NCBI GenBank assembly: GCA_017347445.1
Contig: AP021856.1
Span: forward strand, 496,001 to 560,000
Length of the DNA: 64,000 nucleotides
From: Candidatus Brocadia pituitae
GTDB taxonomy: Bacteria > Planctomycetota > Brocadiia > Brocadiales > Brocadiaceae
Reading direction: 5' to 3'
Shown: positions 1 to 64,000 of the stretch, one piece after another
How the letters are laid out: each line of letters begins with the position of its first letter
How positions within the stretch are numbered: the first letter of the stretch is position 1
Made by a program: the position numbers and the translations under genes
The notes under the pieces: model-generated
Told to the model about the DNA's origin: nothing
The model's input: only the letters and a program-made list of their open reading frames with translations
Databases searched by the model: none

Positions 1-1141
1 GCGATCAACTCTTGTTCTTGGTGGCGCTGCAGTTGCTGTCATGCCTGAAGAATTGCTTCGTTATACGGGGGCAGACTGGGCAATCCTGGGTGACGGAGAA
101 GTCGTCTTTCCTGAATTAGCAGCTTCGCTTTCTAAAGGCGAGTTCCCGAATCGAATCCCGGGCATTGCATGGTGTGAGAACGGTATCTTCAGGAAGAATG
201 CCGGTTATGTAAGCCGTTTTTCCGATGGCTGCCTGGTTCCCGATTTCTACCGATGGATTGATATGCATGCCTACCTGTCCAGGTTATCAACGGTTCCCAT
301 TCAAACAAAACTCGGATGCCACTTCAAATGTGTATACTGTACCTACCGGAAAATTGAAGGATACGATTACCGTTTCTGTGATCCCGCAATGGTGGTCGAT
401 ACGATTGAGCACCTTGCTGACATGGGATTCAGAGACATTGAATTTGTTGACAATGTATTTAATTCCCCCTATGAACATGCATTTGCTATCTGTGAAGGTG
501 TTGCCAGAGCCCAGCCCGATGTTCGTCTCCAGAGCCTGGAATTAAACCCGCTTTTCATAGACGACGAACTTCTTACCGTGATGGAGAAGTCCGGTTTTGT
601 TGGTATGGGCATTACGGCTGAAAGTGCGTCCGGCATTGTCCTGGAGGGTCTCCAGAAAGGGTTTACCAGTGAACATGTCCGGATCGCAGCCCGGGTTGTT
701 CAACGTCACAAGATACCTTGCCTGTGGATCTTCATGCTGGGAGGGCCATGCGAAACAAAAGATACCGTTCAGGAAACGTTGCATTTTGCAGAACAATTCA
801 TACGTCCAAAAGACGTGGCGTTTTTCAATATAGGAATACGCATCTATCCTGGCACTGAACTTGAACAGAGGGCTCGCGAGGAAGGAGTTCTGGCGTCGCC
901 TCCTCAGGAAATGCTGGAACCCGTGTTTTACCTTTCTCCCAACCTTGATCTGGATTGGTTGCTCAGTGCCATACGAAATGTCCTGAAGGCACATCTAAAC
1001 TATATTGACTCAAATACCATTGGTCTTTCATTTCTCCCGGCCTTGAATCGTCTGGGATACAGGGCTGGAGTCAGATCTCCCCTTTGGAGATATACTCGTT
1101 TTATCCGGCGCGGACTCAGGCTTTTTGGAATGGATGTATGA
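1..1141 (+). CDS. B12-binding-domain radical SAM protein (5' end outside window)
   Basis: Open from the window edge and in frame from base 2, so the gene starts upstream; the first internal ATG is at 41. The visible N-terminal part looks like the end of a cobalamin-binding Rossmann domain (a GG-containing strand followed by LLRYTGADWAILGDGE). The radical SAM CxxxCxxC motif (CHFKCVYC) lies about 92 residues after that ATG. The rest fits an Elp3/MiaB/NifB-type TIM barrel, with a C-terminal region typical of B12 radical SAM enzymes. Such enzymes do methylations or rearrangements on unreactive carbons; the substrate cannot be read from sequence. It precedes a type III polyketide synthase on the same strand, so a role in tailoring a lipid or polyketide is possible but unproven. 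Confidence 0.85.
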   Translation, partial: RSTLVLGGAAVAVMPEELLRYTGADWAILGDGEVVFPELAASLSKGEFPNRIPGIAWCENGIFRKNAGYVSRFSDGCLVPDFYRWIDMHAYLSRLSTVPIQTKLGCHFKCVYCTYRKIEGYDYRFCDPAMVVDTIEHLADMGFRDIEFVDNVFNSPYEHAFAICEGVARAQPDVRLQSLELNPLFIDDELLTVMEKSGFVGMGITAESASGIVLEGLQKGFTSEHVRIAARVVQRHKIPCLWIFMLGGPCETKDTVQETLHFAEQFIRPKDVAFFNIGIRIYPGTELEQRAREEGVLASPPQEMLEPVFYLSPNLDLDWLLSAIRNVLKAHLNYIDSNTIGLSFLPALNRLGYRAGVRSPLWRYTRFIRRGLRLFGMDV

Positions 1142-1327
1142 GACACAAAGGACGGTATAACCACAAAGGCACAAGGGACACAAAGGAGAAGATGAGAGGA
1201 TATAAAGGTGGGGAGGTGAGATCTTCATTTTTCTCAGCTTCAAAGTTTTATGATTTTTTCTTTGTGCACCTTAAGTCTTTGTGGTTTTAAAAACGTATAA
1301 ATAAACAAGTATTCAGAGAATGATATT
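1142..1327. repeat. MITE-like inverted repeat with ACAAAGG motifs
   Basis: Gap between the radical SAM and polyketide synthase genes. It has several copies of a CACAAAGG-type motif near 1143-1186 and an inverted pair, AACCACAAAG at 1159-1168 and CTTTGTGGTT at 1277-1286, enclosing about 108 bp. The layout suggests a small non-autonomous palindromic element. I see no coding potential that matches a family. Confidence 0.45.
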
Positions 1328-1330
1328 TTG

Positions 1331-2428
1331 ATGGCGAGTCATGGTAAAAACCTATCCTCGGATTCTAAAAATGGGAATGTCCGTATAGCGTCGATCGCAG
1401 TTGCCACACCACCTTATACGGTAAACCAGTCCCAGGCTGAGGAGTTTCTGGTAAGGGCATATTCTGACAAACTGAGCAAAAAGAATTTGGCAATACTGCG
1501 AAAGATTTTTGCCCATCCGAGCATATTGCACCGACATGTTGCACTGGACGACCTCAATGGTCTTATCAACGAGCACCCGGATAAACGTATCGCACGCTTT
1601 ACACGCTGGGCGGTGGACCTTTCGTCTCAAGCAATCCTTAAGGCACTCACCCCCGTTGGATTGACCCCGGACAAGGTATCTGGGTTGGTGGTTAATACCT
1701 GTACTGGATATATTTGTCCCGGCATATCCACCTATCTCATAGAAAAACTCAGCATGTCAAACAAGACACGCGCCCACGACCTGGTTGGAAGCGGTTGTGG
1801 GGGAGGAATTCCCAACCTGCAAGTTTGCGAGGATATGGCAAAGGGTACGGACGATGGGGTAATCGTATGCGTTTCTGTAGAGATCTGCAGTGCTACATTT
1901 CAGATGGCGGATGATTTGAGCTTAGTTATCTCAAATGCACTCTTTGCCGACGGCGCCTCTGCATCTGTCCTTTGGCGTCGTTCTGAAGGGCTGGAGCTGA
2001 TTGCCTCATCCAGCTACTATGAACCTGAATCCCGCGATGACATCCGCTATATATACAAGAATGGACAACTCCACAATCAGCTTTCTGCTTTTCTCCCAAA
2101 ATTGACTGGTAAAGCGGTGGCAACGGTCGTTACCAACCTGTTAAAACCGAGGGGATTAACGCCGAAGGACATTCAACATTGGGCATTTCATCCGGGCGGC
2201 GAAAAGGTAATCAATGCCATCGGAGATGAGCTGGGTCTTTTGAAAGATCACCTTCAGGCAACGCGTGCTATCATGGCTAAATTTGGAAATATGTCTTCAC
2301 CTACCGTATTTTTCGTGCTGCGGGAGATTTTGGATAACCGTGGTATTCAACCCGGAGAGTGGTGTGTCATGGTGGCCTTTGGCGCCGGACTCTGCGCCCA
2401 CGCTTTTCTTCTCAGAGCCAGCGAATGA
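1331..2428 (+). CDS. Type III polyketide synthase (chalcone/alkylpyrone synthase-like)
   Basis: A 365-residue thiolase-fold enzyme of the usual type III PKS length. The family triad is visible: nucleophilic Cys156 in LVGSGCGGGIPNL, His287 in WAFHPGG, and Asn320 in KFGNMSSPTVFFVL. These enzymes condense an acyl starter with malonyl-CoA and cyclise it to pyrones, resorcinols or phloroglucinols, so long-chain alkylpyrones or alkylresorcinols are plausible products; the real product is unknown. The open frame allows a TTG at 1328 directly before the ATG at 1331; I take the ATG. The preceding radical SAM gene is on the same strand but about 190 bp away, across a repeat, so co-transcription is uncertain. 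Confidence 0.88.
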   Translation: MASHGKNLSSDSKNGNVRIASIAVATPPYTVNQSQAEEFLVRAYSDKLSKKNLAILRKIFAHPSILHRHVALDDLNGLINEHPDKRIARFTRWAVDLSSQAILKALTPVGLTPDKVSGLVVNTCTGYICPGISTYLIEKLSMSNKTRAHDLVGSGCGGGIPNLQVCEDMAKGTDDGVIVCVSVEICSATFQMADDLSLVISNALFADGASASVLWRRSEGLELIASSSYYEPESRDDIRYIYKNGQLHNQLSAFLPKLTGKAVATVVTNLLKPRGLTPKDIQHWAFHPGGEKVINAIGDELGLLKDHLQATRAIMAKFGNMSSPTVFFVLREILDNRGIQPGEWCVMVAFGAGLCAHAFLLRASE

Positions 2429-2622
2429 AGCCTTCAGGGAGATGGAAATCCTTGATGCTCACGTCGAGACAAGAAGTGAGATAGGGCTTGAAAATTCCCT
2501 TATTTCAGGTATCATCTCTACAGTTCTTTCTGAAACTTCAAAACGTACCTTTTGGTCATTTTCATCTCATCCGTTGAAAATTATAAATACCTTCGAACTG
2601 AGGGGGGAGAGAAGCAATTGTA

Positions 2623-3090
2623 ATGGATGAAAAATTTATGAAACTTGCTATAGACAAAGCAAAACAAGGCGTTGAAAAGGGGCAAACACCCTTTGGGGCA
2701 TGCATAGCAAAAGATGGCAAAGTTATCAGTTGTGTTCATAACATCGTTTGGGAAACGATGGACATAACTGCCCATGCTGAAATTCATGCGCTCAGAGAAG
2801 CCTGCAAGAAATTAAATACCATTGACCTGACAGGCTGTGTGATGTATGCTACCTGCGAACCTTGTCCCTTATGTTTTAGCGCTTGTCATTGGGCAAAAAT
2901 TTCGAAGATTGTGTATGGTACAAGAATCGATGATGCAAAAAAGTTGGGATTCAGCGAACTCACCATTTCGAATGCAGAAATGAAACAACTTGGCGACAGC
3001 CCCATAGAAATAGTTCCGGATTGCCTTCGGGATGAAAATGTAGCGCTTTTTGAATTCTGGAATAAACGAGAGGACAAGAAAATTTACTAG
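2623..3090 (+). CDS. Nucleoside/guanine deaminase family protein
   Basis: 155 residues, normal for the CMP/dCMP-deaminase fold. The zinc site is complete: HAE at residues 51-53 gives the His ligand and catalytic Glu, and PCPLC at 80-84 gives the two Cys ligands. The overall pattern (TPFGACIAKDG near the start, FxLF-like end) is closest to guanine deaminase (GuaD) and TadA-like proteins, so it probably deaminates guanine or a related base or nucleoside in the cytoplasm. A purine-rich Shine-Dalgarno stretch at about 2600-2613 precedes the ATG. The 194 bp before it hold nothing I recognise. Confidence 0.85.
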   Translation: MDEKFMKLAIDKAKQGVEKGQTPFGACIAKDGKVISCVHNIVWETMDITAHAEIHALREACKKLNTIDLTGCVMYATCEPCPLCFSACHWAKISKIVYGTRIDDAKKLGFSELTISNAEMKQLGDSPIEIVPDCLRDENVALFEFWNKREDKKIY

Positions 3091-3166
3091 CTTATTCGTC
3101 GCTGAAGGAACGCGATTGAGGTTCCATAAATACAGCTATTTGCCCAATGCAGTCAAAGGAGCTATC

Positions 3167-4555
3167 ATGCCGCATCCATTAAGATCTTGTATCGCACGGC
3201 ACAATAATGATCAAAAGCCTTCCCTCTTTACCGTTGGAGTCATTTTTGCCGGATTATTTACACTTACCGGTTGTTCGACCCAAAAGGAAACAACCATTAC
3301 CCACCAGAAAGCGATCGTCCCGTCTCGTGCAGAGACGGTTACCCTCGCCAAAAGTGAGGAGACCGTGCCCCTTCCGAAAAAAGAAGAAAAAGGAATTACC
3401 GAAGAATCTTTGAAGTGCATTACCTGCCATGAACAACGCCGGCTTACGCATGGATGGGTGGCAGACTGGGAGGGTAGCAAGCATGCAAGAAAGGGTGTGG
3501 GATGTGAGGCGTGCCATATCGGTTCTATCACAGAATTGGCGACAACGGAAATAACAGAATTGGAATATCTGGGTATGCAAGAAAGCAATTGCGAGGACAA
3601 AAGAGTCCGCCGTCATGTTACTGCAAACATGTGCGGCACATGCCATAAGAAGGAACACCAGGAATTTATGAAGAGCAGACACTCCGTGAGCTGGGAAAGG
3701 ATGCTAGAGAGCGGAAAACTCGCGTCCATTCCAAAAGGCGCTTGGTCAGAAAGGTGTGAACAATGCCATAATATTCAATTCAAATGCGATTCGTGCCACA
3801 CACGGCATACCTTTAATACCCTTGAGGCGAAAACCCCGGAGGCGTGCAGGACATGTCACATGGGCTCAGATAATCCTCATTATGAGATGTATATCTCCTC
3901 CAAGCATGGAAGTGTTTATATGGCAAGTCAGTCTGGCATACTAAAAGAATCTCAAGCCGTCTCCGCCCTGAGATCGCCCGTCTGTGTCACATGCCACATG
4001 CCGCAGGGCAATCACGATCTCAGTTTCGGACTTACCAATGGCCCGGTTACTGGAAGTGGGCTTTCTTACATCGACAGGAATGGCGCAGCCATAGATGAGG
4101 TCGAACGTGCAAAGAAACGGGCAGATATGTTGTCGGTCTGTAACATATGTCACTCATTATCTTTTGCAAAGAAAACACTACTGGATGCTGATGACGTACA
4201 CAAAAACATCGAGGCCGTTATCAAAGAGGCGCGGGATATCGTCTCCGGTTTGGAAAGAGAAGACTTGTTGTCTCGCCCCATGGGTAAAACCACGAGCATG
4301 CCTTTGTCCGGCCATGCATTCGTTCTGGAGGCATTACCATCATACGCGAATAAATCCAGGATAGAACGCTTGTTTATCAAATTAACGCAGAGCGCCGCAG
4401 TTACCTGGAAAGGGGCTTATCATGGGAATCCAGGCTATACGCACCTGTACGGGTGGGCAAAACTCCAGGAAGATTTGAGTGATATGAAAGAAGAGGTAAA
4501 AAAGATCCGTGAAGAGGCGGAGTTACAGAGGCGGATGAAAATGAAACTGCGGTAA
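3167..4555 (+). CDS. Octaheme HAO-like cytochrome c, lipoprotein
   Basis: The start at 3167 is chosen because AAAGGAG lies six bases upstream and the resulting N-terminus is a lipoprotein signal with lipobox LTGC (Cys36); the open frame itself extends upstream to 3050. The 462-residue protein has eight CxxCH motifs at about residues 84, 113, 156, 197, 207, 227, 273 and 325. The close pair CEQCH/CDSCH followed by TRHTF is typical of hydroxylamine-oxidoreductase-family octahemes. It is probably anchored outside the cytoplasmic membrane and acts in nitrogen redox chemistry. A late HGNPGYTH segment resembles the region carrying the heme-crosslinking Tyr in HAO; whether that Tyr is present decides oxidative versus reductive use. 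A highly charged helix ends the protein. Confidence 0.85.
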   Translation: MPHPLRSCIARHNNDQKPSLFTVGVIFAGLFTLTGCSTQKETTITHQKAIVPSRAETVTLAKSEETVPLPKKEEKGITEESLKCITCHEQRRLTHGWVADWEGSKHARKGVGCEACHIGSITELATTEITELEYLGMQESNCEDKRVRRHVTANMCGTCHKKEHQEFMKSRHSVSWERMLESGKLASIPKGAWSERCEQCHNIQFKCDSCHTRHTFNTLEAKTPEACRTCHMGSDNPHYEMYISSKHGSVYMASQSGILKESQAVSALRSPVCVTCHMPQGNHDLSFGLTNGPVTGSGLSYIDRNGAAIDEVERAKKRADMLSVCNICHSLSFAKKTLLDADDVHKNIEAVIKEARDIVSGLEREDLLSRPMGKTTSMPLSGHAFVLEALPSYANKSRIERLFIKLTQSAAVTWKGAYHGNPGYTHLYGWAKLQEDLSDMKEEVKKIREEAELQRRMKMKLR

Positions 4556-4647
4556 TTCCCATTTGAAACGGCAGATACTAAGCATTAAAATATAAAAAAT
4601 TTAAAAACAAATAGACCTGCCCCTTTCTTTATGATAGATTACAAACC

Positions 4648-5598
4648 ATGAAAGCAACCTCATTCAAAAAAGAATACAATCTTTCTGTAAACCCCATTGA
4701 GTTTTGCATAGCAGAAGAAACGGCCACCTATGGACACAAGAAGCCTTTCACAACTTACTATGACAATCCAGAGCATTCTATAAAGCTCTTGAAAGGTGAC
4801 TGCATCGAGATTTTAAATCAGGCAAGGAAAAACAGTGTTGACACAATCTTCGCTGATCCACCCTATTTTCTCTCTAACGGTGGAATTACCTGCCATGCAG
4901 GGAAAATGGTTTCCGTGAACAAAGGGAAATGGGATAAATCAAAAGGTTCCGTTGAAAATCACAAATTCACCCTTGAATGGCTTGATGCCTGTCAGAAGGT
5001 TTTAAAACCTAATGGAACAATCTGGGTTTCTGGGACTACACATATTATTTATTCTGTCGGGTATGCCCTGCAGGAGCTTGGTTATAAAATTTTAAACGAC
5101 ATTATTTGGTATAAACGCAATGCCCCGCCGAACCTATCCTGCCGTTATTTTACCCATTCAACGGAAATCGTCTTGTGGGCTGCAAAGAACGCGAAAAGCA
5201 AACACTATTTCAATTACGAACTCATAAAAAAAATGAATAACGGGAAGCAAATGCGGAATGTCTGGGAAATCTCAGCGCCACAAGCAGAGGAAAAAAAATT
5301 CGGCAAACATCCTACTCAAAAACCCGTGGAACTTTTGAGCCGGATAATGCTTGCATCCACGAAAGAGGGAGATTTGATCTTAGACCCATTTAGTGGAAGC
5401 TCAACAACCGGGATTGCAGCGACTTTATTGAGTAGGAAATTTGTTGGTATCGAATTGGAAGATGAATATTTACAGCTTTCCAAAAAACGGCTTGAAAGTG
5501 TAATCAACTGTCCGCAACAAAACCAGAAACCTAAAACCCGCAGGATTTCATCAAAGAGCCAAGAAGGCCAAAACGTGTGTTGTCCAACTTACGCATGA
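4648..5598 (+). CDS. Site-specific DNA methyltransferase, beta class
   Basis: 316 residues. The catalytic motif FADPPYFLSNGG (about residue 70) precedes the SAM-binding motif DPFSGSSTTG (about 250), the order of beta-class amino-methyltransferases such as M.HinfI and the second DpnII methylase. DPPY points to N6-adenine or N4-cytosine methylation. A target-recognition region would lie between the motifs. It is followed after 20 bp by a small nuclease gene, which makes a type II restriction-modification pair likely. The recognition site cannot be read from sequence. The last 25 or so residues are low in family character and may be a variable tail. Confidence 0.88.
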   Translation: MKATSFKKEYNLSVNPIEFCIAEETATYGHKKPFTTYYDNPEHSIKLLKGDCIEILNQARKNSVDTIFADPPYFLSNGGITCHAGKMVSVNKGKWDKSKGSVENHKFTLEWLDACQKVLKPNGTIWVSGTTHIIYSVGYALQELGYKILNDIIWYKRNAPPNLSCRYFTHSTEIVLWAAKNAKSKHYFNYELIKKMNNGKQMRNVWEISAPQAEEKKFGKHPTQKPVELLSRIMLASTKEGDLILDPFSGSSTTGIAATLLSRKFVGIELEDEYLQLSKKRLESVINCPQQNQKPKTRRISSKSQEGQNVCCPTYA

Positions 5599-5618
5599 TG
5601 TGTTGATTTATAGATTCT

Positions 5619-6113
5619 ATGGCAAAACTACAAGGTTCTTTGGCTAATGCATCGGGAAATATATTAGAGCAGACAATAAAAACCGTATTCCAAAATAAAG
5701 GCTTTCAACTTGCCTCATATCGTGAATGGCAAAAGTCTCCTGAGAACTATGGTGTGGAGTTATTGCTTGCCAACGTGCCCTACACAACAATTTATGACCA
5801 CCCCGGCCACACCGAGTTTCTGGCCAAATCTGAAAAATATAAGCTTGAAATAAGGATTGAGTGCAAATGGCAGCAATCAGCCGGTTCAGTAGATGAAAAG
5901 CTGCCTTATCTCTATCTGAATTGTATCGAGTCTATGCCAGAGAAAGATATTGTCATCGTCATTGACGGAGACGGTTTTAAAAAGGGTTCGAAGGTATGGC
6001 TCAGAGAGGCAGTAAAAGAAAAGAGATATACCAGTCCTGTCAACAGAGATAAAACCATAGAAGTCTTTAACCTGAAAGAGTTTATTACATGGGCTAATAA
6101 GCTCTTAAGATAA
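5619..6113 (+). CDS. PD-(D/E)XK restriction endonuclease-like protein
   Basis: 164 residues with an E-C-K active-site core (Glu81, Lys83) in RIECKWQQSAGSVDEK, preceded by acidic residues around 61-66 (GHTEF). This is the pattern of a PD-(D/E)XK nuclease. It starts 20 bp after a beta-class DNA methylase on the same strand, so it is most simply the restriction partner. The C-terminal half alternates beta strands and helices as in this fold. No clear Shine-Dalgarno precedes the ATG, so translation may be coupled to the methylase. I infer a type II system; an orphan nuclease remains possible. Confidence 0.75.
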   Translation: MAKLQGSLANASGNILEQTIKTVFQNKGFQLASYREWQKSPENYGVELLLANVPYTTIYDHPGHTEFLAKSEKYKLEIRIECKWQQSAGSVDEKLPYLYLNCIESMPEKDIVIVIDGDGFKKGSKVWLREAVKEKRYTSPVNRDKTIEVFNLKEFITWANKLLR

Positions 6114-6159
6114 AACTCTATTCTCAAAAAATAAAGAAATCTTATGGTGAAATGGGTCT

Positions 6160-6318
6160 ATGACAAAGCAGGTAGCATCGCTTAATAAGCCGCTCCACCT
6201 TGACGCTTTTCTGTCATGCGTCTTAAAAAGTGCTGCAAGCCGTACGCCAGAAGCATACGAGCGTCTGGTCGTTGAGAGCATAATGACAGACGACTTTGAT
6301 AGGGCAAACGGTAAATAA
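6160..6318 (+). CDS. Possible small protein downstream of restriction pair
   Basis: A 52-residue frame beginning ATGACAAAGCAG. The translated segment TPEAYERLVVESIMTDD looks like real protein rather than random sequence, and the frame ends one codon before a strong Shine-Dalgarno for another tiny frame. It follows the restriction nuclease by 46 bp on the same strand. I do not recognise a family. It could be a short regulator of the restriction system or the surviving start of a longer gene. Confidence 0.35.
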   Translation: MTKQVASLNKPLHLDAFLSCVLKSAASRTPEAYERLVVESIMTDDFDRANGK

Positions 6319-6329
6319 GGAGGCATAAA

Positions 6330-6416
6330 GTGGCCAGAAGAAAGACCCCCTCAATAATTCACTTGTCACCGATTAAACCAGCCTTAAGCCTTTTGAAAAG
6401 TATCCTGACATCTTGA
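6330..6416 (+). pseudogene. Probable truncated gene start (28 codons)
   Basis: A textbook AAGGAGG at about 6318-6324 sits six bases before a GTG at 6330, giving VARRKTPSIIHLSP and stopping after 28 codons. So strong a ribosome site before so short a frame suggests the 5' end of a gene whose body has been lost, perhaps a third gene of the restriction locus. No family can be assigned. Confidence 0.3.
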
Positions 6417-6429
6417 GTATTATGACAAA

Positions 6430-7416
6430 TTATACCTGTATCTCTTCAAAACCCTTTCGTTGATAATCTATCTCCCCCAGCCCCTGCTCATAGGATTGCC
6501 TGAGATAGCCGATGTCCGCCGGTTGCATGCCAAACAAGGTGGCGCCGTAGGCATCCGCGGCAACAGGATCTGTGCTTACGATAATACGCCGTGCACGTTC
6601 CGGCGAATTATCAACGTCATCGAGTCGGCCACCGGTAGGCCCGTGATTTTTCAGTATCCGGAAGGCATCGAGTACGGTCAGGTCTATTTTAAGGAATTTG
6701 TTGAGATCGGCAATTTTGGGATGGATATCCGTATGAAGACTGCCACGGTCGCCGCCAATCATACCAAAGACGTTTTTGAGTCCCATAGAAAGCCTTGAAG
6801 TGCCGTGTTGCTTTGCAATAGGCACATTGATAAGCACATCCACATCATCGGCATATACCATTTCTTCATAAAAGGGCCATGACTTCAAAACCTTACCATC
6901 TGGAATAGAAAAATCCCGGAAACGATTCTTGTTTAAAAAGCTTACCTCTGCGCCGGCCTGTTGCGCTGCTGAAGCAATGCCGCTGTTACGATAAGAAGGT
7001 TCGGGGTTGGCCGAACAGGTATGGTCCATAACTTTTACCCGGCTTGCTCCGGCCTCCCGGCACAATTCTACCAAAGTTGCCACTACGTAAGGATTCGTAT
7101 TGGCGGCAAATTCTGGTCTTTGATTCCAGGCAATATTAGGTTTAATAATCACTCTGTTACCCTTGGAAACGATCTTGTCCAGACCACCCAGGGCTTTTAT
7201 GGCGCGCCGCACCATTTCTTTGATAATCACTGGTTCATCCGCAGTATCCGAAATGTTTCCATGCGCCACAATCAGTCCATGTTTTAAGTGGTGCTCCTTG
7301 AGTTTTTTTATGGCAGGACTTCTCTTCATGGTTCCTAAATAGGATACACCGTAAATACCGGCACCCACCGCAATACTGGTCTTGAGAAATGTCCGTCGTG
7401 AGATTTTAGCGCTCAT
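6430..7416 (-). CDS. TAT-exported DUF362 domain protein
   Basis: 328 residues. The N-terminus has a twin-arginine signal (SRRTFLKTS followed by a hydrophobic stretch), so the folded protein is exported, perhaps with a bound cofactor. The body matches the DUF362 family: VIIKPNIAW, an LINVPIAKQHG segment, SMGLKNVFGMIGG and a DAFRILKNHGPTGG block. DUF362 proteins are often linked to iron-sulphur or redox functions; the reaction is not established. No ferredoxin-type CxxCxxC cluster follows the domain here, unlike some family members. It stands alone, facing away from serS. Confidence 0.85.
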   Translation of the reverse strand: MSAKISRRTFLKTSIAVGAGIYGVSYLGTMKRSPAIKKLKEHHLKHGLIVAHGNISDTADEPVIIKEMVRRAIKALGGLDKIVSKGNRVIIKPNIAWNQRPEFAANTNPYVVATLVELCREAGASRVKVMDHTCSANPEPSYRNSGIASAAQQAGAEVSFLNKNRFRDFSIPDGKVLKSWPFYEEMVYADDVDVLINVPIAKQHGTSRLSMGLKNVFGMIGGDRGSLHTDIHPKIADLNKFLKIDLTVLDAFRILKNHGPTGGRLDDVDNSPERARRIIVSTDPVAADAYGATLFGMQPADIGYLRQSYEQGLGEIDYQRKGFEEIQV

Positions 7417-9122
<1,706 letters not shown>

Positions 9123-9154
9123 TTGGCAATGGTCTTTGTCCCCGGCAAAACAAA

Positions 9155-9199
9155 AAAGGCTACCAGGGAATTTGATTCCCTGCGTAGCCTTTCAGTATC
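9155..9199. terminator. Bidirectional intrinsic terminator between serS and fdh
   Basis: Nested stem: AAAGGCTAC (9155-9163) pairs with GTAGCCTTT (9184-9192), and CAGGGAA pairs with TTCCCTG inside it around a TTTGA loop. A T-rich run follows on the plus strand, and A residues precede the stem, giving a U tract on the minus transcript as well. It separates the converging serS and formate dehydrogenase genes. Confidence 0.85.
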
Positions 9200-9215
9200 T
9201 CTTTTTTTGAAACGT

Positions 9216-11912
9216 TTATATCTTTTCTATCTTTGCGCCGCAAACCTTGTACTCGGCCGTCTGGGTAATATTATCGTATGCGTCCATTGTCAGCTTGTTC
9301 ACGGCCGCCTCTGCAAAGTGCATAGGTATCCAGATGACACCTTTTTTCACCTTGTCAGAAACCTCGGCACGGGCTGTTATCTCGCCCCGCCGTGAAACGA
9401 CCTTTACCATTTCGCCATCAAAGATACCTAATTTTCCGGCATCTGCCTCGTGCACTTCAACGAAACAGTCGTTTGTTTTATGGATGATACCGGCAGACCT
9501 GCGGGTCATCGTGCCTGCGCCGTAATGATAAAGGGTACGCCCCGTTGTCAGCAATAGCGGATAGTCTTTATCCGGGCTTTCGGCAGGCGCCCGGTAAGGC
9601 AATACAAAAAACTTACCCAAGCCTCGCGGGAACTTACCCTCATGCATGAATTTCGTGCCGGGATGTTTTACATCCGGGCATGGCCACTGAATACCGTTCT
9701 GCTCGATCCTTCCATAATTAATCCCTGCCAGCATAGGCACAAGGCTGGCAATCTCGTCCCAGACTTCTTTGGGAGAGGGATAATCCATTTTATAACCCAT
9801 ACGGGTGGACAACTCGCAGGTAATCTTCCAGTCAGGCTTTGCATTTCCAATCGGATTAATACCCTTGCGGACGCGCTGTACACGGCGTTCGGTGTTGGTA
9901 AACGTACCGTCTTTTTCAGCAAAACTCGTTGCCGGCAGGATGACATCTGCATAATGAGCAGTCTCCGACATAAAAATGTCCTGCACAACCAACAGATCCA
10001 GACTTTTCAGTCCTTTGATGGTATAGTCCTGATTCGGCTCACTCATGATCGGATCTTCACCGATGACATACAACGCCTTAAATTCCCCTTTACTCATCCG
10101 ATCAAACATGGTTGGTGCCGTATTGCCCAGTTTTTTGTTCAGGGTTACACCCCAGTTCTTTTCAAACTTTTCTACCACCTTCTCATCTGAAAACAACTGA
10201 TATCCGGGTAATTTATCCGGGAGGCACATGTCCGTTGCACCCTGGACGTTGTTCTGCCCGCGGATGGGATTGACCCCCGTACTGGATTTTCCAACGTGTC
10301 CGGTTAACAGCGCAAGGTTTGCAATGCATCGTACATTATCCGTCCCGCAAGTATGCTCTGTAATTCCCAGGGTATAATATATGGCTGACTTCTCTGATTT
10401 TGCATATAACCTGGCGGCCTGACGAATGTCTTCCGCAGGAACACCGGTAAATTCCGATGCCTTTTCAGGTGTGATGTCCTTAACAAACGCTTTTAGTTCT
10501 TCAAAACCCTCAGTTCGTGTCTTTATGAATTCCTTGTTTTCAAGACCTTCATCAAGGATGACGTGCGCCATTGCGTTTAACAGCCAGTTGTCTGAGCCAG
10601 GTTTTAAAGGGAGATATAATTTAGCTTGCTGGGCAAACCAAATCTGGCGCGGATCTGCTACAATGAACGTGCAGCCCTTGCGGAGCGCCTTTTTCATCTC
10701 CAATCCAACAATGGGATGTGCTTCCGTGGGATTACCACCGATAAGAAAGATGAGTTTGCAATCCTTAATTTCACTAATGGAATTGGTCATTGAACCGCTT
10801 CCGAATGACATCGCCAGACCGGCGACGGAGGGTGCGTGTCAAGTCCGGGCACACTGGTCTACGTTGTTGGTGCCTACCGCAGCCCGCGCAAATTTCATTG
10901 CCAGATAGTTCTCTTCATTGGTGCACCGCGAAGAACTGAATACCCCGATTGTATCGGGTCCGTATCTGGCCTTTATGTCATTCAATTTACCGGCAACAAA
11001 GTCAAGTGCTTCGTCCCAGGTTGCCTCTTCAAACCTTCCGTTCTTCTTTATGAGCGGTTGCTTCAGCCGGTCGGGGTGATGAACAAAGTCGTAACCAAAC
11101 CGGCCTTTCACGCACAGATTCCCATCATTCGGGATAGAACCAGTCTTTGAGGTCACCTTAACAACCTCATTCCCCTTGACGTTTAAATACATGGTACAAC
11201 CTACCCCGCAATAGGCACAGGTGGTTTTTATCTGTTTCAGTTCCCAGTCCCTTGCCTTTCCAGCGGCCTGTTTTTCCACCAACGATCCGACAGGACAGGT
11301 TGATACACACTGACCACAGAGGACACAGGTCGTCTCGCGTCGCGGTTTTCCAAAGGGCAAACCGGTTTCCGTCGTAAATCCGCGATGCTTAAAATCAATA
11401 GCATAATCCTGTTGTACTTCGGAACAGATACGCACACAGCGACCACAAAGGATACACTTGCTGGTATCCTGTTGAATGGCTGGGTTTTCATCTTCTGTAA
11501 TACCACCATCAGGTTTTTCAAAGAATCTGCTGTCCCTTACCTGATACTCATACGCAAGATCCTGCAAGGTGCAGGCGCCGCATTTATCACAGGTCATACA
11601 ATCTTTGGGATGGTCAGAAAGGATCAACTCCAAAACCGTCTTTCGCGTTTTTAACACCTTCTCTGAATCCGTACGGATCACCATCCCATCAGTAGCCTCA
11701 GTACTGCATGAAGTGATGAGAGCGTTCGACTTCTCTCGCTCAACCTCCACCATGCAGACACGGCATGCTGCAAAGGGTTCGAGGCGCGAATCGTGACACA
11801 GGGTTGGAATTTGAATACCCATGGAATTGGCTACCTGTAAAACGGTTTTCCCTTTATTCACTTCTACGGTCTTGCCGTCAATACTTACTTTGATTTTTGG
11901 AACCATTACCAT
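9216..11912 (-). CDS. fdhA: Formate dehydrogenase alpha subunit, selenoprotein
   Basis: Two open frames, 10839-11912 and 9216-10811, are one gene read through an in-frame TGA at 10839-10841. The junction reads VDQCART-TGA-HAPSVAGLAMSFG, the place where molybdenum formate dehydrogenases carry selenocysteine (Sec358). The full product is about 898 residues. In order it has a [2Fe-2S] ferredoxin domain (Cys in PTLCHDSRLEPFAACRVC), a NuoG-like [4Fe-4S] domain with CMTCDKCGAC, a two-cluster ferredoxin (CILCGRCVRIC, CVLCGQCVSTC), the CAYCGVGC cluster, then the bis-MGD catalytic domains. It oxidises formate or reduces CO2, passing electrons along its iron-sulphur chain. No NAD-binding subunit gene lies beside it. 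GAGGAG upstream supports the first ATG. Confidence 0.93.
10800..10841 (-). other. Bacterial SECIS element of formate dehydrogenase
   Basis: On the minus strand, 18 nt after the TGA, CGCC (10824-10821) and GGCG (10815-10812) form a stem closing the loop GGUCU. From memory, the E. coli fdhF SECIS has the same GGUCU apical loop at the same distance from UGA. This is the SelB-binding signal that recodes UGA as selenocysteine. Confidence 0.85.
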
Positions 11913-12031
11913 ACGTTATTTTCTCCTCGCTGAAACAAACCGGAAAGAAACAAAATAATAGTAAGTTTGAAATTTACGATAACAAATTAATACCCACCCC
12001 TGAATCTCTTTCCCAAATGAGACTTTTTTAA

Positions 12032-12051
12032 GCTCCTCTCTTTAGAGGAGC
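12032..12051. repeat. Small perfect hairpin repeat
   Basis: GCTCCTCT and AGAGGAGC around a 4-base loop, in the 260-bp gap upstream of the formate dehydrogenase gene. No T tract follows on either strand in the right orientation, so it is not a clear terminator. A similar CCCTCT-AAAG-AGGGG hairpin occurs near 62213. Confidence 0.5.
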
Positions 12052-12175
12052 AGGGGTGTGTAAGGCAACAACAAAAAGATTGAAGTTCTTTGCGTAAATT
12101 TAAGATTTTTCAGCTTAAATTTCAAGTCACATTTTGAAAATCATAGATGCAACAAAAATTAAGCACGGCTCCCTT

Positions 12176-12982
12176 TTAGCTTACCAGAATCCCTGCGTAG
12201 CCTACAACATGGTCATAATCGCCGGTAATATCGCCGCTGGTTTCATACCGAACGAGTTCTGCCTTCTTCGCCCCACGTTCCTTTGAGCATACCAGCATGG
12301 TAACCGCCGGATAAATACCGCACATCGTAATGTTCATTTCCTGTACCTTGCTGAATAAGGCGTCCTCATTCAAGGCTAAAACCTCGCCGATGGCAATCTT
12401 GTCCTTTCGGTTAGCCGATGCCTGCGACTCGTGATGCGTCATGTCGGAAGAGGCCACTACAAGGGCATCAGGACGTAATTTCTGTAATACCTGCGACAAC
12501 TTTTTTCCTATATTTTTAAGCTCTGCAATATTCCGCCTGGAAATAACGATCACCACAATTTCACTGCGAGGATTGAAGTATTGGATAAAGGGTATCTGAA
12601 CCTCAGCGGCATGCTCATACAAATGCGCCTCCCGGTCTTTTTCAAGCAGATTGCATACATGGATTAATTCCTCAACGACTTCTTCTGCGACCTTCACATC
12701 ACCCATAGGGGTACGCCACTGCCCACCAGGCCAGATAGAACAAGGCAGCCCGTAACCGGTATGATTGGGTGCTAAGATAACTACGGTATCAGGGATTTTA
12801 ATCCTTGAATAAAGATTCCCTGCGACGCGTCCGGAATAGATATATCCGGCATGCGGAGAGATTATGCCTAAAACAGCCTGCTTGTCACAATCCCTGACCA
12901 CAAAACCTTCTATGTCGCTCTGCAACTGGGTTGGGTTGCTGCTGTAAAAACTACCTGCCACCGCTGGTTGTCGTATTATCAT
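12176..12982 (-). CDS. MEMO1-family protein (AmmeMemoRadiSam system protein B)
   Basis: 268 residues from the ATG at 12982, which gives the family-typical start IIRQPAVAGSFY; the frame is open to another ATG at 13024 but that adds atypical residues. Family blocks are visible: ISPHAGYIYSGRVAG, ILAPNHTGYG, a SSDMTHHES segment and MCGIYPAVTML. The conserved His residues form a metal-site-like cluster homologous to dioxygenases and eukaryotic MEMO1. In bacteria it often occurs with AMMECR1 and a radical SAM gene; neither partner is next to it here. Function is unknown. It is divergent from the PP-loop gene. Confidence 0.9.
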   Translation of the reverse strand: MIIRQPAVAGSFYSSNPTQLQSDIEGFVVRDCDKQAVLGIISPHAGYIYSGRVAGNLYSRIKIPDTVVILAPNHTGYGLPCSIWPGGQWRTPMGDVKVAEEVVEELIHVCNLLEKDREAHLYEHAAEVQIPFIQYFNPRSEIVVIVISRRNIAELKNIGKKLSQVLQKLRPDALVVASSDMTHHESQASANRKDKIAIGEVLALNEDALFSKVQEMNITMCGIYPAVTMLVCSKERGAKKAELVRYETSGDITGDYDHVVGYAGILVS

Positions 12983-13153
12983 GGTACTCTTGGGATGCGC
13001 TAGAAAAGCACAGTGAGTTGTCATGTATCAACAAAGTCTATCTCAGAAAAGGTAGTTTAGCATGATGCTCTGAAACAGTCAAATTCCATTTTTTATTTGA
13101 AAGATGACTATAGAATGGTTTACAATTTCAACACTTATTACGCGCGGTTCAGG

Positions 13154-13167
13154 AACGAATATTCGTT
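13154..13167. promoter_or_regulatory. 14-bp palindrome at the 5' end of the PP-loop gene
   Basis: AACGAATATTCGTT is a perfect palindrome ending 7 bp before the AAAGGAG ribosome site and 20 bp before the TTG start. It could be an operator or a small hairpin in the leader. This is pattern evidence only. Confidence 0.3.
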
Positions 13168-13187
13168 GTCATTAAAGGAGTTCGATA

Positions 13188-14252
13188 TTGGCGAAGGCAT
13201 TAGCGTTATTATCGGGTGGCTTGGATAGTACCCTGGCTATTCGTGTTATCCAGCAACAAGGGATTGAGGTAATCGCACTCAACTTTGTTACCGTATTTTG
13301 TCGTTGCACGTCACATGGAAGCTGTAAACTTGAGGCAGTAAAAGTCTCAGAAAAATTCGGAATACCTATTAAGGTAATTAATACGACAGAGCGGTTCCTC
13401 GAGCTTGTCAAGAAACCGAAGTTTGGCTACGGGAAAAATATGAATCCCTGCATCGATTGCCGGATTAATATCTTTCGCGTCGCCGGCGAATACATGCGGG
13501 AAATTGGCGCTGACTTTATCATTACCGGCGAGGTGCTGGGACAGAGGCCGATGTCTCAGCGGAAAGAGGCCATGAAGATTATTGATAAAGAGGCCAACCT
13601 TACCGGACTTGTCCTGCGGCCTTTATGCGCCAAACACATGGAGCCCACAATTCCTGAGAAATCGGGCATGGTGGACAGGGAAAAACTCCTTCAGATTCGC
13701 GGCCGTTCCCGGAAAGATCAAATACAGCTTGCAGATGTATTTCAAATCAAAGATTATCCCTGCTCGGCAGGTGGTTGCCTGCTAACCGACCCGGAATTTG
13801 CTCACCGCATGAGAGATTTGGTCAACTCCTGCGATGCCGGTGTAAATGACGTCAATCTTTTAAAAGCAGGAAGGCATTTCAGGCTTGACCAGCAGACAAA
13901 AGCCATTGTTGGCAGAAATGAAGAGGATAACGCCAGGATCGAATCTCTCTCACAGGAAGGCGATGTCCTGTTAACTCTGGTCGATATGCCGGGGCCTCTT
14001 GCCCTTTTACGTGGTGCGGTCACGGAAGAAACGATATGTCTTGGGGCGCGCATTACGGCGAGATACGGAAAATCGCACCTATTCCCCTTCACAAAAGTTT
14101 CCGTTCGACAGGCAAAAAAAGACGCCCCGCACCGGCTCATAGAGGTCACTCCGATGAGTCAGGAAGAGGCTGATAAGCTTATACTCAAAAAAATCTCTGC
14201 CAGCAACCGGTCGCACGAACCTTCCTGGGTAACCGAATTCAACGCAGGGTAA
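13188..14252 (+). CDS. PP-loop ATPase, tRNA-thiolation-type protein
   Basis: 354 residues. The start is a TTG, fixed by AAAGGAG seven bases upstream and by the PP-loop motif SGGLDST only nine residues in. The N-terminal domain is an adenylating PP-loop ATPase with conserved cysteines (CRCTSHGSC, NPCIDCRI), as in MnmA/ThiI-like tRNA sulphur transferases. The C-terminal third resembles the NFACT-R-like domain found in this subfamily, commonly annotated as a thiouridylase or tRNA methyltransferase. It probably modifies a tRNA base, but the position is unknown. It is transcribed away from the MEMO1-family gene. Confidence 0.8.
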   Translation: MAKALALLSGGLDSTLAIRVIQQQGIEVIALNFVTVFCRCTSHGSCKLEAVKVSEKFGIPIKVINTTERFLELVKKPKFGYGKNMNPCIDCRINIFRVAGEYMREIGADFIITGEVLGQRPMSQRKEAMKIIDKEANLTGLVLRPLCAKHMEPTIPEKSGMVDREKLLQIRGRSRKDQIQLADVFQIKDYPCSAGGCLLTDPEFAHRMRDLVNSCDAGVNDVNLLKAGRHFRLDQQTKAIVGRNEEDNARIESLSQEGDVLLTLVDMPGPLALLRGAVTEETICLGARITARYGKSHLFPFTKVSVRQAKKDAPHRLIEVTPMSQEEADKLILKKISASNRSHEPSWVTEFNAG

Positions 14253-14462
14253 CAGCTCTCGCGAATTTTATACCCGGACAGTTCACCGAATCTGATTTCT
14301 AAAATACTTTAATCACCTATGTATATAAATAGTCATGCGAGATGGCGGAGATCCCTGTTTGTGAACCATGAGAGTATAAAAATCCGGCTACCTGCTACGG
14401 AAAAAAACCGCAACAAAACAATGTTTGAAGATTTCCAACAAAAACAGGACACTGCATACAGC

Positions 14463-14491
14463 GTAGGGTCAGGTTTGCAACCTGCCCCTGC
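14463..14491. repeat. Palindromic repeat fragment
   Basis: GTAGGGTCAGGTTTGCAACCTGCCC contains the palindrome GGTTTGCAACC. It lies in the 300-bp gap before the TPR gene and looks like a dispersed intergenic repeat rather than a regulatory site; no second copy was found in this window. Confidence 0.3.
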
Positions 14492-14554
14492 AAAACAATA
14501 GTATTCATAAACAAAGGTTTTTTTCAAAAAACCACAGGCATGGGAGCATTGCCA

Positions 14555-15712
14555 ATGAAATTGCCCTTTGAAAATGTATTGAAACGTCTCGAAGATATCA
14601 AAAAGGTAGTTTCCGCCTCTTCAAAAAACAGATTTATTAAAACGGACAAACAACTTTCCCTTATCCTGATCACAACCTTTATTGTTTCTGTGGCTGCGCT
14701 CTTCTCCTACTGGTTTTTTGAAGAAAAACCTTACTATGATAATCTTCTCTCCGAAAAAGACGAGTTAATTGAATCATTAAAATTTACCCGTGACAAACAA
14801 AAAAAAATTCATGAAAACACCGTAGATGCTTATGAAAAAAAATTAACCACCGAATATGTACTAAAATCCATTTATGATGACAAGATAAATGATTTTGAAC
14901 AAAAACTAACATCGTACCGCAATGATTATCTTCATAAAGAAGAGCATGCAAAACAAGTTGCGGAATTAGAAAGCCGGCTCAAAGAGGAATACGCGGCAAA
15001 AGAACACCAGGTAAAAAGCGATTATGAACAAAAAATCATGATGCTGGAGCAGAAGACCGCTGTTCTTGAAGACAAAAATCTTGATCTGAAAACGACGCTG
15101 CAGGAATCAGCAGATTTTATCCGGGAAGAAAAAGAAATACTGGAAGAAACGCTTGTGTCGGAAAGAAAAAGGGCATTTATTCCTTCTCTGGTTCTCCCCG
15201 AGACCAAAAATCGGATCGTGGATGCCAACGCACTAAAAAGATTAGTTACGATAAAAGACAAATTGAAACGCATCGAAGAAATGGATATTGCCTTAAAACC
15301 CGATATCTATTTTGAGATGGGCATCATCTCTTACTATAACAAGCAGCATGGTGAAGCGATAGAATTATGGGAAAATGCACTCTCCTTAAATAAAAACAAT
15401 TTCAAGATATACATCTGCCTTGGGGTCGTATATGCCGAAGAAAACATGGCAGACCATGCAGTCAAAATACTGAAACGTGCTATCGAAATTAACCCGAAAT
15501 ATTCGACGCTCCATCTGACGCTTGCCCGTATTTATGAGCAAAAAGGTGCCTTGGATGACGCTATTTATGAATATTCCAGGGCTTTAGAACTCAATCCGGA
15601 AACCATAGATATTTATAATACCCTCGGCACTTTATATGAAAAGAAGGGATTAAAGGAAGAGGCCAGAAGATCGTTTGCCCAGTATGAAAAGTTAAAGGGG
15701 GTGAATAAATAA
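14555..15712 (+). CDS. Membrane-anchored coiled-coil TPR protein
   Basis: 385 residues from the ATG at 14555, chosen because GGGAG sits eight bases upstream; an in-frame ATG at 14540 lacks one. One transmembrane helix (residues about 38-60, LILITTFIVSVAALFSYWF) is followed by about 150 residues of charged coiled coil, then at least three tetratricopeptide repeats (FEMGIISYYNKQHGEAIELWENALS and similar). The TPR part probably faces the periplasm and binds protein partners. Nothing identifies the partner. Asn- and Lys-rich composition is unlike its neighbours but compatible with coiled coil. Confidence 0.75.
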   Translation: MKLPFENVLKRLEDIKKVVSASSKNRFIKTDKQLSLILITTFIVSVAALFSYWFFEEKPYYDNLLSEKDELIESLKFTRDKQKKIHENTVDAYEKKLTTEYVLKSIYDDKINDFEQKLTSYRNDYLHKEEHAKQVAELESRLKEEYAAKEHQVKSDYEQKIMMLEQKTAVLEDKNLDLKTTLQESADFIREEKEILEETLVSERKRAFIPSLVLPETKNRIVDANALKRLVTIKDKLKRIEEMDIALKPDIYFEMGIISYYNKQHGEAIELWENALSLNKNNFKIYICLGVVYAEENMADHAVKILKRAIEINPKYSTLHLTLARIYEQKGALDDAIYEYSRALELNPETIDIYNTLGTLYEKKGLKEEARRSFAQYEKLKGVNK

Positions 15713-15764
15713 CCGCGGTTAACCCGCATTTCTCACGGAGGGTAATTGGTGATATCAAAAGGTC

Positions 15765-15920
15765 TCAGGATGCGTTACAAGGTTGCTTTATGGAACAGAT
15801 TTTTCGGTTGTTCTGCAATAAATCTGTTGTTATTTGCCCTCCATTAAATTCCGATAGTACCTTCCTTCCGCTTAACTCCTGATACTCTATTGCATCGGTA
15901 CACCCTGTTTTCACCTTCAT
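15765..15920 (-). pseudogene. IS1380-family transposase N-terminal remnant
   Basis: A good ribosome site (GAGGAGGG) precedes ATG at 15920, giving MKVKTGCTDAIEYQELSGRK then VLSEFNGGQITTD, which resembles the N-terminus of IS1380-type transposases. The similarity then stops and the frame ends after about 51 codons. The rest of the insertion sequence is not here, so this is a decayed end. The remainder of the 15713-16097 gap shows nothing else. Confidence 0.5.
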
Positions 15921-16097
15921 CCCTCCTCTTGTTGTGTATAATCCGTTACTTATAAACATCTTATACCATAAATAGGGAGGTTTGCCTAATGTATCGGTGA
16001 GAAATCCGGGTTAAACAACAATGAGTATCCCATTACTGCATTTCCAGCATAGCGGATGAATTATGGACTTCATCTTTCCTGTCTCCAGGTCTCTTTT

Positions 16098-16574
16098 TTA
16101 TTTAACCATGTGGTAGTGTATCGCATCCCCGGTTTGCGTTCCCGCTGAGTCTTCTTCTGTCTGGATTTGATCTATGGAGGCAGGTGTCGGTAATTGACGT
16201 ATTAAAAACTCCTCTTTACCATCGGAAGGCATTTTCTTTTCATCAGACACCGGTTGGTCGCCTGGAAATACCGCACCATTTGGCATCGCCTTTTCTACGG
16301 CATCTTTCCAATCTCCGAATTCGATAGTTTTTGTTCGGAGCACTTCAATTTCCTGAGCCATGTGTGCCCTTTCCTGGACTAACACCGTGTGCGATTGCAT
16401 TAATTCCTGGTACTTTTCTTCAAGCGCTTTCACTTTATCTGTTTGAATTTCTGTTTTGGTCTTCTCATGCTCGTATCTGGAGGCCATATAAGTTGCAAAA
16501 AAGAGGCACATGAAACAGAAAAGCACTGCCCCTATTTTGAGAAGACTCGATGCCTTAGCGCTGACATGAACCAT
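16098..16574 (-). CDS. Hypothetical coiled-coil membrane protein
   Basis: 158 residues. A single hydrophobic helix at about residues 13-30 (IGAVLFCFMCLFFATYMAS) is followed by a heptad-like coiled coil (about 33-80) and a Pro/Asp/Glu-rich tail. A ribosome site (AAAGGACGG) precedes the ATG. The layout resembles a bitopic membrane protein with a periplasmic coil. It has no recognisable domain and no operon partner. Confidence 0.6.
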   Translation of the reverse strand: MVHVSAKASSLLKIGAVLFCFMCLFFATYMASRYEHEKTKTEIQTDKVKALEEKYQELMQSHTVLVQERAHMAQEIEVLRTKTIEFGDWKDAVEKAMPNGAVFPGDQPVSDEKKMPSDGKEEFLIRQLPTPASIDQIQTEEDSAGTQTGDAIHYHMVK

Positions 16575-16794
16575 AATTGACCGTCCTTTTCTCTATGCCC
16601 TGACGACACAAAAATGTTTTTTATCCTTACCATTTGTCCCTATCGTCAGGCGAAAACCATTCAGGGAAGCGTCACCCCAATCGAAGCGCTTTTTGGAGCG
16701 AGTTTCGAAAGAAATGCGTTCATAAATTGCACGGCAGCCACGCTGTTTCAAGGCGTGTAGATATGATACGAGATAATCAAATTTTGTAACAATT

Positions 16795-16925
16795 TAGTTC
16801 TTTGAAACAGCAGTGGCGAAGCATTTTCTATAATTGTCATGAACGCATTCACACCAAAACGGGCAAATGCTTCACCCCTGCCCCGTACGACAAATAGTAC
16901 AATTGTTGGAAATTTTCAAAACGTA
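16795..16925. repeat. MITE-like palindromic element, copy 1
   Basis: Aligns along its whole length with 23514-23645, at roughly four identities in five by eye. Ends are inverted (TAGTTCTTTGAAA and TTTTCAAAACGTA), and an internal inverted pair AGCATTTTC/GGGCAAATGCT frames the centre. No open frame inside. It is probably a non-autonomous mobile element or a structured intergenic repeat. Confidence 0.7.
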
Positions 16926-17048
16926 CTTTAATAAAGCAAAAAAACCGCCGGATTGCAAGGTTTTCCTTTTTTCATCTGACTTATAGTAAACGTATTAATA
17001 AGTTGTCATGTGCTGGTTATTGCGAGCTCAAGCGAAGCGAACTCACGA

Positions 17049-17078
17049 GATTCCTCGCTTTGCCCGGAATGACAGTCA
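17049..17078. repeat. 30-bp dispersed repeat, copy 1
   Basis: The 30 bases starting GATTCCTCGCTTTGCC recur exactly in inverse orientation at 33225-33254. The surrounding text (GCGAAGCGAA, GGAATGACA) is typical of intergenic dispersed repeats in many bacterial genomes. Confidence 0.7.
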
Positions 17079-17531
17079 TATCAGTGATTGCTTCGGGCTA
17101 AAGTTTGTCCTGAGTAAGAACATAGGACCCTCACAACGACAACTTTCTTTCTGCGTTTACTATAGTTCATGAGCCATGCAGCCATGGAGAACGTCCTGCA
17201 ATTTCGCCCCCGTGGTTTTTTACATAGGTGATGTCCGGCACAGACAGCAATCAACATTACTGTTATACCAGGCCGTATGAGAAGCATGCGATGAACGAAC
17301 GTTCTGAGCGGATAGATCTTCATTTTGCAGTGATAGTAAAACAAAAAGGAATGAGATCGTAAGTTTTTTCAATATTGCAATAAGGGATAAAAAATGGTAG
17401 GCTTATTACCGTTTTCTAACTGAGAAATCAATAAAGGGGGTTGATTTAGCGCATACAGGATGATCGACTTGCTCTGAATAACAGATACTGTCAAAAGCTC
17501 TATAAAAGGTATAAGGAATAAGGTGGCATCT

Positions 17532-17888
17532 ATGCCATGTGAAGTTATCAATGTATCAGGTAATCTGATAAGCGTCAGGATAACGGGCGAATTAAAAAAG
17601 GCAGAACTTGATCAAATGCAAACAACTACCGCAGAGTTTATGAGAAAAGAGGGAAAAATAAGAATATTGGTGTCTCTGCATAACTTTCTCGGATGGGAGA
17701 AAGGAGCTGAATGGGAGGATACCAGTTTTCAATCAAAACATGATAGTGATATTGAAAAAATTGCTATTGTGGGTGACGAAAAATGGATGAATTTGGCATT
17801 AGCGTTTAGCGGAAAACCTTTCCGTCCCGTAGAAATAAAGTATTTTACTCCTTCACAACTTGAACTAGCGCACGCCTGGATTGCATGA
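17532..17888 (+). CDS. SpoIIAA-like (STAS-fold) protein
   Basis: 118 residues from the ATG at 17532 with AAGGTGG just upstream; an in-frame GTG at 17523 would add three residues. The protein follows the SpoIIAA-like family: an N-terminal ISVRITGELKKAELDQM segment, a central hydrophobic strand (RILVSLHNFLGW), then DIEKIAIVGDEKW and an FxPSQLELAHAWI ending. The family has a STAS-like fold and is soluble; its role is mostly unknown, sometimes lipid or partner binding. It opens a run of small envelope and stress-type genes on this strand. Confidence 0.8.
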   Translation: MPCEVINVSGNLISVRITGELKKAELDQMQTTTAEFMRKEGKIRILVSLHNFLGWEKGAEWEDTSFQSKHDSDIEKIAIVGDEKWMNLALAFSGKPFRPVEIKYFTPSQLELAHAWIA

Positions 17889-18147
17889 GCGAAAGTATTC
17901 ATTGTTTCAACCGGTGCTTGGCGCCGTATTACTGTGCAGAGATTGCTTCGGGAAAGTGCCATCACATGATACGTTTCCTTATGCGCCTACGATAGTGAAT
18001 GGGGATGTTCACTCTTATTTTGATGTTTCTGCATGTCCTCACGCCAAAATCACCTGTTGTTAACCCTCGGGTTTATTTCGGCGCTGCGTCTTAATTCTTG
18101 TTTCGGTGGGAGGACTCACCGAGGCATCAGACAAAGGGGTGCTACCT

Positions 18148-18369
18148 ATGAAAAGATATTTGGTACGGTTTTGTATGATAGCCTGTTTCGCATATTGCGT
18201 TTATCTTGTTGGCTGTGGAGGTGGCGGTGCAGATATCAAACAGACAACAACGCATTCCAGCTTGGGGCAAGAATTACAAGATCTCGATGCTGCATATCAG
18301 AAAAAGATAATCACGGAAAAGGAGTACAATAAAGCAAAAGAAAGTTTGCTAAAAAAGTATGCAAAATAG
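18148..18369 (+). CDS. SHOCT-domain lipoprotein
   Basis: 73 residues from the ATG at 18148, preceded by AAAGGGG. The N-terminus is a lipoprotein signal with lipobox LVGC followed by a Gly run; the C-terminal 35 residues are a SHOCT domain (LGQELQDLDAAYQKKIITEKEYNKAKESLL), a short helical module common at the ends of small membrane-associated proteins. The frame is open upstream to 18106 but that part lacks a ribosome site. It is 15 bp before a GlsB-family gene and probably co-transcribed. Confidence 0.8.
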   Translation: MKRYLVRFCMIACFAYCVYLVGCGGGGADIKQTTTHSSLGQELQDLDAAYQKKIITEKEYNKAKESLLKKYAK

Positions 18370-18384
18370 AAAGGAGAGAAATTA

Positions 18385-18627
18385 ATGAATTTTATCGTCT
18401 GGATCATTAGCGGTATCATAGCTGGCTGGATAACGGGCTTAGTGGTTCGGGGAAGGGGTTTTGGTATCAAAGGAGACTTAATTGTTGGATTGCTGGGTGG
18501 GCTTGTTGCAGGCGCATTACTAAGCTTTATCGGGCATTTTACGTTCCGTATCCTGGGGAATGTTGTTACCGCGGTTGTTGGCGGAGTAATACTTGTTTCA
18601 ATTATTCGTTTTTTTCGCAGGAAATAA
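18385..18627 (+). CDS. GlsB/YeaQ/YmgE-family stress membrane protein
   Basis: 80 residues, almost all hydrophobic, with three predicted membrane helices and many glycines (GIIAGWITGLVVRGRGFGIKGD, GLLGGLVAGALL). This is the transglycosylase-associated family, linked to envelope stress in enterobacteria; the molecular role is not known. An AAGGAGAG ribosome site precedes the ATG. It lies directly after the SHOCT lipoprotein. Confidence 0.88.
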   Translation: MNFIVWIISGIIAGWITGLVVRGRGFGIKGDLIVGLLGGLVAGALLSFIGHFTFRILGNVVTAVVGGVILVSIIRFFRRK

Positions 18628-18984
18628 AAAGGGATGCTGAAGTTGTAAATAATTTCCATCGGGAGAAAAAATAGCCCCCCGTTTTATCCTTTACGGTGCA
18701 GAACTATTTTACACGTGAATGACCGAAGGGAAGTGTTTTTGGGTGAAAACAAACAAATAAACGATACAACCATCTTTGCTTGCATACTGAAAAAACTTGT
18801 ATTATTCTGAAATTTTTGTTCTACTACATGTTTTGACGAAAAAGGCTATTTTCTTCTGCCGGGGTCAGAAATGGATTTGTTACAAAACCAGGAGTCATTG
18901 CAGAACAGGAGGTTGCTATCGAAAAAATAGGGTAAATGGAATAGAAACATTATCTTGGGAAAATAACAAAGAGAGGAAAAATCG
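18628..18984. other. Intergenic region upstream of periplasmic gene
   Basis: 357 bp. A possible promoter, TTGCTT at 18776-18781 and TATTAT at 18800-18805 with an 18-bp spacer, is the only structure I can point to. Short frames inside look random. Confidence 0.35.
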
Positions 18985-19482
18985 ATGAATATAATAAGGA
19001 AAAACAAACTTTTGTGGGTGGGATTTATTGCAATGATGACATGCACCGTTACCGCGACGGCACAGGACAAACCGGCGAATAACATGCAAATACTTGTCGA
19101 TAAGGTACGCGCAGACAAGAAACTCATTGTTGCGGACAACATGCAGCTTACCGAGGCTGAAGCAAAAGGCTTCTGGCCTGTCTATGCACAATACCAGGAT
19201 GAATTGTTTCTGATACGTGCACGTACCGCGAAATTGATCGGCGACTACCGGAATGCCTATAACACTAATGCTATAACAGATGATGTTGCCCGGACGCTGC
19301 TTGACGAGGTAATAAATATAGATGCGCTGACGCTGAAGCTCCGCAAGAAATATCTCTCCAAGTTCCGCGAGGTAATCCCTGAGTCCAAGGTGGCGCGCTA
19401 CTACCAGATCGAAAACAAGATTCAGGCAGCGCTTTATTATGAATTTGCTGCAGGTATACCCCTTATACAAACAGGTAAGTAA
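18985..19482 (+). CDS. Hypothetical periplasmic helical protein
   Basis: 165 residues with a signal peptide (MNIIRKNKLLWVGFIAMM, cleavage near TATAQ). The mature part is helical and charged, with FWPVYAQYQDELFLIRARTA and LRKKYLSKFREVIPESKVARYYQIENK, a pattern seen in many short periplasmic proteins of environmental Proteobacteria and Planctomycetes that recall Spy/CpxP-type chaperones. A chaperone role is a guess from architecture. It is 24 bp before the SYLF gene with AAAGGAG between them, so the two form an operon. Confidence 0.7.
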   Translation: MNIIRKNKLLWVGFIAMMTCTVTATAQDKPANNMQILVDKVRADKKLIVADNMQLTEAEAKGFWPVYAQYQDELFLIRARTAKLIGDYRNAYNTNAITDDVARTLLDEVINIDALTLKLRKKYLSKFREVIPESKVARYYQIENKIQAALYYEFAAGIPLIQTGK

Positions 19483-19506
19483 TCATTCAAAAAGGAGAAT
19501 ACAACC

Positions 19507-20064
19507 ATGAAACACATTCGTTTGACCGTCATTCTTTTCGTGCTTGCATTTGCTGCGGGCATAGGTATGTTTGAAAATCAAGCCGGAGCGGCTACTGCTC
19601 ACGAAATTGACCTAAAGGCCAGAATGACCCTGGAGCATTTGTATTCAAAGTCTCCGGCAGCCAAAGCATTGGGAGACAAAGCGGTTGGCATCCTCGTCTT
19701 TCCGAGTGTAGTCAAGGGGGGGTTTATTGTGGGCGGGCAGTATGGTGAGGGCGCTCTCCTCAAGAAGGGAAGCACTGTCGGATATTACAATACCGTACAG
19801 CTTTCGTATGGTCTGCAAGCCGGTGGACAGAAATACGGGTACGTCCTGTTTTTTATGAACGAATCAGCAATGAGCTGGCTCAATAAGACGGACGGCTTTG
19901 AGCTTGGCATGGGTCCGACCATTGTTGTTGTGGACGCAGGAGCATCTACCGCAATGACAACCACAACTGGACATTCACAGATATATGCGTTTTTCGTTGA
20001 TCAGAAGGGATTGATGGCAGGACTTGGACTGCAGGGTACAAAAGTCACGAAGATAGAGAAGTAA
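19507..20064 (+). CDS. SYLF-domain lipid-binding protein, secreted
   Basis: 185 residues with a cleavable signal (hydrophobic stretch ending AGAATA). The body is a SYLF (Ysc84) domain: ALGDKAVGILVFPSVVKGGFIVGGQYGEGAL, then the Gly-rich strands through MGPTIVVVDAG. SYLF domains bind phosphoinositides in eukaryotes; in bacteria they are exported and of unclear function. It is the second gene of an operon with the preceding periplasmic protein, in the same envelope/stress group. Confidence 0.9.
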   Translation: MKHIRLTVILFVLAFAAGIGMFENQAGAATAHEIDLKARMTLEHLYSKSPAAKALGDKAVGILVFPSVVKGGFIVGGQYGEGALLKKGSTVGYYNTVQLSYGLQAGGQKYGYVLFFMNESAMSWLNKTDGFELGMGPTIVVVDAGASTAMTTTTGHSQIYAFFVDQKGLMAGLGLQGTKVTKIEK

Positions 20065-20120
20065 TTGTTTCTGCAAAACCCTGTTTTGTTTAACAAACCA
20101 TATCGCAGCATAGATTAATA

Positions 20121-20159
20121 CCCCTCATTCCCCTTCTTATTATTAAGGGGAATGAGGGG
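20121..20159. terminator. Perfect 15-bp hairpin after the SYLF gene
   Basis: CCCCTCATTCCCCTT and AAGGGGAATGAGGGG around a 9-base AT-rich loop, 57 bp after the SYLF stop. No T run follows, so it may be a REP-like repeat or a hairpin that stabilises the transcript end rather than a classical terminator. Confidence 0.5.
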
Positions 20160-20259
20160 AGATAAAAAGATCAATGAGAGGAAAAGTTGATATAGAGTAT
20201 GGTCATGTCGTTCAGCTTAGACGGCAAACTGGAGGACGCAGACCTCTAACCGCCATTCG

Positions 20260-20487
20260 TCACCAGATACTTTGAACAACGTGGCAAAGTATCCATTCTC
20301 CCCTTTTTTCTTTACGCGGATGGGGGTCAGTCTCGGGACGCATCGCACGGTATGCTTCACCAAGGGCAAGCATCATCACAGGACGACGCATGATTGCCTT
20401 TGACAGGTCTTCTATCTTTTTATCGATCTCTTCTCTTGAGATAGCGCTCAAATCTTCCCTGCCATACTCTTCCTCTATCTCATCCAA
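20260..20487 (-). pseudogene. Possible small gene or gene fragment
   Basis: 75 codons from a TTG, with protein-like content (DEIEEEYGREDLSAISREEI, AIMRRPVMMLALGEAYRAM). The frame is open about 13 codons further upstream with no ATG. Just beyond, another frame begins with ATG at about 20567 and reads MSEFLQFCILGQPEN before a stop, as if one frameshift had split a protein of roughly 90-100 residues. No family recognised. The rest of 20065-20772 holds only the hairpin listed above. Confidence 0.35.
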
Positions 20488-20772
20488 GCGTGTACCTAAA
20501 AAATCACAATAAAATTCCGTCAGTTTTCAGGTTGTCCGAGAATGCAGAATTGCAAAAATTCAGACATTGTTTTATAAGGATTTATGACTTGAGAAATCAC
20601 GAAAAAGTGAGTTCTCTGACAATCTGTTTTCAATAACTCTTTTCTTCTGGTAAATGTGCGATGGTGATGAATTTATTGGCATTTATCTTGACTGATTTCT
20701 ATAAATTTGTTATGAGTTATAATTATTTATTTTGGCCTTTTCACCATTAAATATCAAAAAGGGTAAAGTTCC

Positions 20773-21144
20773 ATGACCGAATTGATCAGTAAGCTTGAAA
20801 TAAAAAAGATTAATTACCTTGTACAAAAGATGCAACAGGGCGCTCAGAAGATCGATATCTTCTGTTCGGCAATCTTGTTGCAGGCATGGCGAAGAATGAA
20901 TTATGTTTTTAATAAACGAGAAATTCATTCTACCTTAAAAAGACGTCAGGGTAATTGTTTGCGTTGCGGACGGTGCTGCCATGCATCTTTTAAATGCCAG
21001 CATCTTGAATACGATGAAAATGGATTGTCTCTCTGTAAGGTGTATGATCAGAAGCCACTTATGTGCTCTCTCTATCCTTATAATGAAAGCGATTTTTTTT
21101 CACATCTCAAACCGACCTGTGGTTACAAGTATGACAGTGAATAA
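20773..21144 (+). CDS. YkgJ-type cysteine-cluster protein
   Basis: 123 residues. The C-terminal half carries the Cys pattern of the YkgJ/zinc-or-iron-chelating family: NCLRCGRCC, FKCQHLEYDENGLSLC, a DQKPLMCSLYP segment and a final Cys. These are small metal-binding proteins thought to hold Fe-S or zinc. The N-terminal half is helical. It ends 15 bp before gcvT, so it is probably in that operon, though no role in glycine cleavage is known. Confidence 0.75.
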   Translation: MTELISKLEIKKINYLVQKMQQGAQKIDIFCSAILLQAWRRMNYVFNKREIHSTLKRRQGNCLRCGRCCHASFKCQHLEYDENGLSLCKVYDQKPLMCSLYPYNESDFFSHLKPTCGYKYDSE

Positions 21145-21159
21145 TGACGTCTTGCCATC

Positions 21160-22251
21160 ATGAAGAAAACGCCGCTTTATGATAGCCATCTCAAATATCA
21201 CGCACAAATGGTATCTTTTCATGACTATACCATGCCCCTCCAGTATGATACCATCATCAATGAACACCTTTGCGTAAGGCGGAATGCAGGACTTTTCGAC
21301 ATATCCCACATGGGCAGATTTGAGATCAAAGGGAATAAGGCATTACCGTTTGTTCAAAACATTATCACCAACGACGCAAGCAAGCTCGATGACGGACAAG
21401 TCCAATATACCCCTATCTGTAACGATCAGGGCGGCATCCTTGACGATATCCTCGTCTACAAACGGAATAAAGACCATTTTCTGTTAGTAGGAAACTGTGC
21501 CAATCAGGAAAAGGATTTCTCTTGGTTCCAGAAACAGGCCGTTGCCTATCAGGGGTTGGAAATAAGGGATATAACGGACACGGTATCTCTCATCGCATTA
21601 CAGGGACCTCTGTCCTCACGCATGCTTGAAAATACCTTTAACAGGTCGTTTGATTTCCTGAACCGGTTTTATTTTACCGATTTCGCATGGAACGGGGCGA
21701 GAATTATCATTTCCAGGACAGGATACACCGGCGAGGATGGTTTTGAAATATTTGTTGATGTGCAACATCTGATAAAATTATGGGATCTGCTCCTGGATAA
21801 AAATAATCAGGATGGCTTGAGACCTGCAGGACTCGGCGCAAGGGACACCCTGCGGCTGGAGGCGGGCCTCTTGCTCTATGGAAATGATATGGATGAAACG
21901 ATAACTCCTCTTGAAACAACAATCGACTGGACGGTGAAATTCGATAAGGATACCTTCCTTGGCAAAGCACCCCTGTTGCAACAGAAGGAAAAAGGGATTA
22001 TCAGGAAATTGACCGGCTTTGAGATGATTGACCGGGGTATCCCCCGCAGTGGCTATCCTGTGGTAAAAGGAAGCGAGGTCATCGGCAGGGTCACCAGTGG
22101 TTCCTTTAGCCCGTCCACGCAAAAAAACATCGGTTTTTGTCTGATAACAGCCTCTTCTGTCAGAGTCGGGGAAGAGTTGTACATTCAAATCAGGAATACG
22201 CATTATCTTGCACGTGTGGTAAAGATTCCATTTTACAAAAGCAAACATTAA
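21160..22251 (+). CDS. gcvT: Glycine cleavage system T protein (aminomethyltransferase)
   Basis: 363 residues, the normal GcvT length. Family blocks are present: NAGLFDISHMGRFEI near the start, the folate-site ISRTGYTGEDGFEIF, and the C-terminal GxARDTLRLEAGLLLYG followed by the barrel domain (GRVTSGSFSPSTQKNIGF). It transfers the methylene from H-protein-bound aminomethyl to tetrahydrofolate, releasing ammonia. gcvH follows after 12 bp; the P protein genes are not in this neighbourhood. Confidence 0.96.
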   Translation: MKKTPLYDSHLKYHAQMVSFHDYTMPLQYDTIINEHLCVRRNAGLFDISHMGRFEIKGNKALPFVQNIITNDASKLDDGQVQYTPICNDQGGILDDILVYKRNKDHFLLVGNCANQEKDFSWFQKQAVAYQGLEIRDITDTVSLIALQGPLSSRMLENTFNRSFDFLNRFYFTDFAWNGARIIISRTGYTGEDGFEIFVDVQHLIKLWDLLLDKNNQDGLRPAGLGARDTLRLEAGLLLYGNDMDETITPLETTIDWTVKFDKDTFLGKAPLLQQKEKGIIRKLTGFEMIDRGIPRSGYPVVKGSEVIGRVTSGSFSPSTQKNIGFCLITASSVRVGEELYIQIRNTHYLARVVKIPFYKSKH

Positions 22252-22263
22252 CAGGAGCTGGAT

Positions 22264-22656
22264 ATGTCGAATATACTAAATGAACTCCTTTATACAAAGA
22301 CGCATGAATGGGCGAAGAAGATAGATCAAAAGGTGGTGGCTATGGGTATTACTGCCCACGCACAAGAGCAGCTCAGGGATATCGTTTTTGTCGAATTACC
22401 TGCGTTAGGGAAAGAGTTAAAAGCAGGTGCAGCTTGCGCGGTGGTGGAATCGGTAAAGGCCGCCTATGATATTTTTGCCCCGGTATCGGGAACAGTCGTC
22501 AAGGTCAATCAAAAGATTCAGGAAAAACCACAGCTGGTAAATGAAGACCCCTATGGTGAGGGATGGTTTTTGCATATCGAGATATCCAACCCGAATGAAT
22601 TCGGCGCCCTTTTGAGTCCAGCCCAGTATCAAGCCATCAGCGAACCGGCACCGTAA
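22264..22656 (+). CDS. gcvH: Glycine cleavage system H protein (lipoyl carrier)
   Basis: 130 residues. The lipoylation site Lys65 is in VVESVKAAYDIFAP, exactly the family motif; the start (THEW) and end (GEGWFLHIEI) also match. It shuttles the aminomethyl group from the P to the T protein. It is 12 bp after gcvT with an AGGAG site between. After it comes a long decayed region rather than gcvP. Confidence 0.96.
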   Translation: MSNILNELLYTKTHEWAKKIDQKVVAMGITAHAQEQLRDIVFVELPALGKELKAGAACAVVESVKAAYDIFAPVSGTVVKVNQKIQEKPQLVNEDPYGEGWFLHIEISNPNEFGALLSPAQYQAISEPAP

Positions 22657-23197
22657 GGGAATCGTTCAGATGCTGAAAACACCTTGAGATTTCACCGGTA
22701 GCCACATTGTTCATTTCATTATAAGCTCAGTCCTCTTTTTTTTGCAGCGTCTCTGCTTATCTATTTGTTAAAAAACAGCTCCATTTTAGCCGTTTGAAAA
22801 ATTGCCTTTACACAAACCGTTCCTGCTTGTTCCCAAACTCCTGTTTGGGAACACCCTTGCAGAGAAACTGAGTTCCTCGTCCATTACACTCCCAATCCGA
22901 TACTTCACGATGTTCAGCACAAGGTCGGGGGCGAGCAATTGAAAGATTTTTTCAAAAAACCAGATTGATACGAAATAAATAGTTTTGTACTATTTTGGCA
23001 GGCAAGGTATATTGTAAGCAAAATGTTTGTTGCGAAACATTTGAATCCACAAAAAGGGCAGTTTTTGAGTAATCACAACGATGTTGTCTAAAAGATAGGA
23101 TCATTATGTTACCGTATTTAATGCGTTTCATATATGCCGAGAGATTCAGTGTTTGCCATTTTATACCGACGGCATACTCATTCTCAGGCAGTAGAGA

Positions 23198-23404
23198 TTG
23201 GAGGGCCGGCGGGGCTTCGCCTATGGATGCTTCGACCTCTGTTATGGGGTCTCTTGGTTCCTGGGAAGCATGCTGATGGGATACTGTTACGAGAGGTCCA
23301 TGTCTGCCCTGATCTCCATGTCCATCGGCTCACAACTCCTCGCCATCCCAATGCTGCTGTTCGTCGTGTGGCGAGGTGCCGATCTTGATCGTTGTACCCA
23401 TTAA
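23198..23404 (+). pseudogene. MFS transporter C-terminal fragment
   Basis: 68 codons reading EGRRGFAYGCFDLCYGVSWF then LGSMLMGYCYERSMSA and IGSQLLAIPMLLFVVW: two membrane helices with the loop sequence typical of the last helices of major facilitator permeases. Nothing upstream in any frame supplies the other ten helices, so this is a 5'-truncated remnant. A hairpin just after it may be its old terminator. Confidence 0.55.
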
Positions 23405-23409
23405 CATAA

Positions 23410-23443
23410 TACCTGAATCTTGCACGTATGCAAGATTCAGGTA
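23410..23443. terminator. Perfect 15-bp hairpin after MFS remnant
   Basis: TACCTGAATCTTGCA pairs exactly with TGCAAGATTCAGGTA around a CGTA loop, starting 6 bp after the fragment's stop. No T tract follows, so it is terminator-like rather than a proven intrinsic terminator. Confidence 0.5.
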
Positions 23444-23513
23444 TATGCTTACTCTCAGGCACAAGAAAAATTGTCAGATATTCTTCAAGAATAAGAAAAA
23501 GAAGGTAACAATT

Positions 23514-23645
23514 TAGTTTTTTGAAAAAGCAGGGGCGGAGCATTTGCTATAATTGTCTTGAACGCATTTATCCTAAAACGGGCAAATGCTGAGCCCCTAC
23601 CCTTTACGACGCATATTGCAATTATTTGAAATTTTCAAAAAACTA
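23514..23645. repeat. MITE-like palindromic element, copy 2
   Basis: 132 bp with perfect terminal inverted repeats TAGTTTTTTGAAAA (23514-23527) and TTTTCAAAAAACTA (23632-23645), and a second inverted pair inside (GGGGCGGAGCATTTGC against GCAAATGCTGAGCCCC). It matches copy 1 at 16795 end to end. No open frame. Confidence 0.75.
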
Positions 23646-23836
23646 CATTATTACAGAAGAGGAAATTGTTATTCGTCAACACAAGGGTGATATGTTTTCT
23701 CTTGTGTCAATAATGCCCACACGACGAAGACGTTCGCTCCAGGCTCCATGACGTGCAACGTCGGTCGCAAAACCGGGCTAGATTTTGACTCAAACATTTT
23801 TTTGGATTCTTGGGAGGGGAATTTCCTAAATAACCA

Positions 23837-25213
23837 TTACGGTATATTGACGTCCCGCAGTATCTCTTCTGCTTCGTGTCTCTTTGCCTCTAGTTCCCGG
23901 CTTTTTATTACAGGATAAGTCTTGGCATCTATTAAGCGTTTGAAGGGTTCTGAGAGGTGTGTAAGGTTGTTTGATGCAGTGCGTTGGATTTCATGGATTG
24001 CTGGCAGGTTGTAGCATAACCTTCCAGCGTTTATCATCGGCATTAACAAGGGAATTCCTCCCAATTCTTCACCTTCTAGCCCGATTATGTCCTTCAAAAA
24101 ATTCCCTGCTTCATCAACGAAACGGTAGACCTGTTTCTTGCATGGATAGGTAAGTTTATCTTTGCTGAATTTCATCCTTGGAATAATTTTCCCGTAATGT
24201 TCCTGCTCGACCAGCTTATAGACGCCGCCCAGTGCCGGGGCGTCTTTGGATGTAACCATTTCGGTGCCCACGCCAAAGGAGTCAATGGGCGCACCATTTT
24301 TAACCAAACCACCGATACGGTCTTCATTCAAATCTCCACTAGCGATGATCTTGACATGCTGTAATCCTTCGGCGTCCAAGATTCTTCGCAATTCCTTGCT
24401 CAATTCACTTAAATTTCCGCTGTCAATACGAACTCCTTTTAGCTTCTTGCCAATCAAGGCGGCATGCCGTGCCCCAACTAAGGTGTCGTAGGTATCGATG
24501 AGCAGGGTAGTATCATCAGGAAATATTTCATGAAATTTATTGAAGGAGTCTTGTTCATTATCAAAGGCCATGACCCACGAATGAGCAATGGTTCCTATTG
24601 CTGGTATGCCGAGTTCATAGGCAGCGAACACATTTGAAGTTCCTTCGCAGCCGCCGATAAAAGATGCCCTGGCTGCAAGGACGCCTGCCTGCGGACCATG
24701 AGCACGTCGCGTCCCAAAATCAATTACTTCACGTCCCTGAGCTGCCAATACAACCCTTGACGCCTTTGTTGCTATGGAAGTCTGAAAGTTAATTGTTGCA
24801 AGTAGATAAGTCTCCATGATTTGTGTCTCAATAATAGGGGCAGTGACCCGCACGAGGGGTTCTTGTGCAAAGGCGACAGTGCCTTCCGGCATAGCATACA
24901 CATCACCACTGAAGGTAAAATTTTTTAAGTATTCAAAAAATTTTTCACTTACTTTATGAAAAACCGGCAATTGCCTTAAATATGCTATCGCTTCTGCTGA
25001 AAATTTTATGTGGGTGAGATAGTGCAGCGCCTGTTCAAGTCCCGCAGTTACTAAATAAGAACGATTTTCAGGTAGGCGGCGAACAGATAATTCAAAGGTT
25101 GTTACATCCTCCATCTTCTGTTCAAAATATCCGGCAGCCATAGTAAGCTGGTAGAAATCGGTAAGGATGCCGAGTGAATTTTCGGGCAGGAAGAGAGATC
25201 GTGGTTCATTCAT
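23837..25213 (-). CDS. pncB: Nicotinate phosphoribosyltransferase
   Basis: 458 residues. Matches the NAPRTase family: LTDFYQLTMAAGYF at the start, a DFGTRRAHGPQAGVLAARAS block, the conserved IGTIAHSWVMAF with the catalytic His region, GVRIDSGNL, and SFGVGTEMVTS near the phosphate site. It makes nicotinate mononucleotide from nicotinate and PRPP with ATP, salvaging NAD. The start ATG at 25213 fits the family N-terminus. It stands alone between two decayed regions. Confidence 0.95.
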   Translation of the reverse strand: MNEPRSLFLPENSLGILTDFYQLTMAAGYFEQKMEDVTTFELSVRRLPENRSYLVTAGLEQALHYLTHIKFSAEAIAYLRQLPVFHKVSEKFFEYLKNFTFSGDVYAMPEGTVAFAQEPLVRVTAPIIETQIMETYLLATINFQTSIATKASRVVLAAQGREVIDFGTRRAHGPQAGVLAARASFIGGCEGTSNVFAAYELGIPAIGTIAHSWVMAFDNEQDSFNKFHEIFPDDTTLLIDTYDTLVGARHAALIGKKLKGVRIDSGNLSELSKELRRILDAEGLQHVKIIASGDLNEDRIGGLVKNGAPIDSFGVGTEMVTSKDAPALGGVYKLVEQEHYGKIIPRMKFSKDKLTYPCKKQVYRFVDEAGNFLKDIIGLEGEELGGIPLLMPMINAGRLCYNLPAIHEIQRTASNNLTHLSEPFKRLIDAKTYPVIKSRELEAKRHEAEEILRDVNIP

Positions 25214-25476
25214 GTTCGTATTGCTGGCTCACGTTTTATCCTACAAAATACAAATCGAAATCTTACTGCGGAATTAGTTTCTGGTCAAGAAAAAGTCATG
25301 TTCAACGGGATGTGTAACCTTATAATTCATTAATGTTCACTGCCCCTTACTATAAGTATTTCACGAAATAGTAAGATTTTTTAGCCATCCCTTTACTTCA
25401 CTCGAGTGATCTGACAGAGAAGTCCCCGCCTTGCGCATAAGAAGAAAAACAGTGATTAAATTTATGTAACCATCTT

Positions 25477-25534
25477 AAAAGTGTGACATGGCACATAAGT
25501 GCGACGTCGCACTTATGTGCCATGTCACACTTTT
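25477..25534. repeat. 58-bp perfect palindrome
   Basis: The left 29 bases (starting AAAAGTGTGACATGGC) are the exact reverse complement of the right 29, with no spacer; symmetry stops at the next base pair on each side. It lies in the 530-bp gap between pncB and a sensor gene, 210 bp before the sensor's likely start. It could extrude as a cruciform, bind a dimeric protein or mark a mobile-element scar. Confidence 0.9.
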
Positions 25535-25743
25535 CATACGCCATTTTCATATCGCTACTGTTCAACCTTCCTTTTTTCATAAGGTTTAATGATTCAAGAC
25601 GTTGTGCGCAATTTCGAAAACATTCTTGTTTGTTTTCCGGACATGGCATTTCTTTTGTTCTATATCATGACAAGGACAAGCCCCGTGTTATCAGAGGATA
25701 CAAAGCAAAGGGCCTGATGAGATGGTCAAGGGAGTTTGATACC

Positions 25744-27252
25744 ATGAATCCGTTTGTATCAATCAAGAACAAGTTGTTTGTGTTAACCCTCTGCAGCTCT
25801 TTGATACCGATAACAGTAATTTCTGGAGTATATTACCTCACTGTCAGCCACACTCTCAAGTACCAGACCTTTGGGCAATTAAAGGCAGTTGCAGCATCAA
25901 CAAGACATCATGTACGAACTTTTATGGAGACCAAAAAGATACGAACCGCAGATTTCAGCTCTGATGGGTACATACGGAATAGCCTCGAGACAATCATTCG
26001 AGGAAATGTCGTAAAACAGAGTAGCACCGTTAAGTTAAATACATACCTTTCAAAGAAAAAGTTACCGTTAGATAGTCATCTTATGGCAATTGCTATTGTG
26101 GGAAGAGATGGCAAGGTTATTTCATCTACCAATAAAAAGTTAATCGGCAAGGATGTATCCGACCAGGAAGTATTTTCGCACGGGAAAAGCATGGACTACG
26201 GCACAACCTATATTAAGTCACGTTGCGATTCTTACCTTGCAGCAAATTGCATATTAACCAGTGCTCCAATTGTCTCGCAATATAGCACGGAGTTGCTTGG
26301 TATTCTTATCAACATTTATTATCTTACGGGCCTGAACGAGATAACAACCAATCGTGTTGGAATGGGAGAGACCGGTGAAGTGTATTTAGTTAACAGAGAC
26401 AAGATAATAATTACTGATTCGCGTTTTATCCACCGCGCTTCACTTCATTTGGTTGTGAATACAGAACCCACGCGCAAGATTGTTGAAAGCAACGAAGAAA
26501 TGGTTGGAATCTATCCCGCTTACAGGGGTATACCTGTTATTGGCGCCTCAATGGATCTCCCTGAATATGGGTGGGTGCTTCTGGCAGAGATCGATAAAGC
26601 GGAGGCATTTGCCTCAGTGAAGACATTGGGTATTATTGCATTAATTTTAGGGGTAGTTAGCACTGCTGTGGCGACGAGCGTGGGAATAGTTTTTGCCGTT
26701 TCCGTATCAAAACCTCTTAAGGATTTCTCCAGGATAACAGAGAGATTCGTACGCGGCGGAATGGATTATCGATTAATGGTAAATCGCAAAGATGAGATTG
26801 GCGCCCTTGCCGGCAGTTTTAATGCTATGGCTGATACCCTCACAAAGGAAATCACAGAACACAAGCGCGTTGTAGAAGCGCTGCGTATGAGCAACGAACA
26901 GACACAGGCAATTCTGGACAATACGACGGCAGTTATTTATCTGAAAGATACGGCAGGTCGTTATCTACTGATCAATCAGCAATTCGAAAAACTCTTTCAC
27001 GTGACAAAAGAACAGGTTGTAGGGAAAACAGACTACGATCTTTTTCCAAAGGAAAATGCGGACGTCTTCCGGCGGAATGACCTCAAGGTGACTGAAAAGA
27101 GAACTTCCCTTGTGATTGAAGAGGTTGCCCCGCACGATGATGGCATGCATACGTATATTTCATTAAAATTTCCCATGTACGATACCGTTGAAGGTCTTTA
27201 TGGAGTTTGCGGTATCTCCACAGACATTACAGGAAAGCAGCAACGGCTTTAA
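25744..27252 (+). CDS. Cache-HAMP-PAS sensor protein without output domain
   Basis: 502 residues from ATG 25744 (AGGGAG about nine bases upstream); another ATG at 25717 would add nine residues, and the open frame runs further back through the palindrome. Order: membrane helix 1 (about 9-35), an extracytoplasmic Cache-like domain (about 36-290), membrane helix 2 (LGIIALILGVVSTAVATSVG), a HAMP domain (KDFSRITERFVRGGMDYRL), then a PAS domain ending ISTDITGKQQRL at the stop. Histidine kinases and cyclases of this build continue past that point; here the output module is missing. It may be a truncated sensor or signal through a partner. Confidence 0.8.
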   Translation: MNPFVSIKNKLFVLTLCSSLIPITVISGVYYLTVSHTLKYQTFGQLKAVAASTRHHVRTFMETKKIRTADFSSDGYIRNSLETIIRGNVVKQSSTVKLNTYLSKKKLPLDSHLMAIAIVGRDGKVISSTNKKLIGKDVSDQEVFSHGKSMDYGTTYIKSRCDSYLAANCILTSAPIVSQYSTELLGILINIYYLTGLNEITTNRVGMGETGEVYLVNRDKIIITDSRFIHRASLHLVVNTEPTRKIVESNEEMVGIYPAYRGIPVIGASMDLPEYGWVLLAEIDKAEAFASVKTLGIIALILGVVSTAVATSVGIVFAVSVSKPLKDFSRITERFVRGGMDYRLMVNRKDEIGALAGSFNAMADTLTKEITEHKRVVEALRMSNEQTQAILDNTTAVIYLKDTAGRYLLINQQFEKLFHVTKEQVVGKTDYDLFPKENADVFRRNDLKVTEKRTSLVIEEVAPHDDGMHTYISLKFPMYDTVEGLYGVCGISTDITGKQQRL

Positions 27253-27325
27253 GTGCTTTGTGCTCACCATCTTATTGCAACCATTTCTTCTAACTCACCT
27301 CAGCGCCACCAAAACAGGTTATCCT

Positions 27326-28063
27326 TTAAAAATCGGAATACGCATAAAGGAGCATCGAGGAAATTGCGATGGCAGCCGTTTCAACCCTTAGGGTTGAACT
27401 CCCTATAATGACGGATATACAACCTGCTTCCTTTGCTGATTCAATTTCAGTCCCGGTAAAGCCGCCTTCCGGCCCTATAATGCAAATGATCTTTTTGGCC
27501 GCCGGATATTCGCGCACAAGACACTTCAATGTCTTCGCGTGAGGCTCGGTGCAAGCAATGAGGGGAAGATCGAAATGGCGCATATTATTTACTAGATCAG
27601 CAAATGTCGTCAGATTTTCAATCCGGGTAATAAAATTTCGCCTGCATTGTTTCGATGCCTCAATCGCAATCTTATTCCATCTTTCAATTTTTTCGCCTGC
27701 TGTATTGCGAATATCGACGACACTTCGTTTGCAAAAAACGGGAATTAAAGTCCTGATGCCTAACTCTGCACATTTTTGAATTAAAAAAGGAGCGTGTTTT
27801 CCTTTTGGGATAGAAAATGCAATAGTTATATCAACCGGAGCTTCTCGGTTAACTGCCCTGGATTGTTCAATAAGCACCCTTACTTTATCATGTAAGATTT
27901 CAGCAATATGTGCCCGGTACTCAAACCCCATTCCATCAAAAAGGGTTATTTTTGTTCCTGGTTTTGCCCGTTTTACGTGCAGAATATGATGTGCCTCGTC
28001 GCCATCAAGCCAGATTTCCTTTGTTTCTGGAGTGTACGACAGGTAAAAACGATCTTGATGCAT
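27326..28063 (-). CDS. rsmE: 16S rRNA m3U1498 methyltransferase
   Basis: 245 residues with an N-terminal PUA-like segment (LDGDEAHHILHVKRAKPG) and a SPOUT-fold C-terminus with the knot signature IIGPEGGFTGTEIESAKEAG and LRVETAAI. It methylates U1498 of 16S rRNA with SAM. The start codon directly follows the stop of rnfB (TAG-ATG), so the two are translationally coupled although functionally unrelated. Length matches the family. Confidence 0.95.
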   Translation of the reverse strand: MHQDRFYLSYTPETKEIWLDGDEAHHILHVKRAKPGTKITLFDGMGFEYRAHIAEILHDKVRVLIEQSRAVNREAPVDITIAFSIPKGKHAPFLIQKCAELGIRTLIPVFCKRSVVDIRNTAGEKIERWNKIAIEASKQCRRNFITRIENLTTFADLVNNMRHFDLPLIACTEPHAKTLKCLVREYPAAKKIICIIGPEGGFTGTEIESAKEAGCISVIIGSSTLRVETAAIAISSMLLYAYSDF

Positions 28064-28888
28064 CTATACGGTCAGGGCGTGTTTTGCAAGGCTTCGTTCC
28101 CTGGCAAAATTGATGATGGTATGGTTGGGGCAAACATCAACACATTTGCCGCAGGAAGTGCATTTATGATAATCAATCACGGCAAGGTTGTTTTGCACGT
28201 GGATAGCGTCGTATGGGCATATCTTCTCGCACTGCTTGCAGGCGATACAAGAATCCTGGCAAATCTTCTTTGCGACTGCACCCTTATCAAGAGATTTACA
28301 GCGCACGTGTACCATCTTTGACACCGGCACGATACTGATCAGCTTTCTTGGGCACACTGCTGCACACTTTCCGCATGCCGTACACCGTTCTTCAATTACC
28401 TTGGGGAGGCCGTCTTCCCCCATGTACATGGCTTCAAACTTACATGCCTCTACGCAAGTGCCTAAGCCAAGGCATCCGTAATCACAGCCAAGAAAACCAC
28501 CGCCAATAAGATGAGCCGCACGGCAGTCCTTAATTCCCTGATAGGCAAATTTATTTTTCACCCCCCTTGCATGGCACATTACGACGGCAACCGTCCGCTC
28601 CCTGTTTTCAAACTTGATACCCATGATATTTGCCACCAACTGTGCCACTGCTGCCTGTCCCACGGTACAACCCGTTACCGGCGCCTTACCCTCGACAATG
28701 GCCTGAGCAAAACCACTGCAACCGGGCTGACCACATGCACCACAATTTGCACCCGGAAGCACTTCATTAATACTGTCAATGCGTGGGTCGACTTTAACGG
28801 CAAATTTATCTGAGGCGATAGCCAAGCCTATCCCAAAGACTATACCCAAAATGACGAGCGTAAGTGCTGATCCCAAAAGTATATCCAT
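28064..28888 (-). CDS. rnfB: RnfB, electron transport complex subunit
   Basis: About 274 residues from ATG 28888 (MDILLGS, the usual RnfB start); a GTG at 28900 is the outer limit. One N-terminal membrane helix is followed by the four-cysteine domain LPGANCGACGQPGCSGFAQA ... TGC, then several ferredoxin-type cluster motifs (CTACGKCAAVC, CIACKQCEKIC, CTSCGKCVDVC). Rnf couples ferredoxin:NAD oxidoreduction to ion transport. No rnfA, C, D, E or G lies beside it; its neighbour is rsmE. It may be a second copy or a separately placed subunit. Confidence 0.92.
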   Translation of the reverse strand: MDILLGSALTLVILGIVFGIGLAIASDKFAVKVDPRIDSINEVLPGANCGACGQPGCSGFAQAIVEGKAPVTGCTVGQAAVAQLVANIMGIKFENRERTVAVVMCHARGVKNKFAYQGIKDCRAAHLIGGGFLGCDYGCLGLGTCVEACKFEAMYMGEDGLPKVIEERCTACGKCAAVCPRKLISIVPVSKMVHVRCKSLDKGAVAKKICQDSCIACKQCEKICPYDAIHVQNNLAVIDYHKCTSCGKCVDVCPNHTIINFARERSLAKHALTV

Positions 28889-29013
28889 ATAATTTCTCAC
28901 TAAAAGTTACTGCGTAAAAAGGCTTTCTTCCTAATCGTCACTCAAAAATATCCTTAGAGTCTATTTCCAATCCTTTCAATAGTTTCGATGTTACTATCCC
29001 ATTTCCCCTGGAT

Positions 29014-29181
29014 TTAAAAATTCCAGATAAGAAACTCTAAATTCCTCGAAACCCCCTGATGGTCTGTTGATGGCACTGTGACCATGTATAATTCTCCATG
29101 TAAAATCTCGTAGCGATTATTGTCGTCGATCTTTAAATAATCCACGTATGCCGTTCTCTTCTCAGGAGTCACAATGGCCAT
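29014..29181 (-). pseudogene. Uma2-family nuclease N-terminal remnant
   Basis: 55 codons: ATG at 29181 gives MAIVTPEKRTAYVDYLKI then RYEILHGELYMVTVPSTDHQ and NLEFLIWNF before a stop. This is the N-terminal third of Uma2-family (PF05685) proteins, PD-(D/E)XK nucleases expanded in some bacteria. The catalytic part is absent, so the gene is dead. The rest of the 28901-29275 gap holds nothing I recognise. Confidence 0.6.
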
Positions 29182-29275
29182 CACACATGCCCTCTCCCTG
29201 TTTCTGTATGATTACGTTTGTTCGCAGAGCGTCTGTTTTGTTAATTAAAACATAAAATAGCAACCATGTGTTCCC

Positions 29276-30949
29276 CTATGCCATCGTTCCGATCATCCGG
29301 TGAATCGCCTGTCCGGCCGGCACCATCGGAAAGACATTCTCTGTCGGATCAATCCTGAAATCCATAACAACGGGGCCTTTGATTGAAAATGCCTTTTCTA
29401 TCGTTGGTCGCACATCCTCCTTCTTTTCTATCAGGAATCCGCCCGCCCCATAGGCCTCTGCGAGTTTTACAAAGTCCGGATTGCCATTTAAATTGACCCC
29501 GGAGTACCGTTTTTGGTAAAACAGCTCCTGCCATTGCCGTACCATTCCCAGAAAGCCATTGTTTAAAATAGCTATCTTTACAGGGATGTTTAACCGTGCA
29601 ACGGTACTAAGTTCCTGGATATTCATCTGAATGCTGCCGTCGCCGGCAATATCGACAACTATTTTATCAGGACAACCCAATTGTGCACCAATTGCGGCGG
29701 GAAAACCATACCCCATGGTACCCAGTCCTCCTGAAGACAAAAAGGTTCGTGGTTTCGTATAGGTAAAAAACTGGGCTGCCCACATCTGGTTTTGCCCCAC
29801 CTCTGTCGTGATGATAACGTTTCCCTTCCCTGCTTCACATATTTGCTCAATTACATATTGCGGTTTAATAACGCTTCCTGTATTGTTGTAAGATAATGGA
29901 TTTTTTTCCTTCCAGGATTTGATTTTGTCAAACCATTCTTTTCTTTCTACAAAATGGATATGTTTATTGAGTTCTTGTAAAATATTTTTTGCGTCACCGA
30001 CAATGGGAATGTTTACCTTAATGGTTTTGCTGATGGATGCCGGGTCGACATCTATATGGATGATCTTTGCACGGGGGGCAAACTCATCAATCTTTCCGGT
30101 AACCCGGTCATCAAACCTTGATCCAATGGCTATCAAAAGATCGCACTCGGTCACGGCAAAATTTGCATATACCGTTCCATGCATTCCCAACATTCCCAGG
30201 GATAAATCGTGGTCTTCCGGAAATCCACCAAGCCCCATAAGTGTGGTAGTTACCGGAATATTTCCTCTTTCTGCCAGCCCGAACAGCTCCTGTGAACCAT
30301 CAGACGAAACAATACCCCCGCCCGTGTAAATAACAGGCATAAGGGAGTTATTGATCTCTTCTGCAGCAATCTTGATTTGGCGGATATTACCTTCGTATTT
30401 TGGCTTATAGCCAGGGAGATCAACTTCTGCGGGTATTATCTCCTCACATTTTTCCAGGGTAATATCTACGGGAAGGTCAATCAGCACCGGACCCTTTCTT
30501 CCCGTGTTAGCAATAAAAAATGCCTCTTTTACAACCCTCGCAAGGTCTTTCACCTCTTTCACCAGATAGCTGTGTTTTGTGACGGGACGTGTGATTCCGA
30601 TAATATCAGCTTCCTGGAAGGCGTCATTCCCGATGAGAAACGTCTTGACCTGCCCTGTTATAGCAATCATAGGCACAGAATCCATATAGGCCGTTGCAAT
30701 GGCGGTAACCAGGTTTGTAGCGCCTGGTCCGGATGTCGCAAGGCAAACACCCACTTTGCCGGTAGAACGGGCATACCCATCAGCCGCATGGCCTGCACCC
30801 TGTTCGTGTCTGGTTAGTATGAACTTTATTGGAGATCCGTATAATGCGTCAAACAAAGGGAGATTTGCGCCACCAGGAATTCCAAAGATATATTCAACCC
30901 CTTCCCTTATTAAAGCATCCAGCAAAATTTGTGAACCGGTCTTAATCAT
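29276..30949 (-). CDS. ilvB: Acetolactate synthase large subunit
   Basis: 557 residues. ThDP-enzyme features: FGIPGGANLPLFDAL and the catalytic Glu in RHEQGAGHAADGYAR, a central FAD-type domain (GSRFDDRVTG), and the ThDP/Mg motif GDGSIQMNIQELSTVARL. It condenses two pyruvates, or pyruvate and 2-oxobutyrate, in the first common step of branched-chain amino-acid synthesis. The small regulatory subunit ilvN is not next to it, which is unusual. A TACCTGC/GCAGGTA hairpin lies in the 200 bp upstream and could belong to a leader. Confidence 0.95.
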   Translation of the reverse strand: MIKTGSQILLDALIREGVEYIFGIPGGANLPLFDALYGSPIKFILTRHEQGAGHAADGYARSTGKVGVCLATSGPGATNLVTAIATAYMDSVPMIAITGQVKTFLIGNDAFQEADIIGITRPVTKHSYLVKEVKDLARVVKEAFFIANTGRKGPVLIDLPVDITLEKCEEIIPAEVDLPGYKPKYEGNIRQIKIAAEEINNSLMPVIYTGGGIVSSDGSQELFGLAERGNIPVTTTLMGLGGFPEDHDLSLGMLGMHGTVYANFAVTECDLLIAIGSRFDDRVTGKIDEFAPRAKIIHIDVDPASISKTIKVNIPIVGDAKNILQELNKHIHFVERKEWFDKIKSWKEKNPLSYNNTGSVIKPQYVIEQICEAGKGNVIITTEVGQNQMWAAQFFTYTKPRTFLSSGGLGTMGYGFPAAIGAQLGCPDKIVVDIAGDGSIQMNIQELSTVARLNIPVKIAILNNGFLGMVRQWQELFYQKRYSGVNLNGNPDFVKLAEAYGAGGFLIEKKEDVRPTIEKAFSIKGPVVMDFRIDPTENVFPMVPAGQAIHRMIGTMA

Positions 30950-31149
30950 AGATGTGCTCTATAACAAACATAATTATGATAATAGAAAATCATGAAACCA
31001 GAGAATAACGTACCTGCGAACAAAACCATTACAAATGGCAGGTATCCTGGGGAAGGAGCATAAATTTCGGAAATCAAGTACTACCCTTGCTTCATGGTAA
31101 GGTCTGGCGTGAAAACCGAGAGAACCAATTTCGCTAGGAAGAATGTCCT

Positions 31150-31614
31150 TCAGGTATCGCTTTTTTCAGATTCCAAGTCGTCCCTGAGATCATCATAATC
31201 AACGTCTTCGATATCTTCATATTTTGGTGGTTTATACCCTGGTTTTTTAGAATTTTCCACCTCTTCACTAAAAGCGGCGAGGACCTTTTCCTGTATCAGC
31301 TCTCTACAGCTTGAATTTATTGGATGAGCTGTGTCTGCGTGTAGTTTTAATTTTCCTGCGCCCCTGGAAGCACGCTTTTCATTCAATTTTGCCCCACAAT
31401 CATTACAATACTGCGCCATCAAATGATTTTTACCGCCACATTTGGGGCATCTATCGGTGAGTTTTCTGCTTGGCATGGCTACAAACGCCCCCTTGTGCCC
31501 TTCGATAACCTTGAGATCCCTTACGACAAAATCATCATCGATCGTAATGCTACAAAATGCCTGCAGTCTGTTTTTCCCTTCCGTTAACTTCACCCTGACT
31601 TCGGTAATATTCAC
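31150..31614 (-). CDS. spoVG: SpoVG-family protein with inserted zinc ribbon
   Basis: 154 residues from a GTG at 31614, chosen because GGGGGAGG lies just upstream (an ATG 24 bases earlier would put this site inside the gene). The N-terminus NITEVRVKLTEGKNRLQAF and the AFVAMPSRK and AHPINSSCRELIQEKV blocks are SpoVG. Between them is a ribbon with two CxxC pairs (CPKCGGKNHLMAQYCNDCG) absent from Bacillus SpoVG. SpoVG proteins bind nucleic acid and tune gene expression. An acidic tail ends it. It follows ispE by 20 bp, the same order as in Firmicutes. Confidence 0.9.
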   Translation of the reverse strand: MNITEVRVKLTEGKNRLQAFCSITIDDDFVVRDLKVIEGHKGAFVAMPSRKLTDRCPKCGGKNHLMAQYCNDCGAKLNEKRASRGAGKLKLHADTAHPINSSCRELIQEKVLAAFSEEVENSKKPGYKPPKYEDIEDVDYDDLRDDLESEKSDT

Positions 31615-31634
31615 CGTATCCTCCCCCTTCCTCT

Positions 31635-32525
31635 TCACTTAGCATTATCATTAAAATCGCTGGTTACCACACACACATCGCCGATTCCAAGCGTCTTTAT
31701 CTGTTGTTCAATTTCCTTCGAATCTCTTTCCCCCTTACATAGACCATATAAAGCAGAACCACTCCCCGACAAAAGTATGCCACAAAAATCAAACTTTGCC
31801 AACGTTTTTTTTATTTTCTCGACCTCTGGATACAGCCTAAAGACAACCTCTTCCAATCGATTATGCAAACAATGCCCCAATCTCTCCGGATTTCCAGAAG
31901 CTAGTGATTGCAGAAAAAAGCTAACATCTTTCAAATTTTTTGTCAAGATAATTTTAAAATTTTTGTACACGGTTGCGGTGCTTACCTCAAACTTTGGGTA
32001 AATAACGACGTAATGATACTTTACCGGTAGATTATATGGAGTAACCAGCTCTCCCCGCCCTTTACAAATTGCCGTGTTACCAAAAACAAAAAAGGGGGTA
32101 TCAGAACCTAATTTTTCAGCCAGTGACATTAATTTTGCTTCATCATATCCAACCTGCCATAGTTTGTTTAATCCAAACAAGGTGGCAACGGCATCACTGC
32201 TTCCACCGCCAAGTCCTGCGCCAACAGGAATTCTCTTGTCCAGGTGGATTTTCGCCCCCCGGAAAACTCCTGATGCTTTCTGAAAGAGACGGGTAGCTTT
32301 GAGAACAAGATTGTCTTCCCCAGCGGTAAGTTTGGAATTTGAGCAGGTAAATTCAATGTCTTTATCACGATTCTCTATATGAATATAATCGTAGAGACTA
32401 ATTCCCTGCATGACCGTTTCTATCTCGTGATAACCGTCTGGCCGTTTTCCCAATATTTCAAGAAAAAGATTAATCTTTGCCGGCGCTGCAACTTTTATTT
32501 TCTCGCGCTCTTCCCAGTATTTCAT
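31635..32525 (-). CDS. ispE: 4-diphosphocytidyl-2-C-methyl-D-erythritol kinase
   Basis: 296 residues of the GHMP kinase fold: APAKINLFLEILGKRPDGYHE at the start, the phosphate loop PVGAGLGGGSSDAVA, and GILLSGSGSALYGL near the end. It phosphorylates CDP-methylerythritol in the MEP isoprenoid pathway. Its start overlaps the rsmD stop by four bases (ATGA type) and spoVG follows, so rsmD-ispE-spoVG is one operon. Confidence 0.95.
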   Translation of the reverse strand: MKYWEEREKIKVAAPAKINLFLEILGKRPDGYHEIETVMQGISLYDYIHIENRDKDIEFTCSNSKLTAGEDNLVLKATRLFQKASGVFRGAKIHLDKRIPVGAGLGGGSSDAVATLFGLNKLWQVGYDEAKLMSLAEKLGSDTPFFVFGNTAICKGRGELVTPYNLPVKYHYVVIYPKFEVSTATVYKNFKIILTKNLKDVSFFLQSLASGNPERLGHCLHNRLEEVVFRLYPEVEKIKKTLAKFDFCGILLSGSGSALYGLCKGERDSKEIEQQIKTLGIGDVCVVTSDFNDNAK

Positions 32526-33118
32526 ATGAGATGTTCCCGCTGTAATCTATTTTTAAAAAAAGAAAGTTGCGTATCACCATACGTTCTGGTATCGAATAAT
32601 TCTATAGCAAGGTCTTTTGGTGTCATCGCAAAGTCCGTTTTTCTGTGCTGCAACATGATCAGACCGTCCAAAAGTAGGATGTGTTTGGTACAGAAAGAAG
32701 AAAATATGGACAGGAGATCGTCGCTGTACGAATTTTTTTCAAGAAGCGGATATGGCGGACTGGCAAATATTACATCAACGATGACGTTATTTTTCTCAAG
32801 ATATGGTATAATTTCAAATACATCGTACAATAAAACTCGTGCATTCGTTTGAAGTTTCGTCAGTTCAAGATTTTTCTTAATAATTTGAATAGCCGATCTG
32901 TCGTTCTCTACGAAGATACAGGATTTTGCCCCCCGGCTTAATGCCTCTATTCCAATCGCACCCGTGCCAGCATACAGATCAACAACCTGACTGTCCGGAA
33001 TAACACCAGCAAGTATATTGAACAAAGACCCTTTTATCCTGTCGGGTATAGGTCTTGTTGCGCTTCCTTTTACGGAGCTGAGATGAATACCCTTTGCACT
33101 GCCTGCAATCACCCGCAC
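32522..33118 (-). CDS. rsmD: 16S rRNA m2G966 methyltransferase
   Basis: 198 residues from a GTG: the family start RVIAGSAKGI follows at once. SAM motif VVDLYAGTGAIGIEALSRGA and the catalytic ASPPYP (N/D/S-PPY) are present, as is RPIPDRIKGSLFNIL. It methylates G966 of 16S rRNA. It is the first gene of the rsmD-ispE-spoVG operon. Confidence 0.95.
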   Translation of the reverse strand: MRVIAGSAKGIHLSSVKGSATRPIPDRIKGSLFNILAGVIPDSQVVDLYAGTGAIGIEALSRGAKSCIFVENDRSAIQIIKKNLELTKLQTNARVLLYDVFEIIPYLEKNNVIVDVIFASPPYPLLEKNSYSDDLLSIFSSFCTKHILLLDGLIMLQHRKTDFAMTPKDLAIELFDTRTYGDTQLSFFKNRLQREHLI

Positions 33119-33224
33119 AATCGTGTAGTACTAGTTTTTCCTGGCCCCTGTTGTTAGTAATCGTAGTAAATTAAGCAACATATAAATGCCATTGCAAGAA
33201 CGATATCCCAATACAAGCTCTCTT

Positions 33225-33254
33225 TGACTGTCATTCCGGGCAAAGCGAGGAATC
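33225..33254. repeat. 30-bp dispersed repeat, copy 2
   Basis: Exact reverse complement of 17049-17078. It continues into a further repeat-like stretch (CACGGAGTTCACACTG ... GCAAAGCGAA) similar to 47165-47225. It is the main feature of the rsmD-prfB intergenic gap (33119-33664) besides the promoter listed next. Confidence 0.7.
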
Positions 33255-33507
33255 CCATGTGCTTGCTTCACCTGGGCTTGCAATTTTGACTTCACGGAGT
33301 TCACACTGCGCAAAGCGAAAGTGCCCGCAATGTCAACTTTCTTTTTTCGTTCACGCCAACTCTAATCACAAGCTGATTCGCCGGGCAAGCGTGCCAAGAT
33401 TCAGGCGCCAAATACTAACCGGAATTTAAGAACTACGAGCCATTCTCTCTGCAAACACGTAACTATGATAAGGATATTTCCCGTTCAAGTCAATTCCAAA
33501 TTCTATG

Positions 33508-33537
33508 TTGACATATCCATATTTTATAATTTATAAT
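33508..33537 (+). promoter_or_regulatory. Consensus sigma-70 promoter for prfB
   Basis: TTGACA (33508-33513), 18-bp spacer, TATAAT (33532-33537): both hexamers match consensus. Transcription would start near 33544, leaving about 120 bases of leader before the prfB ATG at 33665. Confidence 0.7.
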
Positions 33538-33664
33538 CTTGTTTTTCTCCTGGACTTTTGGTTTGCCCTAAACGCTACGGATAATCCTGCTTTTGACATA
33601 ACAGAATAACGGAAGAAACGCATAGAGAGACATCAGATAGACCTTAACACATGGTAACTCGATT

Positions 33665-34772
33665 ATGATTGGCAATATAGCAAAGGAATTATTACCCCTT
33701 CGGGAACGGTTACTCCACCTGAGGGACTCTCTTTGACCTGGTAAATAAAGAAAAGGAACGGTCCGCTTTAGAAGAACAATTCGCTTTGCCAACCTTTTGG
33801 GAAAACAAGGAAAAGGCACAGCATACTATTGGAAAACTAAAGTCGCTCAAAGGAATTATCTTGCCCCTTCAGGAATTACAAAAGACTCTGGATGACATTG
33901 AATGTTTAGCTGTGCTTGCCGAGGAAGAACACGATGAACAAGCAGAAGCTGAAGTTTTCAGAGACATAAAGTCATTTACCCAAAAACTTGAAAAGTTTGA
34001 ATTGCGGACGCTACTTAGCGAACCCCATGATCACTGCAATGCCTATTTGAGTATTTATGCGGGAGCGGGCGGAACAGAGTCATGCGATTGGGTAGCCATG
34101 TTGTTTCGTATGTACAGCCGATGGGTTGAAAAGAGCGGATACACACTCTCGCCTATTGACATATTGCCGGGAGAAGAGGCCGGAATTAAAAGGATTGCCG
34201 TTCTCATAAAAGGCGATTATGTTTACGGATATTTGAAATCGGAAATCGGGGTGCATCGTTTGGTGCGTATCTCTCCCTTCGATGCAAATGCAAGGAGGCA
34301 CACATCGTTTGCAGCGGTCGATGTACTGCCGGAGATCGAAGAGGAAGAAGAAGTTGAAATTAATGAAAACGAGTTACGGGTAGATACCTACCGTGCATCC
34401 GGCGCCGGCGGCCAGCATGTAAACAAAACTTCGTCAGCCGTCCGATTAACCCATATCCCCACGGGGATTGTTGTCCAGTGCCAGAGTGAACGTTCACAGC
34501 ACCAGAATCGACGAATGGCCTTAAGCATGTTAAAGGCAAAGATGTATCAGATAAAAGAAAAGGAGAGAGAAAAGGAACTCTCCGCTGCTTATGATGAGAA
34601 GGGAGAAATTGCCTGGGGTCATCAGATTCGTTCCTATGTATTGCAACCCTATTCCCTCGTTAAGGATTTGCGCACAGATAAAGAAACAGGGAATACCCAG
34701 GCCGTACTGGATGGTGAAATTGACGAGTTTATGGAGGCCTATTTGAAATGGAGGATGGCAAAAGGTCATTAA
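33665..34772 (+). CDS. prfB: Peptide chain release factor 2, programmed +1 frameshift
   Basis: The main frame seems to begin at 33786, but RF2's first part lies in another frame: ATG 33665 gives MIGNIAKELLPLRERLLHLR then DSL and an in-frame TGA at 33734-33736. A +1 shift at CTT-T-GAC continues as DLVNKEKERSALEEQF into the main frame, for about 368 residues, the RF2 length. The TGA autoregulates: low RF2 slows termination and favours the shift. The tripeptide region SPF (RISPFDANARRH), which reads UGA/UAA, and GGQ (SGAGGQHVNKTSSAV), the hydrolysis loop, are intact. glyA follows after 112 bp. Confidence 0.95.
33721..33737 (+). other. prfB programmed frameshift site
   Basis: GAGGGA (an internal Shine-Dalgarno-like element) stands a few bases before the slippery CTT-TGA-C. 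This is the classical RF2 arrangement, in which the ribosome slips +1 at CTTT when UGA is decoded slowly. Confidence 0.9.
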
Positions 34773-34884
34773 CTTTCTGCATAATGACACCCACAGGTGT
34801 ATTTATTCCGTTTATTACTCTGCTCAACGCCGACACAGGGTCGGTGCGATGAAAAACATATTTTAAAGGATAAGGTTATATTTT

Positions 34885-36123
34885 ATGATTACATTAAAAA
34901 ACGACGACCCGGAAGTTTGGCGAGCCATACAGAAAGAATCGGAAAGACAACAAAACACCATCGACCTGATTGCGTCTGAAAACATTTGCAGCCCTGCAGT
35001 CCAGGAAGCCCAGGGCTCTTCTATGACCAATAAATATGCAGAGGGTTATTCCGGAAGACGGTGGTATGCCGGTTGCGGAAACGTAGATACGGTAGAACTA
35101 CTGGCAATTGAAAGGGCAAAGAAAATTTTTGGTGCAGAACATGCCAACGTCCAGCCAAACGCAGGTTCACAGGCAAACATGGCAGTTTGCTTTTCAGTCC
35201 TGAAACCAGGAGACCGTATTCTCGGTATGGATTTGTCCCACGGTGGACACCTTACCCACGGGTTTAAAAAGAATTTCTCTGGTATGATGTATGAGATTAC
35301 CCATTACGGGGTAAAAAGAGAAACGGGATACATTGATTATGATGAAGTTCGCGCCATTGCCCTGAAAACAAAACCCCACATGATCATTGCCGGTGCAAGC
35401 GCATACCCGCGAATACTTGACTTTCCCCAATTCCGCAAGATAGCGGATGAGGTTGGAGCATACTTTATGGCTGATATCGCCCACATCGCCGGACTTATTG
35501 CCGGTGGCGTACACCCCAGCCCCGTTCCCTATGCAGATTTTGTTACCACAACAACCCACAAGACGCTGCGGGGGCCCAGAGGAGGTATGATCTTATGCAA
35601 ACAAAAATTTGCTAAACAGTTAGACTCCATGGTTTTCCCCGGAATTCAGGGTGGCCCATTCATGCACATCATCGCCGCAAAGGCAGTTGGCTTTAAAGAA
35701 GCGATGACGGAAGAATTCAAACAATGCCAGCGGCAGACAGTAAAGAACGCACAGGCAATGGCTCAGGAATTTATAAAACGGGGGTATACCATTGTATCTG
35801 GAGGAACGGACAACCACCTCTTCCTCATTGATTTGCGCAACAAGAATATTACCGGAAAAGAAGCCCAGGTATTACTGGAATCTGTTGACATTATTCTGAA
35901 CAGGAACACGATCCCCTTTGATGAAAAAGGTGCAAGTGCAAACGAGCCAAACGGAATTCGTATCGGAACGCCTACGGTCACATCACGGGGTATGAAAGAA
36001 GCAGCGGTCATTAAAATAGCAGAGTGTATTGATAAAGCCCTTTCACATCCAAACGATGCCGGAGTTAAAGACACCATTCGTAAAACGGTGAAAGAACTCT
36101 GCTCTGCGCACCCATTATATTGA
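34885..36123 (+). CDS. glyA: Serine hydroxymethyltransferase
   Basis: 412 residues. Family features: [20 protein letters not shown] at the start, the cofactor-binding Lys in [14 protein letters not shown], the [14 protein letters not shown] strand with the PLP-binding Asp, and [13 protein letters not shown] at the end. It converts serine and tetrahydrofolate to glycine and methylene-THF, linking to the gcvT/gcvH glycine-cleavage genes elsewhere in the window. A perfect terminator follows 67 bp later. Confidence 0.97.
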
Positions 36124-36190
36124 AGCAAAGGCGTATCAATCTGCAAAATAAAAGGGTTTGTTTCCTTTTGGTTTTTATCAGACATTTCAA

Positions 36191-36219
36191 GGGCTGGAGT
36201 AATCCAGCCCTGTTTTTTC
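36191..36219 (+). terminator. Intrinsic terminator after glyA, abutting gpsA
   Basis: GGGCTGGA and TCCAGCCC around a GTAA loop, then TGTTTTTTCTCTCTC. It ends only about 15 bp before the gpsA ATG at 36235, so it also sits in gpsA's leader. Confidence 0.9.
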
Positions 36220-36234
36220 TCTCTCCGGGTAATA

Positions 36235-37257
36235 ATGGATCTAAAATACATCGTTAAGAAAATAGGGGTTATTGGCAATGGTGGATGGGGCACCACGCTT
36301 GCCCTTCTTTTATATAAAAAAGGCTACGAGGTTACCTTATGGGGTGCGAATGCATCATACGTGGATTATTTGAAGGAAAAAAGAGAAAATATCAAATTTT
36401 TAAAAGGCTTCCCCATACCTTCCGGCATAACCCTTACCTCAGATATTTCACCTGAGTTAAAAGACAGTCAGCTTGTGGTATCTGCAACGCCCACCCCTTA
36501 CCTGCACGCGGTACTTACGAAATTTAAAGATGTCTTTTCTCATGAGATACCGATCGTTAGCGTTACCAAAGGGATTGAAAACGACACGCTCATGACACCC
36601 AGCCAGATCATTGCCAACGTGCTGGGTAAACGACCCATTTCTTTGCTCCTGGGACCAAGCCATGCACAAGAGGTTGCGCATGGCTTGCCAACGACAGTTG
36701 TTGCATCATCAAAAGATGATACCCTGGCTCGGATTGTTCAGGGGGTTTTTACCACTGACCGGTTCCGGGTCTATACCAACCCCGATATGACCGGCGTTGA
36801 GTTGGGTGCAGCTATGAAAAATGTGATTGCTATAGCCGCAGGTATCTGTGACGGCCTGAAGTTTGGAGATAATTCGAAGGCCGCCCTTATTTCACGGGGG
36901 TTGGCAGAGATTAGCCGTCTCGGTATTGCTATGGGGGCGCAGAAAAGCACCTTTTCAGGACTTACAGGTTTGGGTGATCTGATAACGACATGCATCAGTC
37001 CTTACGGGAGAAACCGCTGGGTAGGCGAGCAGATTGGAAAAGGGAAGAAATTGCAGGAGATTCTGGAGACGATGGAACAGATCGCTGAAGGCGTATGGAC
37101 TACCAAATCCGTTGTGGCGCTTTCCCATAAATTTTCCGTAGAAATGCCCATCACAAAAGAAATCCACTCTGTGCTCTTCTTAAACAAAAACCCTTTAGAA
37201 GCGGTGAGTAATCTCATGATGCGTGCCCCCAGGTCTGAAATGGAGGAACTCATTTGA
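36235..37257 (+). CDS. gpsA: NAD(P)-dependent glycerol-3-phosphate dehydrogenase
   Basis: 340 residues. Rossmann motif GVIGNGGWGTTLALLL, then SVTKGIENDTLMTPSQI, LLGPSHAQEVAHGLPT, and the catalytic Lys in VELGAAMKNVIAIAAGICDG. It makes sn-glycerol-3-phosphate for phospholipid synthesis. A strong glyA terminator lies immediately upstream, and no good Shine-Dalgarno is visible in the short gap, so expression must come from a promoter inside or before the hairpin, or by read-through. Confidence 0.95.
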   Translation: MDLKYIVKKIGVIGNGGWGTTLALLLYKKGYEVTLWGANASYVDYLKEKRENIKFLKGFPIPSGITLTSDISPELKDSQLVVSATPTPYLHAVLTKFKDVFSHEIPIVSVTKGIENDTLMTPSQIIANVLGKRPISLLLGPSHAQEVAHGLPTTVVASSKDDTLARIVQGVFTTDRFRVYTNPDMTGVELGAAMKNVIAIAAGICDGLKFGDNSKAALISRGLAEISRLGIAMGAQKSTFSGLTGLGDLITTCISPYGRNRWVGEQIGKGKKLQEILETMEQIAEGVWTTKSVVALSHKFSVEMPITKEIHSVLFLNKNPLEAVSNLMMRAPRSEMEELI

Positions 37258-37348
37258 AGATATCCCATTTTAAAAGGATCTGCACTTTCCTTAACAACTT
37301 ACATCTCCGCTGGGGTTCATGCACAAAAGAAAGACAGGAGGTCTCAAA

Positions 37349-37834
37349 ATGAATATCTTTGACTTTGCCATGCAGATGGAAAAAGACGGTGAGCAATATT
37401 ATCGTAATTCAGCTCAAAAGACTCAAAATGCCGGACTAAAAAAAATATTGGGTATGCTGGCAGATGCCGAGGTGAAGCATTACGATATTTTGAAGAAGAT
37501 GAAAGAGAATGAAACCACTCAATTGCCTGATAGTGAGATATTATCACAGGTGAAAAATATCTTTGTAAAGATGAAAGAAGAAAACGACACCGTCGGCGTG
37601 AATGTCTCGCAAATTGGATTATACCAAAAGGCCCAGGATGTTGAGAAAAAGAGCCAGATATTTTATCTGGAAAAGGCCGATGAAGTAAAAGACACATCTC
37701 AGAGAGAAAGCTTTTTAAAGATCGCCGATGAAGAAAAGAAGCATTATTTCATATTAGAAAACATCCTTAATTTTGTCTCCCGTCCGCAAAACTGGCTTGA
37801 AAATGCGGAATGGTATCATTTAGAGGAATATTAG
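37349..37834 (+). CDS. Rubrerythrin/ferritin-like diiron protein
   Basis: 161 residues from ATG 37349, set by CAGGAGG eight bases upstream. A four-helix bundle with carboxylate and ExxH-type ligand patterns: AMQMEKDGEQYYR, DAEVKHYDILKKM, IFYLEKADEVKDTS and DEEKKHYFILENI. There is no C-terminal rubredoxin domain, so it is the erythrin/ferritin-like core. Such proteins reduce peroxide or store or sense iron, which suits an oxygen-sensitive organism. It stands alone downstream of gpsA. Confidence 0.85.
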   Translation: MNIFDFAMQMEKDGEQYYRNSAQKTQNAGLKKILGMLADAEVKHYDILKKMKENETTQLPDSEILSQVKNIFVKMKEENDTVGVNVSQIGLYQKAQDVEKKSQIFYLEKADEVKDTSQRESFLKIADEEKKHYFILENILNFVSRPQNWLENAEWYHLEEY

Positions 37835-38144
37835 TTTGGTTTATTCATGAAAATAAAAATATAAAATCGAATCGTCTCCTTCTGTGTCTTTTGGTACTGC
37901 CAAATGACACTTACAGTATTTTATGTCATTTTTAATGCACGATAAAATTCTGCAATGTTCAATCATGCCTTTCTTTAGATATGCTTACCCAAGGTAAATC
38001 TTTCCTTATTATCAGCGAATGAATGATTGTGATTCAAGGAGCAAACTTTATAAAAAAGTAGCAGATGCCTTTCAGGGAAATACAGCGCATTGCCAGAGAG
38101 GACGGAATTCTTACTGACCCTCTTCGTAAATTTAAATAAAATAC
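37835..38144. other. Intergenic region before DTW gene
   Basis: 310 bp. A 24-codon frame at 38065-38139 (MPFREIQRIAREDGILTD) looks slightly protein-like but has no ribosome site or family. Otherwise nothing is seen. Confidence 0.4.
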
Positions 38145-38759
38145 ATGGACAATCCAAGTCAGGAACGGTGTATTCAATGCAGGTTGATAATTCAAGACTG
38201 TATATGCCGGGATATTTCTGCCTTTTGGGCAGAACATAAAATAACTCTTTTAACCAGCAAAAGAGAAGAGCGGATTATCTCCAATACGGGAAGGCTACTT
38301 CGATGTATGCTGAAAAATATCTCTCCTGTTTATATAGGAAAGAAGGGGTGGGAAAAAGAGGTTGAATCAGAAATAGCGAGAACCGATTATACGCCTATAG
38401 TCCTTTTCCCAACACCGCCTGTTTGGGATGGGCAAATGATTATAAAAGAAATGGGGAAGCCATTGAATATTTTTGTCCTGGACACCAGTTGGCGGAATGC
38501 GAGGAGATGGCTTCGCAAACCCGTGCTTATGAATTTGAAAAAAATCGGATTAATAACAGCGCCATCTTCTGAATATTACCTCAGGAAGCAATCTGGGGAA
38601 GGCTATTTGTGCACCTTTCAGGCAGTTACTTTATTCATGGCGGAACTCGGGACGAAAGGTTTTTCTGCGGTTTCTTTTCAAGTACATGAGAGGTTTACCT
38701 TGTGGATAAAATCTTTGGCAAGGCAAAGAGGATTGAAAATAACGGCTACCCCGTCCTAA
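38145..38759 (+). CDS. DTW-domain tRNA acp3U-type aminocarboxypropyltransferase
   Basis: 204 residues. N-terminal cysteines (RCIQCRLIIQDCIC) form the usual metal site of DTW proteins; VLDTSWRNARRWLRK is the DTW-like motif and SSEYYLRKQSGEGYLCTFQAV the second conserved block. In E. coli the DTW proteins TapT/TuaA place the acp group on tRNA U47 or U20a. This copy has DTSW rather than DTW spacing but is otherwise typical. No Shine-Dalgarno is seen before the ATG. Confidence 0.8.
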   Translation: MDNPSQERCIQCRLIIQDCICRDISAFWAEHKITLLTSKREERIISNTGRLLRCMLKNISPVYIGKKGWEKEVESEIARTDYTPIVLFPTPPVWDGQMIIKEMGKPLNIFVLDTSWRNARRWLRKPVLMNLKKIGLITAPSSEYYLRKQSGEGYLCTFQAVTLFMAELGTKGFSAVSFQVHERFTLWIKSLARQRGLKITATPS

Positions 38760-38975
38760 CAAATAGGAGCAAATTCCTTTGCTGATCCAATCGTCCTCGA
38801 TTGAACCGAAAACATTGGATTGGTGGGTTCGCTCTCGCATGATCCACCCTACCGCAAAACCACATGAATAAAATGAAATTTCATACATCCCCTTAATTAT
38901 CTTTTGTCCCAGCCTGTCAGATGGTACAATAATGGATTTAATTGAAGCGACATTTCATCTTAGGCAAACAAAGAC

Positions 38976-40481
38976 ATGATACAAATAAGCAATCTAACCA
39001 AATCCTACGGCAAACGGGAGCTGTACAGTGACGTTACCCTGAGCATCGGCCCGCGTGAAAAAGTTGGCTTTGTTGGGCGTAACGGCAGTGGCAAATCAAC
39101 TCTCTTCCGCCTAATCCTTAGGGAAGAGCAGCCCGACAGCGGCATCATCAGCATACCAAAAGGGTACAAAATCGGTACGCTGGAGCAGCACCTCAAATTC
39201 ACCCGGAAAACCGTCCTGGATGAGGTGGCTACCGCCCTTTCGGAAGACGAAACATACGACCACTGGAAAGTGGAAAAAATACTGTTCGGCCTGGGTTTCA
39301 CTGAGCCGGACATGGAAAAACCGCCGGAGAGTTTTTCCGGAGGCTACCAGATACGGATGAACCTGGCAAAGTTACTGGTGCAAAACCCTCACATGCTTTT
39401 ACTGGACGAACCGACCAATTACCTCGACATCGTCAGTCTTCGTTGGCTCAAAGGTTGGCTCCGATCATTCCAGGGGGAGATCGTCATCATCACCCATGAC
39501 CGCGGCTTTATGGATGAAGTGACCACCCACACGATGGGTGTTGTCCGCCGGCAGCTCCGCAAGCTGAAGGGGGATACCATCACCTTTTTCGAAACCCTCG
39601 ATCATGAGGATGAAATTCATGAAAAGACCCGTGTCCACCAGGAGAAACGGATAAAAGAGATCGAAGAATTTGTGGCGCGCAACCTGGCGCGCGCCAGCAC
39701 GGCTGGTCGCGCCCAGTCACGCTTGAAGTTGCTGGACAAGATGGAGCGTATCGAAAAGCTTGACCATGATGCAATGCTGGCGTTCCGCTTCAACCACGTA
39801 AAGTGTCCAGGCAAAGTCGTTATGGAAGCGCGCAACCTATCGTTCGCCTACGACGGCAATCCGCAGAACGCGCTGTTTAAGAGTCTGACATTTACCGTGG
39901 AGGCGCAGGACCGCATCGCTATTATTGGGAAAAACGGCAAGGGAAAATCGACGCTGCTGAACCTTCTCGCCGGAGAGCTAAAGCCGATCACCGGTGGGAT
40001 AAGCACGCACCCCGCTATGAAAATAGGCCACTTCGGACAAACGAACATCCAGAGGCTCAACCTTGAATGCAACGTCCTGGATGAATTGAACAAGTCAAAT
40101 CCGTCGCTCAACAACCAGCGACTTCGCAGTCTCGCCGGCGCGGTGATGTTTCCCGGCGACGCAGCGGAAAAGAAGGTCAGGGTGCTTTCCGGCGGCGAAC
40201 GGAGCCGCGTATTGCTGGGCAAGATATTGGCCAACCCGACGAACCTCCTGCTCCTCGACGAACCGACCAACCATCTCGATATGGAATCGATAGAAGAACT
40301 CACCGAACAGCTCGATGAATATGAAGGGGCAGTTATCATTGTTACGCACAGCGAAATGATTTTACGTGATATCGTTACCAAGTTGATCGTTTTCAACAAA
40401 GAGAATGCGCAGCTTTTTTTGGGGAACTATGACGATTTCCTTGAAAATATCGGCTGGGATGACGGGAAGCCCGCGCGGTGA
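38976..40481 (+). CDS. ABC-F family ATPase
   Basis: 501 residues with two fused ATP-binding cassettes and no membrane domain. Each has a P-loop (GRNGSGKST, GKNGKGKST), signature (SFSGGYQIR, LSGGERSR) and Walker B (LLLDEPTN twice). The charged linker between them (IKEIEEFVARNLARASTAGR) is the P-site-tRNA interaction motif region. ABC-F proteins act on the ribosome as translation factors or antibiotic-protection factors. The middle of the gene is visibly richer in G and C than its neighbours, hinting at transfer. Confidence 0.92.
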   Translation: MIQISNLTKSYGKRELYSDVTLSIGPREKVGFVGRNGSGKSTLFRLILREEQPDSGIISIPKGYKIGTLEQHLKFTRKTVLDEVATALSEDETYDHWKVEKILFGLGFTEPDMEKPPESFSGGYQIRMNLAKLLVQNPHMLLLDEPTNYLDIVSLRWLKGWLRSFQGEIVIITHDRGFMDEVTTHTMGVVRRQLRKLKGDTITFFETLDHEDEIHEKTRVHQEKRIKEIEEFVARNLARASTAGRAQSRLKLLDKMERIEKLDHDAMLAFRFNHVKCPGKVVMEARNLSFAYDGNPQNALFKSLTFTVEAQDRIAIIGKNGKGKSTLLNLLAGELKPITGGISTHPAMKIGHFGQTNIQRLNLECNVLDELNKSNPSLNNQRLRSLAGAVMFPGDAAEKKVRVLSGGERSRVLLGKILANPTNLLLLDEPTNHLDMESIEELTEQLDEYEGAVIIVTHSEMILRDIVTKLIVFNKENAQLFLGNYDDFLENIGWDDGKPAR

Positions 40482-40524
40482 CGTTAGGGAAGGCGGAAGG
40501 GGTCACCCATTAGAAGGCTTTTGA

Positions 40525-40581
40525 CAAGCGAAAAAGATTCCCTTTGAGATAGATACATTTGTTAAGGAATTAAAAGATTGA
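40525..40581 (+). pseudogene. Truncated antitoxin C-terminus
   Basis: A short open frame ending PFEIDTFVKELKD, whose TGA overlaps the toxin's TTG start as antitoxin-toxin pairs usually do. Only about 18 codons survive before an upstream stop, so the DNA-binding part of the antitoxin is gone. Confidence 0.4.
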
Positions 40582-40841
40582 GCAAATATCTTATTGCCGT
40601 TGAGTCAGAATTTTTCCTCCAATATGACAACCTGCCAAAAGAAATCAAAAAGAAGTTTAAAAAGCAATCAATCTATCTGAAAGAGAATCCTAAACACAAT
40701 TCATTGCAAATACACCGGCCCGAAGGGTCTGACTTCTGGGAGTTTTACGTAGATAAAGGGCATAGGTGTGTATTTAAACAAGAAGGAAATGGGTATAAAC
40801 TTTATTATGTAGGCGCACACGATATAATTGATAACTTTTGA
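40578..40841 (+). CDS. RelE/ParE-family toxin
   Basis: 87 residues from a TTG with AAGGA upstream. The fold pattern is RelE/ParE: an N-terminal helix pair (FFLQYDNLPKEIKKKFKKQ), the strand HNSLQIHRP, then FWEFYVDKGHRCVF and YKLYYVGAHD at the end. Family members cut mRNA on the ribosome or poison gyrase. Its start overlaps what seems to be the end of a truncated antitoxin, so the toxin is probably inactive, silent or controlled elsewhere. It sits 96 bp after the ABC-F gene. Confidence 0.75.
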   Translation: MSKYLIAVESEFFLQYDNLPKEIKKKFKKQSIYLKENPKHNSLQIHRPEGSDFWEFYVDKGHRCVFKQEGNGYKLYYVGAHDIIDNF

Positions 40842-40945
40842 ATGTTATACTGAAAAATGGCAGAATCTTTCAGGATAATATTCGAAAAGTAATGTTGAAC
40901 GAAAGAAATAATAATATCAAGAAAAAGTCAGGTAATTTAATGATA

Positions 40946-42487
40946 TTAGCATGCCTTGAAAGGCCGGGCATACCCCTCATTTAACAAGATTTCTTCCGGG
41001 ATAATATTTCCTCTTCCTAAAATGAGACATGGGTCGAGTTTCCTTTTTATTGCAGCCATTTCCCGGAGTCCCGTCTGACCGAACATATCAAGCAAATATT
41101 CACGTTTGATCTTGCCCACCCCATGTTCTGCAGAAATCGTGCCTCCCCACGTGATAATTTTATTAACAATGGTGCGATACAGCCGCCACCCCGTTTCGGC
41201 TTCCTGATCGTTCTGCGGAAGAAGATTTACATGGAGATGATTATCTGCAATGTGTCCAAAGATGCAATACCGAAGACCTGACTCGTTCAGGCTCTGGCGG
41301 TAGAGTTTAAGCAGGACGAAAAAGCGTTCATCCGGAACTGTAAAATCCGTGCTAATCTTCATTTGATAATGCTCCCGTAAAATGCGGTTGACAAGGACAG
41401 GAACGGCATGGCGAAACGCACGGTACTCTTTGTGTTCCAGCGCGCTCTGGCTAAACCAGCTCTGGTCTACCAACGCCCTTCCGCTCTGACACAACTGATA
41501 CCATTGATCCACGACCTCCTTTTCAAGCCCTGCCGTCATTTCTTGTTCAAAAAAGACGGATGCCTGGGCTTTTACAGGAATGTGAGTATAGACGGAGCGC
41601 AAGATATCGAGGGCGTGGACGTCGAAGTATTCCAGGGCTCTGGCATCAATCTGTCCGGTTGACGGAGAAGCGCGATTTTTTACCGAATCTTTTTTCGCCT
41701 GATCCGCAAACTGCCAGGCATCCTCCTCTTGTTCAAAGAAGACAATACCACTGAAAAGCGCCTGAGGTTTCGGAATCAATCCAAGCTCAATCTCGGTAAG
41801 CACCCCTAACGTCCCTTCGGAGCCGATAAAAAGATCCAGGGCACTCATGCCCGGAATACTATAGTATCCCGCAGAATGCTTTCCTGCCGGCATGCGATAA
41901 TGTGGTAGTGTTACTTCAAAGACATTCTGTAAACCCTTTAAAAAAATACGCCCTTCTTTATCAGCAACACCTTCTCCACGGCGTAAATCCAGTACGTCAC
42001 CCGTTGCAAGAACGACCCTTAGTCGTCGTACCCACATGCGGGTCGAGCCGTATTTGAAAGAGCGCGCCCCCGAGGCATTTGTTGCTACACTAGCGCCAAG
42101 AAAGGCATTCTGTTCTGTCGGGTCAGGTGGGTAAAAGAGTCCTTTTCCAGAAACTGCCGCTTGTAGTGCCTTCAGAGTTATAGCTGGCCCTGTTACGACG
42201 GAGCCAAAATCCCCGGAAGCCCGGTGAATCTGCCGTAGCCCACCCAGTCTTTCAGTAGAAAGGACAATCCCGCCAAATGGCACTCTTGCTCCCACCAGAC
42301 CTGTTCCATTTCCTGCAACCGTTACCGGTGTCCTGGTACAGCATGCATCATTCAAAACCCGAGCAACCTCATTTTCGTCTTCCGGGAAAACCACTTCATG
42401 TGCATAACCGCCACTAAGGTTGGAGGCATCTTTCAGGTAAGGGCGTATCACGTTAAGATCGGTGCTACGGAGCATATTGTTTGCCAT
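40946..42487 (-). CDS. GlcD-type FAD-binding oxidase/dehydrogenase
   Basis: About 513 residues from ATG 42487; a TTG at 42508 is the outer limit. N-terminal PCMH-type FAD domain (VTVAGNGTGLVGARVPFGGIV, the ATNASGARSFKYGST and GSEGTLGVLTEIEL blocks) and a C-terminal FAD-oxidase cap (FGHIADNHLHVNLLP, ISAEHGVGKIKREYL). It belongs to the glycolate/D-lactate dehydrogenase group and probably oxidises a 2-hydroxyacid, feeding electrons to a quinone or partner iron-sulphur protein. No glcE/glcF-like gene is near, so the substrate is unsettled. It is divergent from the secreted-protein gene. Confidence 0.88.
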   Translation of the reverse strand: MANNMLRSTDLNVIRPYLKDASNLSGGYAHEVVFPEDENEVARVLNDACCTRTPVTVAGNGTGLVGARVPFGGIVLSTERLGGLRQIHRASGDFGSVVTGPAITLKALQAAVSGKGLFYPPDPTEQNAFLGASVATNASGARSFKYGSTRMWVRRLRVVLATGDVLDLRRGEGVADKEGRIFLKGLQNVFEVTLPHYRMPAGKHSAGYYSIPGMSALDLFIGSEGTLGVLTEIELGLIPKPQALFSGIVFFEQEEDAWQFADQAKKDSVKNRASPSTGQIDARALEYFDVHALDILRSVYTHIPVKAQASVFFEQEMTAGLEKEVVDQWYQLCQSGRALVDQSWFSQSALEHKEYRAFRHAVPVLVNRILREHYQMKISTDFTVPDERFFVLLKLYRQSLNESGLRYCIFGHIADNHLHVNLLPQNDQEAETGWRLYRTIVNKIITWGGTISAEHGVGKIKREYLLDMFGQTGLREMAAIKRKLDPCLILGRGNIIPEEILLNEGYARPFKAC

Positions 42488-42661
42488 AACCCTCTTTTTA
42501 TCTTGCAATTTACTATAGAATTAAGTAAATTGTAACGATTAATCGACAATAAGTAAATGAGTCAATAAAGAGTGTGTTTCTCATTTAAGGGATTGTGAAT
42601 GTGTCACGAATGCCCTTGAAAGTAATGTATTTATATTTTTTATTTAAGAAGGGGGGGAAAA

Positions 42662-43474
42662 ATGTGGAAGAAACAGAGAGGAGTCCTGGCATGTGCGATG
42701 TTTCTTGGCTTTATTGGTATGATTTCCTATGGTAACGCATGGGCAAACAACGCAGTGAACACCGCAGGTAAGGTAAGTGGGTTTAGAGCTATGGCAGAGG
42801 CGACTCCAGCGCCAACATCTACACCTGGTACGCCAACGCCAACACCAACACCGACTCCATCAGATGCAGGCAATATTGCTGGACAGGTTACTGATGCTGT
42901 AACCAATGCTGGAATTAATGGTGCAACGGTTACCGTAGAAGGTACCGGACAAACGGGTACAACTCAAGCTGTGCAAGGTCAGAATGGTGTTTATGTGATA
43001 CCGAATGTACCCGTTGGGACGCAAACGGTAACAGCAAGTGCAGCAGGGTATCTGCCATCTTCAAAAGATGTGGCAGTAGAAGAAGGACAACCGAATCCGC
43101 AAACGGGCAAGAATACTGCCAGCTTTGCTTTAACGGCTGGTACACCAACTCCGGTACCATCACCGACACCGTCTTGCGAAGTCGCCGAAGTTGATGCAGA
43201 ACCTGAAAAACAAAAAATTTTACGGGAGGAAAGCGGAGAAATAACCGTAACATTAACTTGCGGTGATGGTTCACCGTCCGCAAACAGGTTGGTGAATGTT
43301 AATGTGAAAAGTGGTAAGAAGCGTGTAACTGTTGAGCCTGCAACTGCTTTAACGGATGAAAATGGCCAGGCAGTATTTACGGTTATCGCTACAACAAAGA
43401 CAGGTGATGCAAAAATTACATTCCTGCATCAAAACCTGAAGGATACAGTGACGGTAAGGGTAAGAAAGAAGTAA
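42662..43474 (+). CDS. Secreted protein with CarboxypepD-like and Ig-like domains
   Basis: 270 residues. A signal peptide (cleavage near GNAWA) is followed by a Thr/Pro linker (TPGTPTPTPTPTPS), a carboxypeptidase-regulatory-like beta domain (GNIAGQVTDAVTNAGINGAT ... GTQTVTASAAGYLP), a second TPTPVPSPTP linker and a C-terminal Big/invasin-type Ig-like domain (PATALTDENGQAVFTVIATT). It is probably a cell-surface or matrix protein. A strong ribosome site (AAGGGGGGG) supports the start, and an intrinsic terminator follows, so it is monocistronic and perhaps well expressed. Confidence 0.85.
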   Translation: MWKKQRGVLACAMFLGFIGMISYGNAWANNAVNTAGKVSGFRAMAEATPAPTSTPGTPTPTPTPTPSDAGNIAGQVTDAVTNAGINGATVTVEGTGQTGTTQAVQGQNGVYVIPNVPVGTQTVTASAAGYLPSSKDVAVEEGQPNPQTGKNTASFALTAGTPTPVPSPTPSCEVAEVDAEPEKQKILREESGEITVTLTCGDGSPSANRLVNVNVKSGKKRVTVEPATALTDENGQAVFTVIATTKTGDAKITFLHQNLKDTVTVRVRKK

Positions 43475-43532
43475 GAAGTGACTCCTGAAGGTGTTGTTCA
43501 GGAATAAGCATAGTTGTGGGAGAAGTATCAGG

Positions 43533-43580
43533 AAAAGGGATGTCATGTCGGAAGATATGACATCCCTTTTTGTTTTTTTT
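43533..43580 (+). terminator. Intrinsic terminator of secreted-protein gene
   Basis: AAAAGGGATGTCAT pairs with ATGACATCCCTTTT around a 10-base loop, followed by TGTTTTTTTT. The remainder of the gap to 43877 shows no other feature. Confidence 0.9.
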
Positions 43581-43877
43581 ATAACATCTCCTTGACTTTC
43601 CTCAGCAATGTGCTGATGTGTTGAACAAAAAGCCCTTCGGTCATGGGATAGGGTCCCCAGCCAATCTAATCTGCAAACATATTGTCTTTTGATTTCATCA
43701 GTACCTGCGAAGAAGGAAAAAGATTGCAATCTCACCTGTTTTTGTTTTAAAATTTCTTTTAATAAAAAACGAATTCCTGTTATTTGCCCTGAAAAAACAT
43801 CTTTTCTGCCAGTTTTTCTTCGAGATTAAATCTTTTTTAGTTGCTGCATTGCAGTGTTTGTTGTTGAACAGAATTCC

Positions 43878-45098
43878 ATGAAGTCCTCAGAATTTATTAT
43901 TAAAGACAGTTCTGGCGCCCGTACGGTTCCTGTTGATGCAATCACCTTTCTTCAGGGCAATGTTGAGTGGAATAGGGTAAGTTTCTGTATTCAGAACGGT
44001 AAAATTTTATCAAGTGAATTAAGAAACGATCCAGCAAAATTTTTTGTAACACCAGGGTTCGTTAACTGTCATATGCACTGGCTGATGCTCGGTGAACCAA
44101 CGCTGGAAAGAGAACTTGCATTGATGAAAAACGGACCTGATGAGTTCATTGATATCATTGTGGAAAATGCGCGATCCACGGTTCTCAAGGGCATTACGGC
44201 GTGTTGCGACAAAGGTCCTCCTGGTCTGGAAACCCGCCGGATATATCAGGGACTGAAAACGGCAAAATCCCGTGGATTGCCCGTGCCAAAAACCCTGGTA
44301 TCAACCTGGACGACATCGGTGGATGGCGCCTTCGCAAGCCCGCTGTCCCGGCGTGTGTATAACCAAAATGAGCTGGAACAAGTAATTCGCGAATTGCAGG
44401 AAACGGATGCTGGCATAATGAAGATCATTCCGGAATCAGGATTGCGTCTTACGCAATGCACGTATGACTGGGTATTCCCGGAACAATACTTTGCCGTGGC
44501 TAGGGAGATGACTGCCAGGCTCGGATTGATACTCGCCATTCATGCAAAAGGTTATGAATCCATTGGAATGGGATTGAAGTATTCCGTGGATTGTATCGAA
44601 CACGCAACCGGGGCCTCTGTCACGCAGCTTAAAGAGATGCAGAGCAAAGGAATTTATCTCTCACCAACCCTGGAAGGCCTCTGGAGCCGCCTCAACTATG
44701 CAATAAGCTCCGGCTCGGGAGCAGCAACGGCAGCGTTTGAGTGGGGGAATGTTACAGCGATGTTCCGCAATGCCGTTGTATTGAACGACGGCAAACCATT
44801 CACGCATTTCCTCTTTGGTTCTGATGCCGGCAGTGCGTGTACGCCTCATGCCTCCCTCAGGGAGTTATCTCTTATGAGAAAATTAGGCTTGCCGGCAGAG
44901 TATTGCTTACAGGCAGCCATGGTTAATGGCGCCCGGTTCATGAGATTGCACAGGTCCATTGGGCAATTGACGCCGGGATATTGCGCCGACATGATCTTCT
45001 GGCATCGGAACCCACTGGAACTTGATGTAGCAGCATGGGAGCACCTTGAACAGTATATTGCAGCCGTGATGCTTGACGGGAATCTGATAGAACCGTGA
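43878..45098 (+). CDS. Amidohydrolase-family metal-dependent hydrolase
   Basis: About 406 residues from ATG 43878; a GTG at 43854 is possible and neither has a clear ribosome site. Metal-site motifs: NCHMHW (HxH) after the small N-terminal beta domain, AIHAKGYESIG, DCIEHATG, and the late FGSDAGSACTPH with the catalytic Asp; the closing segment GQLTPGYCADMIFWHRNPLE is typical of imidazolonepropionase-like (COG1228) members. The substrate is unknown. A TauE/SafE permease gene follows after 61 bp. Confidence 0.85.
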   Translation: MKSSEFIIKDSSGARTVPVDAITFLQGNVEWNRVSFCIQNGKILSSELRNDPAKFFVTPGFVNCHMHWLMLGEPTLERELALMKNGPDEFIDIIVENARSTVLKGITACCDKGPPGLETRRIYQGLKTAKSRGLPVPKTLVSTWTTSVDGAFASPLSRRVYNQNELEQVIRELQETDAGIMKIIPESGLRLTQCTYDWVFPEQYFAVAREMTARLGLILAIHAKGYESIGMGLKYSVDCIEHATGASVTQLKEMQSKGIYLSPTLEGLWSRLNYAISSGSGAATAAFEWGNVTAMFRNAVVLNDGKPFTHFLFGSDAGSACTPHASLRELSLMRKLGLPAEYCLQAAMVNGARFMRLHRSIGQLTPGYCADMIFWHRNPLELDVAAWEHLEQYIAAVMLDGNLIEP

Positions 45099-45159
45099 TT
45101 GGGGTTAGTCGTAACATTGAATTTCAGCAACCGCTTCATCTCTTTCAGCCTGAGAAAGT

Positions 45160-45924
45160 ATGGAAATCTGCCAGTTTTTTGTTGTCTTTGCCGTTGGCGC
45201 AATAGCAGGGTTTGTAAACGTTCTTGCGGGTGGTGGCTCAATTCTTACCCTGCCCATGCTTATCTTTCTCGGACTGCCTCCGGCCGTGGCAAACGGCACT
45301 AACCGTCTGGCAGTGGCGGTTCAGAGCATCTTTGCCGTTGCCGGCTTTCGGAGCAAGGGTATTTCAGATTTTAAATCAAGCCTGATATTATCATGTCCAG
45401 CACTTCTCGGAGGATTAATCGGCGCCCAACTTGCTTTGGCAGTGCCTGATCAGGTCTTTAAAAAGGTGCTGGCCGTAATTATAATATTCATCCTCGGATT
45501 CATCCTCTGGGATCCTGTACGGAAAAAACATGGTACGATTCACCGCGAGGAAGACATATCACATCTCAGCGTGGGCCGGCGTACAGCAATTATGTTTTTC
45601 CTGTTCTTTGCCGGAATTTATGGCGGTTTTGTTCAGGCAGGCGTTGGTTTCCTGATTATCATGGCGCTGAACATCATAGGGGGGTTAAATCTGGTAAAAA
45701 CGAATAGTCACAAGGTGTTTATCGCAGGCATCAATGCGTTATTTTCCTTACTCGTATTCGTAATTCATGATAAGATATCCTGGGTACTGGGACTAGTTTT
45801 AGCTGCTGGCAATGGCCTTGGGGGCTGGACAGGCAGCCATTTTGCCGTAAGCAAAGGAGAACGGTTCATCAGGATCGTGCTTACCCTGTGTGTCATCGCC
45901 ATGGTATTAAAACTTTTGATTTAG
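45160..45924 (+). CDS. TauE/SafE-family anion permease
   Basis: 254 residues with about eight membrane helices in two halves. Family marks: AGFVNVLAGGGSILTLPML in helix 1, PPAVANGTNRLAVAVQ, LGGLIGAQLAL, and the second-half GGFVQAGVGFLIIMAL. TauE/SafE proteins export sulphite, organosulphonates or related anions. It is 61 bp after the amidohydrolase and likely in its operon, so it could move that enzyme's substrate or product. Confidence 0.88.
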   Translation: MEICQFFVVFAVGAIAGFVNVLAGGGSILTLPMLIFLGLPPAVANGTNRLAVAVQSIFAVAGFRSKGISDFKSSLILSCPALLGGLIGAQLALAVPDQVFKKVLAVIIIFILGFILWDPVRKKHGTIHREEDISHLSVGRRTAIMFFLFFAGIYGGFVQAGVGFLIIMALNIIGGLNLVKTNSHKVFIAGINALFSLLVFVIHDKISWVLGLVLAAGNGLGGWTGSHFAVSKGERFIRIVLTLCVIAMVLKLLI

Positions 45925-46303
45925 GCGCCCTCTCAGGAAGAAAATACCGGAATTAAGTGAATCATTCAGATGTTTTGGGGAAAAAACGAGAACATTCGAC
46001 ATTGCTATTTTTGCGCACAAGGTAACAATCCGGCGAAAATATTTTAGTATCTGTTTGGCGGGGATTGAAATTCCTTAACATCGAGTTAGCACACACCTCC
46101 GGATGCGGAATGATCATAGGAGAAATAGACATCCCGGTGATAGACACGGTAGATTGATATTTTTCTGGCGAGCAATTTCCCAGAATTTGTTGGTTTTTTT
46201 TTGTGCTATTACAGGGTTTTAGTATAATGACTGTTCTGAATTTTATGTCTTGTAAATTACTTAACTGATAAGCAACAGAACAATAGAACGAGGAGACGAA
46301 TTG
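45925..46303. other. Intergenic region before gpmA
   Basis: About 380 bp holding a candidate gpmA promoter, TTGTGC (46201-46206) and a perfect TATAAT (46223-46228) with a 16-bp spacer, and an AGGAG ribosome site. Nothing else recognised. Confidence 0.45.
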
Positions 46304-47053
46304 ATGCATAAACTGGTATTGGTAAGACACGGGGAAAGCATTTGGAACAGGGATAATTTATTTACCGGATGGACCGATGTTGACCTTTCAGAAAAAGGTG
46401 TTGAAGAAGCCAGGCAGGCCGGGAGAACCCTCAAGGAGGAGGGATATACTTTTGATACTGCCTTTACCTCCGTGCTGAAACGGGCAATACGGACGCTGTG
46501 GATCATGCTGGACGAAATGGACCTTATGTGGATACCCGTAACGAGGGACTGGCGGCTTAATGAACGGCACTATGGCGCTCTGCAGGGCTTGAATAAAGCG
46601 GAGACAACAGAAAAGTACGGAGAACAACAAGTCAAGTTGTGGAGACGCAGCTATGATATTCGGCCCCCTGCCCTGGAACTGAACGATCCAAGGAGCCCTG
46701 CCCGTGATCCGCGTTACCAGAAACTGGCAAAGGAACATATCCCCTCCACGGAATGCCTGAAAGATACTGTTGAGCGGTTTCTGCCCTGCTGGCATGAAGT
46801 GATTGCACCCACGATTCGTTCGGGAAAGAGAGTGATTATTGCTGCCCATGGCAACAGCCTCCGGGCACTGGTAAAATATCTGGACAACGTTTCTGACAAA
46901 GACATTGTTGAACTCAATATCCCTACCGGCATCCCCCTGATTTATGAACTTGAGGACAATCTCACTCCCCGGCGTAATTACTATCTCGGAGACCCGGAAG
47001 TGGTTAAACGGGCGACTCAGACCGTTGCCAATCAGTTGAAAAAGAAGGGGTAA
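46304..47053 (+). CDS. gpmA: 2,3-bisphosphoglycerate-dependent phosphoglycerate mutase
   Basis: 249 residues. Histidine-phosphatase fold: [20 protein letters not shown] with the phosphohistidine, [25 protein letters not shown], and [16 protein letters not shown] with the second His. It interconverts 2- and 3-phosphoglycerate in glycolysis/gluconeogenesis. ATG 46304 is chosen over the adjacent TTG 46301 on spacing to AGGAG. Confidence 0.96.
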
Positions 47054-47122
47054 GCGGGTCTTTTCGGCAAAGATAACAGCCAAAAAGAAAAGGAACCATT
47101 GTGAACGACAAAAGAAAATAGT

Positions 47123-47240
47123 CATCGCGAGGGACGCACACAACGAGCAATCTCTGTCGTGGGTTTGCTTCGCGGAGTTTACACTGAACACATTCGCTTT
47201 GCTCAGTGTGAACTCCGTGAATGTGCCCGTAATGACCAGT
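47123..47240. repeat. Dispersed palindromic repeat before parA-like gene
   Basis: GGAGTTTACACTGA and TCAGTGTGAACTCC form an imperfect hairpin at about 47175-47217. The text resembles the 33.2-33.35 kb repeat region (CACGGAGTTCACACTG, GTGCCCG-AATG). It was probably a structured intergenic repeat; the ORF seen across it is not a gene. Confidence 0.5.
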
Positions 47241-47320
47241 ATGTGTCAACTTATTTCATACGTTTACTATATTTTAAGAATGCACTGGAGAAAGAGATTT
47301 CTCTCAAGGAGCGTGCAGTT

Positions 47321-48328
47321 ATGGCAAAGGTCATTTCGTTTATTAACTACAAAGGTGGTGTCGGCAAGACGACCACCACTTACCACATCGGATGCGCCCT
47401 GGCCCGATTTCACCAGAAAAAGGTCTTACTCATCGATACCGACCCACAAACCAACCTGACGTTCTTGTGCACGATTCCAGAACGATGGAAAAAATTTAAA
47501 CGGGAGCAGGGCACCGTATCAAATTTGTTCCATGCATATCTGAATAATACCCTTGATACTTTTGATATGAATACCATCCTATGGAAATTCCCGGTAAGAA
47601 TCGGGGCACATGAGGTTATCTCCCTGTTGGAACTGATTCCATCTGACATCGAACTGCTGGGAATTGATCTTGATCTGGCCGCAAAAACTACCCGAAGGAA
47701 TGAAACGGGTTTTTTTCACGAGCAAATCAATCTGCTGAGAAGGTCATTGAATAAGATAAAATCTGAATTCGGTATCGATACTTCCCGTGATGCACGAGAC
47801 GCCCGTTTTTATGTGGAGCAACGTTACATCCTGAAAAAGGCGCTGGATAAAATAAAAGACAAGTACGATTATATTCTGATTGATTGTCCGCCGAATCTTT
47901 ACCTGGTTACACAAAATTCACTGGCGGCAAGCGACTATTATATCATAGCGACCATTCCCGACCACTTGTCTACGATTGGGATCAACATTCTTATCAGGAA
48001 AATCTCAGAGCTCAATAACGTCTTGCTTCAGAAATACCGGATTGCAAGGTTGGACGCAGCATGCGTTGCCTTGAAAGGTATTTTGTTTACCATGGTGCAT
48101 AAGGCAGGACCTCATATTGTAGGCATGAATAAGAAGATTATGCAGGATATTCGTGATGAATACGGCGACGTGTGTTTTGAGCACTATATTTCATGGGGCA
48201 TTGGCTACACCGAGGCCGCAGCGCAATCCACCCCTGTTTTCCTCATGAACGATGATAACGCCATGCGCGTTGCTGAGCAGTACAAAGAGGTAACAAAGGA
48301 ATTTTTGGAGAAAGTCGGCGGTGATTAA
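47321..48328 (+). CDS. ParA-family ATPase
   Basis: 335 residues from ATG 47321 with AAGGAG upstream; the frame extends back across a repeat but the true start is clear. Deviant Walker A motif NYKGGVGKTTTTYHIG at the N-terminus, Walker A' LLIDTDPQTNLT and Walker B YDYILIDCPPNLYLVT. About 70 residues are inserted between the A' and B motifs compared with Soj, with many charged residues. ParA ATPases position DNA or large complexes. The next gene overlaps its end, so the two form a cassette. Confidence 0.88.
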   Translation: MAKVISFINYKGGVGKTTTTYHIGCALARFHQKKVLLIDTDPQTNLTFLCTIPERWKKFKREQGTVSNLFHAYLNNTLDTFDMNTILWKFPVRIGAHEVISLLELIPSDIELLGIDLDLAAKTTRRNETGFFHEQINLLRRSLNKIKSEFGIDTSRDARDARFYVEQRYILKKALDKIKDKYDYILIDCPPNLYLVTQNSLAASDYYIIATIPDHLSTIGINILIRKISELNNVLLQKYRIARLDAACVALKGILFTMVHKAGPHIVGMNKKIMQDIRDEYGDVCFEHYISWGIGYTEAAAQSTPVFLMNDDNAMRVAEQYKEVTKEFLEKVGGD

Positions 48329-48329
48329 C

Positions 48330-48848
48330 ATGGCAAAAAGGGCAAAAAAACTCGATCTGATTGATGCGTTAACAAAAACAAAGGAATGCCTTTTATCACT
48401 TCCGGGCGAGGCCGAACGGCAAAGGATGGCACACCTGATTCCAGAGATAATAAAAGAACTTGAGGTATTACGGGAAGGCATTGGCCGTTTCCCCGACGCA
48501 TCCGAGATTCACCACATAGCTGGTGCTATTCATACCCTGGTGTCATTTTTTGACACCCTGAAAGACAAGCCACTCCTCGCGGAAATACTCCTTCCGAAAA
48601 AGACTAAATCCGGAAAAACCAAACGTGTTGACGTTGACATTAATGCCTTACAAATTCAGCTAGAAGGGTTACCCACCGAGAAGATCCTTGGGGAACTCAC
48701 AAAACACAAAAAGGATGTCCTTGTAGAATTATCAACAAAACTGAATATAACGGCAAATAAAAAACTGACAAAAGACGCCCTGGCGGACAGGATCTTTAAG
48801 CTGGGCTTTGCAAATAAGAGGGGATATAATCTCTTAGGCAGTCAATAG
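48330..48848 (+). CDS. ParA partner protein with SAP/Rho-N-like end
   Basis: 172 residues from ATG 48330; a GTG at 48321 overlaps the parA-like stop and is an alternative. The N-terminal half is helical; the middle is Lys-rich (PKKTKSGKTKRVDVDI); the last 50 residues (KKDVLVELSTKLNITANKKL, TKDALADRIF) resemble SAP or Rho-N type nucleic-acid-binding motifs. It is not a ParB by sequence. The tight coupling to the ATPase suggests a DNA-binding adaptor for partitioning or positioning. Function is inferred only. Confidence 0.6.
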   Translation: MAKRAKKLDLIDALTKTKECLLSLPGEAERQRMAHLIPEIIKELEVLREGIGRFPDASEIHHIAGAIHTLVSFFDTLKDKPLLAEILLPKKTKSGKTKRVDVDINALQIQLEGLPTEKILGELTKHKKDVLVELSTKLNITANKKLTKDALADRIFKLGFANKRGYNLLGSQ

Positions 48849-48887
48849 ATTCTATACGCATCTCTTCCGTATAAAATCTTAAAAATG

Positions 48888-48925
48888 AGGGTTATGTATT
48901 CAACACTTTTAAAAAACATAACCCT
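48888..48925 (+). terminator. Hairpin after ParA cassette
   Basis: AGGGTTATGT and ACATAACCCT with an 18-base AT-rich loop, 40 bp after the stop; TTTAGTTCTC follows. A modest intrinsic terminator. Confidence 0.5.
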
Positions 48926-48960
48926 TTAGTTCTCAGAAAAAATAACCATCCATAAAGAGT

Positions 48961-49300
48961 TTAAAATACCTCTCTCTTTACGGTGATTTTCCTATTTGAA
49001 TCAAGGGAACTTACAAGAGGCCAGGTGGGATGACTGCGAGTGTCGGCAACCACAATCAAATGGGTTTCTTGTGGAATCGTGAGTTCTTGAAGGATTTCAA
49101 CCGCTAACTGAGTTTGGTTTTTGAAGTCCCTTTTTATTCTTTAAGAGAATTTCTTGGTTATATAGGGTTTTACGGCTACAATATACTGGGCACCATCATC
49201 ACAGATAAGCAGGGCAAAGACAAAACAATAATCAATGGTGTATCTTGGGCAGTTTTAAATTTCTGTAAGTTACAGGGCTTTTTACCTCGTTTCCTTTATG
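48961..49300 (-). pseudogene. Decayed DDE transposase fragment
   Basis: On the minus strand, 48961-49140 is open and reads QLAVEILQELTIPQETHLIV then VADTRSHPTW and DSNRKITVKREVF. Further upstream another frame gives FALLICDDGAQYIVAVKPYI. Together these recall the core of DDE transposases (…H..vvaD.., then a lysine-rich strand), broken by stops and shifts. It fills most of the 540-bp gap before the cytochrome gene; the family is uncertain. Confidence 0.4.
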
Positions 49301-49388
49301 CATTGCCAGTTAGCTGGCTTTTCTGTCAATTTTTATGTAACTTATGTGTAATTAAATACCCGTTAACATGAGATAATCATTACTGCTT

Positions 49389-52226
49389 ATGCCAATCCAA
49401 AAAAATCCACAGTCCATAAAAAAGGAAGAAGAAAAATCATACCTGTTAATCTTTGTTGTGGTTAGTTTTATCCTTGCAGGAGTCACTGCATGGGTGATCG
49501 TAAACGAAACCATCGGCAGACGACCCTGGAAGGAATACCAGAGACAGTTCTATCATTTAGAGTATGAGAAAATCAAGCAAGACTACGAAAAGGAACGGGC
49601 AACGTTTGAAAGCCAGGACATACAGCAGAAATTCGGAGAGACAAGGAACAATCTGGAACGTGCACGGGAAGCTTTTAGTAAACCATCCATACAAGATGAA
49701 TACAGGAAACTATCAGAAGAACAGAAGGCATTGAATGGCGAGCTAGAGGTATTGAAATTTCAGGCAATCGTTGCCAGAAATGAAGGTATGGAGAAGGAAT
49801 ATCTCTATGGAAAGACACAGAGCGGGCACGTCAGGCACGAGATTGAGGAGTTGGAGAAAAGGGGTAAGGAATTTACCGGAAAGATAAAAGATATGGAGGA
49901 TAGAATTGCATCCATTAAGGCAAGATTGAGGGCGCTCAGGCACGATGTTGATACCTACACGGAAGATCTGGATGCCTATACCACTGGTTTGGAAAGATAT
50001 AAGGCACAGTTAAAAACCTTCAAGAAAACCAGCCCCAGCCTGCAGGTTTACCAGACCTATATGGAAGATATAAACATAGTCGACCGGTGCATGTCGTGTC
50101 ATGTGGGCATCAATAGGACGGAAAGCGTGTCGACTGAACAGCCGTATGCAAGCCATCCGAACCAGAAATTGTATCTGGGCAATCATCCGCCGGAAAAATT
50201 CGGCTGCGTGTTGTGTCATGAAGGACAAGCGAGCGCTACGTCAGGCGTGAAGAAGGCGCACGGCGAGGTCGAATACTGGCTTACACCGATATACCGTGGT
50301 ACATCGGCGCAGTCGTCATGCATACGATGTCATGGCGAAGGTAAGGAGGTAGAGGGAGGCGAATTCCTCTGGAAGGGGCGGCGGCTCTTCGAGGAGCTTG
50401 GTTGCTACGGATGTCATGATACGGAGGGTTTTGGTGAGGATAAGCACCGGATGATTGGACCGGGTCTGAGGCATATAAAGAACAAGGTGGGGGCAGGATG
50501 GATTACGGCATGGATAAAAGACCCGAAGGGTTTCAGGCCCACAACCCCGATGCCTGATTTCAGGCTTACAGAAGAGGAGGCTCAGGCAATAGCGGCCTAC
50601 CTGTGGCAGCATGCCGATGAAATAGAGACTACCGGTGAGATGCCGGCCCTTGATGAGGAACAATTAGCACAGGGCGATTTCCTCTTTGAGCAGGTCGGGT
50701 GTCTGGCATGTCATAGTTACCAGGAAGACGCAGAACGGGGATTTGCCCCCAACCTCGCACGGATCGGGCAAAAGGTAAATTACGGGTATCTGGTAGCGTG
50801 GATCATGAACCCGAAGAGTAAGGAACCCCTCACGCGCATGCCTGGCTTTAGGCTGAGTCAGGAGAAGGCAAGCCTTATTGCCGGGTATCTGATGAACAAA
50901 ACCGGCAAAAGCGATGCGAAGGCGGGATTAACCGATGCTGCATGGTTAGAGGATAAGGAGAAATCTCGTGTTGGTGAGGCGTTAATCAAGCGATACGGTT
51001 GCTTTGGCTGTCACGAGATAAAAGGCATGGAAGGGTTTGGCAAGATAGGGACGGAGCTATCAGCCATCGGCTCAAAGCAGGTAAATTTGTTCGATTTTGG
51101 ATTATTAGAAAAGAAGCTGTTGGGCGAGGCGGGGCTCAGGCACTTTACTGAAAATGTGGGGAAGGCAAGGCAGTCGTGGCTACGGGCAAAGTTGCATGAC
51201 CCCAGGCAGTTTGACGAAGGCAAATACAAAAAACCCGAAGATCGCCTGAAGATGCCAGATTTTAGGTTAAAAGACGAGGAGATAGAGTCGTTAGTTGTGA
51301 TGTTGACCGGGCTGCGGGAAGAAAAGTTACCGGAGAAATACATCGCCAGGCTGACAGAAAGAGAGCGGTCGATCGTAGAAGGAAAGAGATTGATAGGGAA
51401 GTATCATTGCATCGGCTGTCATCAGTTTGACCTGGACAGATTGCTTCTTAGGGGAGATATTGCAGTAGCAGGGATGGTAAAGCTGGAGGAAGATGCGGGT
51501 ATCTATTTTCAACTCTGGGAGGATAACGAAAAATTCGGGCATAAGGCGGGTGAGACGGTACTCATAGAAAACCAGCAAATACTGGATAGGAAAAAGGCAG
51601 TTGGTGGCGATATTGCCCCCGAAATCATAGAGTACCATGTAGAAAACGAGGGGTTGGTGCCGGAAGAGGCAAGGGTATTTGTACCCCCGTTATTACATGG
51701 AGAAGGCAAGAAGGTGCAGCCCGAATGGTTGTTCGGATTTCTAAAAGAACCCTTCGATCTCAGGCCATGGCTCGACATAAAGATGCCCACATTCGACCTG
51801 CCGGTTGAAGAGGCCACCGGCCTTGCCAGATTCTTTGCCGAAAGAGAAAATGAAGCGTATCCCTTTGAATATATATTTGAGACGAAAAAAGAATATTTGA
51901 CGGCAAAAGAGGCTATGTCACCGGGATATCTCTTGGCAGCAAAGAAGCTCTTTGAATCAAAAGACATCAATTGTATCTTATGTCATGTAAAGGGCGAAAA
52001 GATGCCTGAAGGTGATAAAACCGGCTGGGCGCCAGACCTCATGCTCGCCAAAAGGAGACTCAAACCGGTCTGGATAAAGCGTTGGCTCCTTGACCCGCAA
52101 TCCATCCAGCCAGGCACCAAGATGCCAAAATTTTTCCGGGAGGGTGAATTTCAGGACTACATCCCCGGCACACCCGAAGAACAGGCAGAGGCAATGAAGG
52201 ATTATTTAATGAATCTGTGGGAATAA
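49389..52226 (+). CDS. Membrane-anchored eight-heme cytochrome c with coiled coil
   Basis: 945 residues. One membrane helix (about 18-38) is followed by a long periplasmic coiled coil (about 50-215), then eight CxxCH motifs at about 234, 273, 311, 339, 438, 538, 674 and 862. Each of the last five hemes is followed at some distance by a Met-ligand motif (MPDF, MPGF, MPDF, MPTF, MPKF), so the protein looks like five class-I-type cytochrome c domains in series after a three-heme module. It probably serves as a stalk and electron conduit on the outer face of the membrane. No characterised homologue is recalled with certainty. ubiD follows. Confidence 0.85.
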   Translation: MPIQKNPQSIKKEEEKSYLLIFVVVSFILAGVTAWVIVNETIGRRPWKEYQRQFYHLEYEKIKQDYEKERATFESQDIQQKFGETRNNLERAREAFSKPSIQDEYRKLSEEQKALNGELEVLKFQAIVARNEGMEKEYLYGKTQSGHVRHEIEELEKRGKEFTGKIKDMEDRIASIKARLRALRHDVDTYTEDLDAYTTGLERYKAQLKTFKKTSPSLQVYQTYMEDINIVDRCMSCHVGINRTESVSTEQPYASHPNQKLYLGNHPPEKFGCVLCHEGQASATSGVKKAHGEVEYWLTPIYRGTSAQSSCIRCHGEGKEVEGGEFLWKGRRLFEELGCYGCHDTEGFGEDKHRMIGPGLRHIKNKVGAGWITAWIKDPKGFRPTTPMPDFRLTEEEAQAIAAYLWQHADEIETTGEMPALDEEQLAQGDFLFEQVGCLACHSYQEDAERGFAPNLARIGQKVNYGYLVAWIMNPKSKEPLTRMPGFRLSQEKASLIAGYLMNKTGKSDAKAGLTDAAWLEDKEKSRVGEALIKRYGCFGCHEIKGMEGFGKIGTELSAIGSKQVNLFDFGLLEKKLLGEAGLRHFTENVGKARQSWLRAKLHDPRQFDEGKYKKPEDRLKMPDFRLKDEEIESLVVMLTGLREEKLPEKYIARLTERERSIVEGKRLIGKYHCIGCHQFDLDRLLLRGDIAVAGMVKLEEDAGIYFQLWEDNEKFGHKAGETVLIENQQILDRKKAVGGDIAPEIIEYHVENEGLVPEEARVFVPPLLHGEGKKVQPEWLFGFLKEPFDLRPWLDIKMPTFDLPVEEATGLARFFAERENEAYPFEYIFETKKEYLTAKEAMSPGYLLAAKKLFESKDINCILCHVKGEKMPEGDKTGWAPDLMLAKRRLKPVWIKRWLLDPQSIQPGTKMPKFFREGEFQDYIPGTPEEQAEAMKDYLMNLWE

Positions 52227-52330
52227 CAGCACTTACAAATAATACCGCTTTCGGAAACAGGCTTTATTGGGATTGGGTTGAACGAAAAATGAAGCAGAAA
52301 GCTTTTCGGTTGTTTCCTTTACCACTTTCT

Positions 52331-52336
52331 TATAAT
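52331..52336 (+). promoter_or_regulatory. Candidate -10 box before ubiD
   Basis: A perfect TATAAT ends 14 bp before the ATG at 52351, with TTGTTT 15 bp upstream as a poor -35. If used, the transcript would be nearly leaderless. Confidence 0.3.
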
Positions 52337-52350
52337 ATTTTGTGTACCAT

Positions 52351-54123
52351 ATGCGCATCTATTCATTGCAAGATTTTATCAGGTATTTAGAAAAAACCGG
52401 CAACCTGGTACGGGTTAAAACCGAGGTGGATGCAAGATTGGAAGTAGTGGAGATTTCCATTCGGGCGCTCCGTGAAGGTATGCCTGCCCTCCTCTTTGAA
52501 AACGTTCGTGGTTCCCGATTCCCTTTGGCCATGAACGTCCTTGCCAGTGAAAAACGGATAGAACTGGCGCTGGGAAAACATCCCGGCCAGCTTGGCAATG
52601 AGTTGATTACGTTTATGGAGGAAGCCTTACCCCCAAAACCGAAGGTGTTCCTGAAACATCCGGGTATTTCCAAACGGCTGTTTTGCACCCTTCCGAAAAC
52701 AATATCCAGGCCCCCATCTCAACAAGTGGTGAGCAATCCGGATTTACATGAGTTTCCTATTACAACGAGCTGGCCGGAGGATGGCGGACGTTTTATTACC
52801 CTGCCTCAGGTTTTTACTTACGATCCTCAAACAGGGAAACGAAATGTTGGGATGTACCGCATGCAGGTTTTTGACGAACGAACGACCGGGATGCACTGGC
52901 AGATTCAAAAGGGAGGCGGATTTCACTATTATCGCGCAAAAAAGATGGGGCGGGAGTTTCAAATTGCCGTGGCACTGGGAACCGATCCGGCGCTCTTGCT
53001 GGCAACCGTTGCCGCATTACCAGAAGGAATTGATGAAGTTATGTTCAGTGGCTTCCTCCGCGGCAAAAGGACAAGGATGGCCAGGGGCAAAACTATTTCC
53101 CGGCTTGTGCCTGCCGATGCTGAATTTGTTCTCGAAGGAACCGTTCATTTGACGGAATTACGTATGGAAGGGCCTTTTGGCGATCATTTTGGACATTATT
53201 CTAACGCCGCAGAGTTTCCTGTCTTCCATATCAACACCATTACTCACCGTAGAAACCCTGTTTACCCGGCAACGGTTGTAGGGCGCCCGCCCATGGAGGA
53301 TAAATTTTTGGGAAATGCAACCCAGCAAGTGCTGGGGCCGCTGATTCGCCTTATTCATCCGGAAATCCGCGATCTCTGGGCTTATTACGAAGCCGGGTTC
53401 CATAATCTGCTCGTGGTGTCCGTCGAAGAACGATACCGTAAAGAGGCAATGAAAACAGCCCTTTCAGTAATGGGAGAAGGGCAACTTTCTCTTACCAAAT
53501 GCATTATTACCGTTTCTGAGGATGTCAATCCCCGTGACTTTCATGCAGTTCTCAGGGCGATCCGTGAAAATTTTGATCCTGCCTATGATTTTATTATGAT
53601 TCCAAAGGTACCGCTGGATACCCTCGATTTTACCAGTTATAAGATGAATTTAGGAAGCAAAATGATCATTGACGCCACGAAAGACGAATCCGGGAATGGC
53701 CTCCAGGAAGACTCGTTCAAATTCCGGGATCTCGAACGTTTATTGAAAATCGTTGACGCGAGAATAACGAACTGGAATATCATTGACGAAACGCTGTTAG
53801 TGGTCACGGTATCTGATAACGGGAAGGACATAGTTACGAAGTTGGCAAAATCTCCGGAAATTATCGGACCAAAGATCATTGCGGCAGTAAGTCCCGATGT
53901 TAATATCCATGACCTGGAGCAAACGATTTGGGGGATATTCACCCGGTTCGATGCTGAGCGGGACATCGTGTTTGCTCAGGAAAAATTAGTGGGTATCAGT
54001 CCCGTATTCAGAGGAAAAATGGGCATTGATGCCACGTGGAAGGCGGGTTATCCTTTACCACTTGTTATGACGGATGAAATAGTTGACAGGGTAAACAAGC
54101 GATGGGATACCTACTGGAAATAG
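52351..54123 (+). CDS. ubiD: UbiD-family decarboxylase
   Basis: 590 residues from ATG 52351 (a GTG at 52342 is possible). Family blocks: ALLFENVRGSRFPLAMNVLAS, MYRMQVFDERTTGMHWQIQK with the prenyl-FMN site region, the E-x-x-x-D-type VEERYRKEA part and the C-terminal ATWKAGYP. UbiD enzymes decarboxylate aromatic or alpha,beta-unsaturated acids using prenylated FMN made by UbiX. The length and sequence fit the group used in ubiquinone or futalosine-type menaquinone synthesis, and anammox bacteria use menaquinone. ubiX is not in the window. Confidence 0.92.
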   Translation: MRIYSLQDFIRYLEKTGNLVRVKTEVDARLEVVEISIRALREGMPALLFENVRGSRFPLAMNVLASEKRIELALGKHPGQLGNELITFMEEALPPKPKVFLKHPGISKRLFCTLPKTISRPPSQQVVSNPDLHEFPITTSWPEDGGRFITLPQVFTYDPQTGKRNVGMYRMQVFDERTTGMHWQIQKGGGFHYYRAKKMGREFQIAVALGTDPALLLATVAALPEGIDEVMFSGFLRGKRTRMARGKTISRLVPADAEFVLEGTVHLTELRMEGPFGDHFGHYSNAAEFPVFHINTITHRRNPVYPATVVGRPPMEDKFLGNATQQVLGPLIRLIHPEIRDLWAYYEAGFHNLLVVSVEERYRKEAMKTALSVMGEGQLSLTKCIITVSEDVNPRDFHAVLRAIRENFDPAYDFIMIPKVPLDTLDFTSYKMNLGSKMIIDATKDESGNGLQEDSFKFRDLERLLKIVDARITNWNIIDETLLVVTVSDNGKDIVTKLAKSPEIIGPKIIAAVSPDVNIHDLEQTIWGIFTRFDAERDIVFAQEKLVGISPVFRGKMGIDATWKAGYPLPLVMTDEIVDRVNKRWDTYWK

Positions 54124-54136
54124 TTAAAGTGCGAGT

Positions 54137-54358
54137 TTATATATTAAAATGCGTACCGTCACAAAAGGGCGGATTATGGGTGCGTTGACAGTTGCAGATT
54201 GCCACTTGTTTCTTTTCGGCCATTTTGAATACCTGCGGTTCAAATTCAGTTCCCTGATGTGAACCATCACAGAATGGCTGTTTTTTCGTCTCTCCACACG
54301 TACACCAATAATATGTGCCTGGTTCCAGGGCAACAACAATAGGCATCTTTTTTTTCAT
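54137..54358 (-). CDS. Double CDGSH iron-sulphur protein
   Basis: 73 residues with two CDGSH-type motifs: CTCGETKKQPFCDGSH and CNCQRTHNPPFCDGTH. Each supplies three Cys and one His for a [2Fe-2S] cluster of the mitoNEET type, so one chain carries both clusters of a tandem. These proteins transfer clusters or electrons. A ribosome site (AAAAGGAC) precedes the ATG. It lies convergent to ubiD, with a 13-bp gap. Confidence 0.92.
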   Translation of the reverse strand: MKKKMPIVVALEPGTYYWCTCGETKKQPFCDGSHQGTEFEPQVFKMAEKKQVAICNCQRTHNPPFCDGTHFNI

Positions 54359-55221
54359 GTCTTGTCCTTTTTGATATTTTTTTACTCACGAAGCCTTTAA
54401 AATATCTATTTATTGTAGCAAAAAAAGATGTTTCGTCTAGTGTCTTTATAAATAAATTTACCATAATTTATTTTAAATAAGCAGACAATCAAACCTCAAA
54501 TTCAGCTACAATAAGGGTATGATCTGATGGTTTTTCCAAAAACCTCGGGGCGATATCAATCCATGCCTTTGTTGATTTCTCTGCCAAAGGCTGAGTCGCC
54601 CAGATGTGATCAACCCGCCAGCCCCTCTTCCGGGCTATTGCGTTCTTTACCCGGTAATCCCAGAAAGTGTACTGCCCGGAACCATGTTGGTGCATCCGGA
54701 AAACGTCAACAAATCCCCATTCTTTCAATTTTAAAAGAGCTGCGTGCTCGTCTGGATGGTAGCCTATGCTTCCGAGTAAATGCTCCGGATCATAAACATC
54801 TAAGGGTTCTGGCGCAACATTAAAATCTCCTAACCACAGCAATGCCTGGTCCGTGCGATAGTTTTTGTCGAAATACTCATACAGTCTTTGAAACCAATCC
54901 AATTTATAGCGAAACTGCCGCAACAGCGGATGAACCCCCTGGGGGATATAGGTATTGACAATCGAAATTTTGTGCACCGTAGCTGCAATAATGCGTGTTC
55001 CTTCAGATTCGTATTCATCAAAACCTGTCCGAATATTTTTTAAGGGAATTTTGCTGAGAATGGCCACCCCGTTGTATGACTTTTCGCCACGGAAGACCGC
55101 ATAATACTTCATGTCTTCAAAAACGGCCTTCGGGAATTCGGGATCCGTTACTTTTGTTTCCTGAAGACACAGGACATCCGGCGATTCTTTTCGTATCCAG
55201 TCAGTTACAATCGATAATCTA

Positions 55222-56366
55222 GTGTATACTTGCAAAAATAAGTTAAATATAGTAGACTCCTTTTATTTCTATATGAAGGAGGTCTGCCATGCCAAGAAAA
55301 GCACCAATACCTTGTTGTTCGGAGCAAGATCGGCAGATTCTTGCCGAATGGGCTAATAGTCGGAGTGCAGAGTGGAGGCTTGTTGGACGAGCTAAAATCA
55401 TGAACATGCTGCTTGCCGGAGAGCAGGTGAATAAGGTGGCCACAGCCCTTGGGACATCCCAGAAAACTGTTATTGAGTGGCGTGGTCGCTTTAGTACAAA
55501 CGGGATCAAAGGCTTGTACGATCTGCCTCGTTCCGGCAAACCTGCGAAATATGATAAGGAGTTTCGCAATCAGGTTTTGAAGACATTGGAGCTTGAGCCG
55601 CCAAAAGGACAGGCAAGTTGGGATGGTCCCTCCCTTGCAAAGCATTTGGGGGCATCAGACGATGCCATCTGGCGTATTCTTCGAAAGGAAGGCATTTGCC
55701 TTGCGCGGCAAAGAAGCTGGTGTGTGAGTACTGACCCGGAATTTACGACCAAGGCGGCTGATATCGTAGGTTTATACCTGTCCCCGCCAGAGAATGCCAT
55801 AGTGATTTCTGTTGACGAAAAGCCAAGTATACAAGCTTTAGAGCGAACCAAAGGCTATGTATGTACAAGCAACAGAAAAATCGTACATGGTCTTAAAAGT
55901 ACCTATAAGCGTCATGGGACGCTGAACCTGTTTGCAGCTCTCAACGTGGCAACAGGAACTATTCATACGCAAACAACAGAATTAAAAAGACGAGTGGAAT
56001 TTCTGGCATTCATGGATCAACTGCTTTTGGATTTACCGGATAGCGACAAGAAGGAAATCCATGTTATTCTCGACAACTACTGTATTCACAAGCGAAACGG
56101 GGAATGGTTGGCAGCACACCCGAATGTTAAATTCCATTTTACACCTACTTCTGCAAGTTGGCTCAATCAGGTGGAAATATGGTTTGGTATTCTTTCGAGA
56201 AAAGCTTTGAAGAACGCCAGCTTTAAAAGTGTTGAGCAATTGAGGTGTGCAATCGAGGCATTCATCGAAGCTTATCAACCGAATGCAAAACCTTTCGTGT
56301 GGCGTAAGAGAGAGGTTAAGGGTTCGCAATTAAGAAATACTATAATGAATTTATGCAATTAAGCAC
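55222..56366 (+). mobile_element. IS630-family insertion sequence
   Basis: 1145 bp flanked by TA at 55220-55221 and 56367-56368, the duplicated TA target typical of IS630/Tc1 elements. Terminal inverted repeats GTGTATACTTGCAAAAATAA and GTGCTTAATTGCATAAATTC agree at 14 of 20 positions. It carries one transposase gene and interrupts xth. Confidence 0.9.
55289..56362 (+). CDS. IS630-family transposase
   Basis: 357 residues. The N-terminal part has helix-turn-helix domains (EQVNKVATALGTSQKTVIEW, then LAKHLGASDDAIWRILRKEG). The DDE catalytic domain follows: first Asp in VISVDEKPSIQAL, second in IHVILDNYCIHK, and Glu in ASWLNQVEIWFGILSRKAL. A strong GAAGGAGG site precedes the ATG. The gene is intact and could still be mobile. 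It was inserted into exonuclease III. Confidence 0.95.
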   Translation: MPRKAPIPCCSEQDRQILAEWANSRSAEWRLVGRAKIMNMLLAGEQVNKVATALGTSQKTVIEWRGRFSTNGIKGLYDLPRSGKPAKYDKEFRNQVLKTLELEPPKGQASWDGPSLAKHLGASDDAIWRILRKEGICLARQRSWCVSTDPEFTTKAADIVGLYLSPPENAIVISVDEKPSIQALERTKGYVCTSNRKIVHGLKSTYKRHGTLNLFAALNVATGTIHTQTTELKRRVEFLAFMDQLLLDLPDSDKKEIHVILDNYCIHKRNGEWLAAHPNVKFHFTPTSASWLNQVEIWFGILSRKALKNASFKSVEQLRCAIEAFIEAYQPNAKPFVWRKREVKGSQLRNTIMNLCN

Positions 56367-56672
56367 TAGCCCGAATCGAATTAACATTGAAACTGGCAAT
56401 TTTCATTACTGAAACAACCTGCCTTTAAAATTAATGTTTGAATTATGGCGCCATCATTATTGATCTTTAACAAGGAGCGATGATACGCAAATGAGTGTTG
56501 CGAATAATATGATCAAGACCTTTCATCCAGCTTATTTAAGGATTGAAATGGTCTTGCATGGCGGTGGTTAACGGCAAAGGTAGGAACGCAACCGGTAGCA
56601 GTTTTTGCAGATACCCACTTATATCGATTCAATCGAAGGGTGTCTTGTAACAAATTGTTATCTTAATTAATT

Positions 56673-57404
56673 TTATATAACTGAATAGCCTTTTTTCAGG
56701 CGCTTGCCTTTTACAACTCCATACATTGCACAGGTTATTAAATAACAACTGAGTGCGGTTGATAATGCTAATTCTGGAGTAATCACAAAGAATAAGATGG
56801 CTGCTGAAAATTCCAGTACCATAAACCAAATTCCTTGTTTAATGCCGATTTTGCCAGTAATATTAAAAAACGGGATTTTGCTTACCATAAATAACCCAAG
56901 CGCAAGGGTAATAAACGGTACAAGCACAGCAACTATATCGGCACCAAATTTCGTTTGAATAAAGTTATTCAGAATTACCAGTTGCGCAATGGTGCCACCA
57001 GAAAGGGTAGTGGGTAATCCCGCGAAAAAATGCCTGGACGTATTCGTTTCTTCATCTTTTTGTATGTTAAACCTTGCCAGCCGAAAGGCCGCACATATCA
57101 TGTAAAATAAACCAATTCCCCACAAGAGAACGATGGGAAAATCCGTACACGTCTTAATCATGAGAATAGCAGGGGCAATACCAAATGTTGTTAAATCCGC
57201 CATTGAGTCTAGCTGCGCCCCTACCTTGCTTGAACTCTTCATCATACGGGCAAGCCTTCCATCAAAGGCATCCAGTGCCATGGCTGCAACAATTAACCAG
57301 GCTGCGATTTCAAACCGATGATTTGAGGCGCACAAAATCGAAGAAAAACCGCATATAATATTTCCCATAGTAACTACGGTGGGCAACATGTCTCTTATTT
57401 TCAA
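56673..57404 (-). CDS. pssA: CDP-diacylglycerol-serine O-phosphatidyltransferase
   Basis: 243 residues from a TTG that has GGAG seven bases upstream. The CDP-alcohol phosphotransferase motif DAFDGRLARMMKSSSKVGAQ-LDSMAD gives all the conserved Asp residues. About six to eight membrane helices follow. It makes phosphatidylserine, the precursor of phosphatidylethanolamine. The decarboxylase gene is not adjacent. Upstream of the split xth, the 56407-56672 gap holds only a weak 26-codon frame. Confidence 0.93.
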   Translation of the reverse strand: MKIRDMLPTVVTMGNIICGFSSILCASNHRFEIAAWLIVAAMALDAFDGRLARMMKSSSKVGAQLDSMADLTTFGIAPAILMIKTCTDFPIVLLWGIGLFYMICAAFRLARFNIQKDEETNTSRHFFAGLPTTLSGGTIAQLVILNNFIQTKFGADIVAVLVPFITLALGLFMVSKIPFFNITGKIGIKQGIWFMVLEFSAAILFFVITPELALSTALSCYLITCAMYGVVKGKRLKKGYSVI

Positions 57405-57837
57405 GATGGGTCTCCGGGTAAAAGTATGTATCGTGGGGAAATCCCCTTTTTTAGTCTAAAACGAATCTCTATTGTTGCAAAACCAGCATATTGTTTCATG
57501 AAAACATTGATATTTTGATGAAACGTTATCGTAGGCATCGGTATGAACAACTATTGGTGGTTAAAAAAATTCCTATGCCCAGCCATCAGAATTAGCAAGT
57601 ATTGCGCCATACGCACAAAAGAAATATTTTTTTGTATTGCTGTTATAACTGTCGTGCTTAATTATAGTTGGCGATATTGCGAGAAGTGGTGAGGATCAAT
57701 AATTCGTGTTAATTTAGGCAAAACGCAGTATAATTACTGCATTTGTTAAACAGAAATACTGCAGTGTATGGTTCAAGGTAAAAACTTAAACAAAGTGTTT
57801 GTAAAAGAATAATATTTCTGATACTATTCAAGCTTTT
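57405..57837. other. Divergent intergenic region with palindromes
   Basis: 433 bp between pssA and the lipoprotein gene. It holds GCAGTA-TAAT-TACTGC (57725-57740), a perfect inverted repeat that contains a TATAAT box, and a second ATACTGCAG-like site at 57756-57769. These could be operator sites. No RNA gene seen. Confidence 0.35.
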
Positions 57838-58311
57838 ATGAACGACATGCGGAAGGTTTGTTTTATAAGCTTATTACTATCGGCTGTCTTTTTTTCTGTC
57901 ATGCTTCCTGGGTGTGCTACAAGGCATTTCGGATTAAGAAATATGGCAGCTGTCTCCCGGTATTTTGATAGGGATATACCTACCGTATGGGAGGCGGTAA
58001 CTCAATCTGTTGCAGGAATTCCGATTGAAACGAAAGATATGGAACAGGGCTTTTTAAAAACCGATTGGATAAAAGGCTGGTCTGCAACAAAGTCTTCCGG
58101 GCTGCTCATGGAAGGGGCGTGGCAGGAGCGATATCGGTTGTTCATTCAAGTGTCAGGTGAAAAGGACAAGACCTATGTTTCCATTCAAGCCCAGATTCAG
58201 GAAAAGGCGCCGGGTGGAAGTCGCGCATACCGGTGGAACCGTATTGCATCAGATGGCGCCATTGAGCAGGACTTCTTGAAAAGAATAGAAAATATCCTTG
58301 ATGTCCAATAA
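57838..58311 (+). CDS. BamC-like lipoprotein
   Basis: 157 residues with a lipoprotein signal ending LPGC (Cys26). The mature part FDRDIPTVWEAVTQSVAGIP, MEQGFLKTDWIKGW, and a WQERYRLFIQV strand recall the NlpB/BamC-type helix-grip domain, though the length fits only one such domain. Bam lipoproteins assist outer-membrane protein insertion; here that is only a structural guess. It starts about 100 bp before the FMN-binding/ApbE gene and could share its transcript. Confidence 0.65.
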   Translation: MNDMRKVCFISLLLSAVFFSVMLPGCATRHFGLRNMAAVSRYFDRDIPTVWEAVTQSVAGIPIETKDMEQGFLKTDWIKGWSATKSSGLLMEGAWQERYRLFIQVSGEKDKTYVSIQAQIQEKAPGGSRAYRWNRIASDGAIEQDFLKRIENILDVQ

Positions 58312-58409
58312 CTCTTACATATGCGGAAATTTCAAATGACTGTGCATCTCACCGTTTTTTGCGTTTATGATATAGGAACAACAAACATACGTATCTCGTA
58401 AAATCCCTC

Positions 58410-60200
58410 ATGGTTTCAAAGCAAATAATTTCCACATCTCTTCTAGTCTTTTCCCTGGCGGGTGTCACGATTCCTTTTATTTCAAAACCCCTCATGGCGC
58501 AAACAGAGACTGAACCAGCCGAGAATTTTCAACCCCAGACATACCTGACGGAAGAACAAGCACTTGCTCTGATTTTTCCCGGGTGTGATGAAATTACAGC
58601 CGATAAATTTATCATGTCTCCCGAAGAAAAAAACAACCTTGAAAAACGCCTGAGCAGAAGACTCTATGAAGATGGATTTAAGGTTTATCTTGGGAAAAAG
58701 AAAGGGGTTATTCAGGAATATGCAATTATTACAGAAGAAATTGGAAAATTTCACCCATTTACCTTCATTGTGGGAGTAACTACAAAAGGAAAAATCAAGG
58801 ATATTGCAGTCCTTGTTTACCGGGAAAGCCGCGGCGGGGAAATTGCCAGAAAGCGCTTCCTTTACCAGTTCGTTGGCAAATCTCTGAAAAATCCTATTCG
58901 TATCAATAAAGATATCATTAACGTTACCGGCGCTACCATGTCCGTGCAATACATGTGTGCCGGCGTGAGAAAAGTACTTGCTGTCATCGATGAATATTAC
59001 CTCAGCGGGAAAAGAAATGGAGATACGATCTCGCGTGCACATACGCCTGCCATATTGCCCGCAAAAGAAGAACCGGCAAGTAAGACAAGCATATCTCAGG
59101 GCGCAAAAGCCGGGGCCGTTGACGTTCAGAAGATCACAAAGCAAGGCAAAAAAGAAACTGACAATCGCGAAGGGCTGTTTTCTGATGAAAAAATAATAAA
59201 AGAAACACGCATGATCATGGGCACTTTTGCTGAGGTGTCGGTGTATGCAAAGGATGAGAAAATTGCCGGCCAGGCCGTTAAAGGGGCATTGGATGAGATG
59301 GAACGGATGGACCGTATTATGAGCAATTACAAACAGGATAGCGAGCTTTCTCTGTTGAATAAAAATGCGGTGAAATCGCCGGTTCCCTGCCATGGAGATC
59401 TTCTTAGGGTGATTGAGCAATCGCACTATTATAGTGAACTCAGCGGTGGTGCTTTTGACATCACGGTTTCCCCTCTCGTTGCCCTGTGGGGATTTTTTCA
59501 AGGAAAAGGACATATCCCCTCTGACAAAGAGATAGAAAAGGTCTTACCTGCCATATCCTATAAGAATATTGTGATAAACAAAAATACTGGCGCAAAGAAA
59601 ACAGGTACAGTGTTTTTTAAAAATACGCAGACACAAATTGATTTGGGCGCTATTGGTAAGGGATATGCCGTTGATAAAGCGCTGGAGATTGTAAAAAAAT
59701 TTGGTTTAAAGAATGCCTGCGTCAATCTTGGAGGAAATATTTATGTGTTAGGCACTCCCTACGACAAAACCGCATGGAAGATTGGTGTTCAACATCCACG
59801 TAATGCGGGTGAAATCCTTGGTTATCTGGAACTCAGGGATGAGGCTACTGCCACATCGGGGGATTACGAGCGATTCTTTGAGATGAATGGGAAACGCTAT
59901 GCTCATATCATAAACCCGCTTACAGGCAGACCTGTATCCGGTACCATTGCAACGACAATTGTTGCCCCAACGGGGACGGAGGTTGATGCGCTGTCGACCA
60001 GCCTCTTTGTCCTGGGACACGAGAAAGGCCTGGAGCTTGTCAGAAAGATACCCAACGTCCATGCCATGATTATCTCTGAAGGAGACGACGGGGAAGTCAT
60101 GATTGAGATGACAAAGGGGTTCGCAGATAAATTCAAGAAATCCCCGGTTAAAGGAGAAGACAATGTCAAGTGGCATGTGGTCGCTTCCCATAAGCAATAA
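58410..60200 (+). CDS. FMN-binding domain fused to ApbE flavin transferase
   Basis: 596 residues with a signal peptide (MVSKQIISTSLLVFSLAGV). The N-terminal domain (about 45-195) is an FMN-binding domain; NVTGATMS is the S/T-containing flavin attachment motif of RnfG/NqrC proteins. A linker of about 60 Lys/Ala-rich residues leads to an ApbE domain (about 265-590): METRMIMGTFAEVSV-like start, LGAIGKGYAVDKALEI, GGNIYVLG and the DALSTSLFVLG Mg/FAD block. ApbE transfers FMN from FAD to that Thr. Fusion of enzyme and target in one exported protein suggests self-flavinylation for extracytoplasmic electron transfer. Confidence 0.88.
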   Translation: MVSKQIISTSLLVFSLAGVTIPFISKPLMAQTETEPAENFQPQTYLTEEQALALIFPGCDEITADKFIMSPEEKNNLEKRLSRRLYEDGFKVYLGKKKGVIQEYAIITEEIGKFHPFTFIVGVTTKGKIKDIAVLVYRESRGGEIARKRFLYQFVGKSLKNPIRINKDIINVTGATMSVQYMCAGVRKVLAVIDEYYLSGKRNGDTISRAHTPAILPAKEEPASKTSISQGAKAGAVDVQKITKQGKKETDNREGLFSDEKIIKETRMIMGTFAEVSVYAKDEKIAGQAVKGALDEMERMDRIMSNYKQDSELSLLNKNAVKSPVPCHGDLLRVIEQSHYYSELSGGAFDITVSPLVALWGFFQGKGHIPSDKEIEKVLPAISYKNIVINKNTGAKKTGTVFFKNTQTQIDLGAIGKGYAVDKALEIVKKFGLKNACVNLGGNIYVLGTPYDKTAWKIGVQHPRNAGEILGYLELRDEATATSGDYERFFEMNGKRYAHIINPLTGRPVSGTIATTIVAPTGTEVDALSTSLFVLGHEKGLELVRKIPNVHAMIISEGDDGEVMIEMTKGFADKFKKSPVKGEDNVKWHVVASHKQ

Positions 60201-60699
60201 GATTTTTTTTACCTTTTTTTTATCTATTATGACGGTTGCCCTTGGCGTTGGCTTCCTCAATTATTATGAACGGACGGGTTTTTCTGTGCAAAAAACGATA
60301 CGTTACTATTGTGGTAATGAAGAGGAAGAACTCGATGTCCCACTATCGGCTGAGGAAAATAAATTAAAGCTCGAAGAAGGGTTGTTTTTCCCAAAAACCT
60401 ACCGGGAACTCCTGGAGGTGACCCATACCCATATCTTTTCAATGCCCATTGTTGTATTCATCCTTTCCCGCATTATGGCGATGACGCATACCCGCGAGGG
60501 ATTAAAGGTTGCGATCTATGGAGTTTCATTTGTTGGAATCCTTTTGAATCTTGCCGCGCCATGGCTTATCAGATATGCATCTCCTCATTTTGTAATTGCC
60601 TTTACGCTTTCCAATATCTTCCTCATGCTAAGCTTTGGCGCCTATATACTCATCCCTCTCTACGAGATGTGGTTTAGAACGGACCATAGCACCGCATAG
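60163..60699 (+). CDS. Membrane protein partner of ApbE fusion
   Basis: 178 residues with four predicted membrane helices (about 10-30, 82-105, 112-135, 145-168) and a loop between helices 1 and 2. AAAGGAG before the ATG lies inside the preceding gene, and the two overlap by 38 bp, so they are translated together. Conserved-looking His residues at THTHIFSMP near helix 2 could bind heme, but no known domain is recognised. It may anchor the flavoprotein or link it to the quinone pool. Confidence 0.7.
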   Translation: MSSGMWSLPISNKIFFTFFLSIMTVALGVGFLNYYERTGFSVQKTIRYYCGNEEEELDVPLSAEENKLKLEEGLFFPKTYRELLEVTHTHIFSMPIVVFILSRIMAMTHTREGLKVAIYGVSFVGILLNLAAPWLIRYASPHFVIAFTLSNIFLMLSFGAYILIPLYEMWFRTDHSTA

Positions 60700-61310
60700 T
60701 ATATCGTTTCATGAAGACATCGATATTTTCACATCTGGCAACTGCAGGCTTTAGGCCGGGCAAAACCAAAGAGATGATGTCTCCTTGACAAAGAATCATG
60801 GTTGTTTCCATAACAGTGCACGATTTAATATTCTAAAATATACCTGTGCGTCAAGGGCAACCATGGAAGATGGACTTCGGTGTGCATGTTCAACCGAACT
60901 CATAACAAGGTCTCAGTTGAACAACTCGGCGCAAAAGACAGAATCTTAAGCCGCCCTGCCCCAGGCTGTGCAATGCCATAGTCTACCATACTCAGTTTGT
61001 TGGCTATTCCACGCAGACGGAAAGTCTGCGGCTATCTACCTCGAAAAATACGTGAAGCTATGATGCCGGCCATAAAGACCAATAGTAAACTGCTTAAAAA
61101 TATTGACAAAAAGAATTCTGACAGGTAATATCTGATGTTCTTTGTCTATTCATTAGCATTAATTAGCCCTTCGGCGGCGACTGTAAGTGCTTTTCATTGG
61201 TAGGACAAGCGTCCCCGCTTGTCATTATGATGTCAACCGGGGACGGTTGACCTACCGCAGGGGAATTACGAAGGGTTGAAATTTTTCAACAGATATTTAT
61301 ACTGACTTAC
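60700..61310. other. Intergenic region before tyrA
   Basis: About 610 bp. It has a GACAAGCG/CGCTTGTC hairpin at about 61204-61223 inside a larger GGTAG...CTACC repeat (61199-61258), a small GCAGAC/GTCTGC hairpin near 61012, and a candidate promoter TTGACA (61103-61108) with TAATAT (61126-61131), 17-bp spacer. No gene. Confidence 0.45.
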
Positions 61311-62192
61311 ATGCAATTTGGAACGGTCTGCATCATCGGTCCGGGACTCATTGGCGGGTCAATCGGACGGGGACTGAAAAAAAGAAATCTGGCAAAGACC
61401 ATCATTGGCGTGGGTCACCGGCCTTCCTCTATCGAAGCCGCTGTTAAAATGCATGCCATTGATAAAGGGACGTTGCATGCCGGGGAGGCGGTGAAGGATG
61501 CGGATATTGTCATACTCGCTACGTCGGTAAACCAGATTATCGATACCGCAAAAAAAGTCATACCTTGCATGAAAAGTAATGCTATTCTCACGGATGTGGG
61601 CAGTACGAAACACCATATCGTTCAGCAAATCACTCAAAATATCAGGGAAGACATTGCATTTGTTGGTGCACATCCTATTGCAGGGTCAGAGCAAAGAGGC
61701 GTTGAGTTCGCCTCGCCGGATCTTTTTGTGGGCTGCAACTGTATCATAACACCTCTCAATAATAACGCAAAGGGACTGGAAACCATTTCGTCTCTGTGGC
61801 AACTTTTAGGTGCTAAAATTATCTGTTTAAGTCCGGAACAACATGATGAAATACTTGCATCCGTAAGTCACCTGCCTCATCTGGTTGCTTCATGTCTGGT
61901 GAATGCAATCAAACAAGAATATCTTGTTTTCGGTGCAAGCGGGTTACGGGATACGACAAGGGTCGCATCCGGGGATGCGGAGTTGTGGGCAAACATTTTT
62001 GATCATAATCGTGATAATGTTATAAAGTCCATCGACCATTTTATGGCAGAACTTGCCGAATTCAAAAACGATCTCCTGAAGAAAAACAATACTGCATTAC
62101 TGGACAAGCTGCAAAAGGCAAAGGTATCACGTGATAGCTGGTTTCACAACAACTCAAAAATCAGGGAAGAGACAAATAAAGTTAATGTATAG
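61311..62192 (+). CDS. tyrA: Prephenate/arogenate dehydrogenase
   Basis: 293 residues, the usual TyrA length. NAD motif IIGPGLIGGSIGRGLKK, then DVGSTKHHIV, AHPIAGSEQRGVEFA and DEILASVSHLPHLVA with the conserved His residues. It oxidatively decarboxylates prephenate or arogenate on the way to tyrosine. It is monofunctional: no chorismate-mutase part. It stands alone between repeat-rich gaps. Confidence 0.93.
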   Translation: MQFGTVCIIGPGLIGGSIGRGLKKRNLAKTIIGVGHRPSSIEAAVKMHAIDKGTLHAGEAVKDADIVILATSVNQIIDTAKKVIPCMKSNAILTDVGSTKHHIVQQITQNIREDIAFVGAHPIAGSEQRGVEFASPDLFVGCNCIITPLNNNAKGLETISSLWQLLGAKIICLSPEQHDEILASVSHLPHLVASCLVNAIKQEYLVFGASGLRDTTRVASGDAELWANIFDHNRDNVIKSIDHFMAELAEFKNDLLKKNNTALLDKLQKAKVSRDSWFHNNSKIREETNKVNV

Positions 62193-62212
62193 GAATTTCA
62201 AACCGGTTTTTC

Positions 62213-62411
62213 CCCTCTAAAGAGGGGAATTTGGAAGTTCCCTTTATTTATGCTGGTTTCTGGACAGTATGAACCATACAAGCTCCCTTAGAATAAACCA
62301 GGAGCAAGGGGATTATAAAATAGCTGGGAAAAAACACAACCCCCTGAATCCCCCTTTTCTAAGGGGGACTTGAGAAAATCCCCCTTAAAAAAAAGGGGGT
62401 GAGGGGGTTGT
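62213..62411. repeat. REP-like hairpin cluster before purL
   Basis: CCCCTCT-AAAG-AGGGG at about 62213-62228, then CACAACCCCCT ... AGGGGGTTGTG (about 62336-62411), which enclose CCCCCTT/AAGGGGG hairpins. Such nested GC-rich hairpins look like palindromic intergenic repeats; a terminator role after tyrA is also possible. Confidence 0.6.
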
Positions 62412-62468
62412 GAAAAACTTGCAAATAAAAGAGGTATTTACACGGTAAACTATAAACGAGTGCACTTT

Positions 62469-64000
62469 ATGTATTCACGCATCGAAGTATTTTTTAAAGA
62501 CGAACTTCCCGATCCCCTGGGAAATAATATACAAACAGAAATCGAGGCATTCGGTTTCCCTGACGTTACGAATGTCAGGATCCGCCAAGTGTATATCATT
62601 TTTGGAAGCGTGAGCAAAGATGATCTGGATACGATTGCCCAAAAACTCCTCGTAGATACGATCACCCAGGATTATCAAATTTCGGACTTCGGATTTCGGA
62701 CTTCGGATTTTAGACACCATATTGTGGAAATCAGCCGTAAGCCAGGCGTCATGGACCCCGTTGAACAATCGGTTTTAAAGGCAGTTCGTGATATGGGAAT
62801 AAACCTCGCGGGTGTGAAAACCGCGCAAAAGTATTTTCTGGATGGGAATATATCACAGGAAGCGATCCACAGCATAGCGACCAGGATCCTTGCAAATACA
62901 AAGATCGAGGATGTCTTTGTTTGCCCGGAAACACCCGACTACAACCATGATACGATTCAGTATGCCTTTAAAAAGCAGCACGTACCGTTATTGCGTGCAG
63001 ACAACAACCACCTGGAAGCGATAAGTGCCCGTGGCCAGCTCTCTCTCAATTTACCAGAGATGCAATCGATCCAGAAGTACTTCCAGTTCCTTAGCCGGGA
63101 ACCCACCGATATTGAACTCGAAACCATTGCACAGACATGGTCTGAACACTGTGTCCATAAAACCTTTAAAGGCATTATCGATTTCGATGGAATGAGAATC
63201 GATAATTTATTAAAAAATACCATCATGAAGGCAACCAGTGAACTGAACAAACCCTGGTGTGTTTCTGTATTTAAAGACAACGCAGGTATCGTACATTTTG
63301 ACGATAATTATCATATTTGCTTTAAGGTGGAAACCCACAATCATCCGTCAGCCATAGAACCATATGGCGGCGCCAATACCGGTGTTGGAGGTGTCATCAG
63401 AGACATCATGGGTACAGGATTGGGAGGAAAGCCTATCCTGAACACGGATGTCTTTTGCTTTGGTATTCCAGATACCCCCCTGGATAAAATCCCCAAAGGC
63501 GTTTTGCATCCAAAAAGAATTTTCAAAGGGGTCGTTGCCGGTGTACGGGATTATGGAAACCGCATGGGCATTCCTACCGCTAACGGCGCTATCTTCTTTG
63601 ATGAACGATACCTTGGCAACCCCATCGTTTTTTGCGGTACGGTTGGCCTTATTCCAAAAAACAAGTGTCAAAAAGAAGTCCGTCCCAACGACCTTATTGT
63701 TGTTGCCGGTGGTAAGACTGGACGCGATGGTATCCACGGGGCCACGTTCTCTTCAGCAGAGTTGCATGAACAATCCGAACAGATATCAGGTGGCGCCGTT
63801 CAGATCGGTAATGCAATAACGGAAAAGGCGTTGCTGGACGTGCTTTTACAGGCCCGTGATAAAGGACTGTACCGTTGTATCACCGATTGTGGTGCCGGTG
63901 GGCTATCCTCTGCCGTGGGTGAAATGGGTCAAGACCTGGGAGCGCATGTCCATTTGGAAAAGGTACCCCTGAAATACGAAGGTCTCTCCTATACGGAAAT
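62469..64000 (+). CDS. purL: Phosphoribosylformylglycinamidine synthase, PurS-PurL fusion (3' end outside)
   Basis: Open from ATG 62469 to the window edge, 510 codons seen. Residues 1-70 and about 84-150 are two PurS-like domains ([39 protein letters not shown]), then PurL begins: [49 protein letters not shown] and [17 protein letters not shown]. It uses ATP and glutamine-derived ammonia to convert FGAR to FGAM in purine synthesis. Two exact 14-bp copies of CGGACTTCGGATTT lie in frame between the PurS domains (62683-62710). Confidence 0.93.

Follow-up and report, generated by a model that had tools for sequence, protein, structure and literature searches.

The 58-bp perfect palindrome that lies between two divergent genes of Candidatus Brocadia pituitae very probably serves as a docking site for a protein that activates genes. 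It belongs to a family of near-palindromes that stand at a fixed distance upstream of sigma-54-like promoters and, in most cases, of c-di-GMP-I riboswitches. We consider it highly likely, from sequence comparison, that the palindrome acts as an upstream enhancer at which three dimers of a sigma-54 activator each have a site, and that its regulon is tied to c-di-GMP and cell-surface proteins. The best reading is thus a composite enhancer that serves a sigma-54 regulon linked with c-di-GMP riboswitches. The stretch analysed here (the window) is 64,000 nucleotides long and covers positions 496001–560000 of a single-contig genome of 4,075,302 bases (genome G000); its relevant features are as follows.

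25477..25534, no strand: perfect palindrome of 58 bp without a spacer, put forward as an enhancer (upstream activating sequence) with three sites for a sigma-54 activator, from the family alignment and its position relative to promoters
25481..25496, no strand: left dyad, a variant of GTGTGnCATGnCACAC with one mismatch, from the alignment (genome 521481–521496)
25499..25512, no strand: central dyad GTGCGACGTCGCAC (genome 521499–521512)
25515..25530, no strand: right dyad, the reverse complement of the left dyad (genome 521515–521530)
25644..25659, plus strand: sigma-54 −24/−12 promoter-like site TGGCATTTCTTTTGTT, matching 10 of 11 consensus positions and beginning 109 bases past the palindrome
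25666..25715, plus strand: decayed remains of a c-di-GMP-I riboswitch aptamer (its 5′ half), resembling the intact leaders of other copies
25744..27252, plus strand: proposed target gene, encoding a dCache-HAMP-PAS sensor protein of 502 aa (domain search)

A sequence-only reading had described the palindrome as a 29-base arm followed at once by its exact reverse complement, and this is correct. It is the longest spacerless palindrome of the window, where the runner-up is a hairpin at 23409–23444 with 16-bp arms and a 4-base gap. Base composition predicts about 3e-13 spacerless palindromes with 29-bp arms in the window and about 2e-11 in the 4.08 Mb genome, so the element is far beyond chance in either. 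Folded as single-stranded DNA it reaches −33.3 kcal/mol (z = −13.6 against shuffles), and a permissive Rfam scan for RNAs within it gave chance hairpin matches alone, mostly to microRNA families and far under the gathering scores. Beyond the 58 bp the symmetry breaks off abruptly, which leaves no extended fold-back. The flanking genes are pncB (23837–25213, minus strand) and the dCache-HAMP-PAS gene (25744–27252, plus strand).

The genome of the window has about 14 copies of the palindrome. A DNA search recovered five more full-length copies and several partial places, and a half-site pattern matched 38 places against 5 with a reversed control, the outer units being repeatedly 34 bp apart. When the copies are aligned, the consensus AAAAAGTGTGACATGGCACACAAGTGTGACGTCACAnAAGTGTGCCATGTCACACTTTTT resolves into three small abutting dyads that together make one near-palindrome of about 60 bp. 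The GTG, CATG and CAC core letters are almost invariant while the letters in between vary, as in a dyad motif for protein sites at an enhancer; all three dyads are present in the full-length copies of the alignment, and their spacing is nearly constant. Each dyad would then be one activator site. The generalisation made earlier that operators are shorter fails here, as the palindrome is built of three neighbouring dyads, each the size of an operator.

Searching Brocadiales genomes for copies, as had been suggested, proved right and decisive: model R1, built from 20 copies all from the genus Brocadia and hence less sensitive elsewhere, has matches in 11 of the 11 genomes of this genus examined. 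An exact degenerate pattern run against 84,980 species genomes matched 15 stretches, 12 of them in Candidatus Brocadia, 2 in a Planctomycetia bacterium (a contig found in G003, which is of this genus) and 1 in Candidatus Scalindua. For the comparisons below we fetched 79 loci among the matches listed and confirmed a model match in each; this set includes the single-unit partial copy L123 from the genome DNA search and leaves out a weak site in G010, and the near-identical duplicate L149 was dropped from the symmetry, motif-distance and A/T-run counts.

Symmetry statistics were taken from the 62 copies of exactly 60 nt. Variable letters pair across the entire element in 58% and 53% of cases (expected 34% and 33%), while within each dyad they pair below expectation (21% and 26%, expected 32% and 33%); three perfect cores were observed against 0.03–0.1 in shuffles. 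Independent local symmetry of each dyad as the sole constraint is therefore rejected. In the AA/TT linkers pairing falls short of expectation (35% and 32% vs 50% and 47%), so the mirror symmetry is not uniform. Copies that adjoin the regulator gene discussed below have 0, 0, 1, 3, 1, 0, 1 and 6 mismatches, whereas 69 other copies average 5.6. Shared ancestry contributes to this pattern. Selection for symmetric binding or fold-back correction could be the source of the symmetry.

Comparison of the flanks of the 79 loci (among the matches listed) found a block that is conserved on one side. Alignment of the 52 oriented loci that have a scored downstream block resolves this flank into a sigma-54-type promoter and a leader with a strong terminator at its end. 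Having noticed the pattern in the alignment, we scanned for TGGCAY-N5-TTGCW (at least 9 of 11 matches), which we take to be the sigma-54 −24/−12 consensus. Among the matches listed, 64 of the 79 loci have such a motif pointing outward, while an inward one is present in 3 of 79 and shuffles give 7.5%; the remaining 15 have no good motif within the scanned range. The distances peak sharply, with 49 motif matches in the 100–119 bp bin over a background of about 1 per bin (78 loci, among the matches listed). Thus both the family and the window copy lie within the roughly 80–200 bp upstream of a −24/−12 promoter that is expected of an enhancer. Three loci (L128, L153 and L184) have sigma-54-like motifs on either side of the palindrome, and their palindromes may serve divergent promoters.

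Beyond the promoter, c-di-GMP-I aptamers (Rfam RF01051 and RF03167) lie 136–347 bp from the palindrome in 50 of the 79 loci (among the matches listed), and all 50 point away from it. The palindrome is not part of these riboswitches; it is DNA upstream of the promoter, and the window's own aptamer has decayed. The genome of the window has 44 c-di-GMP-I riboswitches above the Rfam cut-off, of which 9 have a palindrome and 35 have none upstream. Some aptamers (L114 2223–2349, minus strand, and the L156 and L161 leaders) have an A where most have a G, at a position that separates c-di-GMP from cGAMP riboswitches, and ligand specificity among these aptamers may vary.

The domains of 18 target genes were looked up together with the activator (for the two-sided locus L153, the gene from one side was used). 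They include HD-GYP, sigma-54 activators (two), trypsin, autotransporter, caspase with PEGA, kelch, SBBP propeller, IgGFc-binding, Ig-like, matrixin, haem peroxidase and TonB-dependent receptor domains; several of the 18 genes matched no family. Judged by domains and N-termini, many targets look like exported, secreted or surface proteins. A link of sigma-54 to the cell exterior has been proposed as a general theme, in the accessible part of PMC3162934.

The window as a whole has no Rfam match at the gathering score, the permissive scan gave none for c-di-GMP-I, and the terminator half of the riboswitch is absent, the coding sequence beginning at 25744. The window gene thus appears to have kept the enhancer and promoter and lost the riboswitch. 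Neither a kinase nor a GGDEF domain was found in the 25744–27252 protein, nor any output domain after the PAS, so the sensor may be truncated. In the related genome G008 this gene pair stands without the palindrome, although its intergenic region has diverged too far to show a precise empty site; the window copy is therefore no ancient, conserved site belonging to this gene. As a related gene in G004 has a palindrome at another genomic place, the association of palindrome and gene is evolving. An ancestral pncB operator is rejected, since none of the 10 congeners (0 of 10) has the palindrome upstream of pncB.

The candidate activator is an NtrC-type REC-PAS-AAA+-Fis protein encoded at genome positions 2366460–2368226. 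Of the genome's 25 Sigma54_activat matches, it is the one beside the perfect copy L110. The order there is a histidine-kinase-like gene (a label read off the sequence rather than from a family search), the activator gene, the palindrome about 35 bp past its end, a sigma-54-like site, and a PAS-HD-GYP gene. A palindrome stands beside this activator in 15 of its 20 loci, in the same place in several species; at 3 of the 5 loci that lack one, the contig end cuts in within 3–106 bp. As a control, the genome's 20 other sigma-54 activator loci were examined; a palindrome is near 1 of them, a locus that is a target in its own right. In Candidatus Scalindua, a related activator gene is flanked by two copies, one on each side (L086 4861–4918 and 6872–6931).

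Occurrence across genomes points the same way. Among the 33 genomes compared within the family, 21 of the 23 with the activator have at least 4 model matches, as against 0 of the 10 without it; the cut-off of 4 was picked after seeing the data, and with at least 1 match p = 0.0012, a value that overstates the case because the genomes are related. The co-occurrence holds within genera (G020 against G040 and G041; G021 against G013; G010 against the other ten). Four genomes without the activator have 1–3 matches each, the strong one being in G011 (E 1.1e-11), an incomplete genome. Genomes rich in the site have a candidate cognate activator, as an enhancer would demand; G014 (no palindromes) and G045 (two) are exceptions in that they have the activator. 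In G014 the recognition helix is changed, reading SRST where 14 of 14 other extracted orthologues have SRRT (15 proteins with a readable helix, G014 included, from the 20 activator loci). From adjacency, co-occurrence and this helix we infer that the REC-PAS-AAA+-Fis protein binds the palindromes. It shares REC, AAA+ and Fis domains with the PEP-CTERM response regulator family (TIGR02915) and other NtrC-type regulators, but its score against TIGR02915 is 348 bits where the curated cut-off is 502.6; all named NCBIfam matches listed fall under their curated cut-offs, so no named equivalog applies to it. Among the options first put forward, that of a protein-binding site is the one supported, by the fixed spot before sigma-54-like promoters, the near-invariant cores, and the co-occurrence and adjacency of the activator; an origin-like or recombination structure found no support.

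The placement of the palindrome beside the regulator gene also bears on a different explanation, a bidirectional intrinsic terminator or insulator in which an A-run, the long stem and a T-run end transcription from either side. A4 and T4 runs do flank the stem, giving the stem-then-T-run order of a terminator, and conservation is stronger for the T-run on the promoter side (all four T in 38 of 51 copies) than for the A-run on the far side (all four A in 25 of 51 copies); in 10 of the 15 activator loci with a palindrome it lies 30–78 bp beyond the 3′ end of the protein match, where a terminator could be expected. The window copy, however, sits between divergent genes with no gene end near it, many arms have 5–7 mismatches, and a terminator would not predict a fixed promoter distance or invariant dyad cores. 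We regard this explanation as unlikely, and a plain terminator is rejected as the main role on the divergent-gene placement and promoter association, although a secondary insulator role could exist alongside that of an enhancer.

The same enhancer role might instead be played with a different binder, either another sigma-54 activator or a factor outside the sigma-54 system. The genome does have 20 other strong Sigma54_activat loci, and one activator, that of L114, is a downstream target, as are its counterparts elsewhere. That activator, the one other whose profile was compared, was rejected as the regulator, since its profile is mismatched (it is missing from 11 of 21 palindrome-rich genomes), and only the REC-PAS activator adjoins the palindrome across genera. 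We consider another binder improbable.

A REP- or MITE-like palindrome spread by a transposase, its promoter association due to chance or exaptation, would account for dispersed copies of diverged sequence, for the absence of the window copy upstream of pncB in 10 congeners, and for the one copy near a Y1-transposase fragment. REP elements with RAYT (Y1) transposases are likewise short palindromes dispersed between genes. Here, by contrast, no partner transposase was found, that fragment being the only one of 11 Y1_Tnp loci with a copy nearby; in most loci the placement and orientation are fixed relative to promoter and riboswitch, and the flank blocks are a promoter and a leader, not transposon ends, with no target duplications noticed by eye. 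The earlier idea of a mobile-element footprint is accordingly very unlikely. Long spacerless palindromes are a known class of artefact, yet an assembly fold-back or sequencing error, which had also been suggested, has a negligible chance of explaining this one, as its flanks are not mirrored and related copies of other sequence occur in many independent assemblies, with different near-palindromes in 11 of 11 genomes of the genus and several at the same place beside the regulator.

For the enhancer with the REC-PAS-AAA+-Fis protein as its activator, we propose that the three abutting dyads would take three dimers of the protein (2366460–2368226), which, bound side by side, would make a hexameric AAA+ ring. 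This ring would loop to sigma-54 RNA polymerase at the −24/−12 promoter about 110 bp away and open it. At most copies the transcript would next meet a c-di-GMP-I riboswitch with an intrinsic terminator, so that output would need both the activator's signal and the right c-di-GMP state. For the window copy, where enhancer and promoter are retained and the riboswitch has decayed, the target would be the dCache-HAMP-PAS gene at 25744.

This arrangement resembles the triple enhancer of norVW in E. coli, where, in the accessible parts of the sources, three adjacent NorR sites upstream of a sigma-54 promoter scaffold the oligomer (PMC2941729; also PMC6296734). Unlike the NorR sites, the dyads here abut into one palindrome of about 60 bp, and most targets also have a c-di-GMP riboswitch; where NorR (GAF-AAA+-HTH) has a GAF domain, the candidate has REC and PAS instead, and it scores 333 bits with the NorR model (cut-off 476). 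The sigma-54 activator CbrB of Pseudomonas putida also uses three subsites, which the accessible part of PMC6296734 describes as non-palindromic and variably spaced, whereas the dyads here are spaced nearly constantly. The literature covered, mostly outside subscription journals, gave no account of this element, nor of anammox sigma-54 enhancers coupled with c-di-GMP riboswitches.

A more far-reaching proposal, which we advance tentatively as a possibility that may well prove wrong, is that a single mirror-symmetric element pre-assembles the hexamer, its symmetry kept by selection or fold-back correction because it works both ways, sometimes on two divergent sigma-54 promoters. With the riboswitches it would form a two-input switch of an anammox-specific surface and extracellular-matrix regulon that includes its own c-di-GMP phosphodiesterase.

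Anammox bacteria are responsible for a major step in the nitrogen cycle and form granules in wastewater plants, and little is known of their gene regulation. The present analysis yields a specific candidate activator, its likely DNA site, promoters, a list of targets of which many are seemingly secreted or surface proteins, and a tie to c-di-GMP. The enhancer reading is testable in vitro, without genetics in an anammox organism. It would also make a long perfect palindrome an example of a composite enhancer, and neither an accident nor an artefact.
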